Source: Elusimicrobia bacterium GWA2_56_46
Lineage (GTDB): Bacteria > Elusimicrobiota > Elusimicrobia > Elusimicrobiales > UBA9959
Length of the DNA stretch: 64,000 bases
Reading direction: 5' to 3'
NCBI GenBank assembly: GCA_001799575.1
Contig: MGTT01000016.1
Location: 124,001-188,000 of the forward strand
Shown here: in pieces, positions 1 to 64,000 of the stretch
Layout: the number at the start of each line of letters is the position of its first letter
How positions within the stretch are numbered: the first letter of the stretch is position 1
Notes under the pieces: generated by a model
Databases searched by the model: none
Told to the model about the DNA's origin: nothing
What the model saw: only the letters and a program-made list of their open reading frames with translations
Program-made: the position numbers and the translations under genes

Positions 1-2
1 AT

Positions 3-65
3 ATCGCGGCCGCTTACGGCATCAGCGATCCGGCCTCCGTTACCCGGCTGCTCAAAATCCTCTGA
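3..65 (+). CDS. C-terminal end of a truncated upstream gene (..IAAAYGISDPASVTRLLKIL*), product unknown
   Basis: Open frame from the window edge to TGA at 63-65; too short to identify. Confidence 0.4.
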   Translation: MAAAYGISDPASVTRLLKIL

Positions 66-124
66 GGATTCCGGATTGAAGATTCCGGTTCCTCTTCCAC
101 TCCGGAATCTTGAATTTTGAATAG
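66..124. repeat. Heptad repeat arms: GGATTCC GGATTGA AGATTCC ... GGAATCT TGAATTT TGAATAG, partly inverted
   Basis: Direct reading; 7-bp period; starts right after the stop codon at 63-65. Confidence 0.6.
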
Positions 125-303
125 TTTTTTGATTGCCTGTCTGCCCGGAAATTTGTTACACTTTTTGTGGTATGGGGGTTATGGGGGATATAGCCAGTTC
201 TTGCGCTTTTTATCGGGCCTTGCCGGAAGATTGATATAGTCCGCGGCAACGGTTTTCATCACGGATACGACCTCCCTGCGCCACGAAAGCTAAGGAGAAA
301 AAA

Positions 304-1167
304 ATGACTTCATCAGGGCAATTGGATAATAAGGACAAACAGCCGGATTCCGACTATAAATCCTTGCCGGAATCCTATGGCAGCACTGAGGCGGCTTTGC
401 TGCCGCGCGATCCCAACTGGATGTTCATTTATTGGGAAATAACCGACAACGCAAAAGCCAAAATATCCCGCGAATACGGCCACGATGTTTTTGAAAAGTC
501 GCGCCACGTGCTGCGTGTTTACGACGCCGCCGCGACCGACGGGCGGGGACACGCCTATTTCGACATCCCCGTGATGATAGACGCCAAAAACTGGTATATA
601 AATGTGCAGGAGGGCGGAAAGGCTTATTATTGCGAGGTCGGTCTTATACTGCCGAACGGACGCTTTATAGCCCTGGTCAGGACAAATACCGTACATCTGC
701 CGGTTGGCCGGGTTTCCGATGTCACGGACGAGAAGTGGATGTCCGTTTCCTCTGACTTCGACAAGCTTCTGCAGATCTCCGGCGTGGAGTATATCGGCAA
801 AGGTTCGGGCGAGGTGGCCAAATCGCTCGCCCAGCGCTGGGAGATGCTGCGTTCCGTGTTCTCCAGGGCCGCGTCCTGGGGGGTCAGTTCGCTTTCTTCC
901 CATTCCCTGCAAAAGCCCGCGGCGGGGAAGAAATTCTGGCTGGTGGCCGATTGCGAACTTATCCTGTACGGAGCCACGGAACCCGACGCCGCCGTTACCG
1001 TGGCCGGGCGCAAAGTGACTTTAAATCCGGACGGCACTTTCTCCATGCGCTTCGCGCTTCCGGACGGCAATATGGAACTGCCGATCAAGGCGGTATCCGG
1101 GGACGGAACTGATTCCCGTCAGATCGAGATCAAAGTGACAAGAGCGACAAGGAACGATGGAAAATAA
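304..1167 (+). CDS. DUF4912 domain-containing protein
   Basis: ORF with LPESYGSTEAALLPRDPNWMFIYWEIT motif typical of DUF4912; AAGGAG RBS upstream. Confidence 0.85.
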   Translation: MTSSGQLDNKDKQPDSDYKSLPESYGSTEAALLPRDPNWMFIYWEITDNAKAKISREYGHDVFEKSRHVLRVYDAAATDGRGHAYFDIPVMIDAKNWYINVQEGGKAYYCEVGLILPNGRFIALVRTNTVHLPVGRVSDVTDEKWMSVSSDFDKLLQISGVEYIGKGSGEVAKSLAQRWEMLRSVFSRAASWGVSSLSSHSLQKPAAGKKFWLVADCELILYGATEPDAAVTVAGRKVTLNPDGTFSMRFALPDGNMELPIKAVSGDGTDSRQIEIKVTRATRNDGK

Positions 1168-2776
1168 AGAAAAAGGCTACTTCGCGCTGGTTCTGCACGC
1201 GCATCTGCCCTTCATCCGGCATCCCGAGCACGAGGATTTTCTGGAAGAAGACTGGTATTTTGAGGCGATGTGCGAAACGTATCTCCCGCTTCTGGACATC
1301 TATGAGCGGCTTACCGGTGAGAACACGGATTTCCGCGTCACCATGTCGCTGACTCCGCCTTTGTGCAACATGATGTCCGACGACCTCCTGCGCGAGCGCT
1401 TCCGCCGTTATTACGGCAAGCGCCTGGAGCTGGCGGAAAAGGAAGTGTTCCGCAACCGCAATACCCCGTTCGAGAAAGTGGCCAAAATGTACGAGCGGAA
1501 GTTCCGCCGCATCCGCGAGCTCTACGAGGATTATTACCACGGCAATATCCTGGAAGGTTTCAAAAAATTCCAGGACATGGGCAAGCTTGAGATCATTACC
1601 TGCGGCGCCACGCACGGCTTCCTGCCGCTGGAAATAAGAAAAGAGGCGGTTTACGCCCAGATAAAAACGGCGGCCGACGATTACCGGTTCCGTTTCGGCC
1701 GCAGCCCAAGGGGCATCTGGCTGGCGGAATGCGCTTATAATCCGGGGGACGAAGTTTATCTGAAAGCCAACGGCATCAGGTATTTTTTCCTCGAAACCCA
1801 CGGCATAATTTACGGCAGTCCCCGGCCCCGCTACGGCGTTTATGCCCCGGTCTACTGCCCCTCCGGCGTCGCCGCGTTCAGCCGCGACATGGAATCCGCG
1901 CACCAGGTGTGGAGCGCGGAGATCGGCTATCCGGGCGACCACCGCTACCGCGAGTTTTACCGCGACCTCGGTTACGACCTGGAATACGATTACGTAAAGC
2001 CCTACCTTCACCAGGACGGCGTCCGCCGAAACGTCGGCATGAAATATTACAAGATCACCGGAAAAGTGGGGTTGAACGAGAAAGCCCCATACGATCCGGA
2101 CGAGGCGCGTGAAGTGGCCGCCGGCCACGCCGGCAATTTCCTGTTCAACCGCGAGCGCCAGATAGAGCATCTGCACGGTTTTCTGGGGAGAAAACCCATC
2201 GTGGTTTCAATGTACGACGCCGAGCTTTACGGCCACTGGTGGTACGAGGGTCCCGATTTCCTGGAATACCTGTTCAAAAAACTGCATTACGACCAGAAGA
2301 CGGTCAGTATGATCACGCCCAGCGAATACCTGGCCAAACATCCCGACAATCAGATGATCCAGCCTTCCATGTCCTCATGGGGCGACAAGGGGTATAACGA
2401 GGTCTGGCTCAACGCTTCCAACGACTGGATGTACCGGCACCTGCATAAGGCGGTGGAGCGTATGGTGGATATGGCCAATCGCTTTCCCGACGCGGACGGT
2501 CTGCTCAAAAGGGCGCTCAATCAGTGCGCCAGGGAACTGCTGCTGGGGATGTCGTCCGACTGGGCGTTCCTGATGACGGTGGGCACCGCCAAGACCTATT
2601 CTACCAAGCGCTTCATAGAGCACACGAACCGCTTTATCGGGCTTTATGAGCAGATCATGGGCAATCGCATCGAGGAAAAGTATCTAGCCGATCTGGAATG
2701 GCGCGATAATATCTTCAGCCGCGTGGATTACAAAGTGTTCTCCACCGCCGCCCAGGAACGAGCCGCCCGCGGCTAG
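1157..2776 (+). CDS. Glycoside hydrolase family 57, DUF1957-type 1,4-alpha-glucan branching enzyme-like
   Basis: N-term FALVLHAHLPFIRHPEHEDFLEE; GIWLAECAY; overlaps the upstream DUF4912 gene by 11 bp. Confidence 0.9.
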   Translation: MENKEKGYFALVLHAHLPFIRHPEHEDFLEEDWYFEAMCETYLPLLDIYERLTGENTDFRVTMSLTPPLCNMMSDDLLRERFRRYYGKRLELAEKEVFRNRNTPFEKVAKMYERKFRRIRELYEDYYHGNILEGFKKFQDMGKLEIITCGATHGFLPLEIRKEAVYAQIKTAADDYRFRFGRSPRGIWLAECAYNPGDEVYLKANGIRYFFLETHGIIYGSPRPRYGVYAPVYCPSGVAAFSRDMESAHQVWSAEIGYPGDHRYREFYRDLGYDLEYDYVKPYLHQDGVRRNVGMKYYKITGKVGLNEKAPYDPDEAREVAAGHAGNFLFNRERQIEHLHGFLGRKPIVVSMYDAELYGHWWYEGPDFLEYLFKKLHYDQKTVSMITPSEYLAKHPDNQMIQPSMSSWGDKGYNEVWLNASNDWMYRHLHKAVERMVDMANRFPDADGLLKRALNQCARELLLGMSSDWAFLMTVGTAKTYSTKRFIEHTNRFIGLYEQIMGNRIEEKYLADLEWRDNIFSRVDYKVFSTAAQERAARG

Positions 2777-2789
2777 AAAACGGCGGGCA

Positions 2790-2902
2790 GTAAAGCGTAA
2801 AGAGTGTAAAATTAAAAACGGTGATAGGGAAAAAGTCCTATCACCGTTTTTAATTTTATTCGCGAACTCTTCACACTTTATATTTTACCCTTTACGGCTT
2901 GC
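2790..2902. repeat. Heptad-like arms (GTAAAGC GTAAAGA GTGTAAA ... CTCTTCA CACTTTA TATTTTA CCCTTTA) flanking a terminator
   Basis: Direct reading; right arm runs into the last codons (RKG*) of the minus-strand CDS. Confidence 0.5.
2808..2857. terminator. Bidirectional terminator-like hairpin between convergent genes
   Basis: Perfect 21-bp inverted repeat AAAATTAAAAACGGTGATAGG / CCTATCACCGTTTTTAATTTT. Confidence 0.85.
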
Positions 2903-5416
2903 CGTGGCGGCAAGCTGGTCGAGTTTCAGGGAAAAGCGCTCTATTATAATGTCGGAGTGGTCGTAGAGAACCTTTATTTGAGCGGCGTACGGCGCCCAGC
3001 GCGCGGGTTCGGTTCCGACCTGTTCGAACAGCTCGTGCAGGCCGTTCTGAAGATGAAAGAACGCGTCCTGTAGATTCAGATAACGCGCCGCCTTGAGCAG
3101 TTTCAGAAGATCCGAGAGATTTTCGTAGGACGGGGCGGACAAGGCTTTCTGCACCGCGGCCAGCGCGCAGTCGGCGGCCTTTAGCGGGGGGACGGGGAAG
3201 CGCACCGTCAGCCGGCGGCGTCTGAGCGTTTCGGCCTGGGTGTAGATCAGATCCAGCAGTTCCGGATCGCGCGATAGGGAAAGTTCGTCGAAAAGTATCT
3301 CAAAAACCTCCGCGGCGTAAATTTCTATCTCATACTTTATATCGCTGAACGCCGAGAGATCTATCTTGGGGTTTTTTTCGAAGATATAGAGGTAGTCGCG
3401 CATTATTTTCAAAAGCTGGCCGCGGTTCTTATGGCGAACCGAGCGGATGAAGCCTTTTATGACCGCCGATTTCCCTTCGGGAGAAAGATCCTCGAAAGTA
3501 ACGCAGACCGCGCCCATGGCCGAGGCGCCGGCGCGCAGCGCGGGCATATCCGGAGCCCGGGCCGCCCGTCTGAATCCTTCCAGGTTTTCCCGCGTCGAGA
3601 GCCAGATGACCGGCAATTCCGAATCCTGCCGCGCGTAGAGGAACGAAAACGATCTGGTTTCAAGGTTCAGACGGTTCTCCGTCAGCAGTTCGCCTACGGC
3701 GGTTTCCAGCCCGTCCCGGGCGGCGGTTTCCTCTCCGGACAGCGTGTAGCTGATGCAGGCATGACCGGAGAGCGAAAGATCCCTCGCCGTTTCCGCTGAG
3801 ACCGCGGCCAAAGGGCGCCGCAGGCCGAAAAGGAATTTCTCAATAAGGCGGAAAGCCGCCAGAGTTTCCGTGGTCTGAGCCGAAAGGCGTGCGGAATCTT
3901 CGTAAACTTTGCGGCCGTTCCCAAGAGCCGCGTGATTGGAATGAGCAAGTTCCAGGGTGTCCAGGAAGCTTTTTTCTATATCCTTATTAAACCCCAGTTC
4001 ACCCAGAAGCGAGATAGCTTTGGCCGCGTATTTAAGGTTCTGCACCGGCTCGATCCTGGAGATATCCGAGAAGAACCAGCCGCAGCTGGTGAACATGAAG
4101 TTTACATGCTTCTGGAGCTCCAGGAGTTTCAGCGCTCTGGTCTTTTCCGCGGGGGAAAGGGTTCTGGAGGCGTGCTCCGCCAGGAAAGCCTCGACTTCCG
4201 GCCCGGAGGCGGCGGAAAAAAGGTCCGCATATTCGTTCCTGGCCAGCCAGATATCTTTCAGCAGGCTCCGGGCTTCCGTTTCGTAAACCTCGGCCGCCGT
4301 ATCCCGGAGCTGGTTCAGCGCGGCCCTGAACGGCAGCCTCCAGACCGTCCGGCCTCCGCTTTCGCTGCCGCAGTCGCAGCCTCCTTTCCAGCGGCGTACG
4401 CCGTGGGAGCAGCTCCAGGCGGTGCCGTCCCCGTCCGGGCCTTTTTTTATCTCCGCCTCGTACGCCGGCGGGTGCGAGTCCAGATAGGAGGAAAAATTAA
4501 TGGTTTCTATGCCGTGATTTTTCAATTCATGGCGGAAAGCGTGGGCCAGCGTCATATCCGCGAATTTGTGATGGTGGCCGAAAGTCTCGCCGTCCACCGC
4601 CAGGCTCAGGAGCTGGTCGTGCGCCGCGCCGTGCTCGAAGCCCGCGGCCAGGCGCGCGGCCAGATTCTCGGAATTCTTAAGCGCGCCCTCGAAGGCCAGG
4701 GCCTTGGAGAGCGGTCCGTCGTAGAAGAAAAGGGCTAGGCTGCGCCCTTTTATGGGTTCGCCGGCGGGGGTGCGGTCTAACCAGACATACGGCCGCCTGG
4801 TCTCGAAATGTCCTGTGGAAACGTCTGTCCACTTTTCCGAATCCAGCGGCCGTATCTTTTCCGCCTGGTAGGGCGACAGAATGGCGTAGCGCAGCCCCTG
4901 ATCCACCAGCACGCGCAGGGTGTTTTCATCGGCCGCGGTTTCCGGCAGCCACATGGCCTCGGCCCGGAACCCGAACCGGCGCTCGAAATCGGCCAGGCCC
5001 CATAGCACCTGGGTCAGGCGGTCGTTGAACGAGGCCAGCGGCAGGATGGTGTGGTTATAGGCCTGGGCTATGGCGTTGGAGTGACCGTGTTCCGCCCTGG
5101 TTTCGGCCGCGGTTCCGATGATCTTGGCGTAATAGGCGGGATAGCGTTTTTCCAGCCAGGAAAGAAGCGTGGGGCCGAAGTTGAAATTCAGGTATTTGTA
5201 ATTGTTAACCAGCTCCACGGCGCGGCCCATCTGGTCGTTTATCCGGGCGTAGGCGTTGGGGATATAGCATTCCCGGGCGATACGCTCATTCCAGTCATTA
5301 TAGGGGAAAGCCGAATCCTGGGGGGCGATCTCGCCCGTCCAGGGGTTCTCCCTGGGCGGCTGGTAAAAATGGGCGTGAATGGCCAGGTATTTCCGCCCAG
5401 GATGTTTTTTTTCCAT
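2885..5416 (-). CDS. Glycoside hydrolase family 57, DUF3536 domain-containing protein
   Basis: N-term KYLAIHAHFYQPPRENPWTGEI..DSAFPYNDWNERI; 843 aa. Confidence 0.88.
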   Translation of the reverse strand: MEKKHPGRKYLAIHAHFYQPPRENPWTGEIAPQDSAFPYNDWNERIARECYIPNAYARINDQMGRAVELVNNYKYLNFNFGPTLLSWLEKRYPAYYAKIIGTAAETRAEHGHSNAIAQAYNHTILPLASFNDRLTQVLWGLADFERRFGFRAEAMWLPETAADENTLRVLVDQGLRYAILSPYQAEKIRPLDSEKWTDVSTGHFETRRPYVWLDRTPAGEPIKGRSLALFFYDGPLSKALAFEGALKNSENLAARLAAGFEHGAAHDQLLSLAVDGETFGHHHKFADMTLAHAFRHELKNHGIETINFSSYLDSHPPAYEAEIKKGPDGDGTAWSCSHGVRRWKGGCDCGSESGGRTVWRLPFRAALNQLRDTAAEVYETEARSLLKDIWLARNEYADLFSAASGPEVEAFLAEHASRTLSPAEKTRALKLLELQKHVNFMFTSCGWFFSDISRIEPVQNLKYAAKAISLLGELGFNKDIEKSFLDTLELAHSNHAALGNGRKVYEDSARLSAQTTETLAAFRLIEKFLFGLRRPLAAVSAETARDLSLSGHACISYTLSGEETAARDGLETAVGELLTENRLNLETRSFSFLYARQDSELPVIWLSTRENLEGFRRAARAPDMPALRAGASAMGAVCVTFEDLSPEGKSAVIKGFIRSVRHKNRGQLLKIMRDYLYIFEKNPKIDLSAFSDIKYEIEIYAAEVFEILFDELSLSRDPELLDLIYTQAETLRRRRLTVRFPVPPLKAADCALAAVQKALSAPSYENLSDLLKLLKAARYLNLQDAFFHLQNGLHELFEQVGTEPARWAPYAAQIKVLYDHSDIIIERFSLKLDQLAATASRKG

Positions 5417-5435
5417 AAAGGTACCTGTTACCTTT
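5417..5435. repeat. Short palindrome AAAGGTACCTGTTACCTTT abutting the start codon of the DUF3536 gene
   Basis: Direct reading; 18/19 match in reverse complement to 61941-61959. Confidence 0.6.
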
Positions 5436-5447
5436 GGGGGGGCTTTT

Positions 5448-5789
5448 TTAGCCAGGCTTTTTTACTTTGTAGCCCAGGCTTTTGAGTTCGATTTCCACCT
5501 GATCCAGATGATCGCCCTGGAGCTCCAGCGCTCCCATCTTGACCGTGCCGCCCACGCCCAGCCTTTTCTTGAATTTTTTCAGCAGCTCTTCTTTTCCGGC
5601 CGGGTGCAGCCGCAGCTTTTCGATTATAGTCATGCCGCTGCCCTTATGGCCCCGGCGGAAAGAGACGCGCACGGGTTCCGCTTGTTTCGGCTTGGCTCCC
5701 GCCGGAGCGCAGACGCATGGACTTCCGCCGCACGCCGGGCACGGCGGTTTCCAGGCGGGGTCGGTGGAGTAGACGATCCGGTCGGGCAT
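5448..5789 (-). CDS. SUI1/YciH family translation initiation factor-like protein
   Basis: VRVSFRRGHKGSGMTIIEKL..KRLGVGGTVKMGALELQGDHLDQV, SUI1 domain pattern. Confidence 0.85.
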   Translation of the reverse strand: MPDRIVYSTDPAWKPPCPACGGSPCVCAPAGAKPKQAEPVRVSFRRGHKGSGMTIIEKLRLHPAGKEELLKKFKKRLGVGGTVKMGALELQGDHLDQVEIELKSLGYKVKKPG

Positions 5790-5805
5790 CTAAGACCAAT
5801 TATAG

Positions 5806-5858
5806 CAAAAAGGAGCCAGCCTCCTTTTGGGGGTCAAAAGGAGGCTGGCTCCTTTTTG
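5806..5858. repeat. Perfect 23-bp inverted repeat CAAAAAGGAGCCAGCCTCCTTTT / AAAAGGAGGCTGGCTCCTTTTTG; possible terminator or dispersed palindrome
   Basis: Direct reading; overlaps the 3' end of the CDS at 5834-6604. Confidence 0.85.
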
Positions 5859-6604
5859 ATTGTGAGCAGCCAGACGAGTTCCTTTTCGTAGGCTTCGGGC
5901 GAGGGGGATTTGAGTAATGTGAGCGGCTCGTTTTTCAGCAGGGCTTCCAGGAAGCGGTTTTTTGCGGTTCCGAAAGCGCGGGCGGACAGTTCGTCCAGCA
6001 GGACGCGGAAGTTTTCAAGGCTGGATAAGGTTTTCAGCGGGCCCAGACCGGAATAATCCTGTCCGTCGCAGTCGAGACTTAAACGGAGCGGCGCCGGTCC
6101 GCCGATAATGATATCGGCGGTGAAGACGGTTTCTTTCGCGGAGGGGGGCGTCGGCAGAGGCGGGATGGACGGGAAATAGCGGGCCCGCAGGGAATTTATG
6201 AGTCCGGCTTCCAGCGCGGACGTGTCTTTAGGCGGTATTTCTACGTCATAGGCGCGGGCGGTGAGCGCGCGGACGGTTTTGGCGGGTATATGGTCTTTTA
6301 AGACGCCCGAGGTAAAATAAAAACCTTCCGTCTTAGGTTCTATTTTAGATACGGGCAGCGGCGGGGGCGGGTTTCTGAGATCCTTGTGCGACAGAAGCAG
6401 GGTTTCGAAGCCATAAGCCGAGGCCCGGAGATTGAAAGCCGAAGCTTTGGCGAGCGACGCGTTCTCCAGCAGGAATCCGGGGCTTCTCCGGAACGCCGCG
6501 GCCGCTTCATCGCGGCTTATACAGCGCTCCTGGGCCAGGAAGCCGAACGTTTTTTCCCTGGAATAAGCCGGATCTTTATGGAGGACGCAGTAAAGTTCAA
6601 CCAT
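5834..6604 (-). CDS. Hypothetical protein, 256 aa
   Basis: Long ORF between adjacent minus-strand genes, 8-bp overlap with the upstream gene; no family recognised. Confidence 0.7.
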   Translation of the reverse strand: MVELYCVLHKDPAYSREKTFGFLAQERCISRDEAAAAFRRSPGFLLENASLAKASAFNLRASAYGFETLLLSHKDLRNPPPPLPVSKIEPKTEGFYFTSGVLKDHIPAKTVRALTARAYDVEIPPKDTSALEAGLINSLRARYFPSIPPLPTPPSAKETVFTADIIIGGPAPLRLSLDCDGQDYSGLGPLKTLSSLENFRVLLDELSARAFGTAKNRFLEALLKNEPLTLLKSPSPEAYEKELVWLLTIKKEPASF

Positions 6605-7910
6605 GACCCTTAGCCGCCATGATGTCCAGGATGATCCTGTCCACTTTGTCCATGCCGAATTTTGAAATGCGGGCGATATTCTTTATGGTCTCCTCTCCGG
6701 TGGCGCCTATGAAGCCTTCCAGTTCGGTTATCCCTTCCCCGTTCACCGCCATATAAGCCGCCCGGATGGCGGAGTCGGCCGAGGAGGCGACTTTAAGGGC
6801 GCAGCCGCTCTTGGCGCCGTCGCAGAGCATGCCGCCGATGTCGCTGATCACGGTGTTTACGGCGCGTCCGGCGGCTTTCAGATCCACGCCTTTCAACTGA
6901 TAGACGATGGCCACGGAGGCGCCGACGCCCGCGGCTACCGCGCAGCCGCAGATGGGGGCCAGTTCGCCGGTAAAAACTTTTATATAGGAGTTCACGAGAT
7001 GGGAAAGGGCGATGCTCTTTAAAACCCTGGGTTCCCTGATCCTGAACGCTTTGCCGACGAGGTAGGGCACCAATATGGCCACCACTCCCTGATTCCCGGA
7101 GCCGCCGCTGGACATCACTTTCACCGCGGCGCCGGCCATGCGCGCGTCGGTGGCGGCGGAAGTGGTCAGTTTGGCCGTGGAGAGAATGTCCTTTTTCAGG
7201 TATCCTTTTTTGATCAGATCCTGGATATAATAGCCGACTTTCTTCAGTTTAAGGCCTTCGCGCGAGGCCTTGAGATTGAATTCTATGCCTTGTTTTATGT
7301 AGGCCAGGTCGGCCGCGTCGGCTTTTTCAGCCTCCTTGAAAAGCCGCGAGAAATCGGCTTTCCTGAGGAGATTTTTGTAAGCGTCACGGCCGCTCTTCGC
7401 GCCGGCGCCTGAGGCGCCCGCGCGGGCGGCGACCGGCACCCCTCTGAACACGGTTTTGCCGTCCTTTTTAAGCAAAACTATATTGCCGTGTCCGCCGGAG
7501 AGAACGCAGACCGCCTTGTGACCGGCGGTTTTGAGACTAGCCTTTACATAAATACCCCGCCGCGAGTGATCCACGCTCAGTTTGATCCGGCCGCTCTTTA
7601 TGAGCGCTTTGGCCGCCCTGAGCGTTTCTGGAGTGACTTTCCGGAAGATTTCGGTTTTGAGGCCCGGCTCCCTTATCAGCGTTCCGAGCGCGGCCGCCAG
7701 GAGATTTCCTTTTTCGCCTTTGGTGTTGGGGAGGGCCACGGCGAGACCATTCTTGTAGATGCCCGGGTCGGTGCTTATTTCCGCTTTCAGGATCCGGCCG
7801 CGTCCCAGCAGCTCCGCCGCTGAGGCGGCGCAGAACGCGACGGCGACCGGCTCGGTGCAGCCCATGGCCGGGTTGACTTCGTATTTCAGGACTTCTTTTA
7901 GTAAGGACAT
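6597..7910 (-). CDS. UPF0597 / L-cysteine desulfidase-like (L-serine ammonia-lyase alpha-related) protein
   Basis: NPAMGCTEPVAVAF; GGSGNQGVVAILVPY; CGCAVAAGVGASVAIVY. Confidence 0.88.
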   Translation of the reverse strand: MSLLKEVLKYEVNPAMGCTEPVAVAFCAASAAELLGRGRILKAEISTDPGIYKNGLAVALPNTKGEKGNLLAAALGTLIREPGLKTEIFRKVTPETLRAAKALIKSGRIKLSVDHSRRGIYVKASLKTAGHKAVCVLSGGHGNIVLLKKDGKTVFRGVPVAARAGASGAGAKSGRDAYKNLLRKADFSRLFKEAEKADAADLAYIKQGIEFNLKASREGLKLKKVGYYIQDLIKKGYLKKDILSTAKLTTSAATDARMAGAAVKVMSSGGSGNQGVVAILVPYLVGKAFRIREPRVLKSIALSHLVNSYIKVFTGELAPICGCAVAAGVGASVAIVYQLKGVDLKAAGRAVNTVISDIGGMLCDGAKSGCALKVASSADSAIRAAYMAVNGEGITELEGFIGATGEETIKNIARISKFGMDKVDRIILDIMAAKGHG

Positions 7911-7917
7911 AGGGGGG

Positions 7918-7959
7918 GATTGAAGATTCAGGATTTAAGATTTAAAATTCAGAATGCCA
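7918..7959. repeat. Heptad repeat GATTGAA GATTCAG GATTTAA GATTTAA AATTCAG AATGCCA
   Basis: Six consecutive 7-mers; overlaps the stop and last codons of the MFS CDS. Confidence 0.85.
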
Positions 7960-9175
7960 ATTGTTTTTTTCTGGTCCAGATCGTCAGAGCGCCGGCTGAG
8001 ATAAAGGCGCACGCGGCGCCGACCACGAAAGGCGCGGCCGGGGAGACCTTTGTCCACAGAAGGCCGGCCAGGGCGCTGGCCGCGAAAGTCAGAAAGCCCA
8101 TGGTTCCCTGGAAGTAGCCCATGCCGGTGGCGCGGTTATCGGCGGCGCTCAGATTGGAAATTACGGCCTTGGCGATGCCTTCGTTGAACGCGCCGTAGAA
8201 GCCGTAAAGGGCGAACAGCGCCCAGATCATCCAGCCTTTGTCCGCCGCGGCGAAGCCGAGATAGACCGCGGAGAAAACCAGAAAACCGAAGATCATGCTC
8301 TTTATTTTTCCCAGCCTGTCGGACAGCCAGCCGGCGGGCGCGGCCAGAAAAGCGTAGACCAGATTATAGCCGGTGTACGCCAGGATGACGTGCGTGGTGG
8401 TGAAACCGGCGTTCTTGGCTTTCATTATCAGAAAAACGTCGCTGGAATTGCCTATCGCGAAAATGGCATAGAGGGAGACAAAGGTCTTGAAATCGGAAGT
8501 CATGGGGGTGCGGGGGGGAGTGGTCAGTGCAGAGTGATCAGTGGTTAGTGATGAGGTTCCGGATCCGCCGCTTTGGCCGGCGGCTTCTTTGACGAAATAG
8601 ATCAGGACGAAAACACCCAGTATGGCGGGGATAAAAGCGGCTTTGAAAATAAAACGGTAATCAGGGGCGTCGGCCGGCATACTGCTCAGCATCAGGAGGG
8701 CGACCAGCGGGCCGAGGGCCGCGCCCAGGGTATCCATGGCCCGATGAAAACCGAAAGCCTTGCCCCAGTGCTGTTTCTCTATGGAATCGGCGATAAGCGC
8801 GTCGCGGGCGGAAGTGCGCAGGCCTTTGCCCACGCGGTCTATAAAACGGGAGAACAGGACGAAATGCCAGGTAACGGCGAACGCGAGCACGGGCTTCGCT
8901 ATGGCCGAGAGGCTATAGCCGGCCACGATGAATGGCTTGCGCCTGGAAACCTTGTCCGACCACAGGCCTCCGAGGATCTTTAAAAAGCTGGCGGTGGATT
9001 CGGCCACGCCTTCTATGAGGCCCACCACGCTCATCGGGGCGCCCAGCACGGAGGTGAGAAAAATGGGCACTATGGGATATAGCATCTCGCTTGAAATATC
9101 GGTGAGGCCGCTTACAATGCCCAGGAAAGTCACGTTCCTGGTCAAACCTGTTCTCATGTCCTTGAAGAAACCCAT
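7949..9175 (-). CDS. MFS transporter
   Basis: 12-TM-like hydrophobic protein; RVGKGLRTSARDALIADS motif. Confidence 0.88.
   Translation of the reverse strand: MGFFKDMRTGLTRNVTFLGIVSGLTDISSEMLYPIVPIFLTSVLGAPMSVVGLIEGVAESTASFLKILGGLWSDKVSRRKPFIVAGYSLSAIAKPVLAFAVTWHFVLFSRFIDRVGKGLRTSARDALIADSIEKQHWGKAFGFHRAMDTLGAALGPLVALLMLSSMPADAPDYRFIFKAAFIPAILGVFVLIYFVKEAAGQSGGSGTSSLTTDHSALTTPPRTPMTSDFKTFVSLYAIFAIGNSSDVFLIMKAKNAGFTTTHVILAYTGYNLVYAFLAAPAGWLSDRLGKIKSMIFGFLVFSAVYLGFAAADKGWMIWALFALYGFYGAFNEGIAKAVISNLSAADNRATGMGYFQGTMGFLTFAASALAGLLWTKVSPAAPFVVGAACAFISAGALTIWTRKKQLAF
8519..8553. repeat. Heptad repeat AGTGGTC AGTGCAG AGTGATC AGTGGTT AGTGATG inside the MFS CDS
   Basis: Five consecutive 7-mers in frame, encoding SSLTTDHSALTT. 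Confidence 0.85.
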
Positions 9176-9193
9176 TAAACCTCCGGAAAAAAA

Positions 9194-9282
9194 TAGGGTA
9201 GAGGGTATAGAGGTTAGGGTAGAGGATGCAGAAATAAGGAATTTCCCACTCTAAACCCTGGACCCTATACCCTAACCCCTAC
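9194..9282. repeat. Inverted heptad arms TAGGGTA GAGGGTA TAGAGGT TAGGGTA GAGGATG ... ACCCTGG ACCCTAT ACCCTAA CCCCTAC
   Basis: Direct reading, intergenic between MFS gene and feoB. Confidence 0.85.
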
Positions 9283-9287
9283 CGTGA

Positions 9288-11246
9288 TTATACCAATAGA
9301 GCCAGAGCCGCCGCCACTAATACGGCGGCGCAGAAATTGAGGAGGAATACGCCCAGCGCGTCCTTAAGCCCCAGTTCCCTTATCGTGACGGCGAAAGCGC
9401 CGATGCAGGGCAGATAGAGCGTAAGAAATACCGAGGCGACCACCAGCTGGCCGGGCCCGAGTCCGAATGGGATCAGCATGGCGATGGAGATGTCCTTGCG
9501 CAGGAAGCCGAGCGTCATCACCGAGACGGTGTCGGCCGGCAGGCCCAGAAGATGCGTGACGGGGTATTTAAAGAGCCCGGTCAGGGCGTGCAGGATGCCG
9601 GTCATATTGAGGATATTTATTGTCAGCACCCCGGCCAGGATCATGGGCACCGCTTCGACCAGGAAATCTTTCAGGCGCAGCCAGGTCTTGGACCACAAGA
9701 CCGGGAGGGAGGGGAGCTGGTAAGGAGGGATCTCTATGAAGAGTTCCGGCGTTTCGCCTTTCAGGACGCGGTTAAGCGCCAGGCCCGCCGCCGCTCCCGC
9801 GCCCGCCAAAGCCAGGAACACGGCGATAGTGTATTTTACCGGATAAGGCGCCAGCACGCTTAAGATCATGGCGCTCTGCGGCATGCAGGGGGCGGCGGCC
9901 AGGGTCAGCGCCGTGGCTATAACGCGCTCGCGTCTGTTCTCAAGAACCCGCACCGCCAGGATGGCCGGCACTTTGCAGCCGAGCCCCAGCATAAGCGGGA
10001 TGGTGCCGTAGCCGTGGAGGCCCAGCTTATGCATCGTGCTGTCCAGCAAAACCGAAAGTCTGGGCAGATAGCCGAGATCCTCCAGCACGCCCAGCACCAG
10101 ATAGAAAGCTATGAGATAGGGGAGGACGACGATAAATGGAATGTAAAGTCCGGTGACGAGCAGGCCGAAGTCTTCCATGGGTTTCATGGAGGCGCCCACA
10201 AGCAGGGTCTTCAGCGCGCCGCTCAAATGGAGGAACACTGAGGCTTTTTCCAGCGCGGGTATGTACACGCCGTTGAAAAGAGGATCCAGAACCTGAGTGA
10301 TGAGTGTTTCTCCGGCCGTCCTTACGGCCGCGAACACGGCCGCCATGGCCGCGAAAGCGAAAGGGATGCCGGTGGAGGGCCTGGAGGTGAGGTCTTCCAG
10401 TTTCTCCAGCAAGCTGGGGTGTTTGTGGGCCAGGGTCTGGCATTGGGCCGTCAGTTTGCCTACGAGGAGCCATTTTTCGTCGGTGGAAGCGGGGGGCGCG
10501 TCGTGCCTCGGCAGACCTCCGGCCCGGAACGACCGCACTGCGTCGTTAAGGAGCGTGAGCCCTTCTCCGGTGGTCGCCACGAAAGGGATCACTTTTATTT
10601 TCAGCGCGGCTTCAAGTTTGGCGGAGTCTATGCTGATGCCGCGGCGTTTGGCGATATCCGACTTGTTCAGCAGGATTATCATGGGGGTTCCGAGGCCCAT
10701 AAGTTCCAGCGCGAAAAAAAGGTTTCTTTCCAGGTTGGTGGCGTCCAGCACGTGGATCAGCAGTTCTTTGCCGTCTTCAAGTATCATCCTGCCGGCGGCT
10801 TCCTCGGCTTTATTCGCCGGGCTCAGGCTGTAGGCGCCCGGCACGTCTATGACGGCGAAATGCTCTCCGCCAAGCACCGCCGAGCCGCTGGTGTAGCTTA
10901 CCGTTGTGCCGGGATAGTTGGAGGAGATCACGTCCAGGCCGGTCAGGCGGGAAAAAACCACGCTCTTTCCGACGTTCGGGTTGCCGGTCAGCAGGAGCGT
11001 GCCGCAGCTTACTTTTACGCTGATCCGCTTTGCCATACCCCGGCCCAGGGCGATCCTGGAACCCATCACTTCCACCGTAACCGGCCCCTTGTACCCCTTG
11101 GGCGTCCTTTTGGTCAACTGGCGGCCGGAGTGTATTCCCATAGTCTGAAGTTTTTCCGCCAGTCCGGGAGGGCCGGAAATATCGATGACGCAGCCCTTTT
11201 CGTGTTCCTTCATGGAAAGCAGATCCGAGATTTTGTCGTTTTTCAT
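9288..11246 (-). CDS. feoB: Ferrous iron transport protein, FeoA domain fused to FeoB
   Basis: FeoA-like N-term (KTMGIHSGRQL-type: AEKLQTMGIHSGRQLTKRTPKGYKGPVTVEVMGSRIALGRGMAKRI) then GNPNVGKS..NYPGTTV..DVPGAYSL G domain and permease core. Confidence 0.93.
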   Translation of the reverse strand: MKNDKISDLLSMKEHEKGCVIDISGPPGLAEKLQTMGIHSGRQLTKRTPKGYKGPVTVEVMGSRIALGRGMAKRISVKVSCGTLLLTGNPNVGKSVVFSRLTGLDVISSNYPGTTVSYTSGSAVLGGEHFAVIDVPGAYSLSPANKAEEAAGRMILEDGKELLIHVLDATNLERNLFFALELMGLGTPMIILLNKSDIAKRRGISIDSAKLEAALKIKVIPFVATTGEGLTLLNDAVRSFRAGGLPRHDAPPASTDEKWLLVGKLTAQCQTLAHKHPSLLEKLEDLTSRPSTGIPFAFAAMAAVFAAVRTAGETLITQVLDPLFNGVYIPALEKASVFLHLSGALKTLLVGASMKPMEDFGLLVTGLYIPFIVVLPYLIAFYLVLGVLEDLGYLPRLSVLLDSTMHKLGLHGYGTIPLMLGLGCKVPAILAVRVLENRRERVIATALTLAAAPCMPQSAMILSVLAPYPVKYTIAVFLALAGAGAAAGLALNRVLKGETPELFIEIPPYQLPSLPVLWSKTWLRLKDFLVEAVPMILAGVLTINILNMTGILHALTGLFKYPVTHLLGLPADTVSVMTLGFLRKDISIAMLIPFGLGPGQLVVASVFLTLYLPCIGAFAVTIRELGLKDALGVFLLNFCAAVLVAAALALLV

Positions 11247-12142
11247 ATCGCGCGAGCTTTTCTGTATTCCTCGGCAAGAGTTTTCAGCACTACGGTCAGA
11301 TCTTTTTCGCCCTCGCCCAGCTTGTACGATGTCGTCATCACTTTTTCAATAGCTTCGGTGACCGGCAGCCGCTGGCCGCGTCCGTCCGCTTCTTTGAGCA
11401 TAAAACGCGCGTCTTTAAGCATATGTTTGAGGGCGAAAGCGGGGGGGAAGTCTTTTTCCAGGATATTCCGTTCCTTCATCCTGAAATAGCCGCAGTTCAG
11501 CGCCGGGCTTTCGTTCAATACGGAAAATATCAGTTTGGGATCCAGTTCCAGCCGCTCGGCCAGGATCGCGCTTTCAGCCAGGGCGGCGGTGAGCCCCGCC
11601 ACTATGAGATTTACGCATAGTTTCAGCGCCGTGCCGGCCGGAGCGGGCCCGGCGTAGATCACGGTTTTGCCCATTGCCAGGAGAATGGGCCTGGCTTCGT
11701 CCACCGTTTTTTCCTCTCCGGCGGCCAGCATGATAAGCGTGCCGTCTTCCGCCAGCGGTTTTGAGCCGGAGACCGGGCAGTCTACGAACCTGACCCTTTC
11801 CGCGAAGCAGCGATCTTTAAGTTTTTTTGCGTATTCCACGGAGACCGTGGAGGCATTGATGAGGAGGCTGCCGTCGAAACCGGCGGCGAAAACGCCCTCC
11901 GGGCCTTCCAGCACGGCGTCCAGCGCGGCCGGGTCGGACACCATCGTTATCACCACATTGCACATCCTGGCCAGCGCTTTGGGCGTGGCCGCCACCTCGC
12001 AGCCTTTGTCCGCGAAGCCGGTGGTTTTCAGACGGTTGCGGTTATGGACCGAGACGTTAAAACCGGCTTTTACGAGATTTTCGGCCATCGCCCGGCCCAT
12101 GACGCCGAGCCCGATAAAACCTATCCGCGGGGGAATGCTCAT
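11243..12142 (-). CDS. NAD(P)-dependent oxidoreductase, 3-hydroxyisobutyrate/beta-hydroxyacid dehydrogenase family
   Basis: GFIGLGVMGRAMAENLVKAG; DCPVSGSKPLAEDGTL; start chosen at MSIPPRIGFIG (track ORF extends to 12175); 4-bp overlap with feoB. Confidence 0.88.
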   Translation of the reverse strand: MSIPPRIGFIGLGVMGRAMAENLVKAGFNVSVHNRNRLKTTGFADKGCEVAATPKALARMCNVVITMVSDPAALDAVLEGPEGVFAAGFDGSLLINASTVSVEYAKKLKDRCFAERVRFVDCPVSGSKPLAEDGTLIMLAAGEEKTVDEARPILLAMGKTVIYAGPAPAGTALKLCVNLIVAGLTAALAESAILAERLELDPKLIFSVLNESPALNCGYFRMKERNILEKDFPPAFALKHMLKDARFMLKEADGRGQRLPVTEAIEKVMTTSYKLGEGEKDLTVVLKTLAEEYRKARAI

Positions 12143-12155
12143 AATATTCTCCTGC

Positions 12156-12190
12156 TGCCATAGGCCGTATGCCATAAGCCATAGGCAGAT
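12156..12190. repeat. Heptad repeat TGCCATA GGCCGTA TGCCATA AGCCATA GGCAGAT
   Basis: Five consecutive 7-mers upstream of the oxidoreductase gene. Confidence 0.85.
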
Positions 12191-12751
12191 TTAACCTTTA
12201 AGCTTTTTTAACTCTGCCGGGGTCAGGTCGCGCCACTGGCCGGGGAGAAGGCCGTCAAGCTTCAAGGGGCCTATGCTCAGTCTCAGAAGCCGCAGGACGG
12301 GAAAACCCACGGCGGCCAGCATCCGGCGCACCTGGCGGTTGCGTCCTTCCCGCAGCTCTATCTCCACCCAGGAAACAGGCACCGTTTTGCGGAACCTTAT
12401 CGGCGGGACTCTGGGCGGCAGATCCGGTTCCTCCACGGCGCGCGCTCCGCACGGGAGGGCGGGGCCGTCGCTGAGAACCGGGCCTTTGCGCAGTTTCTCC
12501 AGCGCGTCGCCGGTAATGGTACGCTCCACCTGGGCCAGGTAGAGCTTGGGCATCTTATGCCTGGGTTCCGCTATGCGGCTCTGGAGCGTTCCGTCGTCCG
12601 TAAGAAAAAGCAGGCCCTCGCTGTCGGCGTCCAGGCGTCCGGCGGCGCGCACCCCCTTTGGAAAACCGAATTCCGCCAGGGACTTGTGGCCGTGAACCGG
12701 GGTGAACTGCGATAAGACGCCGTAAGGCTTATAAAAAATTATATAGCGCAT
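12191..12751 (-). CDS. RsuA/RluE family pseudouridine synthase
   Basis: YIIFYKPYGVLSQFT..AAGRLDADSEGLLFLTDDG; EGRNRQVRRMLAAVG. Confidence 0.9.
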   Translation of the reverse strand: MRYIIFYKPYGVLSQFTPVHGHKSLAEFGFPKGVRAAGRLDADSEGLLFLTDDGTLQSRIAEPRHKMPKLYLAQVERTITGDALEKLRKGPVLSDGPALPCGARAVEEPDLPPRVPPIRFRKTVPVSWVEIELREGRNRQVRRMLAAVGFPVLRLLRLSIGPLKLDGLLPGQWRDLTPAELKKLKG

Positions 12752-12823
12752 GGCGATGCCGTAAATATGAAGAGTGCTTTACGACGCCGGCCCGAAAACC
12801 GGCGCCAATATGTTATTATATTT

Positions 12824-13975
12824 TATATGCCCTACGCTTTTGTGGAAAAACAACATGATTTCGACGTCCTTGTCGCCAAACTCCGGACGCATAAATACCT
12901 CTCCATAGACACCGAGTCCAACAGTATGTACGTGCATAAGGAACAGCTTTGCCTGGTGCAGCTTGCCAGCGAACATCTGAACGCCGTGGTCGACTCCCTG
13001 GCCGTGGATATAAGAGGCCTTGCGCCCATTTTCGCGGATAAACACATAGAAAAAATCTTCCACTCCGCCGAAGCGGACATTAAGACCATCAAAGCTTCCA
13101 TACCGGTCAAGTTTGAGAACATCTTCGACGTCATGCTGGCCGCCAAATATCTGGGCCTTAAACGCTGCGGCCTGGAGAATATGGTCAAGGAGCACATCGG
13201 CATCGAGCTCAACAAGAAATTCCAGAAAGCAGACTGGGGCCGCCGGCCGCTGATGAAAGAGATGCTGGATTACGCTATCGGCGACGTCCTCTATCTGCAC
13301 AAGCTGCGCAATATGTTCGCGGAAGAGCTCAATAAAAAAGGCAAGCTAGAAGAGATAAAAAGCGAATTCGCCGAGGTCGCGGAGCTGGAGCCTTCGAGGA
13401 ATGAATTCGACGAGAACGGCTTCTTCCGCATCCACGAGGCCCGCCAGCTCAACGGCCGCGGCCTGGCCGTTCTGAGAGAACTTTATATTTTCCGTGAACG
13501 GGCCGCAAGGGAACGCAACCGGCCGCCGTTCAAGATCATCAGCGAAGACCTGATGTTCCGTCTCGCGACGGCGCCCAAAGAGGCCCTCGACAACCTTTCA
13601 ATTTTCAAGGGGATGTCCGCTTATGTCCTGGCCAATCACGGCCCGTGGATAAAGGACGCCATTCAGTACGGGCTGAAAGCGCCGGAAGTGCAGTTTCCGA
13701 AACGTTCCGCGCCGCCGTCTTCGGACAAGCGCGTGCATTTTGAGGGGATACGGGAGCGGTTCAAGGTGCTCAAGGCCTGGCGCCTTGAGACCGCCAACAG
13801 GCGCAATATGCTGCCCGAGGCCGTGCTCAGCAACGATATTCTGGAAAAAACGGCGCTGATAGATCCCAAGACGGCCGACGAACTTAGAAGCGTGAGGGGG
13901 TTCGGGCCGGAGAAGTTCGTGTTGTACGCCGAGGAAATGGTCAAGGCCCTGAGAAAGCCTAAAAAAACCGCCTGA
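12824..13975 (+). CDS. rnd: Ribonuclease D-like 3'-5' exonuclease with HRDC domain
   Basis: YLSIDTESNSMYVHKEQLCLVQLAS; IFHSAEADIKTI; start at MPYAFVEKQ preferred over the track start. Confidence 0.88.
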   Translation, partial: YMPYAFVEKQHDFDVLVAKLRTHKYLSIDTESNSMYVHKEQLCLVQLASEHLNAVVDSLAVDIRGLAPIFADKHIEKIFHSAEADIKTIKASIPVKFENIFDVMLAAKYLGLKRCGLENMVKEHIGIELNKKFQKADWGRRPLMKEMLDYAIGDVLYLHKLRNMFAEELNKKGKLEEIKSEFAEVAELEPSRNEFDENGFFRIHEARQLNGRGLAVLRELYIFRERAARERNRPPFKIISEDLMFRLATAPKEALDNLSIFKGMSAYVLANHGPWIKDAIQYGLKAPEVQFPKRSAPPSSDKRVHFEGIRERFKVLKAWRLETANRRNMLPEAVLSNDILEKTALIDPKTADELRSVRGFGPEKFVLYAEEMVKALRKPKKTA

Positions 13976-13979
13976 CGCG

Positions 13980-15758
13980 TCATCCCAATATTTTTCTCAT
14001 CAGATCCGGCCGGTTTATCTCCCTTAACGCTTTTATTATCAGCGGCCGGTTTTCCGGCTTGAAATACTGGAGCAGCGCCCGGTGCAGGCGCCGCTCCGTT
14101 TCTTTTTTAGCGGAGTAGACCGGTTCCAGGGTAAAAGGATCCAGGCCCGTGTAGTACATGGACGAGGCAATGTCCATGGGAGCCGGCAGAAAGTCGTTTA
14201 TCTGAAGCGGCCGGTAGCGTCTGGCTTTCAGAAAAGCGGCCAGTTCGGCCGCGTCCTCAAGCGTCGCGCCCGGGTGGGCCGAGATAAAATAGGGCACCAG
14301 ATACTGTTCTTTTCCCGCCCTTGAGGAAGCCGACAGGAACTGCTCGGCGAATTTAACGAACACGCCGCTTCCCGGTTTTCTCATTTTTTTCAGCACTTCC
14401 GGCTGGCTGTGTTCCGGCGCCACTTTCAGCTGTCCGCCGGTATGGAACGCGGCTATTTCGCTGATGTACTCGCCGCATTGCAGGGCCAGATCCATCCTGA
14501 TCCCGGACGCGACGAAAGCTTTTTTAAGGCCCTTTATTTTCCTGACTTCGCGCAGCAGCTCCAGCAGAGGTTTGTGATCGGTCTCAAGGTTCGCGCAGAT
14601 CGCCGGATGCAGGCAGGACGGTCTTTTGCATTTTTCGCAGAGGCCCGTGTCCCTGCCGCCCATGCGGTACATATTGGCGGAGGGAGCGCCTAAATCGGAG
14701 ATGAGGCGCGTGGAACCTTTTTCGTTCACCAGTTTTTCGGCTTCTTTCAGGATGGAGCCGCGGCTGCGGGACTGGATAAATTTGCCCTGGTGCAGGCCGA
14801 GCGAACAGAAAGCGCAGCCGCCGAAGCAGCCGCGGTGGATAACGATGGAATCTTTTACCGTTTCGAAAGCGGGTACGGGCTCTTTGTAGGATGGGTGCTG
14901 TTTTTTCAGGAAAGGAAGGCCGTAGATCCTGTCCAGCTCTTCCATGGCCAGGGGGAAGGAGGGAGGATTCTGGACAACGGCCCGCGTATCGGAGAACTGG
15001 ATCAGGGTTTTGGCGCACCAGGGATTGGCTTCTTCGTGGATCATGCGCGTGGCGCCGGAGAATTTGAAGCGGTCGCGGGAGACTTCTTCGAAAGAGGGAA
15101 TGACCAGCGCATTTTCCGGCTTGAGTTCTTTAGCCTCTTTCTGGCCGAGGACGTACGAAGTGCCGCGCACGTTGCGTATTTCTTTAACGGGCGTCCCGGC
15201 TTTCAGGAGGGCGGCTATCTCAAGTATGGGACTTTCGCCCATGCCGTAGACAAGCAGGTCGGCTTTCGCGTCCAGCAGCACGCTCTTCCTGACTTTATCG
15301 GACCAGTAATCGTAATGGGCGAAGCGGCGCATGGAGGCTTCTATGCCGCCGAGGACTATGGGAACGCCGGGGTAGGCTTCGCGGGCGCGCTGGGCGTAGA
15401 TGACGGCGGCGCGGTCGGGCCTGAGGCCGGGGCGGCCGCCGGGTGAATAGTCGTCATTGGAGCGGATGCGGCGGTTGTGGGTGTACTTGTTGATCATGGA
15501 GTCCATATTGCCGGCCGAGATTCCGAAAAAGAGGCGCGGTTTGCCGAATTTTTTGAAGTCTTCGGCGGAGATCCATTTGGGCTGGGAGAGGATGGCTAAG
15601 CGGCAGCCGGCGGCTTCGAGGACGCGGCCTATGAGCGCCATGGCGAAGGAGGGATGGTCTACGTAGGCGTCGCCGGTGACGAGGACGACGTCGACGCAGT
15701 CCCACCCCCTGGCTTTGACCTCGTCCGTCGTCATCGGTAGAAATTTGTTTGTGTTCAT
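13980..15758 (-). CDS. YgiQ family radical SAM protein
   Basis: HRGCFGGCAFCSLGLHQGKFIQSRS (CxxxCxxC); VLVTGDAYVDHPSF; start at MNTNKFLPMT preferred over 15920. Confidence 0.9.
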   Translation of the reverse strand: MNTNKFLPMTTDEVKARGWDCVDVVLVTGDAYVDHPSFAMALIGRVLEAAGCRLAILSQPKWISAEDFKKFGKPRLFFGISAGNMDSMINKYTHNRRIRSNDDYSPGGRPGLRPDRAAVIYAQRAREAYPGVPIVLGGIEASMRRFAHYDYWSDKVRKSVLLDAKADLLVYGMGESPILEIAALLKAGTPVKEIRNVRGTSYVLGQKEAKELKPENALVIPSFEEVSRDRFKFSGATRMIHEEANPWCAKTLIQFSDTRAVVQNPPSFPLAMEELDRIYGLPFLKKQHPSYKEPVPAFETVKDSIVIHRGCFGGCAFCSLGLHQGKFIQSRSRGSILKEAEKLVNEKGSTRLISDLGAPSANMYRMGGRDTGLCEKCKRPSCLHPAICANLETDHKPLLELLREVRKIKGLKKAFVASGIRMDLALQCGEYISEIAAFHTGGQLKVAPEHSQPEVLKKMRKPGSGVFVKFAEQFLSASSRAGKEQYLVPYFISAHPGATLEDAAELAAFLKARRYRPLQINDFLPAPMDIASSMYYTGLDPFTLEPVYSAKKETERRLHRALLQYFKPENRPLIIKALREINRPDLMRKILG

Positions 15759-15798
15759 AGTTCCAAACCAAAGTATAACATTTTGAGAAAAAAGGCAG

Positions 15799-15833
15799 AC
15801 CCTCAAAAAGGTGCCTGGCACCTTTTTGAGGGT
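15799..15833. repeat. Near-perfect palindrome ACCCTCAAAAAGGTGCC T GGCACCTTTTTGAGGGT
   Basis: Direct reading; 17-bp arms. Confidence 0.85.
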
Positions 15834-15903
15834 GGCTTTTATTTTGGGTGTTTTTTTGTAATAATAGGGGTAGGCGGTCATGGACGAGGTTTGGAGGCTA
15901 TTT

Positions 15904-16644
15904 ATGAAGAAATTTATCACACTGTTCCAGGCGGTTTTGGCGGCGGTTCTTATGGCGGAGGGCGCGGCTATGGCCGATCCGTTCTCGGATTTTAAAAAAT
16001 ACGCGGCTGAGTCCTATCTGAAGCCGTTCGCCAAGGATTTCGGCGGGCTTATCGGCGGGGCCGATTTTCATACCGGCCGCACAGCCGGTTTCCCGGGCTT
16101 CGACGTGGGGATCGCGGGTGTGGTTCAGTCCAAACCCAGTTCCGCCAACACGATACTCAAGACCGCGGGGGTGGACGCGTTTGGTCTGGCGCTTCTGCAG
16201 GGTTCTGTGGGGCTGCCGGTTGTGGACGCCGATCTCACGGTGCGCGGCGTAACCTATTCCGATCTGACCATTGTCGGCGGAGGCCTGCGTTACGGGCTTT
16301 TAAAAAGCGGAACGCTGACCAAATTTATTCCTGACGTGTCGGTTTCCGTTTTTTACGACGCGATAAATTACACGTATTTCAAGGGCAGCCATATGTCGGT
16401 GGACGCCGCTGCTTCGCTGGATATTCCCGTCGTAAAGCCGTTCGCCGGCATCGGATACGACAGAACCAAACTTGAAGTTAAGGGCGTCGGCGCCGCGCTG
16501 GACGGAACCACCGCCGCCGTTTCCGCGCCCCGCTACACGCTGGGACTGAAACTTGTGCCGTTCCCGCTCACTTACGTGTTCGCCGCTTACAGCATTTTGC
16601 ACGGCCAGGCCGGCTATCAGGCGGGTCTTGGTATAAAATTCTAG
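15904..16644 (+). CDS. Secreted or outer membrane hypothetical protein
   Basis: Signal peptide [26 protein letters not shown]; beta-barrel-like alternation at the C-terminus. Confidence 0.65.
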
Positions 16645-16652
16645 GAGGAACA

Positions 16653-17867
16653 ATGGAAACCAATCAGACCGAAAACGCGGAAAGCGCCAGATTAATAGAG
16701 CTGGCCGAACACTACGGGGCCAATAACTACCATCCCCTGCCTATGGTCATAGCGCAGGCCAAAGGCGTCTGGGTAAAGAGCCCGGAGGGTAAAAGATATA
16801 TGGATATGCTCAGCGGGTATTCGGCGCTGAACCACGGCCACAGGCATTCCAGGATCATAAAATCCCTTGTGGAACAGGCGAAGAAAGTCACGCTCACTTC
16901 GCGCGCTTTTAATAACGACCAGATAGGGCCGTTTTTCAAAGAGATCTGCGAATTCACCGGTTACGACATGGCGCTTCCCATGAATACCGGCGCCGAAGCG
17001 GTGGAGACCGCTCTCAAGGCGGTCAGGAAATGGGGTTACAAGGTGAAGGGCGTGGCGGAAGGCCAGGCCGAGATAATCGTCTGCTCCAACAATTTTCACG
17101 GCAGGACGATCTCGATCGTTTCTTTCTCGACCGAAGCGCAGTATAAGGACGGCTTCGGCCCCTTTACTCCGGGTTTTAAGATCGTCGCCTACGGAAACAT
17201 CGACGCGCTCAAGGCCGCCGTGAACCCTAACACCGTGGCTTTCATGGTGGAACCCATACAGGGCGAGGCCGGTATCATGGTGCCGCCGGCCGGCTACCTG
17301 AAAGCCGCTTACGACTTCTGCAAGGCTAATAAAGTTCTTTTCGTGGCCGACGAGATCCAGACCGGCTTTGGCCGGACCGGCAGGAGATTCTGCTGCGATC
17401 ACGATAATATAAAGCCCGACATGCTCATTCTGGGCAAGGCCCTTGGCGGCGGCGTTATGCCGATCTCCGCGGTCGTGGCCTCGAAAGACGTGCTGGGAGT
17501 GTTCAGTCCCGGCGATCACGGCAGCACGTTCGGCGGCAACCCGCTCGCCTGCGCCGTGGCACGCACCGCCATCAAAGTGATCGTGGAAGAAAAACTGGCG
17601 GAGCAGTCCCTGGAGATGGGGAATTATTTCATGGAACAGCTGCGCACCATAAAGGGCAAACATATCAAGGAAGTCCGCGGCAAAGGCCTGCTGATCGGAG
17701 TGGAACTGGATACCGCCGCCCGCCCCTATTGCGAGCAGTTGATGAATCTCGGCATTCTGGCCAAGGAAACGCACGACCATGTCATCCGTTTTGCCCCGCC
17801 GCTCGTTATCACCAAAAAAGAGATAGACTGGGCTTTCAGGCGGATAAAGAAAGTCCTCCGCAAGTAG
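16653..17867 (+). CDS. rocD: Class III aminotransferase, ornithine--oxo-acid aminotransferase-like
   Basis: [61 protein letters not shown]. Confidence 0.9.
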
Positions 17868-17876
17868 CGCGCGGAA

Positions 17877-18785
17877 ATGCGTGAAAAATACGGGATCATA
17901 AAAGAAAAGTTCGGCGCGGACTGTTTGTTCTCCGCGCCGGCTTCAGGTTTTACCACTTACCGGGCGGGCGGTCCCGTGGACGCGCTGGTAAAACCCTCTT
18001 CCCGCGAAACGCTGGCCTGGCTCAGCGCTTTTTGTCTGGAAAATGATATCCCGTTTCTGGTTTTAGGGGCCGGTTCCAACATCCTCGTCAGTGACAAGGG
18101 TTTTAAAGGCGTGGTTGCGCTTACCCTGAAACTGGATAAAATAGAACTCTCGGGCGGCACGCTTACGGTAGAAGCCGGGGCATTGTGGGACAACGCGGCC
18201 GGAATTTCGGCGGAGGCGGGGCTGTCTGGTCTGGAAAAGACCTCGGGCATTCCGGGAACGGCGGGGGGAGCCGTATTCATGAACGCCGGAGCTTTCGGCC
18301 AGGAGACTTTCGACTGTCTGGAAAGTTTCGAGGCGATGAACCGGGCGGGCGCGGTGAAGATTTTTAAAAAGAGCGATGTTAAATACGGTTATCGTAAAGT
18401 GGAGGGGCTTGAGGGGCTGACGATCCTGAGCGCCATGTTCAGGCTTAAGGCGGGGGACAAAAAAACGCTGGCGGCGGAACGACGCGGTGTGCTGGCCCGG
18501 CGCGCCGAAAAACAGCCGCTGGATTTCCCATCGGCGGGCAGCGTATTCAAGCGGCCGCCGGGGGATTATGCCTCGCGCCTCATCGACGCGGCGGGGCTTA
18601 AAGGTTTAAGGATAGGGGATGCTCAGGTGTCGGAGAAACACGCCGGCTTTATCATCAACCGCGGCAAAGCCTCGGCCTCCGATATCTATGCTCTAATTGA
18701 AAAGATACGTTACGAAGTGAAAACCAGATCCGGTGTGGAATTAGAGCTGGAACAAATACTGCTGGGCGAATTTAACCGGACGTAA
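17877..18785 (+). CDS. murB: UDP-N-acetylmuramate dehydrogenase
   Basis: TTYRAGGPVDALVKPSS; LGAGSNILVSDKGFKGVV; PSAGSVFKRPPGDYASRLIDAAGLKG. Confidence 0.95.
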   Translation: MREKYGIIKEKFGADCLFSAPASGFTTYRAGGPVDALVKPSSRETLAWLSAFCLENDIPFLVLGAGSNILVSDKGFKGVVALTLKLDKIELSGGTLTVEAGALWDNAAGISAEAGLSGLEKTSGIPGTAGGAVFMNAGAFGQETFDCLESFEAMNRAGAVKIFKKSDVKYGYRKVEGLEGLTILSAMFRLKAGDKKTLAAERRGVLARRAEKQPLDFPSAGSVFKRPPGDYASRLIDAAGLKGLRIGDAQVSEKHAGFIINRGKASASDIYALIEKIRYEVKTRSGVELELEQILLGEFNRT

Positions 18786-18846
18786 ATTATTAACAAACGA
18801 CCCCGGCCGGCCGTGCGGCGGCGCGGGGTCGTAAACCCAGCCGGTT

Positions 18847-19317
18847 TTATCTTTTATCGCACTTGAAGATATTCCTGTATGCCGACACGGAACTGACGGT
18901 GAAAGCGGGGTCTTCGCTTTCGATCACATAATTGTCCTGATCTATAAACTCCGAAAGATGGAAGACATCGTTCCCGCCGGCCTGCGCGTCCCTTAGCGTT
19001 ATCGCCCTTGGGAAATTGAGGTTTTCCGTAGATGTTGTAAAGATCCTGGAGTCCCATAGCTGGCCGTGATTCGTCCAGCCCTTGTAGGCATATTTTTCAA
19101 TTTCTCCAGTGGCCTTGTTCAGGACGAACAACGCCTTTACATAGCCAGTTTCCTCAAGTTCGAAACTGTATCCGAAGTTGGTCTTATTGTGCGTGCAGAA
19201 AGCCAGCCCCTGAACCGTAATAAACTTGCCTTGATTCTTCGCCAAATATTCCGTGGGCTGCTGCGCATAGGCCGAACCGCATAACATTAGTGTCAGAGAA
19301 AGAAGAACATATTTCAT
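18847..19317 (-). CDS. Secreted hypothetical protein
   Basis: Signal peptide MKYVLLSLTLMLCGSAYAQQ; no family recognised. Confidence 0.65.
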   Translation of the reverse strand: MKYVLLSLTLMLCGSAYAQQPTEYLAKNQGKFITVQGLAFCTHNKTNFGYSFELEETGYVKALFVLNKATGEIEKYAYKGWTNHGQLWDSRIFTTSTENLNFPRAITLRDAQAGGNDVFHLSEFIDQDNYVIESEDPAFTVSSVSAYRNIFKCDKR

Positions 19318-19486
19318 TTACATAACTCCTTTATTCGTTTAAGTTCGCCGCAGACTAACCGCCTAGCGACGTATAAAGTCCTCATGCATAGTATTCCATA
19401 AACCATGCAGTTCCACAACGGCCTTTGGTCCCTGCCCGTGCCAGGCATTGGACCCAGATCCGCATAGGTATTATTGTTCTGACAGG

Positions 19487-21163
19487 TTATCCGGTTTTTT
19501 TCAGCTTTTCTATTTCAAGTTTTATCTGGTCGTCCGGGATCTTGGTGAAAAGAAGCGTGTCATCGGTTCCAAGCGTTTTGTTGTTCAGATCGCCGGTATA
19601 AGGCTTGAATTCCGGGGCTTTACCATCTGTGTTCATCCCCGCTTTGGTCAGGATCTTCAGGGCCGTGTCGGGGATCACCGGGTACAGAATTATCGCCGCA
19701 TTTATTATCGCGCGCGAGGCCACGTTCAGAACGGTTCCGCAGCGGGCCAGGTCGGTCTTCCTGAGCGTCCAGGGGGCCGTGTCGTTGACATATTTGTTGG
19801 CGGCATGGGCCAGCGCCATGGCCTGCGTAAGCGCGGCCCGCACGCGGTAGGAATAATAAGACTTGCTTGCCTCTTCGAACACCGGCGTGAAACTGTCCAG
19901 CAGCGCCTTGTCCTCCGGCTTCAGTTCGGAAGAAGCCGCCGGTATCTTTCCGTCAAAATTCTTCCTGATGAACGAGAAGCACCTGTTGACCAGGTTGCCC
20001 AGGCTGTCGGCCAGCTCGTTGTTACGGGCCTGGAAATCTTCCCACGCGAACTGCGAGTCCGAAGTTTCGGGCCCGTTGGACGCTATGGCGTAGCGCAGCG
20101 CGTCCACGCCGTATTTCGAAAAGAAGTCCGCCGTGTCGATATACCAGCCGTCCGACTTGGAAAATTGCCGGCCTTCGAGGTTGTAAAACTCGTTGCCCGG
20201 CACATTGTCCGGTATGATATACGGTTTGTCCTGTCCCATCAGCATGGCGGGCCAGATGATGGTGTGGAAGATGATATTGTCTTTGCCTATGAAGTGGATC
20301 AGCTTGGTTTCTTTATCGAACCACCAGTCTTTCCAGGCTTCCGGCTTGCCGCTCAGCCGGGCCCATTCCATGGTGGACGAGACGTAGCCTATGGGCGCGT
20401 CAAACCAGACATAAAGGACTTTGCCTTTGGCTTCCTCCAGCGGCACTGGGACGCCCCAGGCGAGGTCGCGGGTTATGGCGCGTTCCACCAGGCCTTCTTC
20501 GATAAGGGAGAGGGCCTTGTTCTTTACGTTGGGTTTCCAGTCCTTTTTGTTCTCCAGCCACTCTTTCAGTCTGGGCGCGAAAGCTTTCAGGTCCATGAAG
20601 TACTGGGTGGCCCGGCGGATCTCGGGTTTCCTGCCGCAGACCTTGCAGGCGGGGGAAATTATTTTGGACGGATCCAGCCATTCGCCGCACTTGGTGCATT
20701 CGTCGCCGCGCACGTCGGGGGCGCCGCATTTTGGGCAGGCGCCGGAGACGTAGCGGTCCGCCAGGAAGCGGTTGCAGGCGGAGCAGTAGAACTGGTCTTC
20801 CACGGCGGGCTTTATGAGGCCTTTTTTGTGGAGGGCGAGGAAGAATTCCTGCGAGAGTGCGTAATGTTCGGGGATGGTGGTTCTGGAAAAGTGGTCGAAG
20901 CGGATATTAAGCTTGTCGAAAAATTCCTTTATGATGTTGTGGTAGCGGTCCACGTACTGTTTGTAGGGTATGCCTTCTTTTTCGGCGTTGATGGTTATGG
21001 CTACGCCGTGCTCGTCGGTGCCGCAGATGTAGAGGACGTTTTCGCCTTTCTGGCGGAGGAAACGGTTGAAGATGTCGGCCGGGAGGTAGGCGCCGGCTAT
21101 GTGGCCGAAGTGGATGGGGCCGTTGGCATAGGGCAGGGCGCTGGTGATGAGATATTTGGACAT
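19487..21163 (-). CDS. metG: Methionyl-tRNA synthetase
   Basis: YLITSALPYANGPIHFGHIAGAYLPADIF; zinc CxxC pairs; FSKSDGWYID variant of KMSKS. Confidence 0.95.
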   Translation of the reverse strand: MSKYLITSALPYANGPIHFGHIAGAYLPADIFNRFLRQKGENVLYICGTDEHGVAITINAEKEGIPYKQYVDRYHNIIKEFFDKLNIRFDHFSRTTIPEHYALSQEFFLALHKKGLIKPAVEDQFYCSACNRFLADRYVSGACPKCGAPDVRGDECTKCGEWLDPSKIISPACKVCGRKPEIRRATQYFMDLKAFAPRLKEWLENKKDWKPNVKNKALSLIEEGLVERAITRDLAWGVPVPLEEAKGKVLYVWFDAPIGYVSSTMEWARLSGKPEAWKDWWFDKETKLIHFIGKDNIIFHTIIWPAMLMGQDKPYIIPDNVPGNEFYNLEGRQFSKSDGWYIDTADFFSKYGVDALRYAIASNGPETSDSQFAWEDFQARNNELADSLGNLVNRCFSFIRKNFDGKIPAASSELKPEDKALLDSFTPVFEEASKSYYSYRVRAALTQAMALAHAANKYVNDTAPWTLRKTDLARCGTVLNVASRAIINAAIILYPVIPDTALKILTKAGMNTDGKAPEFKPYTGDLNNKTLGTDDTLLFTKIPDDQIKLEIEKLKKTG

Positions 21164-21258
21164 GGCGGTTTCCTTATTCAGAGGTCAAGATATCCAATTA
21201 TATCATTTTCACTAAAACCCCCCGGGAAAGTAACGCAGAGCGGAAAGTTGTCAGGGTT

Positions 21259-21693
21259 TCAGAATCGGCGAAAGATTATGGGTTGGTTTTTTTGGCCCAG
21301 TGTGAGGAGTTTGAAGAGGATCCAGAGGAGGATGCCGCCCAGGAGGAGCAGGGGGATGCCTATTATCGCGCCTACGATGGTGGAGGTAAGGATTAGGCCC
21401 AGGACTATGAGGCCGAAACTGGCAAGCAGTATGGCGGTGATAAAGAGGAACTTTACTTTCAGGAATAAACCGTAAAAGGGAATATTAGCGGTGTCAGGGT
21501 TTACGCCGGAAGCGGAGCCACCGGTCGTTTGGCTGGCAGGGCCGGAGGCGCCGTGGGCTTCAGGTCTTCCAGGGCGGTTCCCGCGGCGGCGGCCGGTTTC
21601 AGCGCCTGAATTTCCCGGCGCGCCCGGGCCGGAAACTATTTCCGCTTCCACGCAATCGTCGTTGGCAGGTTTTTTAAAAACGTCCAGTCCCAT
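21259..21693 (-). CDS. Hypothetical membrane protein
   Basis: Two strongly hydrophobic C-terminal segments. Confidence 0.6.
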   Translation of the reverse strand: MGLDVFKKPANDDCVEAEIVSGPGAPGNSGAETGRRRGNRPGRPEAHGASGPASQTTGGSASGVNPDTANIPFYGLFLKVKFLFITAILLASFGLIVLGLILTSTIVGAIIGIPLLLLGGILLWILFKLLTLGQKNQPIIFRRF

Positions 21694-21752
21694 ACAAGGC
21701 TAATTATACCAAGAAGCGGAGATAACAGGGCTCAATAATCTATAATATAACG

Positions 21753-23666
21753 ATGAAAAAACGTTTCCGCGCCGCGTTTCCTCTCGCTATTCCGCGCCGG
21801 CGCGCCATCTTTACCCTGATTTTTTTATTTTCTCCCGTCGTTGCCCGGAGTATGCCGGCCAATCCGGTCCCGGTCGAGGTTTCCCAGCCCGACGGGACTA
21901 GGATCAGGGTCTCTCTCAAGGGCGATGAGTTTTATAAGTGGCATGAAGACGAAAAAGGCTATACCATCCTCAAGGATACCGTTACCAGCGAATGGACTTA
22001 CGCCGAAAAGGACGCGCGGGGGGTTCTTACGTCCGGGAAATATATAGTCGGCGCTTACGATCCCGCAAAACTCGGCTTGCCCAAAAGATTGATAGACGAC
22101 GGAAAGGCCGTCCGGGCAAGGACGGCCCGCGCCAAGCGGGATGTCTACCCGTCTTTTTCCGTTTCCGGAAGCCGGGCCCCCGGCGCCCCGGCCAGGACTC
22201 CTATCTTGAACGGCACAATGAAAAATCTGGTGATACTTGCCAGATTCTCCGACCTGGCCCCCACGCATACTTCGGCTGAATTCAGCGATCTTTTCAATAC
22301 GGCCGGTTATATTACCGACGGCGCAGTCGGTTCGGTGCGGGATTATTACCAGGAGGTTTCGTACGGCAAACTTACCGTTCAATCCACGGTAACCGCCTGG
22401 GTCACTCTTCCCGGCAGCGCCGCCGATTACGGCGCGAACACAGGCCCGGACGGTTCCGATGCCGATCCCCGCAAAATGGTCACAGATGCCATAGATCTGC
22501 TGGATCCGGTTTTTGACTTTTCCACGCTTGATAACAATGGCGATGGCTGGGTGGACGGCCTGGACATTATTCACTCCGGTTACGGCGAAGAATCCACCGA
22601 TAATCCTACGGACATCTGGTCCCATTATTGGGGGCTTGACGATCCGATCACCAGGGACGGAGTGAAAATACAGATGTACCATACGGAGCCGGAACTCAGA
22701 AGCGGCGGGGGTATTACGCGCATAGGCGTTATCTGCCATGAAACAGGCCATTTCCTGGGCCTGCCCGATCTTTACGACACTACGGGCGCCAGCGCCGGGG
22801 CCGGCTCGTTCTGCCTGATGGCCCTGGGAAGCTGGAACGGCGGAGGCGTCCCGCCCGACGGCCGTTCTCCCGCCCATCCGAGCGCGTGGTGCAAGAAAAC
22901 TCTTGGCTGGGCTTCGGCAACGCAGCCATTGACGAGCGGAGCATATTCTCTGCCCAGGATCGAAGATAACAGCCCCGCCCTGTATCTTTTAAGGTCTCCC
23001 GCTTTTCCGTCCACGGAATATTTTTTGGCCGAAAACCGGCAGGGGCACGGTTTCGATTCGGCTCTGCCAGGACCTGATATGGGGATGCTGATCTGGCACG
23101 TGGATGAGAGCGTGGCCAATAACGACAACCCCGCTCATTACCTTGTGGATCTGGAAGAGGCCGATAGCGTGCAGCATCTGGAACTGAGCTATTCCGCGCT
23201 CAGTTCCAACCTGGATTACTTCCGTTCGGATAATAAGAGCAGCTTCGGAGACGCCACCGTGCCCGGCAGTATAAGTTATTACGGCTACGGCCTCGGGATC
23301 TTAATGAGCGGCATCTCGGCCAGCGCCGATCCAATGACTTTCAATTTATCGGGGGTGGAAGCTTCGCTGGCGAGCCTGAACAGCATGGACAGGCTTAAGG
23401 CTTATCCGAATCCCTGCTATTTCAACAGATCCGACCTCACCATCGGGGGTATGCCCGCGGATCCGGATCCGAAGATCTATATTTATAACACCGCGGGTGA
23501 GCTTGTCCGGACGCTTCAGCGCGGCGACGGCATAAACTCTTTTAACACCGCGGTGTGGAACGGCAGGGACAGGAACGGGGCCAAGGCGGCCAGCGGGCTT
23601 TATATCTATCTGGCGAAGACCGCCAATTCCGGCAAAGCGACGGGGAAGTTCTATATTTTCTGGTAA
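21753..23666 (+). CDS. M6 family secreted metalloprotease with FlgD/T9SS-like C-terminal domain
   Basis: CHETGHFLGLPDLYD zinc motif; C-term YPNPCYFNRSDLTI..IYIYNTAGELVRTL..WNGRDRNGAKAASGLYIYLAKT. Confidence 0.88.
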   Translation: MKKRFRAAFPLAIPRRRAIFTLIFLFSPVVARSMPANPVPVEVSQPDGTRIRVSLKGDEFYKWHEDEKGYTILKDTVTSEWTYAEKDARGVLTSGKYIVGAYDPAKLGLPKRLIDDGKAVRARTARAKRDVYPSFSVSGSRAPGAPARTPILNGTMKNLVILARFSDLAPTHTSAEFSDLFNTAGYITDGAVGSVRDYYQEVSYGKLTVQSTVTAWVTLPGSAADYGANTGPDGSDADPRKMVTDAIDLLDPVFDFSTLDNNGDGWVDGLDIIHSGYGEESTDNPTDIWSHYWGLDDPITRDGVKIQMYHTEPELRSGGGITRIGVICHETGHFLGLPDLYDTTGASAGAGSFCLMALGSWNGGGVPPDGRSPAHPSAWCKKTLGWASATQPLTSGAYSLPRIEDNSPALYLLRSPAFPSTEYFLAENRQGHGFDSALPGPDMGMLIWHVDESVANNDNPAHYLVDLEEADSVQHLELSYSALSSNLDYFRSDNKSSFGDATVPGSISYYGYGLGILMSGISASADPMTFNLSGVEASLASLNSMDRLKAYPNPCYFNRSDLTIGGMPADPDPKIYIYNTAGELVRTLQRGDGINSFNTAVWNGRDRNGAKAASGLYIYLAKTANSGKATGKFYIFW

Positions 23667-23669
23667 GGT

Positions 23670-24719
23670 ATGAGGAATAAAATAATATTTTTGATCACGG
23701 TCAGCCTTGCGGTTCCGGCGCTCCACGCCGGGGCCGGATCCGACGGCGCCGCTTTCCTCAAAATTGACGCGGGGGGCAGGGCTGCCGCCATGGGAGGGGC
23801 TTTCACCGCCGTGGCCGACGACGCGTCGTCCGTTTTTTATAATCCCGCGGGGCCGGCCCTGCTGCGCAGGAAAGAACTGCTGCTTGCCCATAACGAATGG
23901 CTGGAGGGGCTCAGGAACGAGCACGCCGCGTACGTTCAGCCGGTGTCGCCCAGGCTCACGCTTTTTGCCGGGTTCACCGCGCTTCTGGCTCCGTCGCTGG
24001 CCGGGTATGACAGCGCTGGCGCGGAGACGGGGAAATTCAGCGCCATGGACGGCGCGGCCGGCGCCGGTTTCGCGTGGGCGCTGAAAGATGGAGATTCTTT
24101 TTTTGGCCTTTTCCTCAAGACCGTTTATCAGCAGGCGGACACGCGAAAGGCCTCGGCTTACGCGGGCGATCTGGGTTTCATAAAGAATTACGGTGAAACT
24201 CTGCGCCTGGGCGCGGCCGCGCAGAACCTCGGCACGCCGATAAAACTTTATCAGGAAAGTTTCGACCTGCCCCGCACTTACCGGGGCGGAGGGGCGTACC
24301 GCGTAAATAAGCGGCTCTGGGTTTCGGCCGAAGCGGTGAAAGCGGGCGCGTCCGAAGCGATGTTCGCGGCCGGGGCCGAGGGCAATCTTGAAGGCGCGTT
24401 TTACGCGCGCTTAGGTTATAAAACCGGCCGCGCCAGATACGGCGGACCGGGGTTTTCTGGAGGCGTGGGGATCAGGGACGGGAATACGGGAGTGGATTAC
24501 GCTTTTACGCCGTTCGGAGATCTGGGCAGCACGCACCGTCTGACACTTTCGTTTAAATTTGGAGAAGAGCGCGGGGAATTTACCCCGGCGGCTCCCGCGA
24601 GGCGCGTCCGCCGCGCCGTCAAACATTTACCCCGTGTGAAAACGCCCAAACCCAGACCGGCGGCGGTAACCCCGCCCCCCGCCGAAACGGAAGACAAACC
24701 GATCAATTTTCTATGGTGA
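23670..24719 (+). CDS. PorV/PorQ family outer membrane protein
   Basis: FLKIDAGGRAAAMGGAFTAVADDASSVFYNPAGPALL; beta-barrel C-term; 4 bp after the M6 protease gene. Confidence 0.85.
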   Translation: MRNKIIFLITVSLAVPALHAGAGSDGAAFLKIDAGGRAAAMGGAFTAVADDASSVFYNPAGPALLRRKELLLAHNEWLEGLRNEHAAYVQPVSPRLTLFAGFTALLAPSLAGYDSAGAETGKFSAMDGAAGAGFAWALKDGDSFFGLFLKTVYQQADTRKASAYAGDLGFIKNYGETLRLGAAAQNLGTPIKLYQESFDLPRTYRGGGAYRVNKRLWVSAEAVKAGASEAMFAAGAEGNLEGAFYARLGYKTGRARYGGPGFSGGVGIRDGNTGVDYAFTPFGDLGSTHRLTLSFKFGEERGEFTPAAPARRVRRAVKHLPRVKTPKPRPAAVTPPPAETEDKPINFLW

Positions 24720-24730
24720 GGGGTTTTCCG

Positions 24731-25939
24731 CTATTCGTAGAGTAATTTCCGCCAGAGGGGGGCGATCCTGGAGAGTTCGAAGTCCGCCGCCCTTCTGACA
24801 CCCGCGCGAGAGTATTTATCCAGCGCTTCCTGATCGGACAGCATGGCCGAAACCATTCCGGCCCAGTTCTCTTCCGCCGGTTCGAGCGGAGTGGACGCTT
24901 TGCGCCTCAAGCCGGACAGGACGGGCATCAAGATCCCGTAGGGCGCCGGTTCCGCTTTCAGGGCGCGGAAGTGGATGGGAGTTTCCGGAGAGAGTATTTC
25001 CCTGGGGCCGGAGAGACAGTCGGCGGAGAGCACCGCGGCTCCGGCGGCCATGGCCTCCACGAGAGAGTTCGGAAAGCCTTCCCAGAGGGAAGTGAAGACG
25101 AACAGGCGCGCTTTGGAAATGAACCGGTAGGGATTGTCCTGGAAGCCGGGGAAGTAAACGTCCGCGTCCGGGGGGGGCGCGCCCGCGCCTGAAAAAGTTT
25201 TGAAACCCAGCTCCCGGCTCAGGCCCGCCAGGTAGTTTTTAAGTCCGCCTTCCCCGAGCAGAACAAGCGCCGCGTCCCTGTCGGAATCTTTCACTTTCCT
25301 GAAAAATCTCAGCAGATGCCACTGGCCTTTGGCGGCGGTGAGCCTGCCGCTGGTGATGACCACGGGCCTTTTAAAAACGGCGGCGTAGGCGGCGTCCAGC
25401 GGCTGCGAGGCTTTCCGGGCGATATCGCCCGTGTCGCAGCCGTTGGGGATTACTTTTATTTTTTCCGCCGGCACGGAGAACCTGTCGGCCAGATCCCTCT
25501 TTACGCCCTGGGAATTGGCGACTATCATGTCCGCCGAAGGGTAAAAACGCTTTATAAGGGGGCGCATAAGAACGCCCCGCAGGCCCGAGAATTCTCCGGA
25601 GGGACGGGTGCGCTCGCAGATCACGGCCCGATGCCCGCTTTTACGCGCGGCGAGAATATTGACCAGATTCGCGCGTTCCATGAATGACAACACCGTGTCG
25701 CCGGGCCCGGCCAGGGCGGCCAGCCTGCGGGCGTAGGCGGGGATGCAGGCCGTCTTGAAAACTGACGGCGTGGAGGGGCCGTGCGGCGAAAGAAAAACCG
25801 GCTTCGAGGCGCCGGTTTCCTGGGAAACCTCTCTTTCCAGCAGCAGCATAGCGTCGTGCGGGAGCAAAGCGGCAAGCGCGGCGAATTGCTTTTCCGCGCC
25901 GCCTTTGAAGAGGGAATTTATCAGCAGCTTGAGAGCCAT
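24731..25939 (-). CDS. Glycosyltransferase, GT4-like
   Basis: VIPNGCDTGDIARKA; VFTSLWEGFPNSLVEAMAAGAAVLSADCLSGPREIL. Confidence 0.9.
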   Translation of the reverse strand: MALKLLINSLFKGGAEKQFAALAALLPHDAMLLLEREVSQETGASKPVFLSPHGPSTPSVFKTACIPAYARRLAALAGPGDTVLSFMERANLVNILAARKSGHRAVICERTRPSGEFSGLRGVLMRPLIKRFYPSADMIVANSQGVKRDLADRFSVPAEKIKVIPNGCDTGDIARKASQPLDAAYAAVFKRPVVITSGRLTAAKGQWHLLRFFRKVKDSDRDAALVLLGEGGLKNYLAGLSRELGFKTFSGAGAPPPDADVYFPGFQDNPYRFISKARLFVFTSLWEGFPNSLVEAMAAGAAVLSADCLSGPREILSPETPIHFRALKAEPAPYGILMPVLSGLRRKASTPLEPAEENWAGMVSAMLSDQEALDKYSRAGVRRAADFELSRIAPLWRKLLYE

Positions 25940-26021
25940 AGATCTTTGCCTTACGAAAATTGTGTGGTATTTTTATTCGCGTATTTATCGATACAATACG
26001 ACTTCAACTGCAATTTTCGGG

Positions 26022-27263
26022 TTAAAGCAGAAACCCCGTGATGGCGGCCGAGACAAAGCAGGCCAGCGACCCCGACAGAACGGCGTACATGCCCAGACGG
26101 GCGATGTCGGGTCGGCGCTCGGGCGCGAGCGCCCCTATGCCGCCTATCTGTATGGCGATGGACAGGAAATTCGAGAAACCGCAGAGAGCGTGGGCGGTTA
26201 TTATGAGCGAGCGCTGGCTTATAACGCCGGGGTTATCTTTAAGAAAATTTGCCATGTTCAGGTATGCCACAAATTCGTTAAGGACGGTTTTCTGGCCTAT
26301 CCAGTTTCCCGCCTGGGCCGCTTCTCTCATCGGTATTCCCATCAGCCAGGCCAGCGGGGTGAACAGCCAGCCGAATATTTTTTCCAGCGAGAGTTGCGGG
26401 TAATTCAGCAGCGCGCCGGCGTGTCCGACCATGAAATTGAGCATGGCGAGCAGCGCCATGAACGCCAGCAGGCAGCCGCCGACGTTAAGCGCCATCTGCA
26501 AACCCGTTGTTGCGCCGTTGGCGGCGGCGTCGATCACGTTCTTGTCGGCCAGCTCAAGCCGCATTTTCAGCATGCCGCGTGTTTTCGGCTCCCCCGTTTC
26601 CGGTATTATTATTTTGGCTATTACCAGGGAGCCGGCGGCCGACATTATCGACGCGGCCAGCAGATGTCCGCCTATGCCCGGGATATACGGCATAAGCATA
26701 CCGGAGTACGCCGCCATGACACCGCCCGCTATGGTGCCCATGCCGGCGGTCATAACCACGAAAAGTTCCGACTCCGTCAGCGACGCCATATAGGGGCGTA
26801 TGGCCAGCGGCGCCTCGGTCTGCCCCACGAAAATATTCGCGCTCGCCACCAAAGATTCCGCGCCGGAGGCGTTCATCAGTTTTACCATGATCCTGGCGAA
26901 AAAAAGCACTATTTTCTGCATTATGCCCAGATAATAAAGCACCGACATGAGGGAGGAAAAGAAAATTATCGTGGGCAGAACCTGGAAGGCGAAGATGAAG
27001 CCGATGGACTGGTTGTTAATGAGACCGCCGAAAACGAATTTCGCTCCCTCATCGGTAAAGGAGAGGAGTTTTATTATCACGCTGTTTATGAACATGAACG
27101 CTTTTTGTCCCGCGGGAATTTCCATGACCAGCGCCCCGAAAATTACCTGCAGTATGAGGCCGCCCGCCGCGGCCTTGTAGTTTATGGATCTTTTATTTTT
27201 GCTGAATAGCCAGGCAATGCCCAGCAGCGCGAACATACCGAAGAAACTTATAAGCCTTTCCAT
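26022..27263 (-). CDS. Concentrative nucleoside transporter, NupC family
   Basis: VFVGQTEAPLAIRPYMASLTESELFVVMTAGMGTIAGGVMAAY. Confidence 0.9.
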   Translation of the reverse strand: MERLISFFGMFALLGIAWLFSKNKRSINYKAAAGGLILQVIFGALVMEIPAGQKAFMFINSVIIKLLSFTDEGAKFVFGGLINNQSIGFIFAFQVLPTIIFFSSLMSVLYYLGIMQKIVLFFARIMVKLMNASGAESLVASANIFVGQTEAPLAIRPYMASLTESELFVVMTAGMGTIAGGVMAAYSGMLMPYIPGIGGHLLAASIMSAAGSLVIAKIIIPETGEPKTRGMLKMRLELADKNVIDAAANGATTGLQMALNVGGCLLAFMALLAMLNFMVGHAGALLNYPQLSLEKIFGWLFTPLAWLMGIPMREAAQAGNWIGQKTVLNEFVAYLNMANFLKDNPGVISQRSLIITAHALCGFSNFLSIAIQIGGIGALAPERRPDIARLGMYAVLSGSLACFVSAAITGFLL

Positions 27264-27392
27264 GGTGTCTCCTGATCAATAAATGCAGATAGAAGTGTAG
27301 ATAATTTGTCCTGCAAATACAACTTTGCAAGGAGTTTCTATTTTGTTACCATTTATCCGTTCACCGGGCGTGGTTTTGAGGCGCCGGTAATT

Positions 27393-29033
27393 ATGGAGGC
27401 TCAAATTATGGCGGAAAAAAATCAGCAGGCGCCTTTCCATTATGAGTGGTTCACCATGGGCGACATCAACGGCTTTTTCGGTCTGATGTTCGATAACATG
27501 ACGGTCCTTTCTTTCCTGGCAGGCATACTTATCTTCGCTTTCGGCTTCCCAGCCGAAATTGTCTATAAAAAAATGTTCCCCGGCACCGCCTTCGGCGTGC
27601 TGTTCGGGGATATTATCTATACCTGGATGGCCTTCCGCCTGGCCAGGCGCACCAACAACCCGAAAGTAACCGCCATGCCGCTGGGCCTGGATACCCCTTC
27701 CACCATCGGCATAGCGCTGGCCGTGCTCGGCCCGGCTTTCCTGGGTTTCAAAGCGCGCGGCATGGCGGAATACGACGCCGCCATGATGACCTGGTATCTC
27801 GGCATGGCCACCATGGTCCTTATCGGCATTTTTAAAGTGATATTCTCTTTCATGGGCGGCTGGCTGCAGAAAATAATCCCGCAGGCGGGGCTGCTCGGCT
27901 CGCTGGCCGGCATAGGGCTTGCCCTTATCGGTTTCGGGCCCATGCTGGAGGTTTTCGGTATGCCTCTCATCGGCATGATCTCGTTCGGCCTTATCATCTA
28001 TACGCTGATAGCCGGCATAAAATTGCCGGGGAATTTTCCGGGCGTGCTTGGCGCGGTCGTCGCAGGCACGGCGCTTTATTATATACTGGCGCCCCTGGGG
28101 CTGGCGGGCGGACATTACCAGCCCTTTACCGCCCAGTTGCATTTCGGCCTGCCCATACCGTCTCTTGGTTTCTTAAAAGGCATGAGTGAAGCCGTAAAGT
28201 ATCTGCCCATAGCCATACCTTTTGCCATACTTACCGTGGTGGGCGGCATTAACGTAACCGAGAGCGCGCGCGTGGCCGGCGACGATTTTAAGACGCGCGA
28301 CATATTGCTGACGGAGGCCGTGGCCACGCTGGTGGCCGGCATCTGCGGAGGCGTAGCGCAGTCCACACCCTATATAGGCCAGCCCGCCTACAAGGCTATG
28401 GGAAGCCGCGCCGGCTATACGCTTCTTACCGGAATTTTTATAGGCCTGGGCGGTTTCCTCGGCTACGCGGGCTTTATAGTCGAGCTGATCCCGCGCGCGG
28501 TAATCGCGCCTATCCTTATTTTTGTGGGCCTCGACATCATGTGTCAGGCGTTCCATGCCTGTCCCGTGCGCCACGCTCCGGCGGTGGCCCTGGCATATTT
28601 CCCTACGGTGGCCCGCTTGCTGCAGATAAAACTCTCAAACATCGCAGTGGTGCCCGCCGAAATCTTCGCCAGACAGCTGGCGCTTGTCGATGAGGCCCTG
28701 CCGGAACTTCAGATAATCGTGGCGCTGGGCAACGGCTTCATTCTCACGGGAATGCTGTGGGGCGCTTTTATGGCAAAGTTAATAGACAGGCAGGTGCGCG
28801 CGGCCGCGGCCTACGTCCTGGTCTGCGCCGCGCTTACCTTTTTCGGCATTATTCATTCGGCCATTCCGGATGGAAATATGTATCTGCCCTGGTCGCTGGC
28901 TTATCCGGCCAGCCAGGTTCCGTATCAGTTCACGTTCGGTTATCTCGCCCTGGCGGCGCTGCTGTTCGCACTCTCTTTCTCAAGGGAAGCCAAAGAAATG
29001 CCTGCCGCGGAGCGCAGCCCCGTGCATCAATAA
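27393..29033 (+). CDS. NCS2/AzgA-like permease (xanthine/uracil/purine transporter superfamily)
   Basis: Multi-TM protein; start likely at MEAQIMAEKNQQ (27393) or MAEKNQQ (27408); 7-bp convergent overlap with lepB. Confidence 0.75.
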   Translation: MEAQIMAEKNQQAPFHYEWFTMGDINGFFGLMFDNMTVLSFLAGILIFAFGFPAEIVYKKMFPGTAFGVLFGDIIYTWMAFRLARRTNNPKVTAMPLGLDTPSTIGIALAVLGPAFLGFKARGMAEYDAAMMTWYLGMATMVLIGIFKVIFSFMGGWLQKIIPQAGLLGSLAGIGLALIGFGPMLEVFGMPLIGMISFGLIIYTLIAGIKLPGNFPGVLGAVVAGTALYYILAPLGLAGGHYQPFTAQLHFGLPIPSLGFLKGMSEAVKYLPIAIPFAILTVVGGINVTESARVAGDDFKTRDILLTEAVATLVAGICGGVAQSTPYIGQPAYKAMGSRAGYTLLTGIFIGLGGFLGYAGFIVELIPRAVIAPILIFVGLDIMCQAFHACPVRHAPAVALAYFPTVARLLQIKLSNIAVVPAEIFARQLALVDEALPELQIIVALGNGFILTGMLWGAFMAKLIDRQVRAAAAYVLVCAALTFFGIIHSAIPDGNMYLPWSLAYPASQVPYQFTFGYLALAALLFALSFSREAKEMPAAERSPVHQ

Positions 29034-29542
29034 ATACCCCGTATTTTCCCTGTGACGGCCGTTAGGGGGAGAAAGTATATTTTTTCGCCGGTGGCCGGGT
29101 CTTTCCACGTGGCGGAGTCGCTGGAGTTGTCGCGGTTGTCCCCGAGGAGGAAAAGGCCGCCGGGCGGCACGGTAAGCGGGCCGAGATTGTCGCCGTCCAG
29201 CAGCTCGTCCGGCCTGGTATGCCGCGCGTAGGGTTCAAAAAGTTTTTCTTCGTTAAGCCGGACTTCCTTGTTCCGTATTTCTATCAAGTCGCCGGCTACC
29301 GCTATAACTCTTTTCACCGATTCATGATCCTCCCCGATAGGGGAGCGGAAGACGATTATCTCGCCTCGCCGGGGGGCGCGGGATCTGAAAGCGAGTTTGT
29401 CCAGGATCAGGCGCTGGCCGAGGTAAAGCGTGGGGGACATGGATTCGCTGGCGATATACATCGGCTCGTAGGCGTATTTCCGGATCGCCAGGGCCGCCGC
29501 CAGGGTGACGAAAATTATTACAAGAGTCCGTTTTAAATTCAT
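29027..29542 (-). CDS. lepB: Signal peptidase I
   Basis: SESMSPTLYLGQRLILDK; VKRVIAVAGD; LLGDNRDNSSDS. Confidence 0.93.
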   Translation of the reverse strand: MNLKRTLVIIFVTLAAALAIRKYAYEPMYIASESMSPTLYLGQRLILDKLAFRSRAPRRGEIIVFRSPIGEDHESVKRVIAVAGDLIEIRNKEVRLNEEKLFEPYARHTRPDELLDGDNLGPLTVPPGGLFLLGDNRDNSSDSATWKDPATGEKIYFLPLTAVTGKIRGIY

Positions 29543-29558
29543 ATGGGGACGCCCTTAG

Positions 29559-31166
29559 TTAATTAGTTTCCGGTAGTTCCACCGGCAGCCGGCCGCGCGG
29601 GTTTGCGGCGCCGGTCAGGACTTCTCCGGCCGCCGCCATGCCGGGGGCGGTCATGCCGTATACCGCCAGCGCCGCGCCGGCCTCCGGGTAATTGGAAAGG
29701 TCGTAGGGGCTCATAAGGCTTATAAGCACCGAGGGCTTTCCAAGGGAGAGCAGAGCTTTTATCGCTCTCTTCTGGTTCCTGTTCTGCGCCCCCGCCCACT
29801 GGAAGCTGCCTATGACGAGCCGATCCGCTTTGGCGGCGATCGCCGAAGCCCTGGCGATATCTTTTTCAGCCGGATCTATTCCGAACAGGGACTGTTCCGC
29901 GGAATAGCCGTTTTCCGCCAGCACCTTGTAAAGGGAGAGGGCGTTGCCGCTGAAGCGGGGGGGCGCGAACATTATAATCGCGGTTTCAGCGGTTTTGTCT
30001 TTCAGCGGTATAAGGCGATCCCTGTCGCTCACCAGCGTTACGGCCGCCCTGGAGAGGGCTTCTGCGATATTGACGTAAGCTTTGTCGAAAGGCGCGGAAT
30101 AGGCCGGGGTTTCAAAAAGGCCGGCCGCGCGCTTGGCCTCATAGACCCTGTAATACGCGTCGTTCACGCGCGTTTCGGTGATAAGGCCGGCTTTGACCTG
30201 GCGGACTATTTCGCCGCGGGCTTTCAGAAAGTCGCCTTTGCCCAGCAGTATAAGATCGGCGCCGGCTTTAAGGGCCAGGGCCGCGGCTTTATGCACCGGG
30301 TGTTTTGAGGTTATGGCGCTCATGTCCAGGCTGTCGGTGATCAGCAGGCCGCCGAACTCCAGTTTTTTTTTGAGCAGGTCCACGATGACCGGTTTGGAAA
30401 GAGTGGCGGGATTTTCCGTGTCGAGGGCCGGGTAGAGGATGTGGGCGGTCATTATGAGCGGAACCTTGAGCTCTATAGCTTTTTTAAAAGGGGGAAGATG
30501 ATCCTTTTCAAGCGCCGGCCGCGCGAGCCTTATTACGGGCAGAAGTTTGTGGGAGTCGGTTCCGGCCGCGCCGTGGCCGGGAAAATGCTTGGCCGCGGGC
30601 AGTATGCCGCCGGCGCGGAAGCCGTTGATAATAGCCGCGCCTATTTTTGATACCAGTTCCGGCATCCCGCCTATGGCCCTGACCCCGATAATAGGATTTT
30701 GCGGGTTGGTGTTTACGTCCAGCACCGGCCCGAAAACCATGTTGATCCCGGCCCGCCGCAGTTCCCGTCCGGCCAGATAGAAGAGGGAAGCGGTATTGTT
30801 TTCGTCGTCCGCGGCGCCCAGCATCATGTTCGTGGGGAGTTCGGCCAGTCCCAGCGTGGTGGGGACATAAACGCTTCCGCCCTCGTAGTCCGCCGCGATG
30901 AAAAGCGGCGTCCGGGCCGCGCCGGCGAGAGCGCTGCGCTGCAATTCTTCCGTAAGGCGCAGGGTGTTTTCCAGCGAATAGGAACCCCACTGGAGCTGTA
31001 TTCCGCCCAGGCCCAGAGCGACCGGCCCGGCGGCTTTGGCGGCTTCGGCCGCGTCTATGGAGATCATGAGCAGCTGGCCGACCTTGTTTTCAAGCGAAAG
31101 CGCGGTTTCAGCCCGGAGGCCGGGCCCCGGAGAGAACGACACCAGGGCTAAGATGATGAAGAGCAT
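29559..31166 (-). CDS. Glycoside hydrolase family 3, beta-N-acetylhexosaminidase-like
   Basis: PAAKHFPGHGAAGTDSHKLLP (KHFPGHG..DSH); LLITDSLDMSAI. Confidence 0.88.
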   Translation of the reverse strand: MLFIILALVSFSPGPGLRAETALSLENKVGQLLMISIDAAEAAKAAGPVALGLGGIQLQWGSYSLENTLRLTEELQRSALAGAARTPLFIAADYEGGSVYVPTTLGLAELPTNMMLGAADDENNTASLFYLAGRELRRAGINMVFGPVLDVNTNPQNPIIGVRAIGGMPELVSKIGAAIINGFRAGGILPAAKHFPGHGAAGTDSHKLLPVIRLARPALEKDHLPPFKKAIELKVPLIMTAHILYPALDTENPATLSKPVIVDLLKKKLEFGGLLITDSLDMSAITSKHPVHKAAALALKAGADLILLGKGDFLKARGEIVRQVKAGLITETRVNDAYYRVYEAKRAAGLFETPAYSAPFDKAYVNIAEALSRAAVTLVSDRDRLIPLKDKTAETAIIMFAPPRFSGNALSLYKVLAENGYSAEQSLFGIDPAEKDIARASAIAAKADRLVIGSFQWAGAQNRNQKRAIKALLSLGKPSVLISLMSPYDLSNYPEAGAALAVYGMTAPGMAAAGEVLTGAANPRGRLPVELPETN

Positions 31167-32776
31167 TATTTAAACTTATAGCCTTTCTGCGCGGCCTGTT
31201 TATGCACCGCGTCTATGACGGCTTTATCCAGCGTTACGGGCGCGCCGGTCTGCTTCTTCTCCTCTCCGGCGATGTACGTCTTGCGCTCCTGCTGGAGGCG
31301 GAGAATGTCCGCCTTTATTTTCTTGCGCTCGGCGAGCTTGGAGTCGAGATGTTTATCCAGCTGGGCCTGGTCCATTTTCCTCAGCTCTTCCGGAAGCTGG
31401 TCTTTTTTTATCTCCGAGCGTTTCATGGCGCCGCTCTCAATGGCGCTGATGACGTCCCAGGAGGACTCCTGGGCGCTCATGGCGGCGCTTGAGGCGGCTT
31501 TAAAAACGGCCCTTTCCGCCATTACGCTTTTTCCGCCGGAGGCGACGCTGGCGTCGAGGGTTTCCTTGCCGCGCATTCTGGTCTGGCCCATCGAGCCGTA
31601 CACCACGTAGGTCTCGTTGAGTTTAGAGCTCAGCCGGGTTATCTGGTCGTCCTGGGGCGCGGTTATGGAGGCGGCCGGGGCCGATTGGTCTATATTGGTA
31701 TATTCTCCGTCGGCCAGCTGGGCGGCGGCCAGCCACTGGGTGGCTATCCCTTCCTGCCGGCGCCCGCAGAATATGGTGTTGACGAAGATGCCTTTGGCTT
31801 TGGCCAGCGCGACGGCTTCATGAAAGTCGGTTTCGCCCTGTGTGAAGGGCTCGTTGCCGGCGATAAAAATGGCCTTATAGGCGTCGTCTTTTTTACTCCA
31901 GTCCAGTTCATTAACGGCGTTCTTTATAACCAGGCCGCAATACTCGTCGCCGCCGGCGGTTTTAAGAGCGAATAATTCCTCCGCCACCTTGTCCAGGTCG
32001 CGGGTGAAAGGAATGACCTGGCGTATCCAGCCTTTCTCCTGCTTCAGGCCGCTGTTGCCGTATTCGTAGACCGCCACCTCGATGACGGGCGACGAACCGC
32101 TCTTTTCGGAGGCGTTGAGTTCATTGACGATCTTCCAGACCTGGCTGCGGGCCTGGTTGATGAGGCCGTCCATACTGTTTGAGGTGTCCAGCAGCACGGC
32201 TATCTGGACCAGAGGTTTGCCGGCGTAATCTTTGCCCGGCTGCGGCGGGAGCCCCTGATCCTGCCAGGTCTTTTTGATTCCGGCTGCCGCGGCGGTGAGG
32301 ATCCGGCCGCTTTCGGTTTCCACGATCCTGGCGTTGACTTCGGTCATGCCGTCCTGAACGTCATTCAGCGTGCCCGTGACTACGGCGTCGGCGCCGAGGA
32401 GTTTCCCCAGTTTTCTGGCGGCGTCCTCGTCTATGGCGCCGGAAGCCTGGAGGTTGAGTTCCCCCATCACTTTTTTGAGGAGATTCCGTTCGATGAGCGT
32501 TATCGTCTTATTCTGGGCCAGAAGCGTGGTGAGGCGCTCCTGTACAATGACGGGGCCGTCGGAGGTTTTGCCGCTGGTGTAGGCGAATTCGAGCACGGCC
32601 AGTTTTATGCCCGGCCGGTCCTTTATTCCGTCCCGGAGCTTTTCGGCCAGGGCATTCAGTTCTTCGGAAGCCGCGGTGAGCGCTTTTTCCGGGGGCGCGG
32701 GCATTTTTACAGCCGAAGCCGGACCCGCAAAAACAAGACACAGCAGAAGATTGGAGATCAAAAGCCCTTTGAGCAT
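31166..32776 (-). CDS. CsgG/FlgO-like domain fused to a von Willebrand factor A domain
   Basis: QERLTTLLAQNKTITLIERNLLKKVMGELNLQASG..LGADAVVTGTL; then VQIAVLLDTSNSMDGLINQARSQVW. Confidence 0.8.
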   Translation of the reverse strand: MLKGLLISNLLLCLVFAGPASAVKMPAPPEKALTAASEELNALAEKLRDGIKDRPGIKLAVLEFAYTSGKTSDGPVIVQERLTTLLAQNKTITLIERNLLKKVMGELNLQASGAIDEDAARKLGKLLGADAVVTGTLNDVQDGMTEVNARIVETESGRILTAAAAGIKKTWQDQGLPPQPGKDYAGKPLVQIAVLLDTSNSMDGLINQARSQVWKIVNELNASEKSGSSPVIEVAVYEYGNSGLKQEKGWIRQVIPFTRDLDKVAEELFALKTAGGDEYCGLVIKNAVNELDWSKKDDAYKAIFIAGNEPFTQGETDFHEAVALAKAKGIFVNTIFCGRRQEGIATQWLAAAQLADGEYTNIDQSAPAASITAPQDDQITRLSSKLNETYVVYGSMGQTRMRGKETLDASVASGGKSVMAERAVFKAASSAAMSAQESSWDVISAIESGAMKRSEIKKDQLPEELRKMDQAQLDKHLDSKLAERKKIKADILRLQQERKTYIAGEEKKQTGAPVTLDKAVIDAVHKQAAQKGYKFK

Positions 32777-32802
32777 ATTTAAAGTCCTCCCCATTGTGAG
32801 TT

Positions 32803-32991
32803 ACCTTAGCCTGAAAGTTGCAGTCGCAACTTTCCGCCCGCATAGCGGGCGCCCTCCGGGAGGCATACACCTCGTCGGGCCGGGCGCGCATAGCGCTGGG
32901 CCCGACGCCCGCTTCGCGGGGAATCCTGCAGAATAATTCTGTCCGCCTGATGCTCCTATGGAAACCGCTTCCAACTGCAGGATTCAGGTTA
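32803..32991. repeat. Cluster of hairpins with imperfect terminal inverted repeats
   Basis: GAAAGTTGCagtcGCAACTTTC; GCCCGCatagCGGGC; CCTCCGGGAGG; CGTCGGGCC..GGGCCCGACG; CCCGCttcGCGGG; AATCCTGCAG..CTGCAGGATT. Confidence 0.75.
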
Positions 32992-33059
32992 GAATACAAA
33001 AACACCTCCGTAAAGTCAAAACCCTTTACCGGCGGTAGAAAAAGTGATATCGTAATTTT

Positions 33060-34070
33060 ATGAGACAATGGTTTTTTGCCGCGACCGCTTTGCTGGCCTT
33101 TTCGGCGTGTGCCAAAAAAGAAGAGGCCGCCTATACCCGGACCACGTTCCTGCTGGGCACGCCGGCTCATGTAAAAGTTTTCACCGCGGACAGGGAAAAA
33201 GGCGAAGGAATAGCCGGCGCCGTTTTTAAAGAGTGGAAGAGGATAGCCGACGAGTACAGTTTCACGGAACCGTACAGCTATGTTTCTTACGTCAACAAAA
33301 GGGCCTACGGCGAATGGGTCAGGGTGGACGACGAATTCCTCAAGCTCCTGGTTTTGTCCCTGGATTACTACAATCTGACCGGGGGTGCGTTCGATATCAC
33401 GTTCGCGCCTCTGTGGCCGGTATGGAAAGAAGCGGCCGCCTCCAGGAAGATGCCTTCGAAGGACGAGATAGCCCGGGCGCTTGCGGATATGGGCTCCGGC
33501 TATGTGCAGGTGGATCACGAAAGGAAAATGGTCCGCTTCGCCAGACCGGTCCAGATCAACCTGGGCGGAATTCTGCGGAGCTATTGCCTGGAACGCGGGC
33601 GCGTGGTAATGAAGCAGGCTATGGGGAAAAATAAATGCCGCGTGGAACTCAAACTCGGCGGCAATGTGCTGGATTACGGGGAGGGGGACTGGTCCTACGA
33701 AGTCCCGGATCCATTCCACGAGGGCGGGACGCTGGGGCGGCTCCGGTTTAAAGGGGGCGTCGTGATGTCCTCATCGGGCCGCGACCATTTTGTGCGGATA
33801 GAGGGGAAGCTGTATTCCCATATCCTGGATCTGAAGACCGGCTATCCGTTGTCTGATTTTTCCAATCTGCTGGTTTATTTTCCCACTGTAGAGGAAAACG
33901 AATACATCCCCTCGGCCGTGCTGGCCGTTATGGGCAAGGAGAAAGCTTTCGCCCTGCTGGGCAGGATAAAGGGTTCGGCCGCCCTGTGGATAGACGGTTC
34001 GGGAAAGGTGGAAGTGTTCTCCAACGGGAACAGCAAGGCCGTCTGGGAAGAGAAAAAAGGCCTGTTCTAA
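33060..34070 (+). CDS. apbE: FAD:protein FMN transferase
   Basis: FLLGTPAHVKVF; AFDITFAPLWPVW; VQINLGGI; SSGRDHFVRIEGKLYSHILDLKTGYPL. Confidence 0.88.
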   Translation: MRQWFFAATALLAFSACAKKEEAAYTRTTFLLGTPAHVKVFTADREKGEGIAGAVFKEWKRIADEYSFTEPYSYVSYVNKRAYGEWVRVDDEFLKLLVLSLDYYNLTGGAFDITFAPLWPVWKEAAASRKMPSKDEIARALADMGSGYVQVDHERKMVRFARPVQINLGGILRSYCLERGRVVMKQAMGKNKCRVELKLGGNVLDYGEGDWSYEVPDPFHEGGTLGRLRFKGGVVMSSSGRDHFVRIEGKLYSHILDLKTGYPLSDFSNLLVYFPTVEENEYIPSAVLAVMGKEKAFALLGRIKGSAALWIDGSGKVEVFSNGNSKAVWEEKKGLF

Positions 34071-34073
34071 CCT

Positions 34074-34102
34074 GAAAAAATTCAGTTGAATTTTTTCAGG
34101 TA
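34074..34102. terminator. Hairpin CCTGAAAAAATTCA gt TGAATTTTTTCAGG downstream of apbE
   Basis: Perfect 14-bp inverted repeat. Confidence 0.7.
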
Positions 34103-34188
34103 AGGATAAAGGCCGAGGGATAAAGGCTAAAGGGCGAAAAAAGCCCTTGTATTCCCTGTGCCTTTTCTTTCATCCTTAAGCCTTTTGT
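34102..34188. repeat. Inverted heptad arms AAGGATA AAGGCCG AGGGATA AAGGCTA AAGGGCG ... CCTTTTC TTTCATC CTTAAGC CTTTTGT
   Basis: Direct reading; right arm overlaps the C-term codons (QKA*) of the asparaginase-like CDS. Confidence 0.8.
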
Positions 34189-34667
34189 TCTTCGAACTCG
34201 CCTTTGGTTTTATTTTTCCTTACGTTATACCAGTTGAAGCAGCGGCCGTTCATGGCGATGTAGACGCCCGGGGGGAGCGTCTGCGCGAATGAAAGAGCCG
34301 AACCCAGATTGAACATCCCGTCAGAACTCCCGAATTTGTAAGGCACCATGGCGCCGGTGAGCACCACCGTCTTGTTCTTTATCTCCGGGCCCAGCAGCCT
34401 GGCCGTCTCAGGCATGGTGTCGGTGCCGTGGGTGATGACGATGCTGTGTTCTTTCGAGGCCAGGCATTCCCGGAGGATCTTCTTTCTGTGCGCGGCGGTC
34501 ATGAACAGGCTGTCTATCATCAGCAGGGTCTTCACGTTCACGGAAACGCGGGAGCGTCCGAGGGAGAGCATCTCCCGCAGATGGGTGTCCCTGAAGAACA
34601 GCTCGCCGTTAAGCTCGTTGTATTCTTTGTCGAAAGTCCCGCCGGTGACTATGACCTTGATAGCCAC
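34176..34667 (-). CDS. Single-domain asparaginase-like protein
   Basis: KVIVTGGTFDKEY; VITHGTDTMPETARLL. Confidence 0.85.
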   Translation of the reverse strand: MAIKVIVTGGTFDKEYNELNGELFFRDTHLREMLSLGRSRVSVNVKTLLMIDSLFMTAAHRKKILRECLASKEHSIVITHGTDTMPETARLLGPEIKNKTVVLTGAMVPYKFGSSDGMFNLGSALSFAQTLPPGVYIAMNGRCFNWYNVRKNKTKGEFEEQKA

Positions 34668-34670
34668 TTT

Positions 34671-36116
34671 TTATTTCCTCCCGTCCCTCAGGAACGCCAG
34701 GTAGGCTTTGTAAGCCATATAGATGTCCAGCTTTCCGGCCAGTTCCATCGGCGCGTGCATGGAAAGGAGTCCCACGCCGCAGTCCACCACCTGCATACCG
34801 TAGCGTGCCATAAGCCAGGCGATAGTGCCGCCGCCGCCCTGATCCACTTTGCCCAGCTCGCCGGTCTGCCAGATGACGCCGGCTTTGTCGAAGATGCGGC
34901 GTATCTGCGCCACGAACTCCGCGTTGGCGTCGGAGGAGCCGGATTTTCCGCGCGCGCCTCCGTATTTGGTCAGGCAGACGCCGTGGTTGAGGAGCGCCGA
35001 GTTTTTCTTTTCCGAGACGCCGGCATATAACGGGTCGAACAGGGCGTTCACGTCGGCCGAGATCATCCATGAATTGCCGAGGGCGCGTTTGAGCGTCAGT
35101 TCGCTGTAACCGTCCGAGGTCAGGTTTACCAGTTCCGCGGAGGTGTTCTCGAAGAAGTTGGAGGCCATGCCCGTGGCGCCCACGGAACCGATTTCTTCTT
35201 TGTCGCAGAGGAGTACGACCGAGGTGTATTCGGGAACGCCCTTGAGGTCGATGAGGGCCTTCAAACCGGCGTAGGCGCAGACGCGGTCGTCCTGCCCGTA
35301 GCCCAGCACCATGGAGCGGTCCAGGCCGGCTTCCCTTGGCTTATCGGCCGGCACCAGTTCCAGTTCGGCGGAAAGGAAGTCGCTTTCAGTGACGCCGTAT
35401 TTCTCATACAGGAGTCTCAGGATGTTGTGTTTTATTTTTTCTTTGCGCCCTTTCTCGCTTACCGGCCTGGAGCCTGTGACCACGTCCAGGTTCTCGCCTT
35501 CTATGCCTTCCGCGAGAGTTTTCTTGTTCTGGTCGGCGGCGAGGTGCGGCAGCAGATCGGTGATGCAGAGCACGGGATCGGACGGGTCTTCGCCGATGGT
35601 TACGGTTATTTTCTTCCCGTCGGGTTTGACGAACACGCCGTGCAGGGCCAGCGGGATGGTCACCCATTGGTATTTTTTGATGCCGCCGTAGTAATGCGTG
35701 TCCAGCAGCGCCATGTCCCCGGCCTCATAGAGGGGGTTCTGTTTTATGTCTATGCGGGGAGCGTCGGTATGCGCGCCCACGATCTGCATGCCGGCTTCAA
35801 GCGGCTTTTTGCCTATGATGACGGCCATCAGCGTTTTGCCGGCGCAGGATTTGTAGACACGGTCTCCGGGCGCGAGTTTGGCGCTTCCTTTCTCAAATTG
35901 GAGCAGATCCCTGAACCCCGCGGTTTCAAGCAGGCGCACGCCTTCATCGTGGGCTTCACGCTCGGTTTTGCCGGCGCCGAGGAAATTTATGTACAGCTTG
36001 CCGATTATCTCCATCGCCTTGTCGTCAGCGGGGGAAAGTTTTTCATAGCCGTTGTTGTTTACGTAGGTTATGTCGTGTTTTTTGGCGTTTTTTCCGGTTT
36101 TAGTCGCGGTTTTCAT
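34671..36116 (-). CDS. M18 family aminopeptidase (aminopeptidase I)
   Basis: IVGAHTDAPRIDIKQNPLYE; YGQDDRVCAYAGLKAL; CDKEEIGSVGATGM; start at MKTATKTGK. Confidence 0.9.
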   Translation of the reverse strand: MKTATKTGKNAKKHDITYVNNNGYEKLSPADDKAMEIIGKLYINFLGAGKTEREAHDEGVRLLETAGFRDLLQFEKGSAKLAPGDRVYKSCAGKTLMAVIIGKKPLEAGMQIVGAHTDAPRIDIKQNPLYEAGDMALLDTHYYGGIKKYQWVTIPLALHGVFVKPDGKKITVTIGEDPSDPVLCITDLLPHLAADQNKKTLAEGIEGENLDVVTGSRPVSEKGRKEKIKHNILRLLYEKYGVTESDFLSAELELVPADKPREAGLDRSMVLGYGQDDRVCAYAGLKALIDLKGVPEYTSVVLLCDKEEIGSVGATGMASNFFENTSAELVNLTSDGYSELTLKRALGNSWMISADVNALFDPLYAGVSEKKNSALLNHGVCLTKYGGARGKSGSSDANAEFVAQIRRIFDKAGVIWQTGELGKVDQGGGGTIAWLMARYGMQVVDCGVGLLSMHAPMELAGKLDIYMAYKAYLAFLRDGRK

Positions 36117-36212
36117 GACGGCTCCTTTAAGTCCATGAGGATAGCGGTGGCCACTTTTCAAAATACTAGCATAATTTCCGGTTTGCCGTCTTATTTGATA
36201 TCATTGTGGACG

Positions 36213-37433
36213 ATGTTCAGTGAAAATCCCTACTCCAGGAAAGTGCTTTTTCTGATCTTCGGCATAAGCCTTTTCAATTACATTGACAGGCAGGTGCTCT
36301 ACGCCGTCTTCCCGCTTATAAAAAAAGAGCTGTTCCTGACCGATACCCAGCTGGGGCTGCTCGCTTCCTCTTTTATGATCGTTTATATGTGCTTCGCCCC
36401 GCTGGTCGGCTATTTCGGCGATAAATACAGGCGGCCCGTCATAATCGGCGTTAGCGCCGTTTTCTGGAGCGTGGCCACCGTTTTTACCGGCATGGTAAAG
36501 ACCTACCCGCAGATGCTTTTAACGCGCTCGGCGGTGGGGGTGGGCGAGGCCGGCTACGGCACGGTTTCCCCGTCGTACCTGGCGGAATGGTTTCCCGTAG
36601 AAAAACGCGCCCGGGTCATGGCGCTTTACGCGCTGGCGATACCGGTGGGCAGCGCGCTCGGCTACCTGCTGGGGGGGTTTCTGGGCCAGCATTTCGGCTG
36701 GCGCTCCGCTTTCTACCTGGTGGCCGTGCCTGGAATTATCCTGGGCATCGCGGCGATGTTCTTTAAGGAGACGCCGGAGAAGCTCGCGCGTTCGTCCGAG
36801 CGGGTGAAACTCGCCCAGTATAAATGCCTTTTAAAGAACAGGCCTTTTCTGCTGATAGCGTTCTCACAGGCCATCAGCACGTTTTCCATCGGCGGGCTGG
36901 CGGCCTGGATGCCTTCTTTTTTCGTCAGGGATTTCGGTCTCTCCGTGGCGCAGGCAGGCGTCACCTTCGGCGCTGTCACGGTTCTGGCCGGCGTGGCCGG
37001 CAATCTTGCCGGCGGCTGGATAGCCGACTGGCTGCACAAAAAAACCAAACGCGCTTATTTTATAGTCGGTTATCTCAGTTATTTCATCAGCATGCCTTTC
37101 GGCGTGCTGGCGGTGCTGGCTTCCAGCCTGCCCATGGCGCTGGTGATGATTTTTTTTACGGAATTTTTTATTTTCAGCAACTCGGGCCCTTATCATGCCG
37201 CCATAGTGGAGGTGACCCCGGTCAATATGCGTTCCATGGCTTTTGCGCTGGATATTTTTATTCTGCACGCTTTCGGGGACGCGGTTTCTCCCACAATAAT
37301 CGGGATGGTTTCGGACGCCAGGGGGCTGGCTTTCGCCATTTTCCTGGCGGTGATGTTCCTCTTTTTCGGCGGAGTGACGTCCATCTTCGCCGGGTACTAC
37401 TATAAAAAAGATCTCCATCCGGAGCTCGCGTGA
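36213..37433 (+). CDS. MFS transporter (spinster-like)
   Basis: LFGISLFNYIDRQVLYAVFPLIKKEL pattern; GVGEAGYGTVSPSYLAEWFP; the track ORF start at 35427 lies over the aminopeptidase gene. Confidence 0.88.
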   Translation: MFSENPYSRKVLFLIFGISLFNYIDRQVLYAVFPLIKKELFLTDTQLGLLASSFMIVYMCFAPLVGYFGDKYRRPVIIGVSAVFWSVATVFTGMVKTYPQMLLTRSAVGVGEAGYGTVSPSYLAEWFPVEKRARVMALYALAIPVGSALGYLLGGFLGQHFGWRSAFYLVAVPGIILGIAAMFFKETPEKLARSSERVKLAQYKCLLKNRPFLLIAFSQAISTFSIGGLAAWMPSFFVRDFGLSVAQAGVTFGAVTVLAGVAGNLAGGWIADWLHKKTKRAYFIVGYLSYFISMPFGVLAVLASSLPMALVMIFFTEFFIFSNSGPYHAAIVEVTPVNMRSMAFALDIFILHAFGDAVSPTIIGMVSDARGLAFAIFLAVMFLFFGGVTSIFAGYYYKKDLHPELA

Positions 37434-38080
37434 AACCATTGTTAGAGACAGTGTTCGAAACCGACGACTATATCGTGGTGAACAAGCCCTCGGGCCTGCT
37501 GACCATGCCGGGGCGCGGCCCGGCCGCTTCCGAAAAAAATCTCCTGGCCCTGCTGACCCAGGCTCTTAAACGTCCCATGTTCGTGGTGCACCGCCTGGAT
37601 AAAGACGCCAGCGGACTCATTCTATTCGCCAAGAATGGGGCCGCCCACCGTTATTTCTCGCTCCTGTTCGAGACGAAAGAAATAAAGAAGAAGTATCTTG
37701 TGGCAGTGGAGGGGCATATCGGGGAAAAACGCGGCGAGATAGATAAGCCCATCCAGGCCTACGGTTCCGGGCGCATGGGCGTGGGTTTTAACGGCAAGGC
37801 TTCGGTCACCAGATATGAGACGCTGGAACGGTATAAAAAAGCGGATCTGCTGGAAGTGGAGCTGATCACCGGCCGCCGCCACCAGATACGGGTGCATATG
37901 TATTACATAGAACATCCCGTTATAGGCGACCGGCTTTACGGCGATCCCGCGAAGCAGGCCGCCTATCCGCGGCTTATGCTGCATTCCTATTCGCTGGAGT
38001 TCAAGGACCCGGCCGGCAAAAGAAAATTATTAAAGGCCGATCCTCCCAAAGATTTTCTCAGCGTGCTGCCGTTCCTGTAA
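37430..38080 (+). CDS. RluA family pseudouridine synthase
   Basis: VVHRLDKDASGLILFAKN; ITGRRHQIRVHM; VIGDRLYGDP. Confidence 0.92.
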   Translation: MKPLLETVFETDDYIVVNKPSGLLTMPGRGPAASEKNLLALLTQALKRPMFVVHRLDKDASGLILFAKNGAAHRYFSLLFETKEIKKKYLVAVEGHIGEKRGEIDKPIQAYGSGRMGVGFNGKASVTRYETLERYKKADLLEVELITGRRHQIRVHMYYIEHPVIGDRLYGDPAKQAAYPRLMLHSYSLEFKDPAGKRKLLKADPPKDFLSVLPFL

Positions 38081-38144
38081 AGTTGAATCCGCGCGGACAT
38101 TTTGGTAGTGTTTAAGTATAGTAGACCGGGGCGAGGGGGGAATT

Positions 38145-38351
38145 ATGATATCTAAAAACATCGGGAATCCGGACAGAATTATCCGGATAGTTGTCGGGCT
38201 TGGGCTCGGTTATGTGGCGTTCATGAGTTCGGGGCCGGCCGCCGTCATTCTATGGATAGCCGCCCTGGCGGCGCTGGTTACCGGCCTGGTAGGCTGGTGC
38301 GGCGTCTATCTCTTACTAGGCATCAACACCTGCAAAATAGACAAGCCATAG
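38145..38351 (+). CDS. DUF2892/YgaP-type inner membrane protein
   Basis: NIGNPDRIIRIVVGLGLGYVAF; LVGWCGVYLLLGINTCK. Confidence 0.85.
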   Translation: MISKNIGNPDRIIRIVVGLGLGYVAFMSSGPAAVILWIAALAALVTGLVGWCGVYLLLGINTCKIDKP

Positions 38352-38376
38352 TCCAAAAATTGCGCGCAATTTTCGG

Positions 38377-38411
38377 AAGGCTAAGGGATAAAGGCTTAAG
38401 GATGAGGGCTG
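38377..38411. repeat. Heptad repeat AAGGCTA AGGGATA AAGGCTT AAGGATG AGGGCTG
   Basis: Five consecutive 7-mers; words shared with 34102-34188. Confidence 0.85.
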
Positions 38412-38420
38412 AGGAAATAA

Positions 38421-38963
38421 TTATTGTTTTTTCAGCTTAAAGGTTTTGAGGAAATCGCGCCAGGCTTTTTTTCCGTTATACTGCGGATCAGGCACGGAGT
38501 CTCCGTAGGAATATTTCAGCACAAAAAAGCGCTTTCCCGCCGGGACTACGCAGAATTCCTCGGTAGTGAATTCGGCGGGGCCTGAAGCGTCCGGGGGGGG
38601 CAGGCGCACCGGGACCTTTCTGCGGTAAATTATGACGCGCGCGCCGCCCGCCGCCGCGCTTTCCAGTTTCTCGGCCGGTTTGCCGCCGCTGGAGCGGGCC
38701 TCAAATCCCACCAGAAAGTCGCCGGATGTTTTATAGCGCGAACCTTGTCCGCCGGCCAGCCGGATCGTTATGGCGTGCAGATCCCTGGATAGTACGGTCC
38801 GCGGATCGCCTTGCGTCAGGCCGTTCTCGGATGTCCAGCCCTGCGGGATGGTGTATTGTGATAGATCAGAGATCAGTTCGCCGGTTTTTGCCATGGAGGG
38901 CTCCTTAGCCGCCGCTGCGCAGGCGGACAGCAATAATAGTGTTAGAACGGCGTGTGTTTTCAT
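38421..38963 (-). CDS. Secreted hypothetical lipoprotein-like protein
   Basis: Signal peptide with LLSACAAA lipobox-like motif; 4-bp overlap with the upstream gene. Confidence 0.6.
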   Translation of the reverse strand: MKTHAVLTLLLLSACAAAAKEPSMAKTGELISDLSQYTIPQGWTSENGLTQGDPRTVLSRDLHAITIRLAGGQGSRYKTSGDFLVGFEARSSGGKPAEKLESAAAGGARVIIYRRKVPVRLPPPDASGPAEFTTEEFCVVPAGKRFFVLKYSYGDSVPDPQYNGKKAWRDFLKTFKLKKQ

Positions 38964-40177
38964 AATATTCCTCCGCAGCCGGAAGCTTTATCTTTTTCCC
39001 AAAGTTCCTCTAGCTGCGCACGTGAGATCTGTCCCGGTGGGGTCGGCGGCGCCTCGGACTCCCAGGTTTTGCCCTGCATTAAGCCGGTCAGAACCTGTCT
39101 GCGTTCTTCCATTACCCGCGCTTTTTCCTTGAAATAGCCGTTATCGGCTTTGGCCGCGAGGCTGCCGGTCCAGGCTTTGCCCGCTTCTCCGTCGCATTTT
39201 CTTATAAGCGATTCAAGGTGCTCCTTTATTTTCCGGAGGTTATATTCGGTGTCCGGGAGAGACTGTAATGTGGCGTAAAGACTTTCGTTCAGGCTCGTGA
39301 ATGGATCGCCGTCCATGTCGTGTTCCTCGATGAAATGGTCGATTATTCTCTGCCAGGTTACAAGAGATTCCCGCCGCGCGGGGAGGCCGAGCAGCAGTGT
39401 TTCAATGTCCGCCAGGCGCTTTTCGTAAGCGGTACGCGGGGATTTCATCTCCTCCGTGCTCAGTTTTGCTGCGTAGGCGGCCGTGGTCGATTGCAGCCGT
39501 TTATGGTAGTCGTCAGGATCCGCCATGTATTTCCAGGACCAGCCGTCAGTGATCTTGTTTCCCAGTTCCGCTCCCACCGTCCAGCCTATCAGTCCGGCGT
39601 TGGCTTCCTCGTTCCGGTGGAATTTATAGACTTCCGCAACTCCGTATCTTTCCGCGCGTTTCCGTTCGAGGACATGGCCTAAGAGCTCGTGCGCCGTCAC
39701 CGCCGGAGCGTTCTCCGTCTGTGCCGCCAGGTAGGCGCTGTTCAGGGCGACTTCCGGAGGGTTTTTTTCCGTGTCGGAGTAGCCGTCGTCGGTCCAGAAT
39801 GTCTTTTTGCCGTTGATCTCGAAGATTTCGGTGCCGGGGACGTCTTCAAAAGCGATAACGGCTTTCGCGTCTTCCTTGATGAATTCGGCGGCCAGTTCCC
39901 TGGCTGTGGGGCTGTCCATCATCCTGGCGAGTATAGCGTTCAGGGCGGCGCCCTCGGCGGGAACGCCGCGGTCGTTTATGGTCACGTGTTTTTTGAGTTC
40001 CGCCAGCAGCCTGGCTTTATCCTGGGGGGAGGGGGATTGCGCGGCCAAGGCGGCCCGGCGGACAGCGCCGTCAAAGAACGCCTTTCCCTCCTGCGCTGAG
40101 GCGTCAAGATCCTCCGCCCGCGCGCCGACAGCGGCGGCAATAACGAGCAGAGCCATGGTGAGCAGCCGGTGTTTCAT
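38960..40177 (-). CDS. Secreted hypothetical protein
   Basis: Start at MKHRLLTMALLVIAAAVGARAED signal peptide; AVTAHELLGHVLERKRAE resembles a HExxH-type motif. Confidence 0.65.
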   Translation of the reverse strand: MKHRLLTMALLVIAAAVGARAEDLDASAQEGKAFFDGAVRRAALAAQSPSPQDKARLLAELKKHVTINDRGVPAEGAALNAILARMMDSPTARELAAEFIKEDAKAVIAFEDVPGTEIFEINGKKTFWTDDGYSDTEKNPPEVALNSAYLAAQTENAPAVTAHELLGHVLERKRAERYGVAEVYKFHRNEEANAGLIGWTVGAELGNKITDGWSWKYMADPDDYHKRLQSTTAAYAAKLSTEEMKSPRTAYEKRLADIETLLLGLPARRESLVTWQRIIDHFIEEHDMDGDPFTSLNESLYATLQSLPDTEYNLRKIKEHLESLIRKCDGEAGKAWTGSLAAKADNGYFKEKARVMEERRQVLTGLMQGKTWESEAPPTPPGQISRAQLEELWEKDKASGCGGIL

Positions 40178-40257
40178 AAGATCCGTAAATAGTCTAATGG
40201 ACGTGGTACCGGATGTCAAGGGCACTGAGTTCCCCAATCCTCCGCTAACAATGAAAA

Positions 40258-40377
40258 ATGGCGGCGGGCTGCAAGTGCGGGGGCCTGCCAGGGGGTGGCC
40301 TTTGCGCGTTCCCTCGGCGGCCTGTGGGGTCGCAAAGGCCACCCCCTGTCACCCCTCCAACTATACCCCGCCGCCAT
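40258..40377. repeat. Palindromic module A, outer stem ATGGCGGCGGG/CCCGCCGCCAT, inner stem GGGGGTGGCCTTTGCG/CGCAAAGGCCACCCCC
   Basis: Direct reading of stems. Confidence 0.85.
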
Positions 40378-40433
40378 CCTCCCTGTATAGAGCATTGCGG
40401 AAGCAGCCGTATCGGCGGGGAGCCCTTTGGCTC

Positions 40434-40661
40434 ATGCGGATATTTGAAATGGACAATAATGGTGGGCCATTATTTCAGGATCGCCTTGTGTTGTATCGTT
40501 ATTTTAACTACAGGCCGGCCTATTTTGAGGTGCCTCGGATATCCGAGATAAAAGAGTATATAGCAACCGACACCGAACGTAAGGTGGAAGTTCATTTCGC
40601 CTCTCCAGATGCCACATTGTTCAGTGTAAGGAACACCCTGCAATATCGCAAAGCCGGATAA
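40434..40661 (+). CDS. Small orphan ORF in the core of the candidate element (MRIFEMDNNGGPLFQDRLVLYRYFNYRPAYFEVPRISEIKEY..)
   Basis: ATG to TAA in the AT-richer core; coding-like but unverified. Confidence 0.35.
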   Translation: MRIFEMDNNGGPLFQDRLVLYRYFNYRPAYFEVPRISEIKEYIATDTERKVEVHFASPDATLFSVRNTLQYRKAG

Positions 40662-40735
40662 GTATATTATTGAGCATTGGAATCGTATAGGCACCACCAT
40701 CGAATGGTTTGGTTATTTCTATCTTATCTGGAAGG

Positions 40736-40874
40736 ATGGCGGCGGGGTATAACTGGAGGGGTGACAGCCATGGGTCGGATCGGGCCGGAGGGGAACCGGC
40801 GCGAAGTCGCCGGGCCCCGTAGGCCCGATGGGCCCCATGGCTGGCAGGCCCCCGAACCGGCAGCCCGCCGCCAT
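40736..40874. repeat. Palindromic module B (inverted relative to A), same outer stem, different inner stem CCATGGGTCGGATCGGGCC/GGCCCGATGGGCCCCATGG
   Basis: Direct reading of stems. Confidence 0.85.
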
Positions 40875-40953
40875 TTCTCCGCTTTCACCCAATGGATGAA
40901 ATCCTCTCATCAATGATGCAGGCTTGTTAGCGGAGGATCAGGGAAATTTTGCG

Positions 40954-43900
40954 CTATTTGGCTGTGAGTTCCAGTTCTGCGGTCTTTTCCAGGCCGTCGG
41001 AAAGGTACGTTATTTTTATTTTATCACCGGGGACGTGTTTGCCGAGTTCCCGCGAGTAGCTCCTCAGATCGTCCGTCGGGATCCCGTTGATCCTGGTCAC
41101 TACGTCTCCGGCTCTGAACTCCGTGGCCGATAAAGGAGACCCGGGGGCCACCGAGTCCGCCTTTACGCCTTTGCCCTGCCACTCAAAAGACGGGATCAGG
41201 CCGGTGGAGACGGTTCGTTTGTTTAGGGATGAGGGATGAGAGATGAGGGATGAAGGGGAACCGGGCGGTCTGGTTATTAAATCGCTGTCGCCGGCCAGGT
41301 AGTCTATTATTTCTTTCAGGAACTCGGCTTCTTTGACCATACCCGCATAATCCAGTTTCTCGGCCGTGTCGGAAAACTTGTGGTAATCCGCGTTGATACC
41401 GCTCAAAAGCTGAACCGCGGGTATGCCGGCTTCTATAAAACTCGCCTGGTCGCTTGAATCCAGGTTCTGGCGCGAGGCCTCGTAATCCAGGCCGGTCACA
41501 AAACCGGCGCCCCTCAGTATATGTGTCCATTTATCCGAAGAGCCGGAGTTGAGGAACAGCATTTTCCCGCCGTCCAGGCGGCCGACCGAATCCAGGTTTA
41601 TATCGGCGTTTATTTTCGCCGCCCTCCCGCCGCCGAGGTTTTTTATAAAGTGTCTGGAGCCGAGGCGGCCCCGCTCTTCTCCGTCAAAAGCGGCGAAGAC
41701 GATGGTCCGCGACGGGCGCCGCTTTGAATAATAACCGGCCAGTTCGAACAGCAGCGCGATCCCCGAGGCGTTGTCGTTAGCGCCAGGATAGACTTTGCCT
41801 TTCTCCGAGGGAAGGTGGTCGTAGTGGGCGCTGACGACGACATATTCATCTTTGCGGCCGGAACCTTCGATCACGCCGGCAAGGTTCCTGAGGGCGTGTC
41901 CATTCTCTTCCCATTCCTGCGCGAATCGTGTTCCCGCGAAGCCATCTTCAGGCGAAGCGGAACCGTCGAAAAACGGTTTCAGGCCGTATTCCAGGAACAT
42001 TTTGCCGATATGCCTGTAGGCCTTTTCCAGCCCCGTCTCGCCGGACCCGCGCCCCTCCAGTTCCGAAGCCAGATAAACGGCATGCGACTTCATCCTGTCG
42101 GCCGAGAAAACGGAAACCGGCGCGGCCAGCGGCTCGCGCGCGGGATATACCGGGGGTACGGCGTAAGGGCCCAGGGTCGCGGTGAGCGGGGCGCGGGGGT
42201 TGAGGCAGCCATTTTCAGCTTTCGTACACTGGCCGGAGGCCGAATTGTCCGGGTTCCAGCCGCCGGTCTTTACGGCGGCCATGCCGGCGTCGAAGACCAG
42301 GTAGCCGTATTTGCCGTAATGAGGCAGTTTGGCGGCCAGTTGACGGAGTTTTTCCGGCCGGTCGGTCAGGATCAGTCCGGCGGAATAAGCGGGATCGCCG
42401 GGATTGAAACCGGCGAACACCATTGTGGCGGCCGCGAACGGGAAGTCCTGATTGTCTACGACCGCTTTTTCCGGGCCCAGCCGGGCGCCCAGCCGCGCCA
42501 GGCCGCCGGCCAGTTCCGGATAAAATCTGTTTTCGTTTCCGAAGATCCATATCTGACGGTTCTTGGGCAGAGCGGAGAGTTCCGAATCTTTTCTGAGCTC
42601 CGGCGCATTCCCTTTATCGGCGGGCCAGGCCGCCGCGAAAGTTTCGTAAGCGCTGTACGTCCCGCTGGAGGCGGCGGCCGGCAGCACTAACAGCGGCCCG
42701 GCCGCGCCGAGCAGGCGGGAGAGCGTCGGCGGGGTTTCCAGCGGATCCAGTTTGCGGAAAAGATCGAATTCCGGGTCTACCGCGATGCGGGCCGGTTTCA
42801 CCATCGAGGAATATTTAAAGGATTCCTCTTTTTGGGTCACTATCAGAAGCGATTTGCGGGGGCGGCTTATATTCTCAAGCTGGATATAGACCGGCACTTC
42901 CAATTGGTAGGCCGGTCCGTCCTGAAGCTGCACGATCTCGAATTCAAGGCCGAAACCCTCCGCTTCCCTGGTGATCTTTACGTTCCTGAGGGCCAGTTCC
43001 GGGGCGCCCGGCAGGTCTACCCATTGATGGAAGAATTTATCCAGGCGGCCCTTTCCCGTCTGTTTTTCAAAAGAGCGTTTAAGGTCGTCGAAAGAGGCGC
43101 TCCTGAATTTATTTTCTCTGTAAAAATCCCGCAGGCCGGCCTTGAATTTAACGTCGCCCAGGCTGGTTCTGAGCATATGATAGAACATGAGCGACTTTCC
43201 ATAGCCTACGGCTTCGGAAGCCGGCGAGCGGCGGGACTGGAAACCGCGCAGGGGAAAATCTTTACCGGCGCGCACGTAATCCGCGTATTTCTGCAGGGCC
43301 GCCATGCGGTATTCAGCGCCTTTTCCGCGCCCCTCGCTTATCAGGTAATCGGCCAGGTAGGCGGTCAGGCCCTCGCACCAGTTGCCTTTTTCGTAATCCA
43401 CAAAAACCCCGTTGCCCCACCAGTTGTGCAGGATCTCGTGCGGATAGGAAGAATTGAGGATGAACGGGAAGCGGATGATCTTCGGCCCCAGCAGGGTGAA
43501 AGACGCGACGCCGTAGCCGGTTTCCCAGAAATTCTCCACCAGGGCGAATTTCCCGTAGGGATAGGGGCCGATGAGGCCGGCGTACATCTCCACATATTGC
43601 CGCGCGGCGGTCAGATATTTTTGCGCCAGGGCTTCGTCGGCTTCCCGCAGGAAGACCTGGAGTTCCGGTTTTTCCCCGTGATCCGCGTATTCCTTATATT
43701 TGCCGCAGGCGAGCGTTATTTCATCCTGCGGGACGGCCGCTTTCCAGACGGAGCGGGTACGCCCGTCTTTCACGACGCGGCCGGTACGGTCGCCGCCGGC
43801 CACGGACTCGTAGCCTTCAGGCAGGTCGGTTTCCAGTTTAAAGGAGGAAAGTTCGCCGTCGAACTCCGGATACCAGAAAGTGGAGCCGGAAAGATAGCAG

Positions 43901-44319
43901 CCCTCGGGGGAGATAAGACCCGGGGTCTCGGAAAAGCCGCGGGCGTAGTCTTCCTCCTGCGCCGCGGGCGGATGGGCTATCCTGCCGCCGTATTTTAATT
44001 TAAAGGTCTTTGTTCCTTTCGGCAGACTAAGCGAATATTTTTCGAAGACGTCCCAGGACGAAGAATAATTCACGGCATAGACGTCCCCAGGTTTTTCGGG
44101 AGGAAGAAGAGTCAGTGATGCGCCTTTGGTGAGAACTACGGGAGAGAGGCCCTTGTGAAGCGAGAAGATGAGCCCGGTTTTAGCCTCCGGCATTGTTATC
44201 GAGTCCTCCGCCTCCAGGAGGTTTTGTTCCGGCTCCAGTCTGAGCCTGATGTCGTGCCCCACCACTCCGGCGCCGGCGAACGGTGAAAATAAAAAAAGGA
44301 AAAGCGGCAATATTTTCAT
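40954..44319 (-). CDS. Fusion peptidase: M1-like aminopeptidase domain, M28 peptidase domain, C-terminal PDZ domain
   Basis: HEILHNWWGNGVFVDYEKGNWCEGLTAYLADYL (M1); VVSAHYDHLPSEKGKVYPGANDNASGIALLFELA and FAAFDGEERGRLGS (M28); VAPGSPLSATEFRAGDVVTRINGIPTDDLRS (PDZ). Confidence 0.87.
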   Translation of the reverse strand: MKILPLFLFLFSPFAGAGVVGHDIRLRLEPEQNLLEAEDSITMPEAKTGLIFSLHKGLSPVVLTKGASLTLLPPEKPGDVYAVNYSSSWDVFEKYSLSLPKGTKTFKLKYGGRIAHPPAAQEEDYARGFSETPGLISPEGCYLSGSTFWYPEFDGELSSFKLETDLPEGYESVAGGDRTGRVVKDGRTRSVWKAAVPQDEITLACGKYKEYADHGEKPELQVFLREADEALAQKYLTAARQYVEMYAGLIGPYPYGKFALVENFWETGYGVASFTLLGPKIIRFPFILNSSYPHEILHNWWGNGVFVDYEKGNWCEGLTAYLADYLISEGRGKGAEYRMAALQKYADYVRAGKDFPLRGFQSRRSPASEAVGYGKSLMFYHMLRTSLGDVKFKAGLRDFYRENKFRSASFDDLKRSFEKQTGKGRLDKFFHQWVDLPGAPELALRNVKITREAEGFGLEFEIVQLQDGPAYQLEVPVYIQLENISRPRKSLLIVTQKEESFKYSSMVKPARIAVDPEFDLFRKLDPLETPPTLSRLLGAAGPLLVLPAAASSGTYSAYETFAAAWPADKGNAPELRKDSELSALPKNRQIWIFGNENRFYPELAGGLARLGARLGPEKAVVDNQDFPFAAATMVFAGFNPGDPAYSAGLILTDRPEKLRQLAAKLPHYGKYGYLVFDAGMAAVKTGGWNPDNSASGQCTKAENGCLNPRAPLTATLGPYAVPPVYPAREPLAAPVSVFSADRMKSHAVYLASELEGRGSGETGLEKAYRHIGKMFLEYGLKPFFDGSASPEDGFAGTRFAQEWEENGHALRNLAGVIEGSGRKDEYVVVSAHYDHLPSEKGKVYPGANDNASGIALLFELAGYYSKRRPSRTIVFAAFDGEERGRLGSRHFIKNLGGGRAAKINADINLDSVGRLDGGKMLFLNSGSSDKWTHILRGAGFVTGLDYEASRQNLDSSDQASFIEAGIPAVQLLSGINADYHKFSDTAEKLDYAGMVKEAEFLKEIIDYLAGDSDLITRPPGSPSSLISHPSSLNKRTVSTGLIPSFEWQGKGVKADSVAPGSPLSATEFRAGDVVTRINGIPTDDLRSYSRELGKHVPGDKIKITYLSDGLEKTAELELTAK
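41225..41252. repeat. Heptad repeat AGGGATG AGGGATG AGAGATG AGGGATG inside the M1/M28/PDZ gene
   Basis: In-frame; encodes SSLISHPSSLN between the M28 and PDZ domains. Confidence 0.85.
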
Positions 44320-44344
44320 TTTTACAATATACTATAATTTTGAA

Positions 44345-45643
44345 ATGAAAAATAATCCGCCGACAGCTTTGCTTTTAGTCATTGACGCGCTGGGCATTTC
44401 CACGCTTGAGCACCTGCTCAGGAATTATAATAAAAAGATCAAACTGCCCAACCTCTCCCGCCTGGGGCTGGGGAAAATAACGGCGCCGGAATTTGGAAAA
44501 CGTTTCTCCCCGGAATACGCGGGACGGTCTTATGCCGCGGCCGTCAGGCAGGCCTCGGCCACTGCGGACAGCCTGGTGGGCCACCGCGAGATGATGGGCG
44601 TCCTGGACGACCGCACTTACGATCTTTTTAACGACGGTTTTCCGGCGAAGTACATCGCCGGGCTGGAAAAGCGCATCGGCCGGAAAACTTTTTTCAATAA
44701 AATGGCCGCGGGCATGGAGGCCATAGAACTCAACGCCGCCGAGCATGAACGCACCGGCAGCCCTATCGTTTACGCCAGCAAGTGCGACCCGCTTATCCAG
44801 CTTGCGATGAACGAAGCCGTTATTCCGGTCAAGGAACAGCACCGGATAGCCGACGCCGCTTTCGCCCTTGCCATGGAGATGGGGATCCCCATAACCCGCG
44901 CGATAGCCCGCTCCTATATCAGGGACTCCAGTGGCGCCATAGTCCGCACCTCCAACCGCCACGACGCCGTCCTGCCCATAGGCGGAAGGACGCTGGTGGA
45001 GATCCTGTACGACAAAGATATCTGGACGGCGGCCGTGGGCAAGACCAGCGATCTGGTCAACACGTCTTACCATGAGAAAGTGAAACTGACCGGCCTGAAT
45101 TTTATCGACCCTTCGCTGGGTCTGCGGTTCGTGCACTCCGGAAAAAAAGACACCAATCCGTATTCGATACAGGGAACCATAAACGCCCTGACCGGCGCCA
45201 GGCATATCTACCGCCCCAGGGGAACCTTTATTTTCTCCAACCTGGTGGATACGGACAGTTTGTACGGCCATACCCGCGACATTCCCGGCGCCGTGAAGGC
45301 CCTGGAGGAAATAGACCGCGTCATCCCGCTTTTTGAAAGCCGGCTGGTTAAAGGCGATCTCTTGATCATTACCGCCGACCACGGGATGGAACACAGGGAC
45401 GATTACGGTTATCATTCCAACGAGCCGCTGCCGTTCCTCGCCGCGCGCAAAGGCTACGGCGGGGATCTGGGGGGGCTGCGGACCGGGGTTTGTCCGGGTC
45501 TCTCCGACATCGGGCACGTGATAGGTCAGCTTTTCGGCGTACAGAAAGAATATAGGGAGATGGCAGGGATAAGGCGGACTATTTTACTTCCTGCCTGCCC
45601 GCATAATCCGGTTCCACGAAGGCGCGGAAGGACTGGGGCGTGA
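44345..45643 (+). CDS. Phosphopentomutase-like / alkaline phosphatase superfamily metalloenzyme
   Basis: ALLLVIDALGISTLEHLL; TADSLVGHREMMG; LLIITADHGMEHRDDYGYHSNEPLPFLA; start at MKNNPPTALL. Confidence 0.8.
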   Translation: MKNNPPTALLLVIDALGISTLEHLLRNYNKKIKLPNLSRLGLGKITAPEFGKRFSPEYAGRSYAAAVRQASATADSLVGHREMMGVLDDRTYDLFNDGFPAKYIAGLEKRIGRKTFFNKMAAGMEAIELNAAEHERTGSPIVYASKCDPLIQLAMNEAVIPVKEQHRIADAAFALAMEMGIPITRAIARSYIRDSSGAIVRTSNRHDAVLPIGGRTLVEILYDKDIWTAAVGKTSDLVNTSYHEKVKLTGLNFIDPSLGLRFVHSGKKDTNPYSIQGTINALTGARHIYRPRGTFIFSNLVDTDSLYGHTRDIPGAVKALEEIDRVIPLFESRLVKGDLLIITADHGMEHRDDYGYHSNEPLPFLAARKGYGGDLGGLRTGVCPGLSDIGHVIGQLFGVQKEYREMAGIRRTILLPACPHNPVPRRRGRTGA

Positions 45644-46724
45644 GGGCCGCCCAGTTATAGCGGTTGGCGGCGTTCCAGAGTACCCAGCTTTCCAGCATAT
45701 TGCGCCTGGCGGCGATGATCTGGGCGCGCACTTCATGCGGGCCGTAATGATGTCCCATGCTGAAATCCTGCAGATAGGGGCGAAGCTTGACATAATCCGG
45801 CCCCAGGCGCTTCAGGGCGTCCTTAAGGCCGCGGTCTATTACCTTGTAGGGCTGGCTGTTCGGATTTTTCAGATTGTATTCCCCGGTGTAGTAGTGGGAG
45901 GGGTACATCATCGGGTATATGTAATCCACGTTGTGGGCTATGGTCTTGAGATCCTGTCCTATGCCCATATCATCACCGGCGGTGGTGGTCAGGCCGAAGA
46001 CATCCGCGGAAATTTTTACTTTGTAGGGCCTGAGCCGCCCTCGCGCGTAAACCAGGAAATCCCTGAGATTGGCGACGGCGGTTTTGGAGGTATGGGGCCT
46101 GGCGTAGCGGCAGAGCGAGGTGCTGCCCTCGGTCGGGTAGCGGAGATAATCGAACTGGATCTCGTCAAAACCAAGTTTCGCGGCGCGTTCGGCGATGTCC
46201 AGAGTATACGCCCAGACCTCTTTATTATAGGGGTCCAGCCAGGTGGAGCCGTTGTTGGCGCGCCAGGCGCCGCCGTCGGGAGTGCGGACGGCCATGTCCC
46301 CGCGCTGGATCGGCATGATTTTGTCCTTGAAGACCACGATACGGGCCGCGGTGTAGAGGCCGGCGTCCTTGAAGTCCCTGAGCATTTCCTCCGGGCGGGA
46401 AATGGCGGGCTCGTACGCGCCGTATCTGTGCGCGGTTTCTACTCCGGGGATGTAGACTTTCCCGTCCACTTCTTTGATCGCGATGACCACGGTATTGATT
46501 ACCGAGTTATCTATCCTGCCGATAAGTTCGCGGCGCGCTTTCCTGGAGCCGGCGCCCCATGCTGTGAGATGGATTCCGCGTACGATCTTCTGCGAGAGTA
46601 TTTTCTGGCGGATAGTGTCTGTGGAAACGAGGGATGAGGGGGGGGCGGCAGGAGTTTTGTTGGCGGCTGAGACAGTGTCCGCTAATGCCAGGAGCAGGAA
46701 TAATATTGTCGTAAGCATTTCCAT
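45579..46724 (-). CDS. Putative glycosyl hydrolase, DUF4015 family
   Basis: VRGIHLTAWGAGS; GFDEIQFDYLRYPTEG; VDYIYPMMYPSHY. Confidence 0.85.
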   Translation of the reverse strand: MEMLTTILFLLLALADTVSAANKTPAAPPSSLVSTDTIRQKILSQKIVRGIHLTAWGAGSRKARRELIGRIDNSVINTVVIAIKEVDGKVYIPGVETAHRYGAYEPAISRPEEMLRDFKDAGLYTAARIVVFKDKIMPIQRGDMAVRTPDGGAWRANNGSTWLDPYNKEVWAYTLDIAERAAKLGFDEIQFDYLRYPTEGSTSLCRYARPHTSKTAVANLRDFLVYARGRLRPYKVKISADVFGLTTTAGDDMGIGQDLKTIAHNVDYIYPMMYPSHYYTGEYNLKNPNSQPYKVIDRGLKDALKRLGPDYVKLRPYLQDFSMGHHYGPHEVRAQIIAARRNMLESWVLWNAANRYNWAALTPQSFRAFVEPDYAGRQEVK

Positions 46725-46742
46725 ATATTCTACAATTTAAAT

Positions 46743-49253
46743 ATGCGACAGACCATAACGCTGGTTTTTTCAGGGGTGCTATTTATGACCGCGAATCTTT
46801 ACGCCCAGAGCGAATTTACCGTGCATTATAACCGTTTGAATGGGGACTATGAAAACTGGTCCCTGTGGATCTGGAACGAGACCGACAAGAAAGAGGGATT
46901 TGAGGTGGTTCCGGCGGGGATCGACGGCTATGGCGCCATCTTTAAATTAAATCTTAAACTTTTCGGCCTGGAGGGCAAGACCATCGGGATACTCCCGCGG
47001 CTCGGGAACTGGGAAGCCAAGGACGGCCCGGAACGGCTGCTGAAAAAATCTTCCCACGGCGCGGTCTTCCTCGCCGAAGGCGACCCGGCCGTCTACCCGG
47101 CCCCTCCCGAAGTTTCCACCAGAATAGTTTCCGCGCTGCTTGAAAGCGAGAACGGGATAAAGGTTCTCTTTAACCGTTTCGTGGATCTGCCTTACGTTTC
47201 CAGACAGGGCTTTTACGCCGTCAATGGGGAGAACGTTTTTCATCCGTTGAAGGCCGCCTTTCCCGGCGGCAAAACTTACGGCCGTGCCGTGATCCTTGTC
47301 TTTGACAGCCTGGGACAGATGGATTACCGCGCGCTTAACGCCGGGCGCTGGCGGCTCCATTCCAGGGATATGAAGCCGGCGGCGCTGGGCCTGGGCGGGG
47401 CGGTCTACGGCGACTATTTTAAAAGCGATAAGGAGATGGGGCTTCGTGTCGCGGATAAAAAAACCTTTATAAGGGCTTTCGCCCCGTTCGCGTCGAAAGT
47501 GGAGGCGCTTTTTTATAATGCCCCGGCCGGCCAGTCCCGTTCCGGCCGCCAACCCCCGGTGAGCTATGCGCTGGCCTGGCGGGAGAACGGCCTCTGGGAA
47601 ACCGAGATCCCGGAAGACCTCTCCGGCAAGTACTGGAAACTGCGCGCCGTCCAGGGCGGAAAGACTTTTGAGGGCCTGGATCCCTACGCGCCGGCTGTGA
47701 CGGCGCACGACGGGCTGGCGCTGGTTGAGGCGGAGACCACCGCTGTCGCGCCCGGCCCCGTCTTTGATCCGGCGGACACGGTTCTTTATGAAATGCACAT
47801 CCGGGACTTCACCATAGATGGTTTTTCGGGTGTGGAGCGCAAAAGTAAATACCTCGGTCTGACCGAGACGGGGACAGTCCACCCCGAGTACCGGGAAATA
47901 AAAACGGGTATCGATCACCTTTCCGAGTTGGGCGTGAACGCCGTCCATCTCATGCCGTTTCAGGATTTTGAGAATAACGAGAGTTCCCCGGAATACAACT
48001 GGGGCTATATGCCGGTCAATTTTAATTCGCCAGAAGGCTGGTACGCCACCGGTCTCTATGGCGGAGAAAGGGTGAGAGAAGCCAAGGCGATGATCGACGC
48101 CCTGCATAAAAAGGGGATCAAGGTTATCATGGACGTGGTTTATAACCATACGGCGGAGACCGGGGGCAAGGCATTTAATTTTGACGCTCTGGCGAAAGAT
48201 TATTATTACCGCGTCAAAGAGGACGGATCTTACTGGAACGGTTCCGGCTGCGGCAATGAGTTCAAATCGGAATCCCCGATGGGCCGCAAGTTTATCATTG
48301 ATAGTCTGCTGCACTGGGTCAACGAATATAAAGTGGACGGCTTCCGCTTCGATCTGATGGGTCTGATAGACCAGGAAACCGTTTTCGCGCTGGTAAAACG
48401 CCTGAAAGAGGCGAAGCCTGACATCCTCATATACGGGGAACCCTGGGCCTCCGGCGAAACCCCGGTGAAAGGCGTGAAAAAGGGGACGCAGAGGTCGAAA
48501 GGCTTCTCGGTGTTCAACGATAATCTGCGCGACGCCCTGAAAGGCAGCGTGTTCAAGGCCTCCGAGCCGGGTTATGTGCAGGCGGCCGTAAACCGCGAAG
48601 CGGTCATGCGCGGGATCAAAGGCGCCATAGACGAGTTCACGGATTCTCCGCTGGAGACCCTGAATTACGTCAGTTGCCACGACAACCACACTCTCTGGGA
48701 CCGCATTACGCTCTCGGCGAAGGATGAGCCGCTGGAAAACCGGGTGCGTATGGATAAACTGGCCCAGGCGGTAGTGCTTACCTCGCAGGGTATACCCTTC
48801 CTCCACTCGGGCGAGGAATTTCTGCGCACCAAAAAGGGAGAGGAAAACTCCTATAACCTGCCGGACGGGATCAACAAGATAGACTGGACGCTGAAAAAAA
48901 GCAATAACGGCGTGTTCGCTTTTTACCGCGACCTCATCGCCCTGCGCAGGGCGCACCCCGCTTTCAGAATGAAAACGGCCCAGGCCGTCCGGGACAATCT
49001 CAGGTTTTACGAGGATCTGGGCCTGCCGGTGGCCGCCCCCGATATCGCCTATGTGCTTAAAGGCGCCGAGGCCGGGGATTCCTGGAACCGCATCGTTGTG
49101 CTGATCAACCCCCGGAAGACCGCGCAGAAGTTCGTCCTGCCTATAGGTGAGTATGAAAAGGCCCTGGACGAGAACGGCGCTTGCGCCGGCGGCCGTAAAT
49201 TTTCCGGTTTTATAGACGTGCCCGCCCTGTCAATGACAGTGCTTTACAGATAA
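46743..49253 (+). CDS. pulA: Type I pullulanase
   Basis: YEMHIRDFTIDG; VIMDVVYNHTAETG; VDGFRFDLMGLID; YGEPWASG; YVSCHDNHTLWDRI. Confidence 0.93.
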   Translation: MRQTITLVFSGVLFMTANLYAQSEFTVHYNRLNGDYENWSLWIWNETDKKEGFEVVPAGIDGYGAIFKLNLKLFGLEGKTIGILPRLGNWEAKDGPERLLKKSSHGAVFLAEGDPAVYPAPPEVSTRIVSALLESENGIKVLFNRFVDLPYVSRQGFYAVNGENVFHPLKAAFPGGKTYGRAVILVFDSLGQMDYRALNAGRWRLHSRDMKPAALGLGGAVYGDYFKSDKEMGLRVADKKTFIRAFAPFASKVEALFYNAPAGQSRSGRQPPVSYALAWRENGLWETEIPEDLSGKYWKLRAVQGGKTFEGLDPYAPAVTAHDGLALVEAETTAVAPGPVFDPADTVLYEMHIRDFTIDGFSGVERKSKYLGLTETGTVHPEYREIKTGIDHLSELGVNAVHLMPFQDFENNESSPEYNWGYMPVNFNSPEGWYATGLYGGERVREAKAMIDALHKKGIKVIMDVVYNHTAETGGKAFNFDALAKDYYYRVKEDGSYWNGSGCGNEFKSESPMGRKFIIDSLLHWVNEYKVDGFRFDLMGLIDQETVFALVKRLKEAKPDILIYGEPWASGETPVKGVKKGTQRSKGFSVFNDNLRDALKGSVFKASEPGYVQAAVNREAVMRGIKGAIDEFTDSPLETLNYVSCHDNHTLWDRITLSAKDEPLENRVRMDKLAQAVVLTSQGIPFLHSGEEFLRTKKGEENSYNLPDGINKIDWTLKKSNNGVFAFYRDLIALRRAHPAFRMKTAQAVRDNLRFYEDLGLPVAAPDIAYVLKGAEAGDSWNRIVVLINPRKTAQKFVLPIGEYEKALDENGACAGGRKFSGFIDVPALSMTVLYR

Positions 49254-49371
49254 GAAAGGCGGCCCCCCGCGTGTTGACGGGTTTACCGAATACATACCGG
49301 TCGTGAGCCGGGGTGTAACCAACAAGTCATTGTTATCCGTTCCCCCTACGATATATAATATATATTAAATT

Positions 49372-52300
49372 ATGTTAAGGGGAAACGCTGCCTGGATCCG
49401 GCGGAGGGTGGTTATACCGTTGCTGGCGTGTTGTTTTGCGCCGGCCGCCGGGCATTGTTTAACGCCTTCTAACGTGCAGTTTACCGGCTCCTCCACGGAT
49501 ACCGCGTCCTTATCCTGGGATCTGGACACGCCCGGGACGGAAGCCCCGCTGATGGTCATCTCCACCGCGCCTGACTTCAGCGTGGCGTTTTCGTCGGTCA
49601 CCGGCGCCCTGGGCGCCCAGACCACGGCGTATTATGGTCTGACGCCCAACGCCACCTGGTTTTTTAAGGTGAAAGTTTCAACCGAACCCGATGCCGCCTA
49701 CTCCGCGCCGGTCTCCACCATTACGGATCCTAATCCGCCGGTAAATCCGCTGATAACAGGCGTTTACTCCTCCAGCATCTCCGTCTCCTGGTCGGACGCC
49801 GGCAATAGCCCGGGATCCGTGTATCTGGCCCGGGCGGCGCAGGACGAAGCTTTTGAAGTGGAACTTGTTTCCACTCTGACCGTCGCGGGGTCGTATGTTT
49901 TTGAAGGGCTTGACCTTAATACCACCTATTATATCCGCGCGCGGACCGTCGGCTTTTCCGGCGTCGAGACCGCCGACGCCGGGTTCGGCTCCACAATAAC
50001 GCTCTCCGCCCAGCCTGTTTCTCCGTCGTACGCCGCGGTTTATTCCAGCGGCGTCCTGCTTTCCTGGGATCCGAACGGGAACCTGGCCGGCACCAGGTAC
50101 GAAGTCCGGATTTCCAGCGACGATTTTCTGACGCTGAATTATTCCTCGTTCCCAGCGGCGCCGTCGCTGGCCGCCTACGGCCTTGCTCCCAACACCACAT
50201 ATTATTTTAAAACAGCCTCGTTGAATTCGGCCGGGGCAGCCTCCGCGTATACGGTATTCCCGTCCACGCTGACCAGGGCGAATGTCCCGGAGCCCCACTC
50301 GTCGGGAAGCTTTGCCTCGGCGACATCCGATACCGTGGAGCTTCGCTGGCTCCAGAATTCCAATCCGGCCTATACGGAGTATTTTCTGCATGTGTCTTCC
50401 TCCCCGGATTTTCAGGGCCAGGAATACGGGGCGGGAACCTGGGCCGCCTGGACGTCGCTCGTTTCCGTGACACCCCTGGATGCCGGCGTCACTTTCTATT
50501 TCGAGGTTAAAGCCCGGGATGCGTTGTCAAGGGAGACGGCCTGGCTGGTTCTTGGCGCCACGAAGACTCTTACCGGGGCGGACACGATCCCTCCGTCCGT
50601 GATAGATCTGCAGGGCGGGGATGATGTTTTGCGGGGAGCGGCGGGCGGATACTATAGAGTTCATTTCTCCGATCTGGGCTCGGGACTTTCCAGATTTGAG
50701 GTAAAGCTGTCCACTTCCCAGAACCTGGCGGGGACGCCGCTGACCGGCTGGACCGAGGTCGTCACCGACATAAACGCCCAGAGTTACGAGACGGACTGGC
50801 AGCTTCCTGAGGCGGTTTTTCAGACTATAACCGAAGGCGTTACGGCTTACGCCTCGGTGCGGGTCTATGACCTGGCCTCCACGCCCAACGTCACGGTGTC
50901 CACGGATGTTTTTTATGTCATCCGGGATACCACGCCCCCCGTTATCGTGAACGGCGCCGTGTCCCCGTCGGGCTGGCAGAGTTCCGATCCCGGACCGTTC
51001 AACGTGGACTTTTCCGACGCGCGTTCCGGGCTGGCGCTCATACAGTACAGCGCCGCCTATTCCGCCGGCGCGGCCGACGCCTCGGTGCTGGGCTGGACCG
51101 ATATAGATACGCTGGTTTCCTCCGGGACATATACCGCGGACTGGAGCGTGGATTTTCAGGCGCTGTCAGGAGGCGCGACCAATTACATCAGCGTCCGCGC
51201 GGCGGACGCGGCCGGGAATTTTACTACGCTGGCTGATGCGTTCAAGATCCTGAAGATCGCCGGAGGTCCGGGAGTAGCGTTCGCTTCTCCGTCCGCCGCC
51301 TATGTCTCCACGGCGGCGGCGCTGTCAGGTTCGGCTTCCGGAGGAAGCGAGGGGATAGCGGTAAGTTATGTAGAGGTCTGGTTGAAAGAACTGGCCGGCG
51401 GGAAGTATTACGACGGCGCGGGCGGTTTCTCCGCGGGCGCGCCGGTCTGGCTCAGGGCGGCCGGCGGACAGGTCTGGAGCCTGAATGTCGCCACTTTCGG
51501 GCTTGTCAATCTATCCTCCTATACCGCGGTGGCCAGGGCGAAGGATACTCTGGACCGCTATTCGCTTACCTACGCCACCGCTGCGTTCACGCTGGATCAG
51601 GACGCGCCGTCGGTAGCTCTTTCCTCACCGGCCGCGCTCTCCACGGTTTATGCCCTGGACGCGATAACCGGTACCGCCGGCGACGCGGGCAGCGGTCCCG
51701 CCCAGGCGGGGATAAGCGTTAAACGGCTTATTGACGGGAAGTGGTGGAATTTCTTAAGCCGGGGGTGGGACACTGCGCAGTCTTCCAGCTTTACCGCGGT
51801 TTCCGGGGGGGGCTGGACTTTCCTTCCCGACGTTTATCTGAGCGGCAATATGCTGAGCGGCTACGATTATTTTGTTACGGCCTGCGCCGCGGACGCGGCG
51901 GCCCCCGCCAATCTTTCCGCTTTCGGCCTGGCCGGTTCCACTTTTACTTTTGTGGACGCCACGCCTCCCGGACAGACGGTGCAGGTTTCGGCTTCCACCA
52001 GTTCCGTGTCCGTCCCTCCCGGCAGGCTGCGCGTCACCTGGGTCTTTCCCGGGGACGACGGCGGGACCGGGCTGCTGGGGATGGGCGAGTTCGCCGTCAA
52101 ATACGCCACGTTTACCGGGTTCGACTACAGCACTGCTTCGGCCCAGGTGCTTATCGCCACCGCGTCGGTTCCGGCGGGAAGCACGCAGGTGTATCTTATA
52201 TCCGGGCTTGCCAATTCCGCGAGTTACTACCTCAGGCTCTGGACTAAGGACGACGCCGGTTTCTGGTCGGCGGCCTCTCCGGAGTTCGCCGGCCTGGCGG

Positions 52301-53148
52301 GAGAAGGCCTGCCCGACGCGATCGCGGGCCATGTGCGAACCTCCCCCGGACAGGGTATAACCGGCGTGCTGGTGGAAGCGTTCAACGCTTCAGGCGCCGC
52401 CGCCCGGACGGCGTATACCGTAGACGACGGGAGCGGGAGTTTTACGGCGTACGGCCTCGACGCGGGGGTGTACAGGGTGCAGGTTACCTGGGTGGAGGAC
52501 GGGATAGCCAGCTCAGTTTCCAAAGATGGTATTCCGGTGGGCTATGCCGACGCGGATTTCACCCTTTCCGTGACCTATACGCTGGCAAGCGTCTCCGGAG
52601 TAATACCGGCAACAACTCGCAGGTCGCAGGTCACAAGTCACAGGTCGGAGGCGATCGGTTATAGCGGGGTTGCGTTATATCAGCAGGGTAGGCGCGTGGC
52701 GGCAGTGGAGGCGGAGTATGACGGAAGTTTTAAAATAGCGAATCTGCTGCCCGGTGATTATGAACTCAGGGCGCCCGGCATGGCGCCGCTCCCGGTGCGG
52801 CTGAGGAGCGGGGAAAACCTTGTGGTAAAACCGCTCGGCGAACTTCTGGCGGAGGATTCCCTTTACGCATATCCGGATCCGGCCCGGACCTGGGTGAAGT
52901 TCCGTTTCAGAACCGATGACTTGTCGGTTAAAAAAGAATTAAGCGTTTTCAACGTGGCGGGTCTTCTGGTAAAAAGGGTTCGCGGCGACGACCCGGGCTG
53001 GATCGGTACGGGGAATCCCTATGAGTTCCGCTGGAATTTTTCCGGTTCGGATCCTGCGCCAGGAGTTTATTTTTACAAACTCAACGTGAAGTCGCAAACC
53101 ACCGGAAAGAGCCGGGTTAAGACGGGTAAGTTCGCGGTGATACGTTAA
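49372..53148 (+). CDS. Secreted multi-FN3 protein with C-terminal FlgD/T9SS-like sorting-type domain
   Basis: Repeated FN3 units (SISVSWSDAGN, GLAPNTTYYFKTASLN); C-term YAYPDPARTWVKFRF..LSVFNVAGLLVKRV..GVYFYKLNVKS. Confidence 0.88.
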   Translation: MLRGNAAWIRRRVVIPLLACCFAPAAGHCLTPSNVQFTGSSTDTASLSWDLDTPGTEAPLMVISTAPDFSVAFSSVTGALGAQTTAYYGLTPNATWFFKVKVSTEPDAAYSAPVSTITDPNPPVNPLITGVYSSSISVSWSDAGNSPGSVYLARAAQDEAFEVELVSTLTVAGSYVFEGLDLNTTYYIRARTVGFSGVETADAGFGSTITLSAQPVSPSYAAVYSSGVLLSWDPNGNLAGTRYEVRISSDDFLTLNYSSFPAAPSLAAYGLAPNTTYYFKTASLNSAGAASAYTVFPSTLTRANVPEPHSSGSFASATSDTVELRWLQNSNPAYTEYFLHVSSSPDFQGQEYGAGTWAAWTSLVSVTPLDAGVTFYFEVKARDALSRETAWLVLGATKTLTGADTIPPSVIDLQGGDDVLRGAAGGYYRVHFSDLGSGLSRFEVKLSTSQNLAGTPLTGWTEVVTDINAQSYETDWQLPEAVFQTITEGVTAYASVRVYDLASTPNVTVSTDVFYVIRDTTPPVIVNGAVSPSGWQSSDPGPFNVDFSDARSGLALIQYSAAYSAGAADASVLGWTDIDTLVSSGTYTADWSVDFQALSGGATNYISVRAADAAGNFTTLADAFKILKIAGGPGVAFASPSAAYVSTAAALSGSASGGSEGIAVSYVEVWLKELAGGKYYDGAGGFSAGAPVWLRAAGGQVWSLNVATFGLVNLSSYTAVARAKDTLDRYSLTYATAAFTLDQDAPSVALSSPAALSTVYALDAITGTAGDAGSGPAQAGISVKRLIDGKWWNFLSRGWDTAQSSSFTAVSGGGWTFLPDVYLSGNMLSGYDYFVTACAADAAAPANLSAFGLAGSTFTFVDATPPGQTVQVSASTSSVSVPPGRLRVTWVFPGDDGGTGLLGMGEFAVKYATFTGFDYSTASAQVLIATASVPAGSTQVYLISGLANSASYYLRLWTKDDAGFWSAASPEFAGLAGEGLPDAIAGHVRTSPGQGITGVLVEAFNASGAAARTAYTVDDGSGSFTAYGLDAGVYRVQVTWVEDGIASSVSKDGIPVGYADADFTLSVTYTLASVSGVIPATTRRSQVTSHRSEAIGYSGVALYQQGRRVAAVEAEYDGSFKIANLLPGDYELRAPGMAPLPVRLRSGENLVVKPLGELLAEDSLYAYPDPARTWVKFRFRTDDLSVKKELSVFNVAGLLVKRVRGDDPGWIGTGNPYEFRWNFSGSDPAPGVYFYKLNVKSQTTGKSRVKTGKFAVIR
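52618..52652. repeat. Heptad repeat CGCAGGT CGCAGGT CACAAGT CACAGGT CGGAGGC inside the FN3 gene
   Basis: In-frame; encodes RRSQVTSHRSEA. Confidence 0.85.
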
Positions 53149-53153
53149 CGGCC

Positions 53154-53188
53154 AGTAGTTAGTGATCAGTAGATAGTGGTCAGTGGGA
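53154..53188. repeat. Heptad repeat AGTAGTT AGTGATC AGTAGAT AGTGGTC AGTGGGA
   Basis: Five consecutive 7-mers in the 5' region of the next gene. Confidence 0.9.
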
Positions 53189-53196
53189 GATTTAAA

Positions 53197-54930
53197 ATGA
53201 AAAAAACATGGTTAAGTCTATTTTTGTGCGCCTGTCCGGCGGGGGCCGCTTACGCGGGGAATCTTACGGGCCATGTCATTTCGGTCGTGGACGCCGGAGG
53301 AAATATTCGCGCCACATATTCCAATTCAGAAACCATTACCCTCAGGCAGCAGGTAAATAACGCCGTCCAGGGCACGGGAATGATCAATTTCACGTTCAGG
53401 ATCTTTAACCCCGGCGGCGTCGAGGCTTTCACGCACACCGGCAACGCGGCGCCGGGCACGCCCGGCCTCAGCCAGACCCAGCTCTCCGGCGTGGCTGTTT
53501 CGCGTTTTTATTCCACCCCCGGGCAGTACACTTTCCGGGGAGAGGCTTCCCTGGACGGGGAAACCTCCGCTCCGACCGGCGTCAACTTCACCATTTCCTC
53601 GCCCAACATCACGCTCATTTATCCGCCTTCCGGCGCCGCCGGGCTTGCCGACACGCCGCTTATCTTCAGGTGGGTGGGCAGCGGAGCTTCCCAATACCGC
53701 ATTACCGTGGCTGAGAACGCCGGGCTTTATAACCCGGTGCATCAGTCCATCAACTCGGGGGAAACCCTGTTCAGCTATCCGCAGAATCCCTCCAATCCCA
53801 GGGAACAGCTGGTTCCGCAGCAGGTTTATTACTGGAAAGTGGAGGGGCTGGACGCGGCGGGCAATACTATTTCGGAAAGCAATGTTTATAATTTTTCGCT
53901 CAGGAACCAGGCTTCTTCCCAGTCGCGCAATGTCAGCGTGACCGGTCTGGAGCTCGCCGCTCCGCTTTTGGACAGGACAGAACCGCTGAACTTCAAGGCC
54001 ACGATCTATAATTCCGGCAGCAGCGCCGAAACCAATATCGGGCTCAGGATGTCGCTCGGAGGCATCAGCGCCCAGGATTCTCCCAAACAGATCCAGACCC
54101 TGACTTCCGGCGAGCGTAAAGAAGTGTCTTTTACCGCCTTTATGCCTTCTGACCAGGAAACCAGCCTGGCTGTCGCCTGCGTGGATATCTTCGACGACAA
54201 TCTTGCCGACAACTGTAAGACGAAATTGATAGCTAAAGATAGCGGCGGCCCCCCCGCGTCCGGAGGGCCTTCCAAAAAACTGAGCTATGACGAACTCTGG
54301 GCGGAACTGACAAAACGGCTGGGACCGGACGCGCTCAAGGCGCTTGAGGGTTATACGTTCCAGACCATAGAGTGCGGCAACTGCTCGGGTTCCGAACTTA
54401 ATGATCTTCTGGCGGCCCTGATCAGCGGCGACGCCACGCTGACCGGCGCCAGCATAAGCGAAACCGGCGGCGCGGCCGCGGCCCCGTCCGCGCAGACCGG
54501 CCGGGGGACGGCGGAGACCGCGGGCGCGGAAGAGGCGCCGGGAATGGATCTGGAGATCATTAAACCGTCGGCTCTCCAGGATGAATGGACGGGGTACGCG
54601 GCGGCTTTCTCGGAAAAAGAGGCCTCCACTTTTGTCGTTACCGGAAAAAAAGAATGGAAAAAATTATGGCAGTCCCTGTCCGGGGCCGAACTCCCCGACG
54701 TGGATTTCCCGGAGAAAATGGTTCTTGGCATAGTTTCCGCCTCCCGCGACAGGGCCGAGACGATACGCATTCTTTCCAGGCGGCGGACCGAGGAAGGGCT
54801 TATGGTGGATTATTATTTCATACAGGCCTCCAAAGAGAAAGAGATCCCGGCCGCGGCCTATATCCTTAAGGTCGTGGGCAGGGAGGCTGGTAAGGTAAAT
54901 TTCAGGAGACTGGATATTGGCGCGAAGTAA
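53197..54930 (+). CDS. Secreted protein with CARDB-like region and C-terminal PrcB-like domain
   Basis: Signal peptide MKKTWLSLFLCACPAGAAYAG; C-term TFVVTGKKEWKKLWQSL..PDVDFPEKMVLGIVS resembles PrcB_C. Confidence 0.75.
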   Translation: MKKTWLSLFLCACPAGAAYAGNLTGHVISVVDAGGNIRATYSNSETITLRQQVNNAVQGTGMINFTFRIFNPGGVEAFTHTGNAAPGTPGLSQTQLSGVAVSRFYSTPGQYTFRGEASLDGETSAPTGVNFTISSPNITLIYPPSGAAGLADTPLIFRWVGSGASQYRITVAENAGLYNPVHQSINSGETLFSYPQNPSNPREQLVPQQVYYWKVEGLDAAGNTISESNVYNFSLRNQASSQSRNVSVTGLELAAPLLDRTEPLNFKATIYNSGSSAETNIGLRMSLGGISAQDSPKQIQTLTSGERKEVSFTAFMPSDQETSLAVACVDIFDDNLADNCKTKLIAKDSGGPPASGGPSKKLSYDELWAELTKRLGPDALKALEGYTFQTIECGNCSGSELNDLLAALISGDATLTGASISETGGAAAAPSAQTGRGTAETAGAEEAPGMDLEIIKPSALQDEWTGYAAAFSEKEASTFVVTGKKEWKKLWQSLSGAELPDVDFPEKMVLGIVSASRDRAETIRILSRRRTEEGLMVDYYFIQASKEKEIPAAAYILKVVGREAGKVNFRRLDIGAK

Positions 54931-54958
54931 CCGGAAATAAAAAACGGAGGAATTATAT

Positions 54959-55693
54959 ATGAAACGCGGACAATGGAAGAGATCGGTGATGATAACGCTT
55001 GCGCTGCTGTTTGGGGCCTCGTGGCTGCCGGGCCGTGCCGCGGCGGCGGGCAGGGTCAACGCCATCGTGGTGTACGTGAGCGGCGACGTCCAGGTGAAGC
55101 GATCCGGGGGGAGCGCGTTCGAGCCTTTAGCCCTGAACGATATGCTTTACTTCGGAGATGAGGTTAAGACTGGTCCGTCCAGCCGGGCCTCCCTGGCCAC
55201 CAAAGGCGGCGCCGAGGTCCGGCTTAACGAGAACTCAACTTTCAACACCGACGCCCGCGCCGGGGCCAATGGAATGCTCCGCCTCAAGGTCGGCCAGCTC
55301 TGGACCAGAATGCTGCATAAGATGGCCAAGCTGGACGTCCGGACGCCTTCGGCTGTCTGCGCGGTCCGGGGAACCGAAGCCGACATAGAACAGCGGAGCC
55401 TGCTGACGGTCAAGGTGTACGAAGGCCATGTGGACGTGCAGAATTCTCTGGGCAGGCAGTCTCTGGCGGCCGGACAGATGAGCACGGTTTCAGGCGCCGG
55501 CGCGGCTCCCGCCGCGGCCAGGAAGATGGGCGCTTCCGATGTGGGGAATTGGCAGGAGGGCATTACGTCCAAGGATATGCAGAAATTTCTGGACAAGCTA
55601 AGCTCCGAGGCGGGCGGTGAGAAGAAGCTAAAACTTAAAATAGACAAAGACGGCAAAACCAAAGATGTTGAGATTAAGCTGAAGAAAAAGTAG
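54959..55693 (+). CDS. FecR domain-containing secreted protein
   Basis: LNDMLYFGDEVKTGPSSRASLATKGGAEVRLNENS; VRTPSAVCAVRGTEADIE. Confidence 0.9.
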   Translation: MKRGQWKRSVMITLALLFGASWLPGRAAAAGRVNAIVVYVSGDVQVKRSGGSAFEPLALNDMLYFGDEVKTGPSSRASLATKGGAEVRLNENSTFNTDARAGANGMLRLKVGQLWTRMLHKMAKLDVRTPSAVCAVRGTEADIEQRSLLTVKVYEGHVDVQNSLGRQSLAAGQMSTVSGAGAAPAAARKMGASDVGNWQEGITSKDMQKFLDKLSSEAGGEKKLKLKIDKDGKTKDVEIKLKKK

Positions 55694-55843
55694 GGGCTAA
55701 AGGCTGATGTATTGCGGTCTATATGCGCGGGGATCCCCGCTCCTGTCCGTGTCTGCGGCAGAGCGGGGATCAGGAACCGGAAATATCGTTTTTTCTTCGG
55801 GATTTGGGTTGGCCGGCGAGGTATACTATGAGAGGCGAATTTT

Positions 55844-56794
55844 ATGATAAATCTGAATAAATTACGATCGGCTTTCCTCTTTTTCGGTATCCTCCCGCTT
55901 TTGTGCGGAAGCGGCAGCGCCGCCGAAAGTTCCGCCGCGCAATTCCTGAGTCTCGGTTTCGGAGCCAGGGCGCTGGGCATGGGAGAAGCTTTCACGGCGG
56001 CGGCGGACGATGTTTCGGCGGTATATTATAATCCCGCCGGGCTGGCCCGGCTGAAATCAGGCGCTGGAGAAGCGCTGATCTCCCATTCCTGGCATATCCA
56101 GGACACGGGGTTGACCCAGCTGGCTTACGCCCGCGGGAATACCGGATTTTCGCTTACCTATTTTTCTGCGGGGTCGCTGGAGGGGAGGGATGAGGCCGGG
56201 AATCTTAAGTCGGACTTTACGGCGGAGGATTTCGCTTTTTCCGGGGGGTACGCGGTAAAAGCCGGAAAGCTGTCCGCCGGCGCCGCTCTGAAAGCGGTCA
56301 GGCAAAGAATAAAGAGCAGCGCGGCTTCGGCTTTCTGCGCGGACGCCGGCCTGCTGTACGGTTTTGACGGGACGCCGGTCACTCTGGGCCTGTCCGTGTC
56401 CAATCTGGGGACGGAGGTGAAATTTGAGGACGAGAGTTTCCCGCTGCCGGTGGTCTACCGCGCCGGTCTCGCGGTGCGCACCGGCAGGGCATTTCCCGCG
56501 GTGCTGGCGGCGGAAGCGGATTTCCCCAACGATTCTTCCGCTATCTTCCGGATCGGCCTGGAATATACCGGGTTTGAGATTCTCGCGCTCCGGGCCGGCT
56601 ACAGGACGGCGCCCTCGTCCCAGCGGAACGCGATCCTGGGGAAAGGTTTCGGCGGCTCTTCGGGCCTGAACGAGCTTTACGGTTTTTTCATGGGTCTGGG
56701 GTTCGACCTGAAGTCCATGAAGCTTGATTACGCCCTGCTCCCCTACGGAGAACTGGGCAGTTCACACAGGTTCTCGGTGGGAATGCGGTTTTAA
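55844..56794 (+). CDS. PorV/PorQ family outer membrane protein
   Basis: FLSLGFGARALGMGEAFTAAADDVSAVYYNPAGLARL; C-term beta-strands ending in SVGMRF. Confidence 0.87.
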   Translation: MINLNKLRSAFLFFGILPLLCGSGSAAESSAAQFLSLGFGARALGMGEAFTAAADDVSAVYYNPAGLARLKSGAGEALISHSWHIQDTGLTQLAYARGNTGFSLTYFSAGSLEGRDEAGNLKSDFTAEDFAFSGGYAVKAGKLSAGAALKAVRQRIKSSAASAFCADAGLLYGFDGTPVTLGLSVSNLGTEVKFEDESFPLPVVYRAGLAVRTGRAFPAVLAAEADFPNDSSAIFRIGLEYTGFEILALRAGYRTAPSSQRNAILGKGFGGSSGLNELYGFFMGLGFDLKSMKLDYALLPYGELGSSHRFSVGMRF

Positions 56795-56798
56795 AGGC

Positions 56799-56833
56799 AG
56801 TGATTAGTGAATAGTGAGTAGTGGTTAGAGACG
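56799..56833. repeat. Heptad repeat AGTGATT AGTGAAT AGTGAGT AGTGGTT AGAGACG
   Basis: Five consecutive 7-mers; same word family as 53154-53188 and 8519-8553. Confidence 0.9.
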
Positions 56834-56853
56834 GCGAAAAACGGGTACATCTT

Positions 56854-59800
56854 ATGAAAACAAAAAAAATATTCTCCGTGCTTTTTATACTGGCCGCCGG
56901 TTACTGGTTACCGGTTACCGCTCTTTACGCCGGGGTGCCTAACCTCATTACCTATCAGGGACGGCTGAAAGAGAACAATCAGCCCGTGAACGGCAGCCGC
57001 AATATAGAAATATTCCTGTGCGACACGGTTACCGGCGGCTCATGCCATACTTCGAATTCGCAAAGCGTGACCGTCTCCACCGGCCTTTTCAGATCCACTT
57101 TCACCGTGCCGGGAACCGTTGACCTGTCGGCGGGAAACTGGTGGCTGGAACTCAAGGTGGAAAGCACCGTGCTTTCTCCGAGGGAACAGCTTTCAAGCGT
57201 GCCTTATTCGCTGCATTCCGCCAGCGCCGCTTATGCCAATAACCTGGCCGCCGCCGCGGGCGCCGGGGCGGTCATAGCTTCAACGCATGTGTATCTCGTA
57301 AACGGCGCCAGCCTTACCGTCTCGGGGGCTGTGAGCGCGAATATTTTCTACGGCAACGGGTCGGGCCTGACCGGCGTGACCGGGGCCAGCGGAACGGATA
57401 ATACCAAAGTGTTAAAGGCCGGCGACGTAATGAGCGGGCCGCTGCTGATCTTGTCCTCGGCGGCGATACTCGCGCCCGACACGCAGTCCATGGCATTATG
57501 GGTGTCCACCTCCGTCAGCCAGCCCATACTGGCCGTTTCGACCGCCGGCCGCGTGGGTATAGGGATCGCCCTGCCTTACGCGGATCTGCACGTCAAAGGC
57601 CCGTGGATATTAGGCGCTTCTAACGCGTTTCCCGCGTTCGGTGTCGCGGGCTGGATGAACTCGCTTCAAGGTAATTTGCTGGAAGGCGGCGGCGGCTCCT
57701 GGGCTAATCATTTTGTTTCCTACGGCGGCGGAGATATAGCGCGGTTCGGCGCAAGCGCTTCCAGTGGGGCGACGCCGGACGTTAAAGTCGTTGTAACCAA
57801 CGCGGGTAAGGTGGGTATAGCGACCGGCGCGCCCCAGGGTTTATTCCAGGTAGGATCTGACGTTTTTACGGCGTTAAGCGGCGGTAATGTCGGCATCGGG
57901 ACCGCGGCCCCCTTGTCGAAATTAGACGTTTTGAACGGCTCCATAACTATAAGGGGGGCGCAGGCCGGTCTGGTGTTCGAGGACGCGGATCGCGTCATAT
58001 CTTCGGAAACGGCGGCCGGGCTGGGCGCCGGCATACGGGTGTCCACCAATGTTTACATAGTCGGTTTCTCTTCGGCGGCGAAGTATTACGGCGACGGTTC
58101 GGCTTTGACCGGGGTCGCGGCCGGCAGCGCCCTGAACGTGACCGGGATCGTGGCGCTGTCCCACGGCGGCACCGGCGCGGATCTCTCCTCCGCCGGCGGG
58201 CCCAATCAATTCGTGCGCCAGAATTCCGCGGGCGGAGTATTCAGCGTTTCCGCCATCGCGGACGCGGATGTGCCGGACACCATCACCCTGTCCGATCTGA
58301 CGCAGGTGACGAACCGCGACCATTCCGTTCTCACCAGCACCGGCGCCAACACCCACGCGCAGCTGGACGCGCACCTGGCGCTGACCGGCGCCGCGCACGG
58401 CGCCACTGCCGCCAATACGTCCAATAAGATAGTATCGCGCGACGCTACCGGAGGTTTCTCCGCGGGCGCGATAACGGTTTCTTCTATCACCGCGACAGAC
58501 GCTTCAGGCATTTCCGCCTCGCAGGTAATGTTTGCCGGCAACGTGGCGGTATCGTCCGAAACTTCTTCCGCTTTCGGTTCCGGGATAAGGGTGTCCACTA
58601 ATGTCTACATGGTCGGATTTTCTTCCGCCGCCAGATATTACGGCGATGGTTCGGCCTTGACCGGTGTCGCCGCCGCGCTGGTGCCCGCGGCCGGAGTGCA
58701 GAACGGAATTCTGGGCGTAAATGTCGTGGCCTCGTCGGTGGGACTGTCCGGTTTTTATAACGCTCCTCCCGTGCGCGCGAATCTTGGTCTTGCCATCGGG
58801 ACGAATGTGCAGGCCTGGGACGCCGACCTCGACGATCTGGCGGACGGCTCTCTGACGGGTTCCAAGGTCGGCTCGGGCGTGCCCGCGGCGAATATCGCCG
58901 ACGGTTCATTGGGCGCGAATGTGCTGGCTTCTTCGGCGGCCGTCAACTCGGTTTACGATAACGCCATAAGCGGGGTAAGCGCGTCGAAATTAAGCGGCGA
59001 TGTGCCGGCCGGCAATCTTGGCAATGCGGTGTTAAAAGCCGGGGACACGATGACGGGGGCATTAACCATAAGCGTTCTTCCGTCGCAGCCGTCCGCTCTT
59101 GTCACCAACGGCGTCGTCATAAGCAGCGGCGGCGTCATCCAGACCACCGGTACGGGGTATGGAACCATCCCGGGGGATCCCCGCGGCTTCGGCGCGGTGG
59201 ATCTTCAGGCGATCAGAAGCGTCGCCGGCCAGGTCGCAAGCGGCCAATATTCCGCGTTGGGCGGGGGAGGATATAACACTGCCTCCGGTTTCTATTCGGC
59301 CGTGGGAGGGGGCGCCTCCAATACGGCCGGCGGCAGCTGGGCGGTTGTATCAGGCGGCACCAATAATTCGGCGGCCGGATATAAGGCCGTGATCGGAGGC
59401 GGGGATTCAAACAGCGCCTCAAATGAATATTCGGCGGCGGGCGGCGGTAAATTTAATATCGTCTCCGGCTCTAACTCGGTCGTCTCCGGCGGCGCGTACA
59501 ATGTTGCCGACGGCACGGCGGCCGTGGTCGCGGGCGGTGAGAATAACCGGGCTGGAGGCGCATATTCCGGCGCGTTGAGCGGCTCCGGCAATAAAACCGC
59601 GCAGCTGTATGCCGTGGCGGCCGGCGGTTATGGTAATAACGCCGGCGGCAAATATTCCATGATTCCCGGCGGATACCGCAACACCGCTACAGGGGACTTT
59701 TCGTTCGCCGCGGGTTATCAGTCGACAGCCGCCGCCAGCGGCGCGTTCGCCTGGAAAGATTCCGACCCGTCCGACAGCCTTCTCAATGATGTCGCGGATC

Positions 59801-61785
59801 AGGTCAGGTTCAAAGCTAAGGGCGGTTTCTGGGTGTCCACCGGCGCCGTTTACTCAGATCCGGCTTTCTTTATCGCCGGCAATAACAACGTGGGCATGGG
59901 TACGTCCGCGCCTGCGTTCAAACTGCATGTGGCCGGCCCGGGCGGGACTATCGCCGGACTCAGCACTTCCGCCAATAGCACCGACGCGGCGGTCTACGGC
60001 TGGGCCAATTCCGGGGCGACCGCCGTTAAAGGCGTTTCCACAGGAGGCGGCTACGCCGGCCGCTTCGAAGGCAATGTTTTTATCACCGACGGCGGCGCCG
60101 CCGGAACGGGGGGCAAATTGGAAGTCAAAGGGGAAACCAGCGACGCTACCAAAGCCGCGCTTAACGTGATCAATTCCGCGGGGGCGAGTCTGTTATATGT
60201 GAGAAACGACGGCAAGGTGGGCATAGGGGAGGCCAATCCAGCCCAGGCGCTGGTCGTAAACGGAGCGGTGACGGTGGGGGACACGATAGGTTTTACCACC
60301 GGCACGATCCGCTATAATACGGCGGCCGGGAACCACTTTCAGGGTTACAACGGCACAAGCTGGGTCAACTTCGATGTTTCCGGCGGAGGGTGGACTACCG
60401 CCGCCGGCGCAATTTACCCCGGCACGCTGTCCGATCTGGTCGGCATTGGAATTATTCCGGCCGGACACAAGCTGCAGGTGTATGACGATAACAGCACCCT
60501 GGGCCAGCACGGCATATATTCCCACATTTATCCTAACAGCGGCATTCCAACGACAAGCTACGGTCTTGACGGTTCAAAATCGGCCATTGCGGGACTTGCG
60601 GATTCCAACGGTGCGGATGCAAAATTTTTCGGCGTGGCCGGTTATCTGAACGGCGCCAGTCAGACCGATTCAGCGGGCGTTTTCGGCGGCGCGGATAAAG
60701 GCGCGGCGGGAATAAGCCCCGTTACATGGGGGGCGCTGGGTTACCGGGATTCCCTTTCCAAGGAATGGGCCGGTTATTTCAGAGGAGACGGCTATTTTTC
60801 GGGCAATGTCGATATTTATAACGGCGGCTCAAACGCGCTGTTAAGGATCAGCGCCGACGGGGCCGCCGGCGTAAACTCCCCCGTAGTCATTACGCAGATG
60901 AAAAACACCACCGGCAGTATTCTGCCCGGAATGACCTTGTTCTCCCTTTATGCCAACGGTTACAACAGTCCCTTTCCGGGATATCAGCCGGCCGCTCAGA
61001 TATCCGTGGTCGCCGATGCCAATACCGGGGATGTTGCGGCCGATATGCCGGGCCGGATCGAATTCGCCACCACGCCGGACGGAACCGGCGCGCCGCAAAC
61101 CCGGATGGTGATCAAAAGCTCCGGCGCGGTCGGTATCGGGATCACTAATCCCACGGCCCGGCTGGAAGTGCTGGAAACGGATACTTCCGGCGGCGCCTAT
61201 GTCCTGAAAGTGGGCACGACCTCCTCCTCTTCCTCGCTTGCCGTTTCCACCGACGGCGCGGTTTTTGTGGGCGGAGATCTGAGGGCGAGGGTATGGCAGC
61301 GTGTTTTCGCGGCCGATCTGGCAAGCAATATGAGTACTTTTGTAATCCCGGGCCTGCGCGGCAACACGGACGGCGAATATAAGCTGCTTATCCGCCTGTT
61401 TGAAGGCGCGATGGGCCTCTGTACCGTGAAGTTACAGCCGAACATGGACACAACCCTCGGGAATTACAACTCCCAGTGGTATGGCGCAACCGGCCCCGCC
61501 GCGGTCAATCACGTGGTCAATACCGGGACATTGGACAGCATACCTGTCGCCACTGTCGGAACCGCAGGTCTGATAGAGCAGGCGTCTTTAATAGAGGGGA
61601 CGTTGATCGCCCGTGGAAACCCCAAAGTTTACAGCGGCACGATGGTTTCCATTACGCAGCAGACCACAAGGCAGATCGGAGGCAGTTGGAACAACGCGGC
61701 GGAAATAACCTCCATACAGATCAATACGGACATAGCGGGTTGTCTAGGCGCCGGAACCCGCATAGAATTGTGGGCTTTCAGATAA
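56854..61785 (+). CDS. Very large secreted adhesin/fibre-like protein with YadA-head-like repeats
   Basis: Start at MKTKKIFSVLFIL (track start is a GTG inside the heptad repeat); VPNLITYQGRLKENNQPV N-term; repeats GFYSAVGGGASNTAG; C-term YKLLIRLFEG..GTRIELWAFR. Confidence 0.85.
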   Translation: MKTKKIFSVLFILAAGYWLPVTALYAGVPNLITYQGRLKENNQPVNGSRNIEIFLCDTVTGGSCHTSNSQSVTVSTGLFRSTFTVPGTVDLSAGNWWLELKVESTVLSPREQLSSVPYSLHSASAAYANNLAAAAGAGAVIASTHVYLVNGASLTVSGAVSANIFYGNGSGLTGVTGASGTDNTKVLKAGDVMSGPLLILSSAAILAPDTQSMALWVSTSVSQPILAVSTAGRVGIGIALPYADLHVKGPWILGASNAFPAFGVAGWMNSLQGNLLEGGGGSWANHFVSYGGGDIARFGASASSGATPDVKVVVTNAGKVGIATGAPQGLFQVGSDVFTALSGGNVGIGTAAPLSKLDVLNGSITIRGAQAGLVFEDADRVISSETAAGLGAGIRVSTNVYIVGFSSAAKYYGDGSALTGVAAGSALNVTGIVALSHGGTGADLSSAGGPNQFVRQNSAGGVFSVSAIADADVPDTITLSDLTQVTNRDHSVLTSTGANTHAQLDAHLALTGAAHGATAANTSNKIVSRDATGGFSAGAITVSSITATDASGISASQVMFAGNVAVSSETSSAFGSGIRVSTNVYMVGFSSAARYYGDGSALTGVAAALVPAAGVQNGILGVNVVASSVGLSGFYNAPPVRANLGLAIGTNVQAWDADLDDLADGSLTGSKVGSGVPAANIADGSLGANVLASSAAVNSVYDNAISGVSASKLSGDVPAGNLGNAVLKAGDTMTGALTISVLPSQPSALVTNGVVISSGGVIQTTGTGYGTIPGDPRGFGAVDLQAIRSVAGQVASGQYSALGGGGYNTASGFYSAVGGGASNTAGGSWAVVSGGTNNSAAGYKAVIGGGDSNSASNEYSAAGGGKFNIVSGSNSVVSGGAYNVADGTAAVVAGGENNRAGGAYSGALSGSGNKTAQLYAVAAGGYGNNAGGKYSMIPGGYRNTATGDFSFAAGYQSTAAASGAFAWKDSDPSDSLLNDVADQVRFKAKGGFWVSTGAVYSDPAFFIAGNNNVGMGTSAPAFKLHVAGPGGTIAGLSTSANSTDAAVYGWANSGATAVKGVSTGGGYAGRFEGNVFITDGGAAGTGGKLEVKGETSDATKAALNVINSAGASLLYVRNDGKVGIGEANPAQALVVNGAVTVGDTIGFTTGTIRYNTAAGNHFQGYNGTSWVNFDVSGGGWTTAAGAIYPGTLSDLVGIGIIPAGHKLQVYDDNSTLGQHGIYSHIYPNSGIPTTSYGLDGSKSAIAGLADSNGADAKFFGVAGYLNGASQTDSAGVFGGADKGAAGISPVTWGALGYRDSLSKEWAGYFRGDGYFSGNVDIYNGGSNALLRISADGAAGVNSPVVITQMKNTTGSILPGMTLFSLYANGYNSPFPGYQPAAQISVVADANTGDVAADMPGRIEFATTPDGTGAPQTRMVIKSSGAVGIGITNPTARLEVLETDTSGGAYVLKVGTTSSSSSLAVSTDGAVFVGGDLRARVWQRVFAADLASNMSTFVIPGLRGNTDGEYKLLIRLFEGAMGLCTVKLQPNMDTTLGNYNSQWYGATGPAAVNHVVNTGTLDSIPVATVGTAGLIEQASLIEGTLIARGNPKVYSGTMVSITQQTTRQIGGSWNNAAEITSIQINTDIAGCLGAGTRIELWAFR
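59239..59760 (+). repeat. About 11 tandem 15-residue (45-bp) head repeats of the form GxYSAVxGGxxNxAx within the CDS
   Basis: Direct reading of the translation. Confidence 0.85.
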
Positions 61786-61802
61786 GAAAGGTACGCAGAA
61801 CC

Positions 61803-61928
61803 TGTCATCCCGGCGATCTGGCCGTCTGAGGGGCATAGCCCTTTGAAACGGCACCTACACAGGTATTGTTGGCCGGGATCCATTAGCAAAGATTTTTGGA
61901 TTCCCGCTAAAAGCACGCGGGAATGACG
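61803..61928. repeat. Palindromic repeat of the GTCAT-CCCG / CGGGAATGAC type with internal hairpins
   Basis: TGTCATCCCGG...CCGGGATCCA...GGATTCCCGC taaaagcac GCGGGAATGACG. Confidence 0.65.
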
Positions 61929-61940
61929 AGCGGAAAAGTG

Positions 61941-61959
61941 AAAGGTAACAGGTGCCTTT
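61941..61959. repeat. Short palindrome AAAGGTAACAGGTGCCTTT directly upstream of the Kelch/FN3 gene
   Basis: 18/19 identical to the reverse complement of 5417-5435. Confidence 0.6.
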
Positions 61960-61966
61960 TGAATAT

Positions 61967-64000
61967 ATGAGTATCTGCAAACTGGTTTTTGCGGTGTTGC
62001 TGCTCGTTCCTCCGGGCGTCTTCGCGGCCGGGGCGAAGAGCGGCGGCGCCGTTGTTATAAGCGACGATATTATAGGCGCGCCGGCGGGCAGTATCGAGTT
62101 GGCGGGGGGAATTTATCGCGCGCAGGGCTTTATCGGGGCGGTGGACAGCGGTCGGCACGAGGCCGGCGCGGCGGTGGTGGAATCCGGATTTTATTCATAT
62201 CTCCTGAGCGCTCCGTCCGTCTACGGTTACTCAGGGGTTTCCACGGGGTCGATCCTCTTCAGCTGGCTGGACGCCAATCCCGCCGGCACCGATTATACGG
62301 TTTTTCTCTCCACCTACGCGGGGACTAGTCCCTACCTGACTTTCCAGAGCACTACGGCGTATGAGGCGAACTTCCCCTGGCTGGCGGCCAATACCAGCTA
62401 TTACGCCTATCTTCAGCCGAACTACATGGAAAGCGATTTTACGGGGATGGTTTCCACAACGGCTGTCACGCTGAGTTCGGCCGTGCCCGGCGTTTTCCTG
62501 TCGGTGAACGACGCCGGCCCCCGTTCGGCGCAGTTCCGTTACGCCAGTTTCGTAAATCCTGGCGGAGTGTTCAACACTCCCTGGTCCCAGGAGGCGCAGT
62601 CGGCCCTGCCCAAAACGCTTTACGGCCACGGTTCGGCTCTGTACGGCGGCTTTCTCTACGCCGGCGGCGGCCACGACGGCGTGGGTTTCAGCAGCGCCGT
62701 CTATTACGCGGCCATGAACGCGGGCGGCGCGTGGAATTCCTGGACGGCGGCCGGGTATCTGCCGTCGGCGCGTTACGGCGCCGCGCTGCTGGCCGCCAAA
62801 GGCCGGCTTTACGCGCTGGGCGGTTATAATTCCGGCGGCGCCACCGATCAGGTCTGGTCGGCCGCTATCTCTTCCACGGGAGCGCTGGGAGCCTGGCGCG
62901 CCGAAGCGCCGCTGTCCGGCGCGCGGTATATGCACGCCGCGATCCTTTACCGTGGACAGATCTACGTTTCGGGAGGCTATTCCGCCGGGGCCGATGCCGT
63001 GGTCCGCCGGGCGGCGCCGGGGGATGACGGGGTCATTTCCTCCTGGAGCGCCGAGACTTCCCTGCCGTCTCCGCGCTACGGGCACGCCATGTCGGCCTAC
63101 AACGGTTTTCTGTACTTGACCGGAGGAAAGGACGGATCCACCGTCCGGAGCACGGTCTGGACGGCGCCTGTCGGGGCCGACGGAGGGTTGGGCGCCTGGC
63201 AGACCCAAAGCTCCCTGCCGTCTCCGCGCTACGGCCATAAGACCGAGATCGTGGACGGACGGTTGATAGCGGCAGGCGGCAATAACGGTTCCTCAGCCCA
63301 GCTCCTTGTGTTCGGCTCCACCATTTCAGCGGATGGAACCACCGGCGTCTGGCAGGGATTTGACCCGCTCCAGGCGCCCCGGCAGTTCCACACACTTGAA
63401 AAGATCGGCGGCCGGCTTTGTCTGCTGGGGGGGTCGGACGGCTCGGTGTCCTACGCGAATGTTTCCGTCTCCACTTTCGCCGGTACCGAGTATCTCGCCG
63501 AAGCTGCTTCCGATTCCGGTTTCTCCACGATAGTGGGGAGTTCTTCCTGGAACCCGGATCATGCCTGGGACGCCGCCGGCCTTGTTCCGGACACCGATTA
63601 TTATTTCCGCGTAAAGGCCAGGAATTGGGCCGGGGTCGAAACTTCTTATTCCGGTTACATAGCTACCCGCACCTACGCCGCGGCGCCGGCGCTTTCCACC
63701 TGGACAGCGGTATATCAGACCAGCGCCGCCGTCAGTTGGCAGTTGAACGGCAATCCGGGCGGCGTCAGCTACTATTGCGAGATCTCAAGCTATCCCGGCT
63801 ATGTTCCGCTGACCGATTCCCTGTCTACCGGAGGGAATTACGCCGTCTTCTCCGCGCTTGTACCGGGAACCACTTTTTACGCCAGAGTGCGCGCCGTGGA
63901 CGGGCTTGCCCGGAATACGGCTTTCCTGGAGCTCCCTCCGTTCAAGACCGGATTCGACCCCGCGCTGGATACCAGCAGTCCCACGGTCGTGGACAATCAG
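61967..64000 (+). CDS. Secreted Kelch-repeat/FN3 surface protein, 3'-truncated by the window (not in the supplied ORF track)
   Basis: ATG at 61967, MSICKLVFAVLLLVPPGVFAAG signal peptide; Kelch blades ARYGAALLAAKGRLYALGGYN, PRYGHAMSAYNGFLYLTGGKDG; FN3-like C-term part; open to the window edge. Confidence 0.85.
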   Translation, partial: MSICKLVFAVLLLVPPGVFAAGAKSGGAVVISDDIIGAPAGSIELAGGIYRAQGFIGAVDSGRHEAGAAVVESGFYSYLLSAPSVYGYSGVSTGSILFSWLDANPAGTDYTVFLSTYAGTSPYLTFQSTTAYEANFPWLAANTSYYAYLQPNYMESDFTGMVSTTAVTLSSAVPGVFLSVNDAGPRSAQFRYASFVNPGGVFNTPWSQEAQSALPKTLYGHGSALYGGFLYAGGGHDGVGFSSAVYYAAMNAGGAWNSWTAAGYLPSARYGAALLAAKGRLYALGGYNSGGATDQVWSAAISSTGALGAWRAEAPLSGARYMHAAILYRGQIYVSGGYSAGADAVVRRAAPGDDGVISSWSAETSLPSPRYGHAMSAYNGFLYLTGGKDGSTVRSTVWTAPVGADGGLGAWQTQSSLPSPRYGHKTEIVDGRLIAAGGNNGSSAQLLVFGSTISADGTTGVWQGFDPLQAPRQFHTLEKIGGRLCLLGGSDGSVSYANVSVSTFAGTEYLAEAASDSGFSTIVGSSSWNPDHAWDAAGLVPDTDYYFRVKARNWAGVETSYSGYIATRTYAAAPALSTWTAVYQTSAAVSWQLNGNPGGVSYYCEISSYPGYVPLTDSLSTGGNYAVFSALVPGTTFYARVRAVDGLARNTAFLELPPFKTGFDPALDTSSPTVVDNQ

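Follow-up and report, generated by a model that had tools for sequence, protein, structure and literature searches.

Composite elements formed by paired MITEs have been described for the TIMEs, which are derived from Tn3 and for which duplications of 5 to 6 bp are reported (TIME-COMP; PMC4133298). Members of the IS1380 family mobilise neighbouring DNA, reportedly through the misrecognition of ends (PMC9330008), and the palindromes of the REP/TnpA-REP/RAYT systems are high-copy intergenic repeats with conserved mismatches (PMC8266576, PMC2817692) that serve as targets of IS110-type elements (PMC1525189). The unit considered here lies in a 64-kb stretch of DNA, which was analysed as a whole (the window). 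It is like TIME-COMP in that two oppositely oriented MITEs flank a piece of DNA in an arrangement resembling a composite transposon, but it is derived from IS1380 rather than Tn3, carries hairpin cassettes, and is known from sequence alone. It is a MITE composite, an already known kind of element, in a new variant. Very probably, it is a non-autonomous composite of two IS1380-derived MITEs placed on either side of a fragment from a host gene for a secreted protein and is moved by an IS1380 transposase acting in trans. Read in this way, the composite is an example, from a deep-branching, uncultured phylum, of the ability of IS1380 miniature elements to carry pieces of host genes. The palindromes within it are a separate family of hairpin cassettes in the subterminal region, not the transposition ends; they apparently constitute an undescribed family of structured cassettes that is widespread in Elusimicrobia, and the cassettes carried by the unit may be a new class.

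A sequence-only reading of the window had marked out a 702-bp unit with perfect 15-bp terminal inverted repeats (TIRs), two inverted palindromic modules, and an AT-richer core, situated between two minus-strand genes, and all of these features are present as described. The left TIR, ATCCTCCGCTAACAA (positions 40237 to 40251, plus strand), has its exact reverse complement in the right TIR (40924 to 40938, minus strand); both are IS1380-type ends, and no further copy with ≤2 mismatches was found in the 64-kb window. Because the terminal repeat continues outward past these 15 bp, as TTCCC[CT][AG]ATCCTCCGCTAACAA (22 nt, 91%), the entire non-autonomous element with extended terminal repeats is better delimited as 40232 to 40943 (712 bp, no strand assigned), with similarity to a second copy on contig C12 bounded by the TIRs. 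The palindromic modules (40258 to 40377, 120 nt; 40736 to 40874, 139 nt) are mutually inverted, and the arms of the left and right modules can also pair with one another. Both have a GC content of 72%, against 43.5% in the core (40420 to 40725, plus strand) and 57.7% in the window overall, and the folding energy of the unit corresponds to a z of -15.8 relative to shuffles. The unit stops just upstream of a promoter-like TTGACA-17-TAGACT (40219 to 40191) of the left gene. Its 712 bp contain no transposase gene, and the core is without a family match. Within the 2.66 Mb (30 contigs) of its own genome, about 40 places match the 702-bp unit, nearly all of them only in part, and the ATCCTCCGCTAACAA repeat with ≤2 mismatches occurs at 14 places versus 4 for a reversed-pattern control. 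The unit is thus not single-copy and its TIRs have matches elsewhere, so that neither of these two grounds for discarding it as a mobile element holds.

The source of the ends became apparent when a multi-copy end sequence taken from a relative was used as the query and led to two elements. The first (genome G067, locus L200, 4779 to 6465) is a complete 1.69-kb IS1380 bounded by TIRs CCCAAATCCTCCGCTAA and encoding a 449-aa transposase; it lacks the hairpin cassette. The second (genome G073, locus L199; CAIXBR010000052.1) encodes a 448-aa transposase (NF033539, E = 1e-82; PF13701, E = 1e-50) and has the end CCCTAATCCTCCGCTAA, situated at the end of the contig. At a distance of 4 kb from this transposase lies a 278-bp MITE (1083 to 1360) with both TIRs and one hairpin. 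The terminal repeats of the window unit are therefore common to autonomous IS1380 elements of relatives, and the autonomous relative with the same TIR that the sequence-only reading had proposed to look for does exist, in the IS1380 family; a 27-codon fragment of an IS1380 transposase was also met on contig C27 of the unit's own genome. The likeness to the family of ISEcp1 and ISPme1 thus comprises short terminal repeats and, in the autonomous copies of relatives, a transposase of the NF033539/PF13701 family. The window unit differs in having no transposase, in using two outer ends, and in carrying subterminal hairpin cassettes, which are not present in every IS1380 copy seen here. Ten related elements retain both ends, and in four of them the 5-bp target duplication is exact; the best 5-mer flank matches of the ten sum to 42, versus a shuffled-partner mean of 30.1, with 0 of 20,000 shuffles reaching as high. 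The expected target duplications were accordingly seen at related copies but not at the window copy itself, where the best match is 3 of 5 (chance level), perhaps through erosion or because the two ends arose separately; none was seen at the C12 copy. The earlier classification of the unit as non-autonomous and MITE-like is borne out by the matching TIRs elsewhere, the many relatives, the autonomous IS1380 with the same ends, and the 5-bp duplications at related copies.

The two halves of the unit can each be aligned with the 278-bp MITE. The left MITE (40231 to 40419, minus strand) matches it in two pieces (40231 to 40251 and 40253 to 40419, the latter 70% identical) and has lost its inner terminal repeat together with about 38 bp of the subterminal region; the right MITE (40729 to 40938, plus strand), which is 89% identical, has likewise lost the inner terminal repeat. 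Each half thus keeps its outer TIR and lacks the inner one, and the two are arranged head to head. Between them, the core includes part of a gene from a host family of secreted proteins (40449 to 40643, plus strand) with 57% aa identity to a 159-aa open reading frame (ORF) of the C12 copy. Relatives of this ORF in genomes G008 and G003 and on contig C10 of the unit's own genome (G000) are longer proteins, most of them with a signal-peptide-like start, and both cores therefore resemble truncated members of a family of host genes; neither Pfam nor NCBIfam gave a match for the core and the 159-aa ORF family. As we infer it, the core would have been captured once two MITEs came to lie on either side of part of a host gene. 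Acting in trans, an IS1380 transposase would then recognise the ends of about 20 bp and move the whole composite, with a 5-bp target duplication. At the insertion site, a block at 38145 to 40943, consisting of two small genes, gene A (with a signal-peptide-like start), and the element, lies between the RluA and M28 peptidase genes. Two sister species (G001 and G002) have the RluA gene immediately after the M28 peptidase gene, so that this block is lineage specific. The search for an empty site in relatives accordingly yielded no clean one at the window locus in these two species, from which the larger block is missing.

Within the MITEs, the palindromes are cassettes of defined structure. The left hairpin cassette (40258 to 40377, minus strand; outer stem ATGGCGGCGGG/CCCGCCGCCAT) has a type 2 interior and extends from foot to foot over 40280 to 40355 (minus strand). 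The right cassette, which with its outer stem occupies 40736 to 40874 (plus strand), has a type 1 interior and extends from foot to foot over 40758 to 40852 (plus strand; GGGGTGAC...GGCAGGCCCC). Aligned cassettes (74 to 239 nt) share a nearly fixed foot, GGGTG[N]C...G[R]CAGG[M]CCC, with a 3-nt bulge, inside which there are several unrelated kinds of interior; the simplest guess is that interiors are exchanged by recombination between the conserved feet. The stems of types 1 and 2 vary among copies and yet pair in 98.1% and 99.2% of cells, respectively, with changes on both sides at 13 pairs in each of the two alignments. This covariation lies above all 500 shuffles (in one measure, 1 of 500) and above all slid versions, values that are strong but are not formal probabilities, since the shuffles leave relatedness in. 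At the foot position between GGGTG and C, the combinations with the partner position among 123 distinct sequences are A.G (60), G.A (44), C-G (12), T-A (2), and others (5). To judge from these sequences, the position seems to call for either a purine-purine or a Watson-Crick pair. Such A.G/G.A covariation is unusual and is a direct sign of selection on a non-Watson-Crick pair. Covariance-model matches of the left cassette (E = 6e-5) were rejected as a sign of homology, the reverse strands of right-type cassettes scoring equally. Two hairpins of this genome have no interior (GGGGGCCTGTGTCCCACCCC in L010, contig C15, about 203017 to 203086; GGGTGACAGCCATGGGTTGGCAGGCCC in L031, contig C9, 66374 to 66515) and are either empty feet or deletions. 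Separately, one and the same insert, GCCGCCTGTTGGCCATAGGCCCTGTTGCGGCACGCCCATAGGTCA (about 43 bp, to within a base), recurs in type 1 hairpin tips at four loci (L023, L029, L077, and L080) from three species, as if hairpin tips were insertion sites.

The cassettes are found well beyond the window. Of the 59 genomes of the host's family, 28 contain the 3′ foot pattern, which is present 55 times in this genome, with controls near zero. With a two-sided pattern, cassettes with the inner motif ATGGGTCGGATCG...CGATGGGCCCCAT were also recovered in other families of the class Elusimicrobia; here the controls gave about one match in many large genomes, and hence only matches showing the motif in their sequence were counted. 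All of the named genomes with pattern matches are uncultured Elusimicrobia. Several contexts can be distinguished. In IS1380, a type 1 cassette lies between the TIR and the transposase start (L199 and, on contig C44 of G001, L072), and a type 3 cassette lies in the C27 fragment. In an IS256 element (L033; NF033543, E = 3e-91), a cassette directly follows the transposase stop codon, and shortened IS256 derivatives carry type 1 or type 3 interiors. Two repeated loci of genome G192 (L243 and L244) have paired inverted cassettes with different outer stems around transposase-like fragments. These fragments match the IS1182 transposase weakly (E = 0.0005 to 0.002, below the cut-off), which would make IS1182 a candidate for a third IS family that uses the cassette. 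Solitary intergenic cassettes also exist, and cassette positions are mostly intergenic. In families f13 to f15, the sequences flanking the foot on the outside pair into copy-specific stems (a score of 14.0 for own pairs versus 7.2 for mixed ones), and gene ends face the cassette 20 times versus 6 for gene starts, based on crude ORF calls; in the host's family, the two are about balanced. At one locus (L074, contig C127 of G001), an IS110-family transposase gene (NF033542; 2880 to 3899) lies inside a cassette, the parts of which are at 2364 to 2460 and 3981 to 4073. At another (L202; contig C66 of G045, 5800 to 10229), four type 3 cassettes, spaced at about 850 bp, are interleaved with ORF6N-domain genes that have a common C-terminal end, an arrangement resembling a tandem gene-plus-hairpin array.

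Comparison with known systems did not place the cassettes in any of them. The splitting of one cassette by IS110 recalls the targeting of REP by IS110-type elements. Unlike REP/RAYT palindromes, however, the cassettes are much longer (74 to 239 nt), lie inside IS ends rather than beside the Y1 genes checked, and have no GTAG motif: no GTAG-type tetranucleotide was met 5′ of the cassette hairpin, and a GGAG there is confined to the window's family and absent from the other families. Integron attC sites offer an analogy only, in their conserved imperfect ends, extrahelical bases, and variable palindromic interior, but their RYYYAAC/GTTRRRY boxes were not seen in the aligned cassette feet, and the loci that were read contained no integrase. 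Phage and plasmid sequences gave no match to the cassettes, and a viral origin was discarded after searches with the 22-mer and foot patterns returned nothing or two chance matches in one gene. We found no paper on such repeats in Elusimicrobia. Three candidate readings of the cassettes are considered, namely, a shield or regulator kept by the IS, a structured RNA, and an independently mobile hairpin. As a guess, the cassette might shield IS genes from outside transcription or bind a host or IS protein. We tentatively entertain, at somewhat less than even chances, a new class of mobile structured cassette, occurring class-wide and having a nearly fixed foot and interchangeable interiors, that a dedicated mechanism with folded DNA or RNA as its substrate would repeatedly place in unrelated IS subterminal regions and in inverted repeats between genes. 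That unrelated IS families share one foot, with interiors swapped and pairing kept, makes this a testable case for an IS-protecting or self-spreading hairpin.

A possible, though rather less than probable, alternative for the cassettes, which is compatible with the composite explanation of the unit, is that they are structured RNAs (cis-regulatory or small RNAs) riding on MITEs, with selection acting on the RNA. The conserved internal loops, the variable stems with many compensatory changes, and the mostly intergenic positions are consistent with this, and the roughly twofold excess of purine-purine over pyrimidine-pyrimidine mismatches on one strand is suggestive only. Arguing in the other direction, no cassette matched an Rfam 15 model at the gathering score; on the window, Rfam returned just eukaryotic microRNA models far below their cut-offs, which we take as generic hairpin scores. 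Moreover, the bias of G-T versus A-C (51 to 38) is weak and comes from copies that are related rather than independent, and the balance of facing gene ends and starts in the host's family likewise speaks against an RNA.

For the unit as a whole, it is unlikely that the two MITEs were inserted independently, close together and in opposite orientation, around ordinary DNA, and never moved as one. The want of a target duplication flanking the outer TIRs of the window copy and the different hairpin types of the two halves would fit such a history. Against it stands the second composite (C12, 35356 to 36226), which, in another neighbourhood, has the same layout with the same two ends, the same subterminal loss of about 38 bp on the left, and a core related to that of the window unit. 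Its similarity to the window composite begins and ends at the TIRs, beyond which the flanks differ. The identity between the two is 95% over the left 168 bp, 78% in the core, and 68% in the right part; the greater divergence of the core than of the left ends counts against movement of the composite as a unit. On balance, we infer that the composite is moved by IS1380 transposase.

The sequence-only reading had also offered a hairpin-dependent mechanism for the 702-bp unit, and a reading in which a single-strand (Y1/REP-type) transposase moves the unit by way of its hairpins, the TIRs being incidental, might draw on the very strong hairpins, the occurrence of cassettes alone and in several outer contexts, and the Y1 transposase genes of this genome. 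We consider it very improbable, as the TIRs match IS1380 ends with 5-bp duplications, the hairpin is missing from the complete IS1380 copy, and the Y1 loci fetched are without the cassette; given a complete hairpin-free IS1380, the hairpin-dependent proposal is not supported. That the TIR is a coincidence and the palindromes are no more than ordinary terminators of transcription or repeats that arose by chance is barely credible and was rejected, since, although many cassettes lie between genes, the repeat counts exceed controls, the covariation exceeds every shuffle bar one in a single measure, and the window hairpins are not followed by a T-run. An origin from REP/RAYT was set aside as well, no cassette lying beside the Y1 loci fetched from 12 genomes. 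One of these loci has its own short palindrome: on contig C6 of this genome, AAAAGGTGCC(T/A)GGCACCTTTT flanks the Y1 transposase gene (L122, 1552 to 1618 and 2274 to 2295) and is likely a separate REP-type repeat of this genome.

Follow-up and report, generated by a model that had tools for sequence, protein, structure and literature searches.

A dispersed hairpin family with fixed boxes and rewritten stems in Elusimicrobia bacteria, and an apparent IS1380-derived element that carries it

We find that the palindromic modules A and B in the window, that is, the whole 64,000-nt stretch of Elusimicrobia bacterium GWA2_56_46 analysed here, are two inner types of a dispersed, previously unlisted hairpin family in Elusimicrobia bacteria. 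Both lie in a 716-bp element bounded by TIRs (40230-40945) that, judged from its sequence, derives from an IS1380-family insertion sequence and is non-autonomous and composite: a captured gene fragment is enclosed by two inverted mini-element ends, each of which has a TIR and a subterminal hairpin. The explanation that we consider probable has two layers, an IS1380 composite element and an independent structured-repeat family that it picked up and amplified. The features of the element are as follows.

40230-40251, plus strand: left TIR, TTCCCCAATCCTCCGCTAACAA; the family consensus is CCCAAATCCTCCGCTAA, and the same TIR is found on sister copies and on the autonomous insertion sequence.
40258-40377, plus strand: hairpin module A, its inner hairpin of J type and its outer frame ATGGCGGCGGG (G000:C16:164253-164382, E = 3.4e-33).
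40269-40290, plus strand: box 1 of module A, CTGCAAGTGCGGGGGCCTGCCA, near-invariant across 92 modules.
40291-40346, plus strand: inner hairpin of A, with arms 40291-40306 and 40331-40346 perfectly paired (16/16).
40347-40366, plus strand: box 2 of module A, TGTCACCCCTCCAACTATAC, near-invariant across 92 modules.
40373-40419, minus strand: remnant of the inner end (E) of a 278-bp mini-element (E- 26-72 at C16:164373-164419, 89%).
40434-40661, plus strand: captured gene fragment, a 75-codon open frame.
40736-40874, minus strand: hairpin module B, with an I-type inner hairpin, inverted relative to A; arms 40768-40786 and 40822-40840 (16/19).
40871-40922, minus strand: subterminal H segment, with the small palindrome TTTCACCC..GGGTGAAA.
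40924-40945, minus strand: right TIR, TTGTTAGCGGAGGATCAGGGAA.

The two modules lie where the preliminary description had placed them, and the pairing it reported for the inner arms, perfect in A and 16/19 in B, is reproduced, as is the sharing of outer segments, which match in inverted orientation over 39 nt (90%) and 38 nt (92%). The TIRs form a third, outermost inverted pair around A and B and are 91% complementary. The inner hairpins had been called unrelated; their sequences do differ between A and B, but they are two recurring types, J (as in A) and I (as in B), each of which occurs within the same outer frame at other places as well. Among the I-type copies in IS1380 frames, many have a single inner sequence in common, and not every copy represents a new stem. 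The captured fragment has 57% amino acid identity to the cargo of a sister composite (C12:35607-35996) and a distant match to an open reading frame at C10:30494-30751; a Pfam search finds no domain in it. Directly beside the element, at 40954-44319, is a gene for a 1121-residue protein with M1 and M28 peptidase domains and a PDZ domain.

A blast search of the host genome (2.66 Mb, 30 contigs) with the 726-bp window region gives 103 matches. Segment mapping with blastn shows the copies to run in the order TIR, H segment, outer frame L, inner hairpin and frame R, followed either by a short end E (278-bp form, C27:22012-22289) or by a longer middle, a second hairpin and an end D (620-710-bp forms). 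Exact 5-bp duplications abut the TIRs of three sister copies (TGCGC, C9; ATCTC, C15:96237; AATCA, C23), and this comparison of copies shows the family of IS1380-derived elements to have been mobile. The flanks of the window copy, gagtt and aaatt, do not retain an intact target duplication, and because of this we only infer that it has itself transposed. The same TIRs are tied to an IS1380-type DDE transposase in two other genomes. In G041, from the same family as the host, a 448-residue transposase (G041:C52; NF033539, 278 bits against a cut-off of 180; PF13701, 1e-50) sits between CCCAAATCCTCCGTTAAG and a module plus TIR, with the hairpin between the TIR and the start of the transposase gene; in the congener G001 (C44) an 87%-identical transposase is accompanied by the same module, the hairpin lying just upstream. 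The host genome keeps a 31-residue transposase remnant beside a 278-bp copy, and no complete IS1380 transposase of the G041 and G001 kind was found in it. An IS1380-family DDE transposase is the most likely enzyme to have moved the window copy; it would have bound the TIRs and acted in trans, leaving 5-bp target duplications.

These features agree with what is known of the IS1380 family, of which ISEcp1 is a member that makes 5-bp target duplications and carries adjacent DNA along (PMC2887853): the transposase family (NF033539, PF13701), the TIRs, the carriage of adjacent DNA and, at the sister copies, a 5-bp duplication within the 4-5 bp of the family are shared, whereas the large GC-rich two-box hairpin between TIR and transposase sets the present elements apart from those of ISEcp1 type. 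Distant IS1380 relatives in the same Elusimicrobia have only a small TTTCACC..GGTGAAA hairpin at the place of the module, and a small hairpin similar to that of the H segment is found upstream of distant IS1380 transposases. Like bacterial MITEs, the 278-bp form in C27 and the 620-710-bp forms are short, TIR-bounded, multicopy and devoid of a transposase; unlike MITEs, they have a separate repeat family nested inside and occur in a composite form with a captured gene fragment. IS1272 (IS1182 family), with its stem-loop-replacing transposition, likewise represents a mobile element that interacts with inverted-repeat structures (PMC5678879), but its transposase belongs to another family and it makes no target duplication, in contrast to the 5-bp duplications of the sister copies here. 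We rate the module family as joining the known class of dispersed structured palindromic repeats, and the window element as a new non-autonomous member of the IS1380 family.

The preliminary description had suggested collecting copies with a covariance model. One built from 15 A-type modules has 34 places in the host genome, with E-values as low as 3e-33; of 101 genomes searched, 27 contain matches, and these fall in genera g1, g3, g4 and g11 of a single family. Named records that bear the motif come from Elusimicrobia MAGs. When all fetched DNA was scanned directly for the boxes together with P2 pairing, 93 distinct modules of 110-180 nt were collected, 56 of them from the host genome; the scan figures describe the set so collected, and the covariance search serves as an independent check. 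One of the 93, a Saccharibacteria pattern match (L121), was dropped as a chance hit inside a 271-codon open frame read as trmD, leaving 92. Viral contigs contain no match to two exact patterns, and Rfam returns no match above the gathering score, only hairpin-like miRNA or UTR models below threshold.

Two boxes, GTTCGGGGKCCTGYC and GNCACCCCTCC, are nearly unchanged across the family. Over the 92 modules box 1 is invariant or nearly so at GGGG and CCTG, as is box 2 over most of CACCCC, and entropy is near 0 in the boxes compared with 1-2 bits in stem columns. Inner arms come in 61 distinct sequences, with at least 10 of 12 pairs formed in 64 of 74 distinct arm pairs. Ungapped inspection reveals that the outer stem covaries too, with GGCGGCGGG, GCCGGCGG, TGCCGGGG and TGTCGGCGG each facing its own complement; of the conserved outer stems originally described, what recurs is the outer frame, but its near-invariant part is the flanking boxes, and the stem itself varies with covariation in other copies. 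In the J-type alignment two-sided changes occur in 14 of 33 pairs, a number that 0 of 500 shuffles reach, and 98.6% of cells pair compared with 87.1% after shuffling and 40-59% in slid structures; these shuffle figures are not probabilities, as the copies are related by descent and such controls overstate their independence. Type I has two-sided changes in 16 of 43 pairs. The breadth across genera is a stronger argument for covariation than the shuffle counts. In the rpsJ-ORF6N spacer of four species from two genera (G001, G002, G021 and G026) the box-like strands are kept while the stems are quite different, one of the four having an altered kernel helix; the spacer of G038 holds a diverged hairpin. 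The statement that structure is kept while sequence is replaced is in this way upheld, over 92 modules and with covariation controls. Two further observations concern the modules and their surroundings: the order rpsJ, long hairpin, ORF6N gene recurs in several genera (L117/L139, G002; L094, G001; L152, G021; L204, G026; L203, G038), and free-standing modules (for example L169, L182 and L139) have a conserved tail after the box 2 side, GACCCCGCCCATTTGACGATACAGC..TAAT.ACCCACCC, the complement of which contains four G-tracts.

Quasi-palindrome correction is a known mutational process that makes two-sided changes, and template switching during replication, rewriting one arm of a palindrome from the other, could keep the arms complementary with no selection on structure at all. 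We regard this as quite unlikely, as the mismatched boxes, which should also have been corrected, persist across genera, and the mismatches that do occur are strand-biased. On the strand read from box 1 to box 2, distinct P2 mismatch contexts comprise 42 A.C and 14 G.U (P = 2e-4, uncorrected for relatedness of the copies), a bias of wobble mismatches of 3:1 toward one strand; since an A.C mismatch reads as G.U on the opposite strand, it is the complementary strand that tolerates wobble. Such tolerance is expected if one strand is the folded molecule under selection, which is probably the case, whether as RNA or as ssDNA. In a small kernel segment (GTT against ARY) wobble fits the opposite strand from P2.

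Functional RNAs typically keep their loop strands and let their stems change, and modules directly precede ORF6N genes and the IS1380 transposase in a single orientation, both consistent with a structured RNA that acts in cis or in trans (a leader, insulator or small RNA) and happens to be spread by mobile elements. We hold this to be somewhat unlikely, given that Rfam has no match, that the strand favoured by P2 wobble is antisense to the ORF6N and transposase genes, that the ORF6N link may stem from duplication of one locus, and that the modules overall have no preferred position or orientation relative to genes. Most covariance-model matches are between genes and outside any IS1380 element, and a simple longest-ORF call places modules in 28 tandem forward, 16 tandem reverse, 19 convergent and 14 divergent gene pairs. 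One such module appears, by parsimony, to be a gain in the host lineage: the G000:C28 spacer from a rhomboid-like gene to the next gene measures ~370 bp with the module, compared with ~57 bp (G002), ~147 bp (G001) and ~60 bp (G003) at the equivalent junctions without it, and the stretch missing in these three congeners is ~310 bp with a single module. Inverted module pairs 1.2-1.6 kb apart were considered as transposon ends and rejected, the enclosed genes being unrelated and not transposase-like. Two other repeats were encountered beside modules or in the same loci: a hairpin, AAAGGTGCCAGGCTTATTTTTCAGCAGAAAAATGTGCCTGGCTCCTTTG, often directly adjacent to modules (L167, L168, L171, L174, L176, L117:1186-1232), and a separate ~190-bp repeat (L169:1165-1365; G000:C28:83164-83364) with ~20 copies, up to 93% identical, in the congener G002.

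When the genes next to modules are clustered, the neighbours that both recur and have an evident identity are three: ORF6N, rpsJ and the IS1380 transposase. In module-bearing genomes 13 of 71 ORF6N domains have a module within 1 kb, compared with 0.35 expected, and the linked modules almost without exception point the same way and in most cases precede the gene. Part of this association reflects one inherited rpsJ locus and its tandem copies; several linked sites are this rpsJ-ORF6N locus or such copies, and we make no claim of ORF6N as the mobiliser. In the array of L151 (G026:C66:6008-9196) and L204, four ORF6N-domain genes stand in tandem as ~850-bp units of one orientation with two-box hairpins between them; the units remain alike in the C-terminal halves and the flanks but have diverged in the N-terminal and middle parts of the coding sequence. 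Upstream of ORF6N genes (for example L151, L201, L209 and L214), with or without a hairpin, we also find a CGACA..TGTCG palindrome followed ~17 nt later by a TATGCTAT-like box, a common sequence that looks like a promoter or operator.

The preliminary description had likened the modules to integron attC sites. The likeness stands as logic, with conserved boxes around a variable palindromic middle that is probably read as one single strand, but not as membership, for the modules lack attC boxes, an integrase and a cassette array. As already recognised, the ends depart from the attC core: read off the sequence, RYYYAAC ... GTTRRRY is not found, and the nearest letters, CGCTAAC and GTTAGCG, do not fit. 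A reading in which a tyrosine recombinase acts on the modules as attC-type sites in folded single-stranded form, the inner hairpin being the variable terminal structure, would account for the conserved boxes flanking a self-complementary middle and for the strand bias of mismatches, and could draw on the tandem, one-orientation units of ORF6N gene plus module in G026:C66 and G002:C68. We consider it highly improbable. The box sequences differ from the attC R and L boxes, the paired outer stem continues beyond them, and the modules are mostly solitary and in all gene orientations, with no gene cassette array at the window; the tandem units look duplicated, being alike over nearly their whole length, as duplication would give. 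Integron integrase (TIGR02249) is absent above cut-off from the host genome, and among 41 genomes the only one above cut-off (L132, G007:C99:3711-4634, 410 bits) belongs to G007, which has no module matches.

REPINs, in which compensatory changes either side of the hairpin are reported to be common (PMC3116915), are the closest precedent for the evolutionary pattern of the modules. Both are hairpins scattered between genes, with ends that are conserved and a middle that changes in a compensatory way (PMC3116915). This likeness and the two RAYT-like genes of the host genome speak for mobilisation of a REPIN-like element by a Y1 (RAYT) transposase; we judge it very unlikely. Neither RAYT-like gene has a module within 1.5 kb, let alone flanking repeats, and the Y1 transposase or recombinase that the preliminary description had suggested might be linked to copies was not seen near modules. 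Moreover, G002 (18 model matches), G003, G032, G035, G041 and G051 all carry modules and have no Y1_Tnp match, an absence that is uncertain in draft genomes. Unlike REPINs, the modules are 110-180 nt long, contain a pair of boxes in an internal loop, vary in the stems to either side of these boxes and have no linked RAYT.

We favour the two-layer explanation. Modules A and B would belong to a family of structured repeats that lie between genes in one Elusimicrobiota family and are independent of the IS1380 element, which picked them up and then amplified them. Each module would fold into an outer stem P1, a conserved asymmetric internal loop formed from the boxes GCTGCMRGTTCGGGGKCCTGYC and GNCACCCCTCCARYTATAC, and an inner stem P2 with its apical part; the boxes would be kept while compensatory changes accumulate in P1 and P2 and whole inner hairpins are exchanged. 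Given the kept boxes, the drifting paired stems and the 3:1 wobble bias, selection on one single-stranded fold, RNA or ssDNA, is the best explanation, and we infer recognition through the boxes, with a putative protein reading them as in REPINs. Free-standing copies occur in genomes without a linked recombinase or RAYT. A tentative and, in our view, unlikely reading is that the two-box hairpin is the recognition structure of its own mobile element class; some enzyme whose role as a mobiliser has so far escaped notice would propagate the folded single strand, as ssDNA or as an RNA copy, and IS1380 elements and the ORF6N loci would be secondary carriers. In the two-layer explanation an IS1380-family element would have acquired a structured repeat and spread it. 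The family offers a natural series in which the stems of a folding nucleic acid have been rewritten many times around two short fixed boxes, and which would separate, without mutagenesis, the features that a recogniser depends on, boxes and shape, from the stem sequence, to which it is indifferent.
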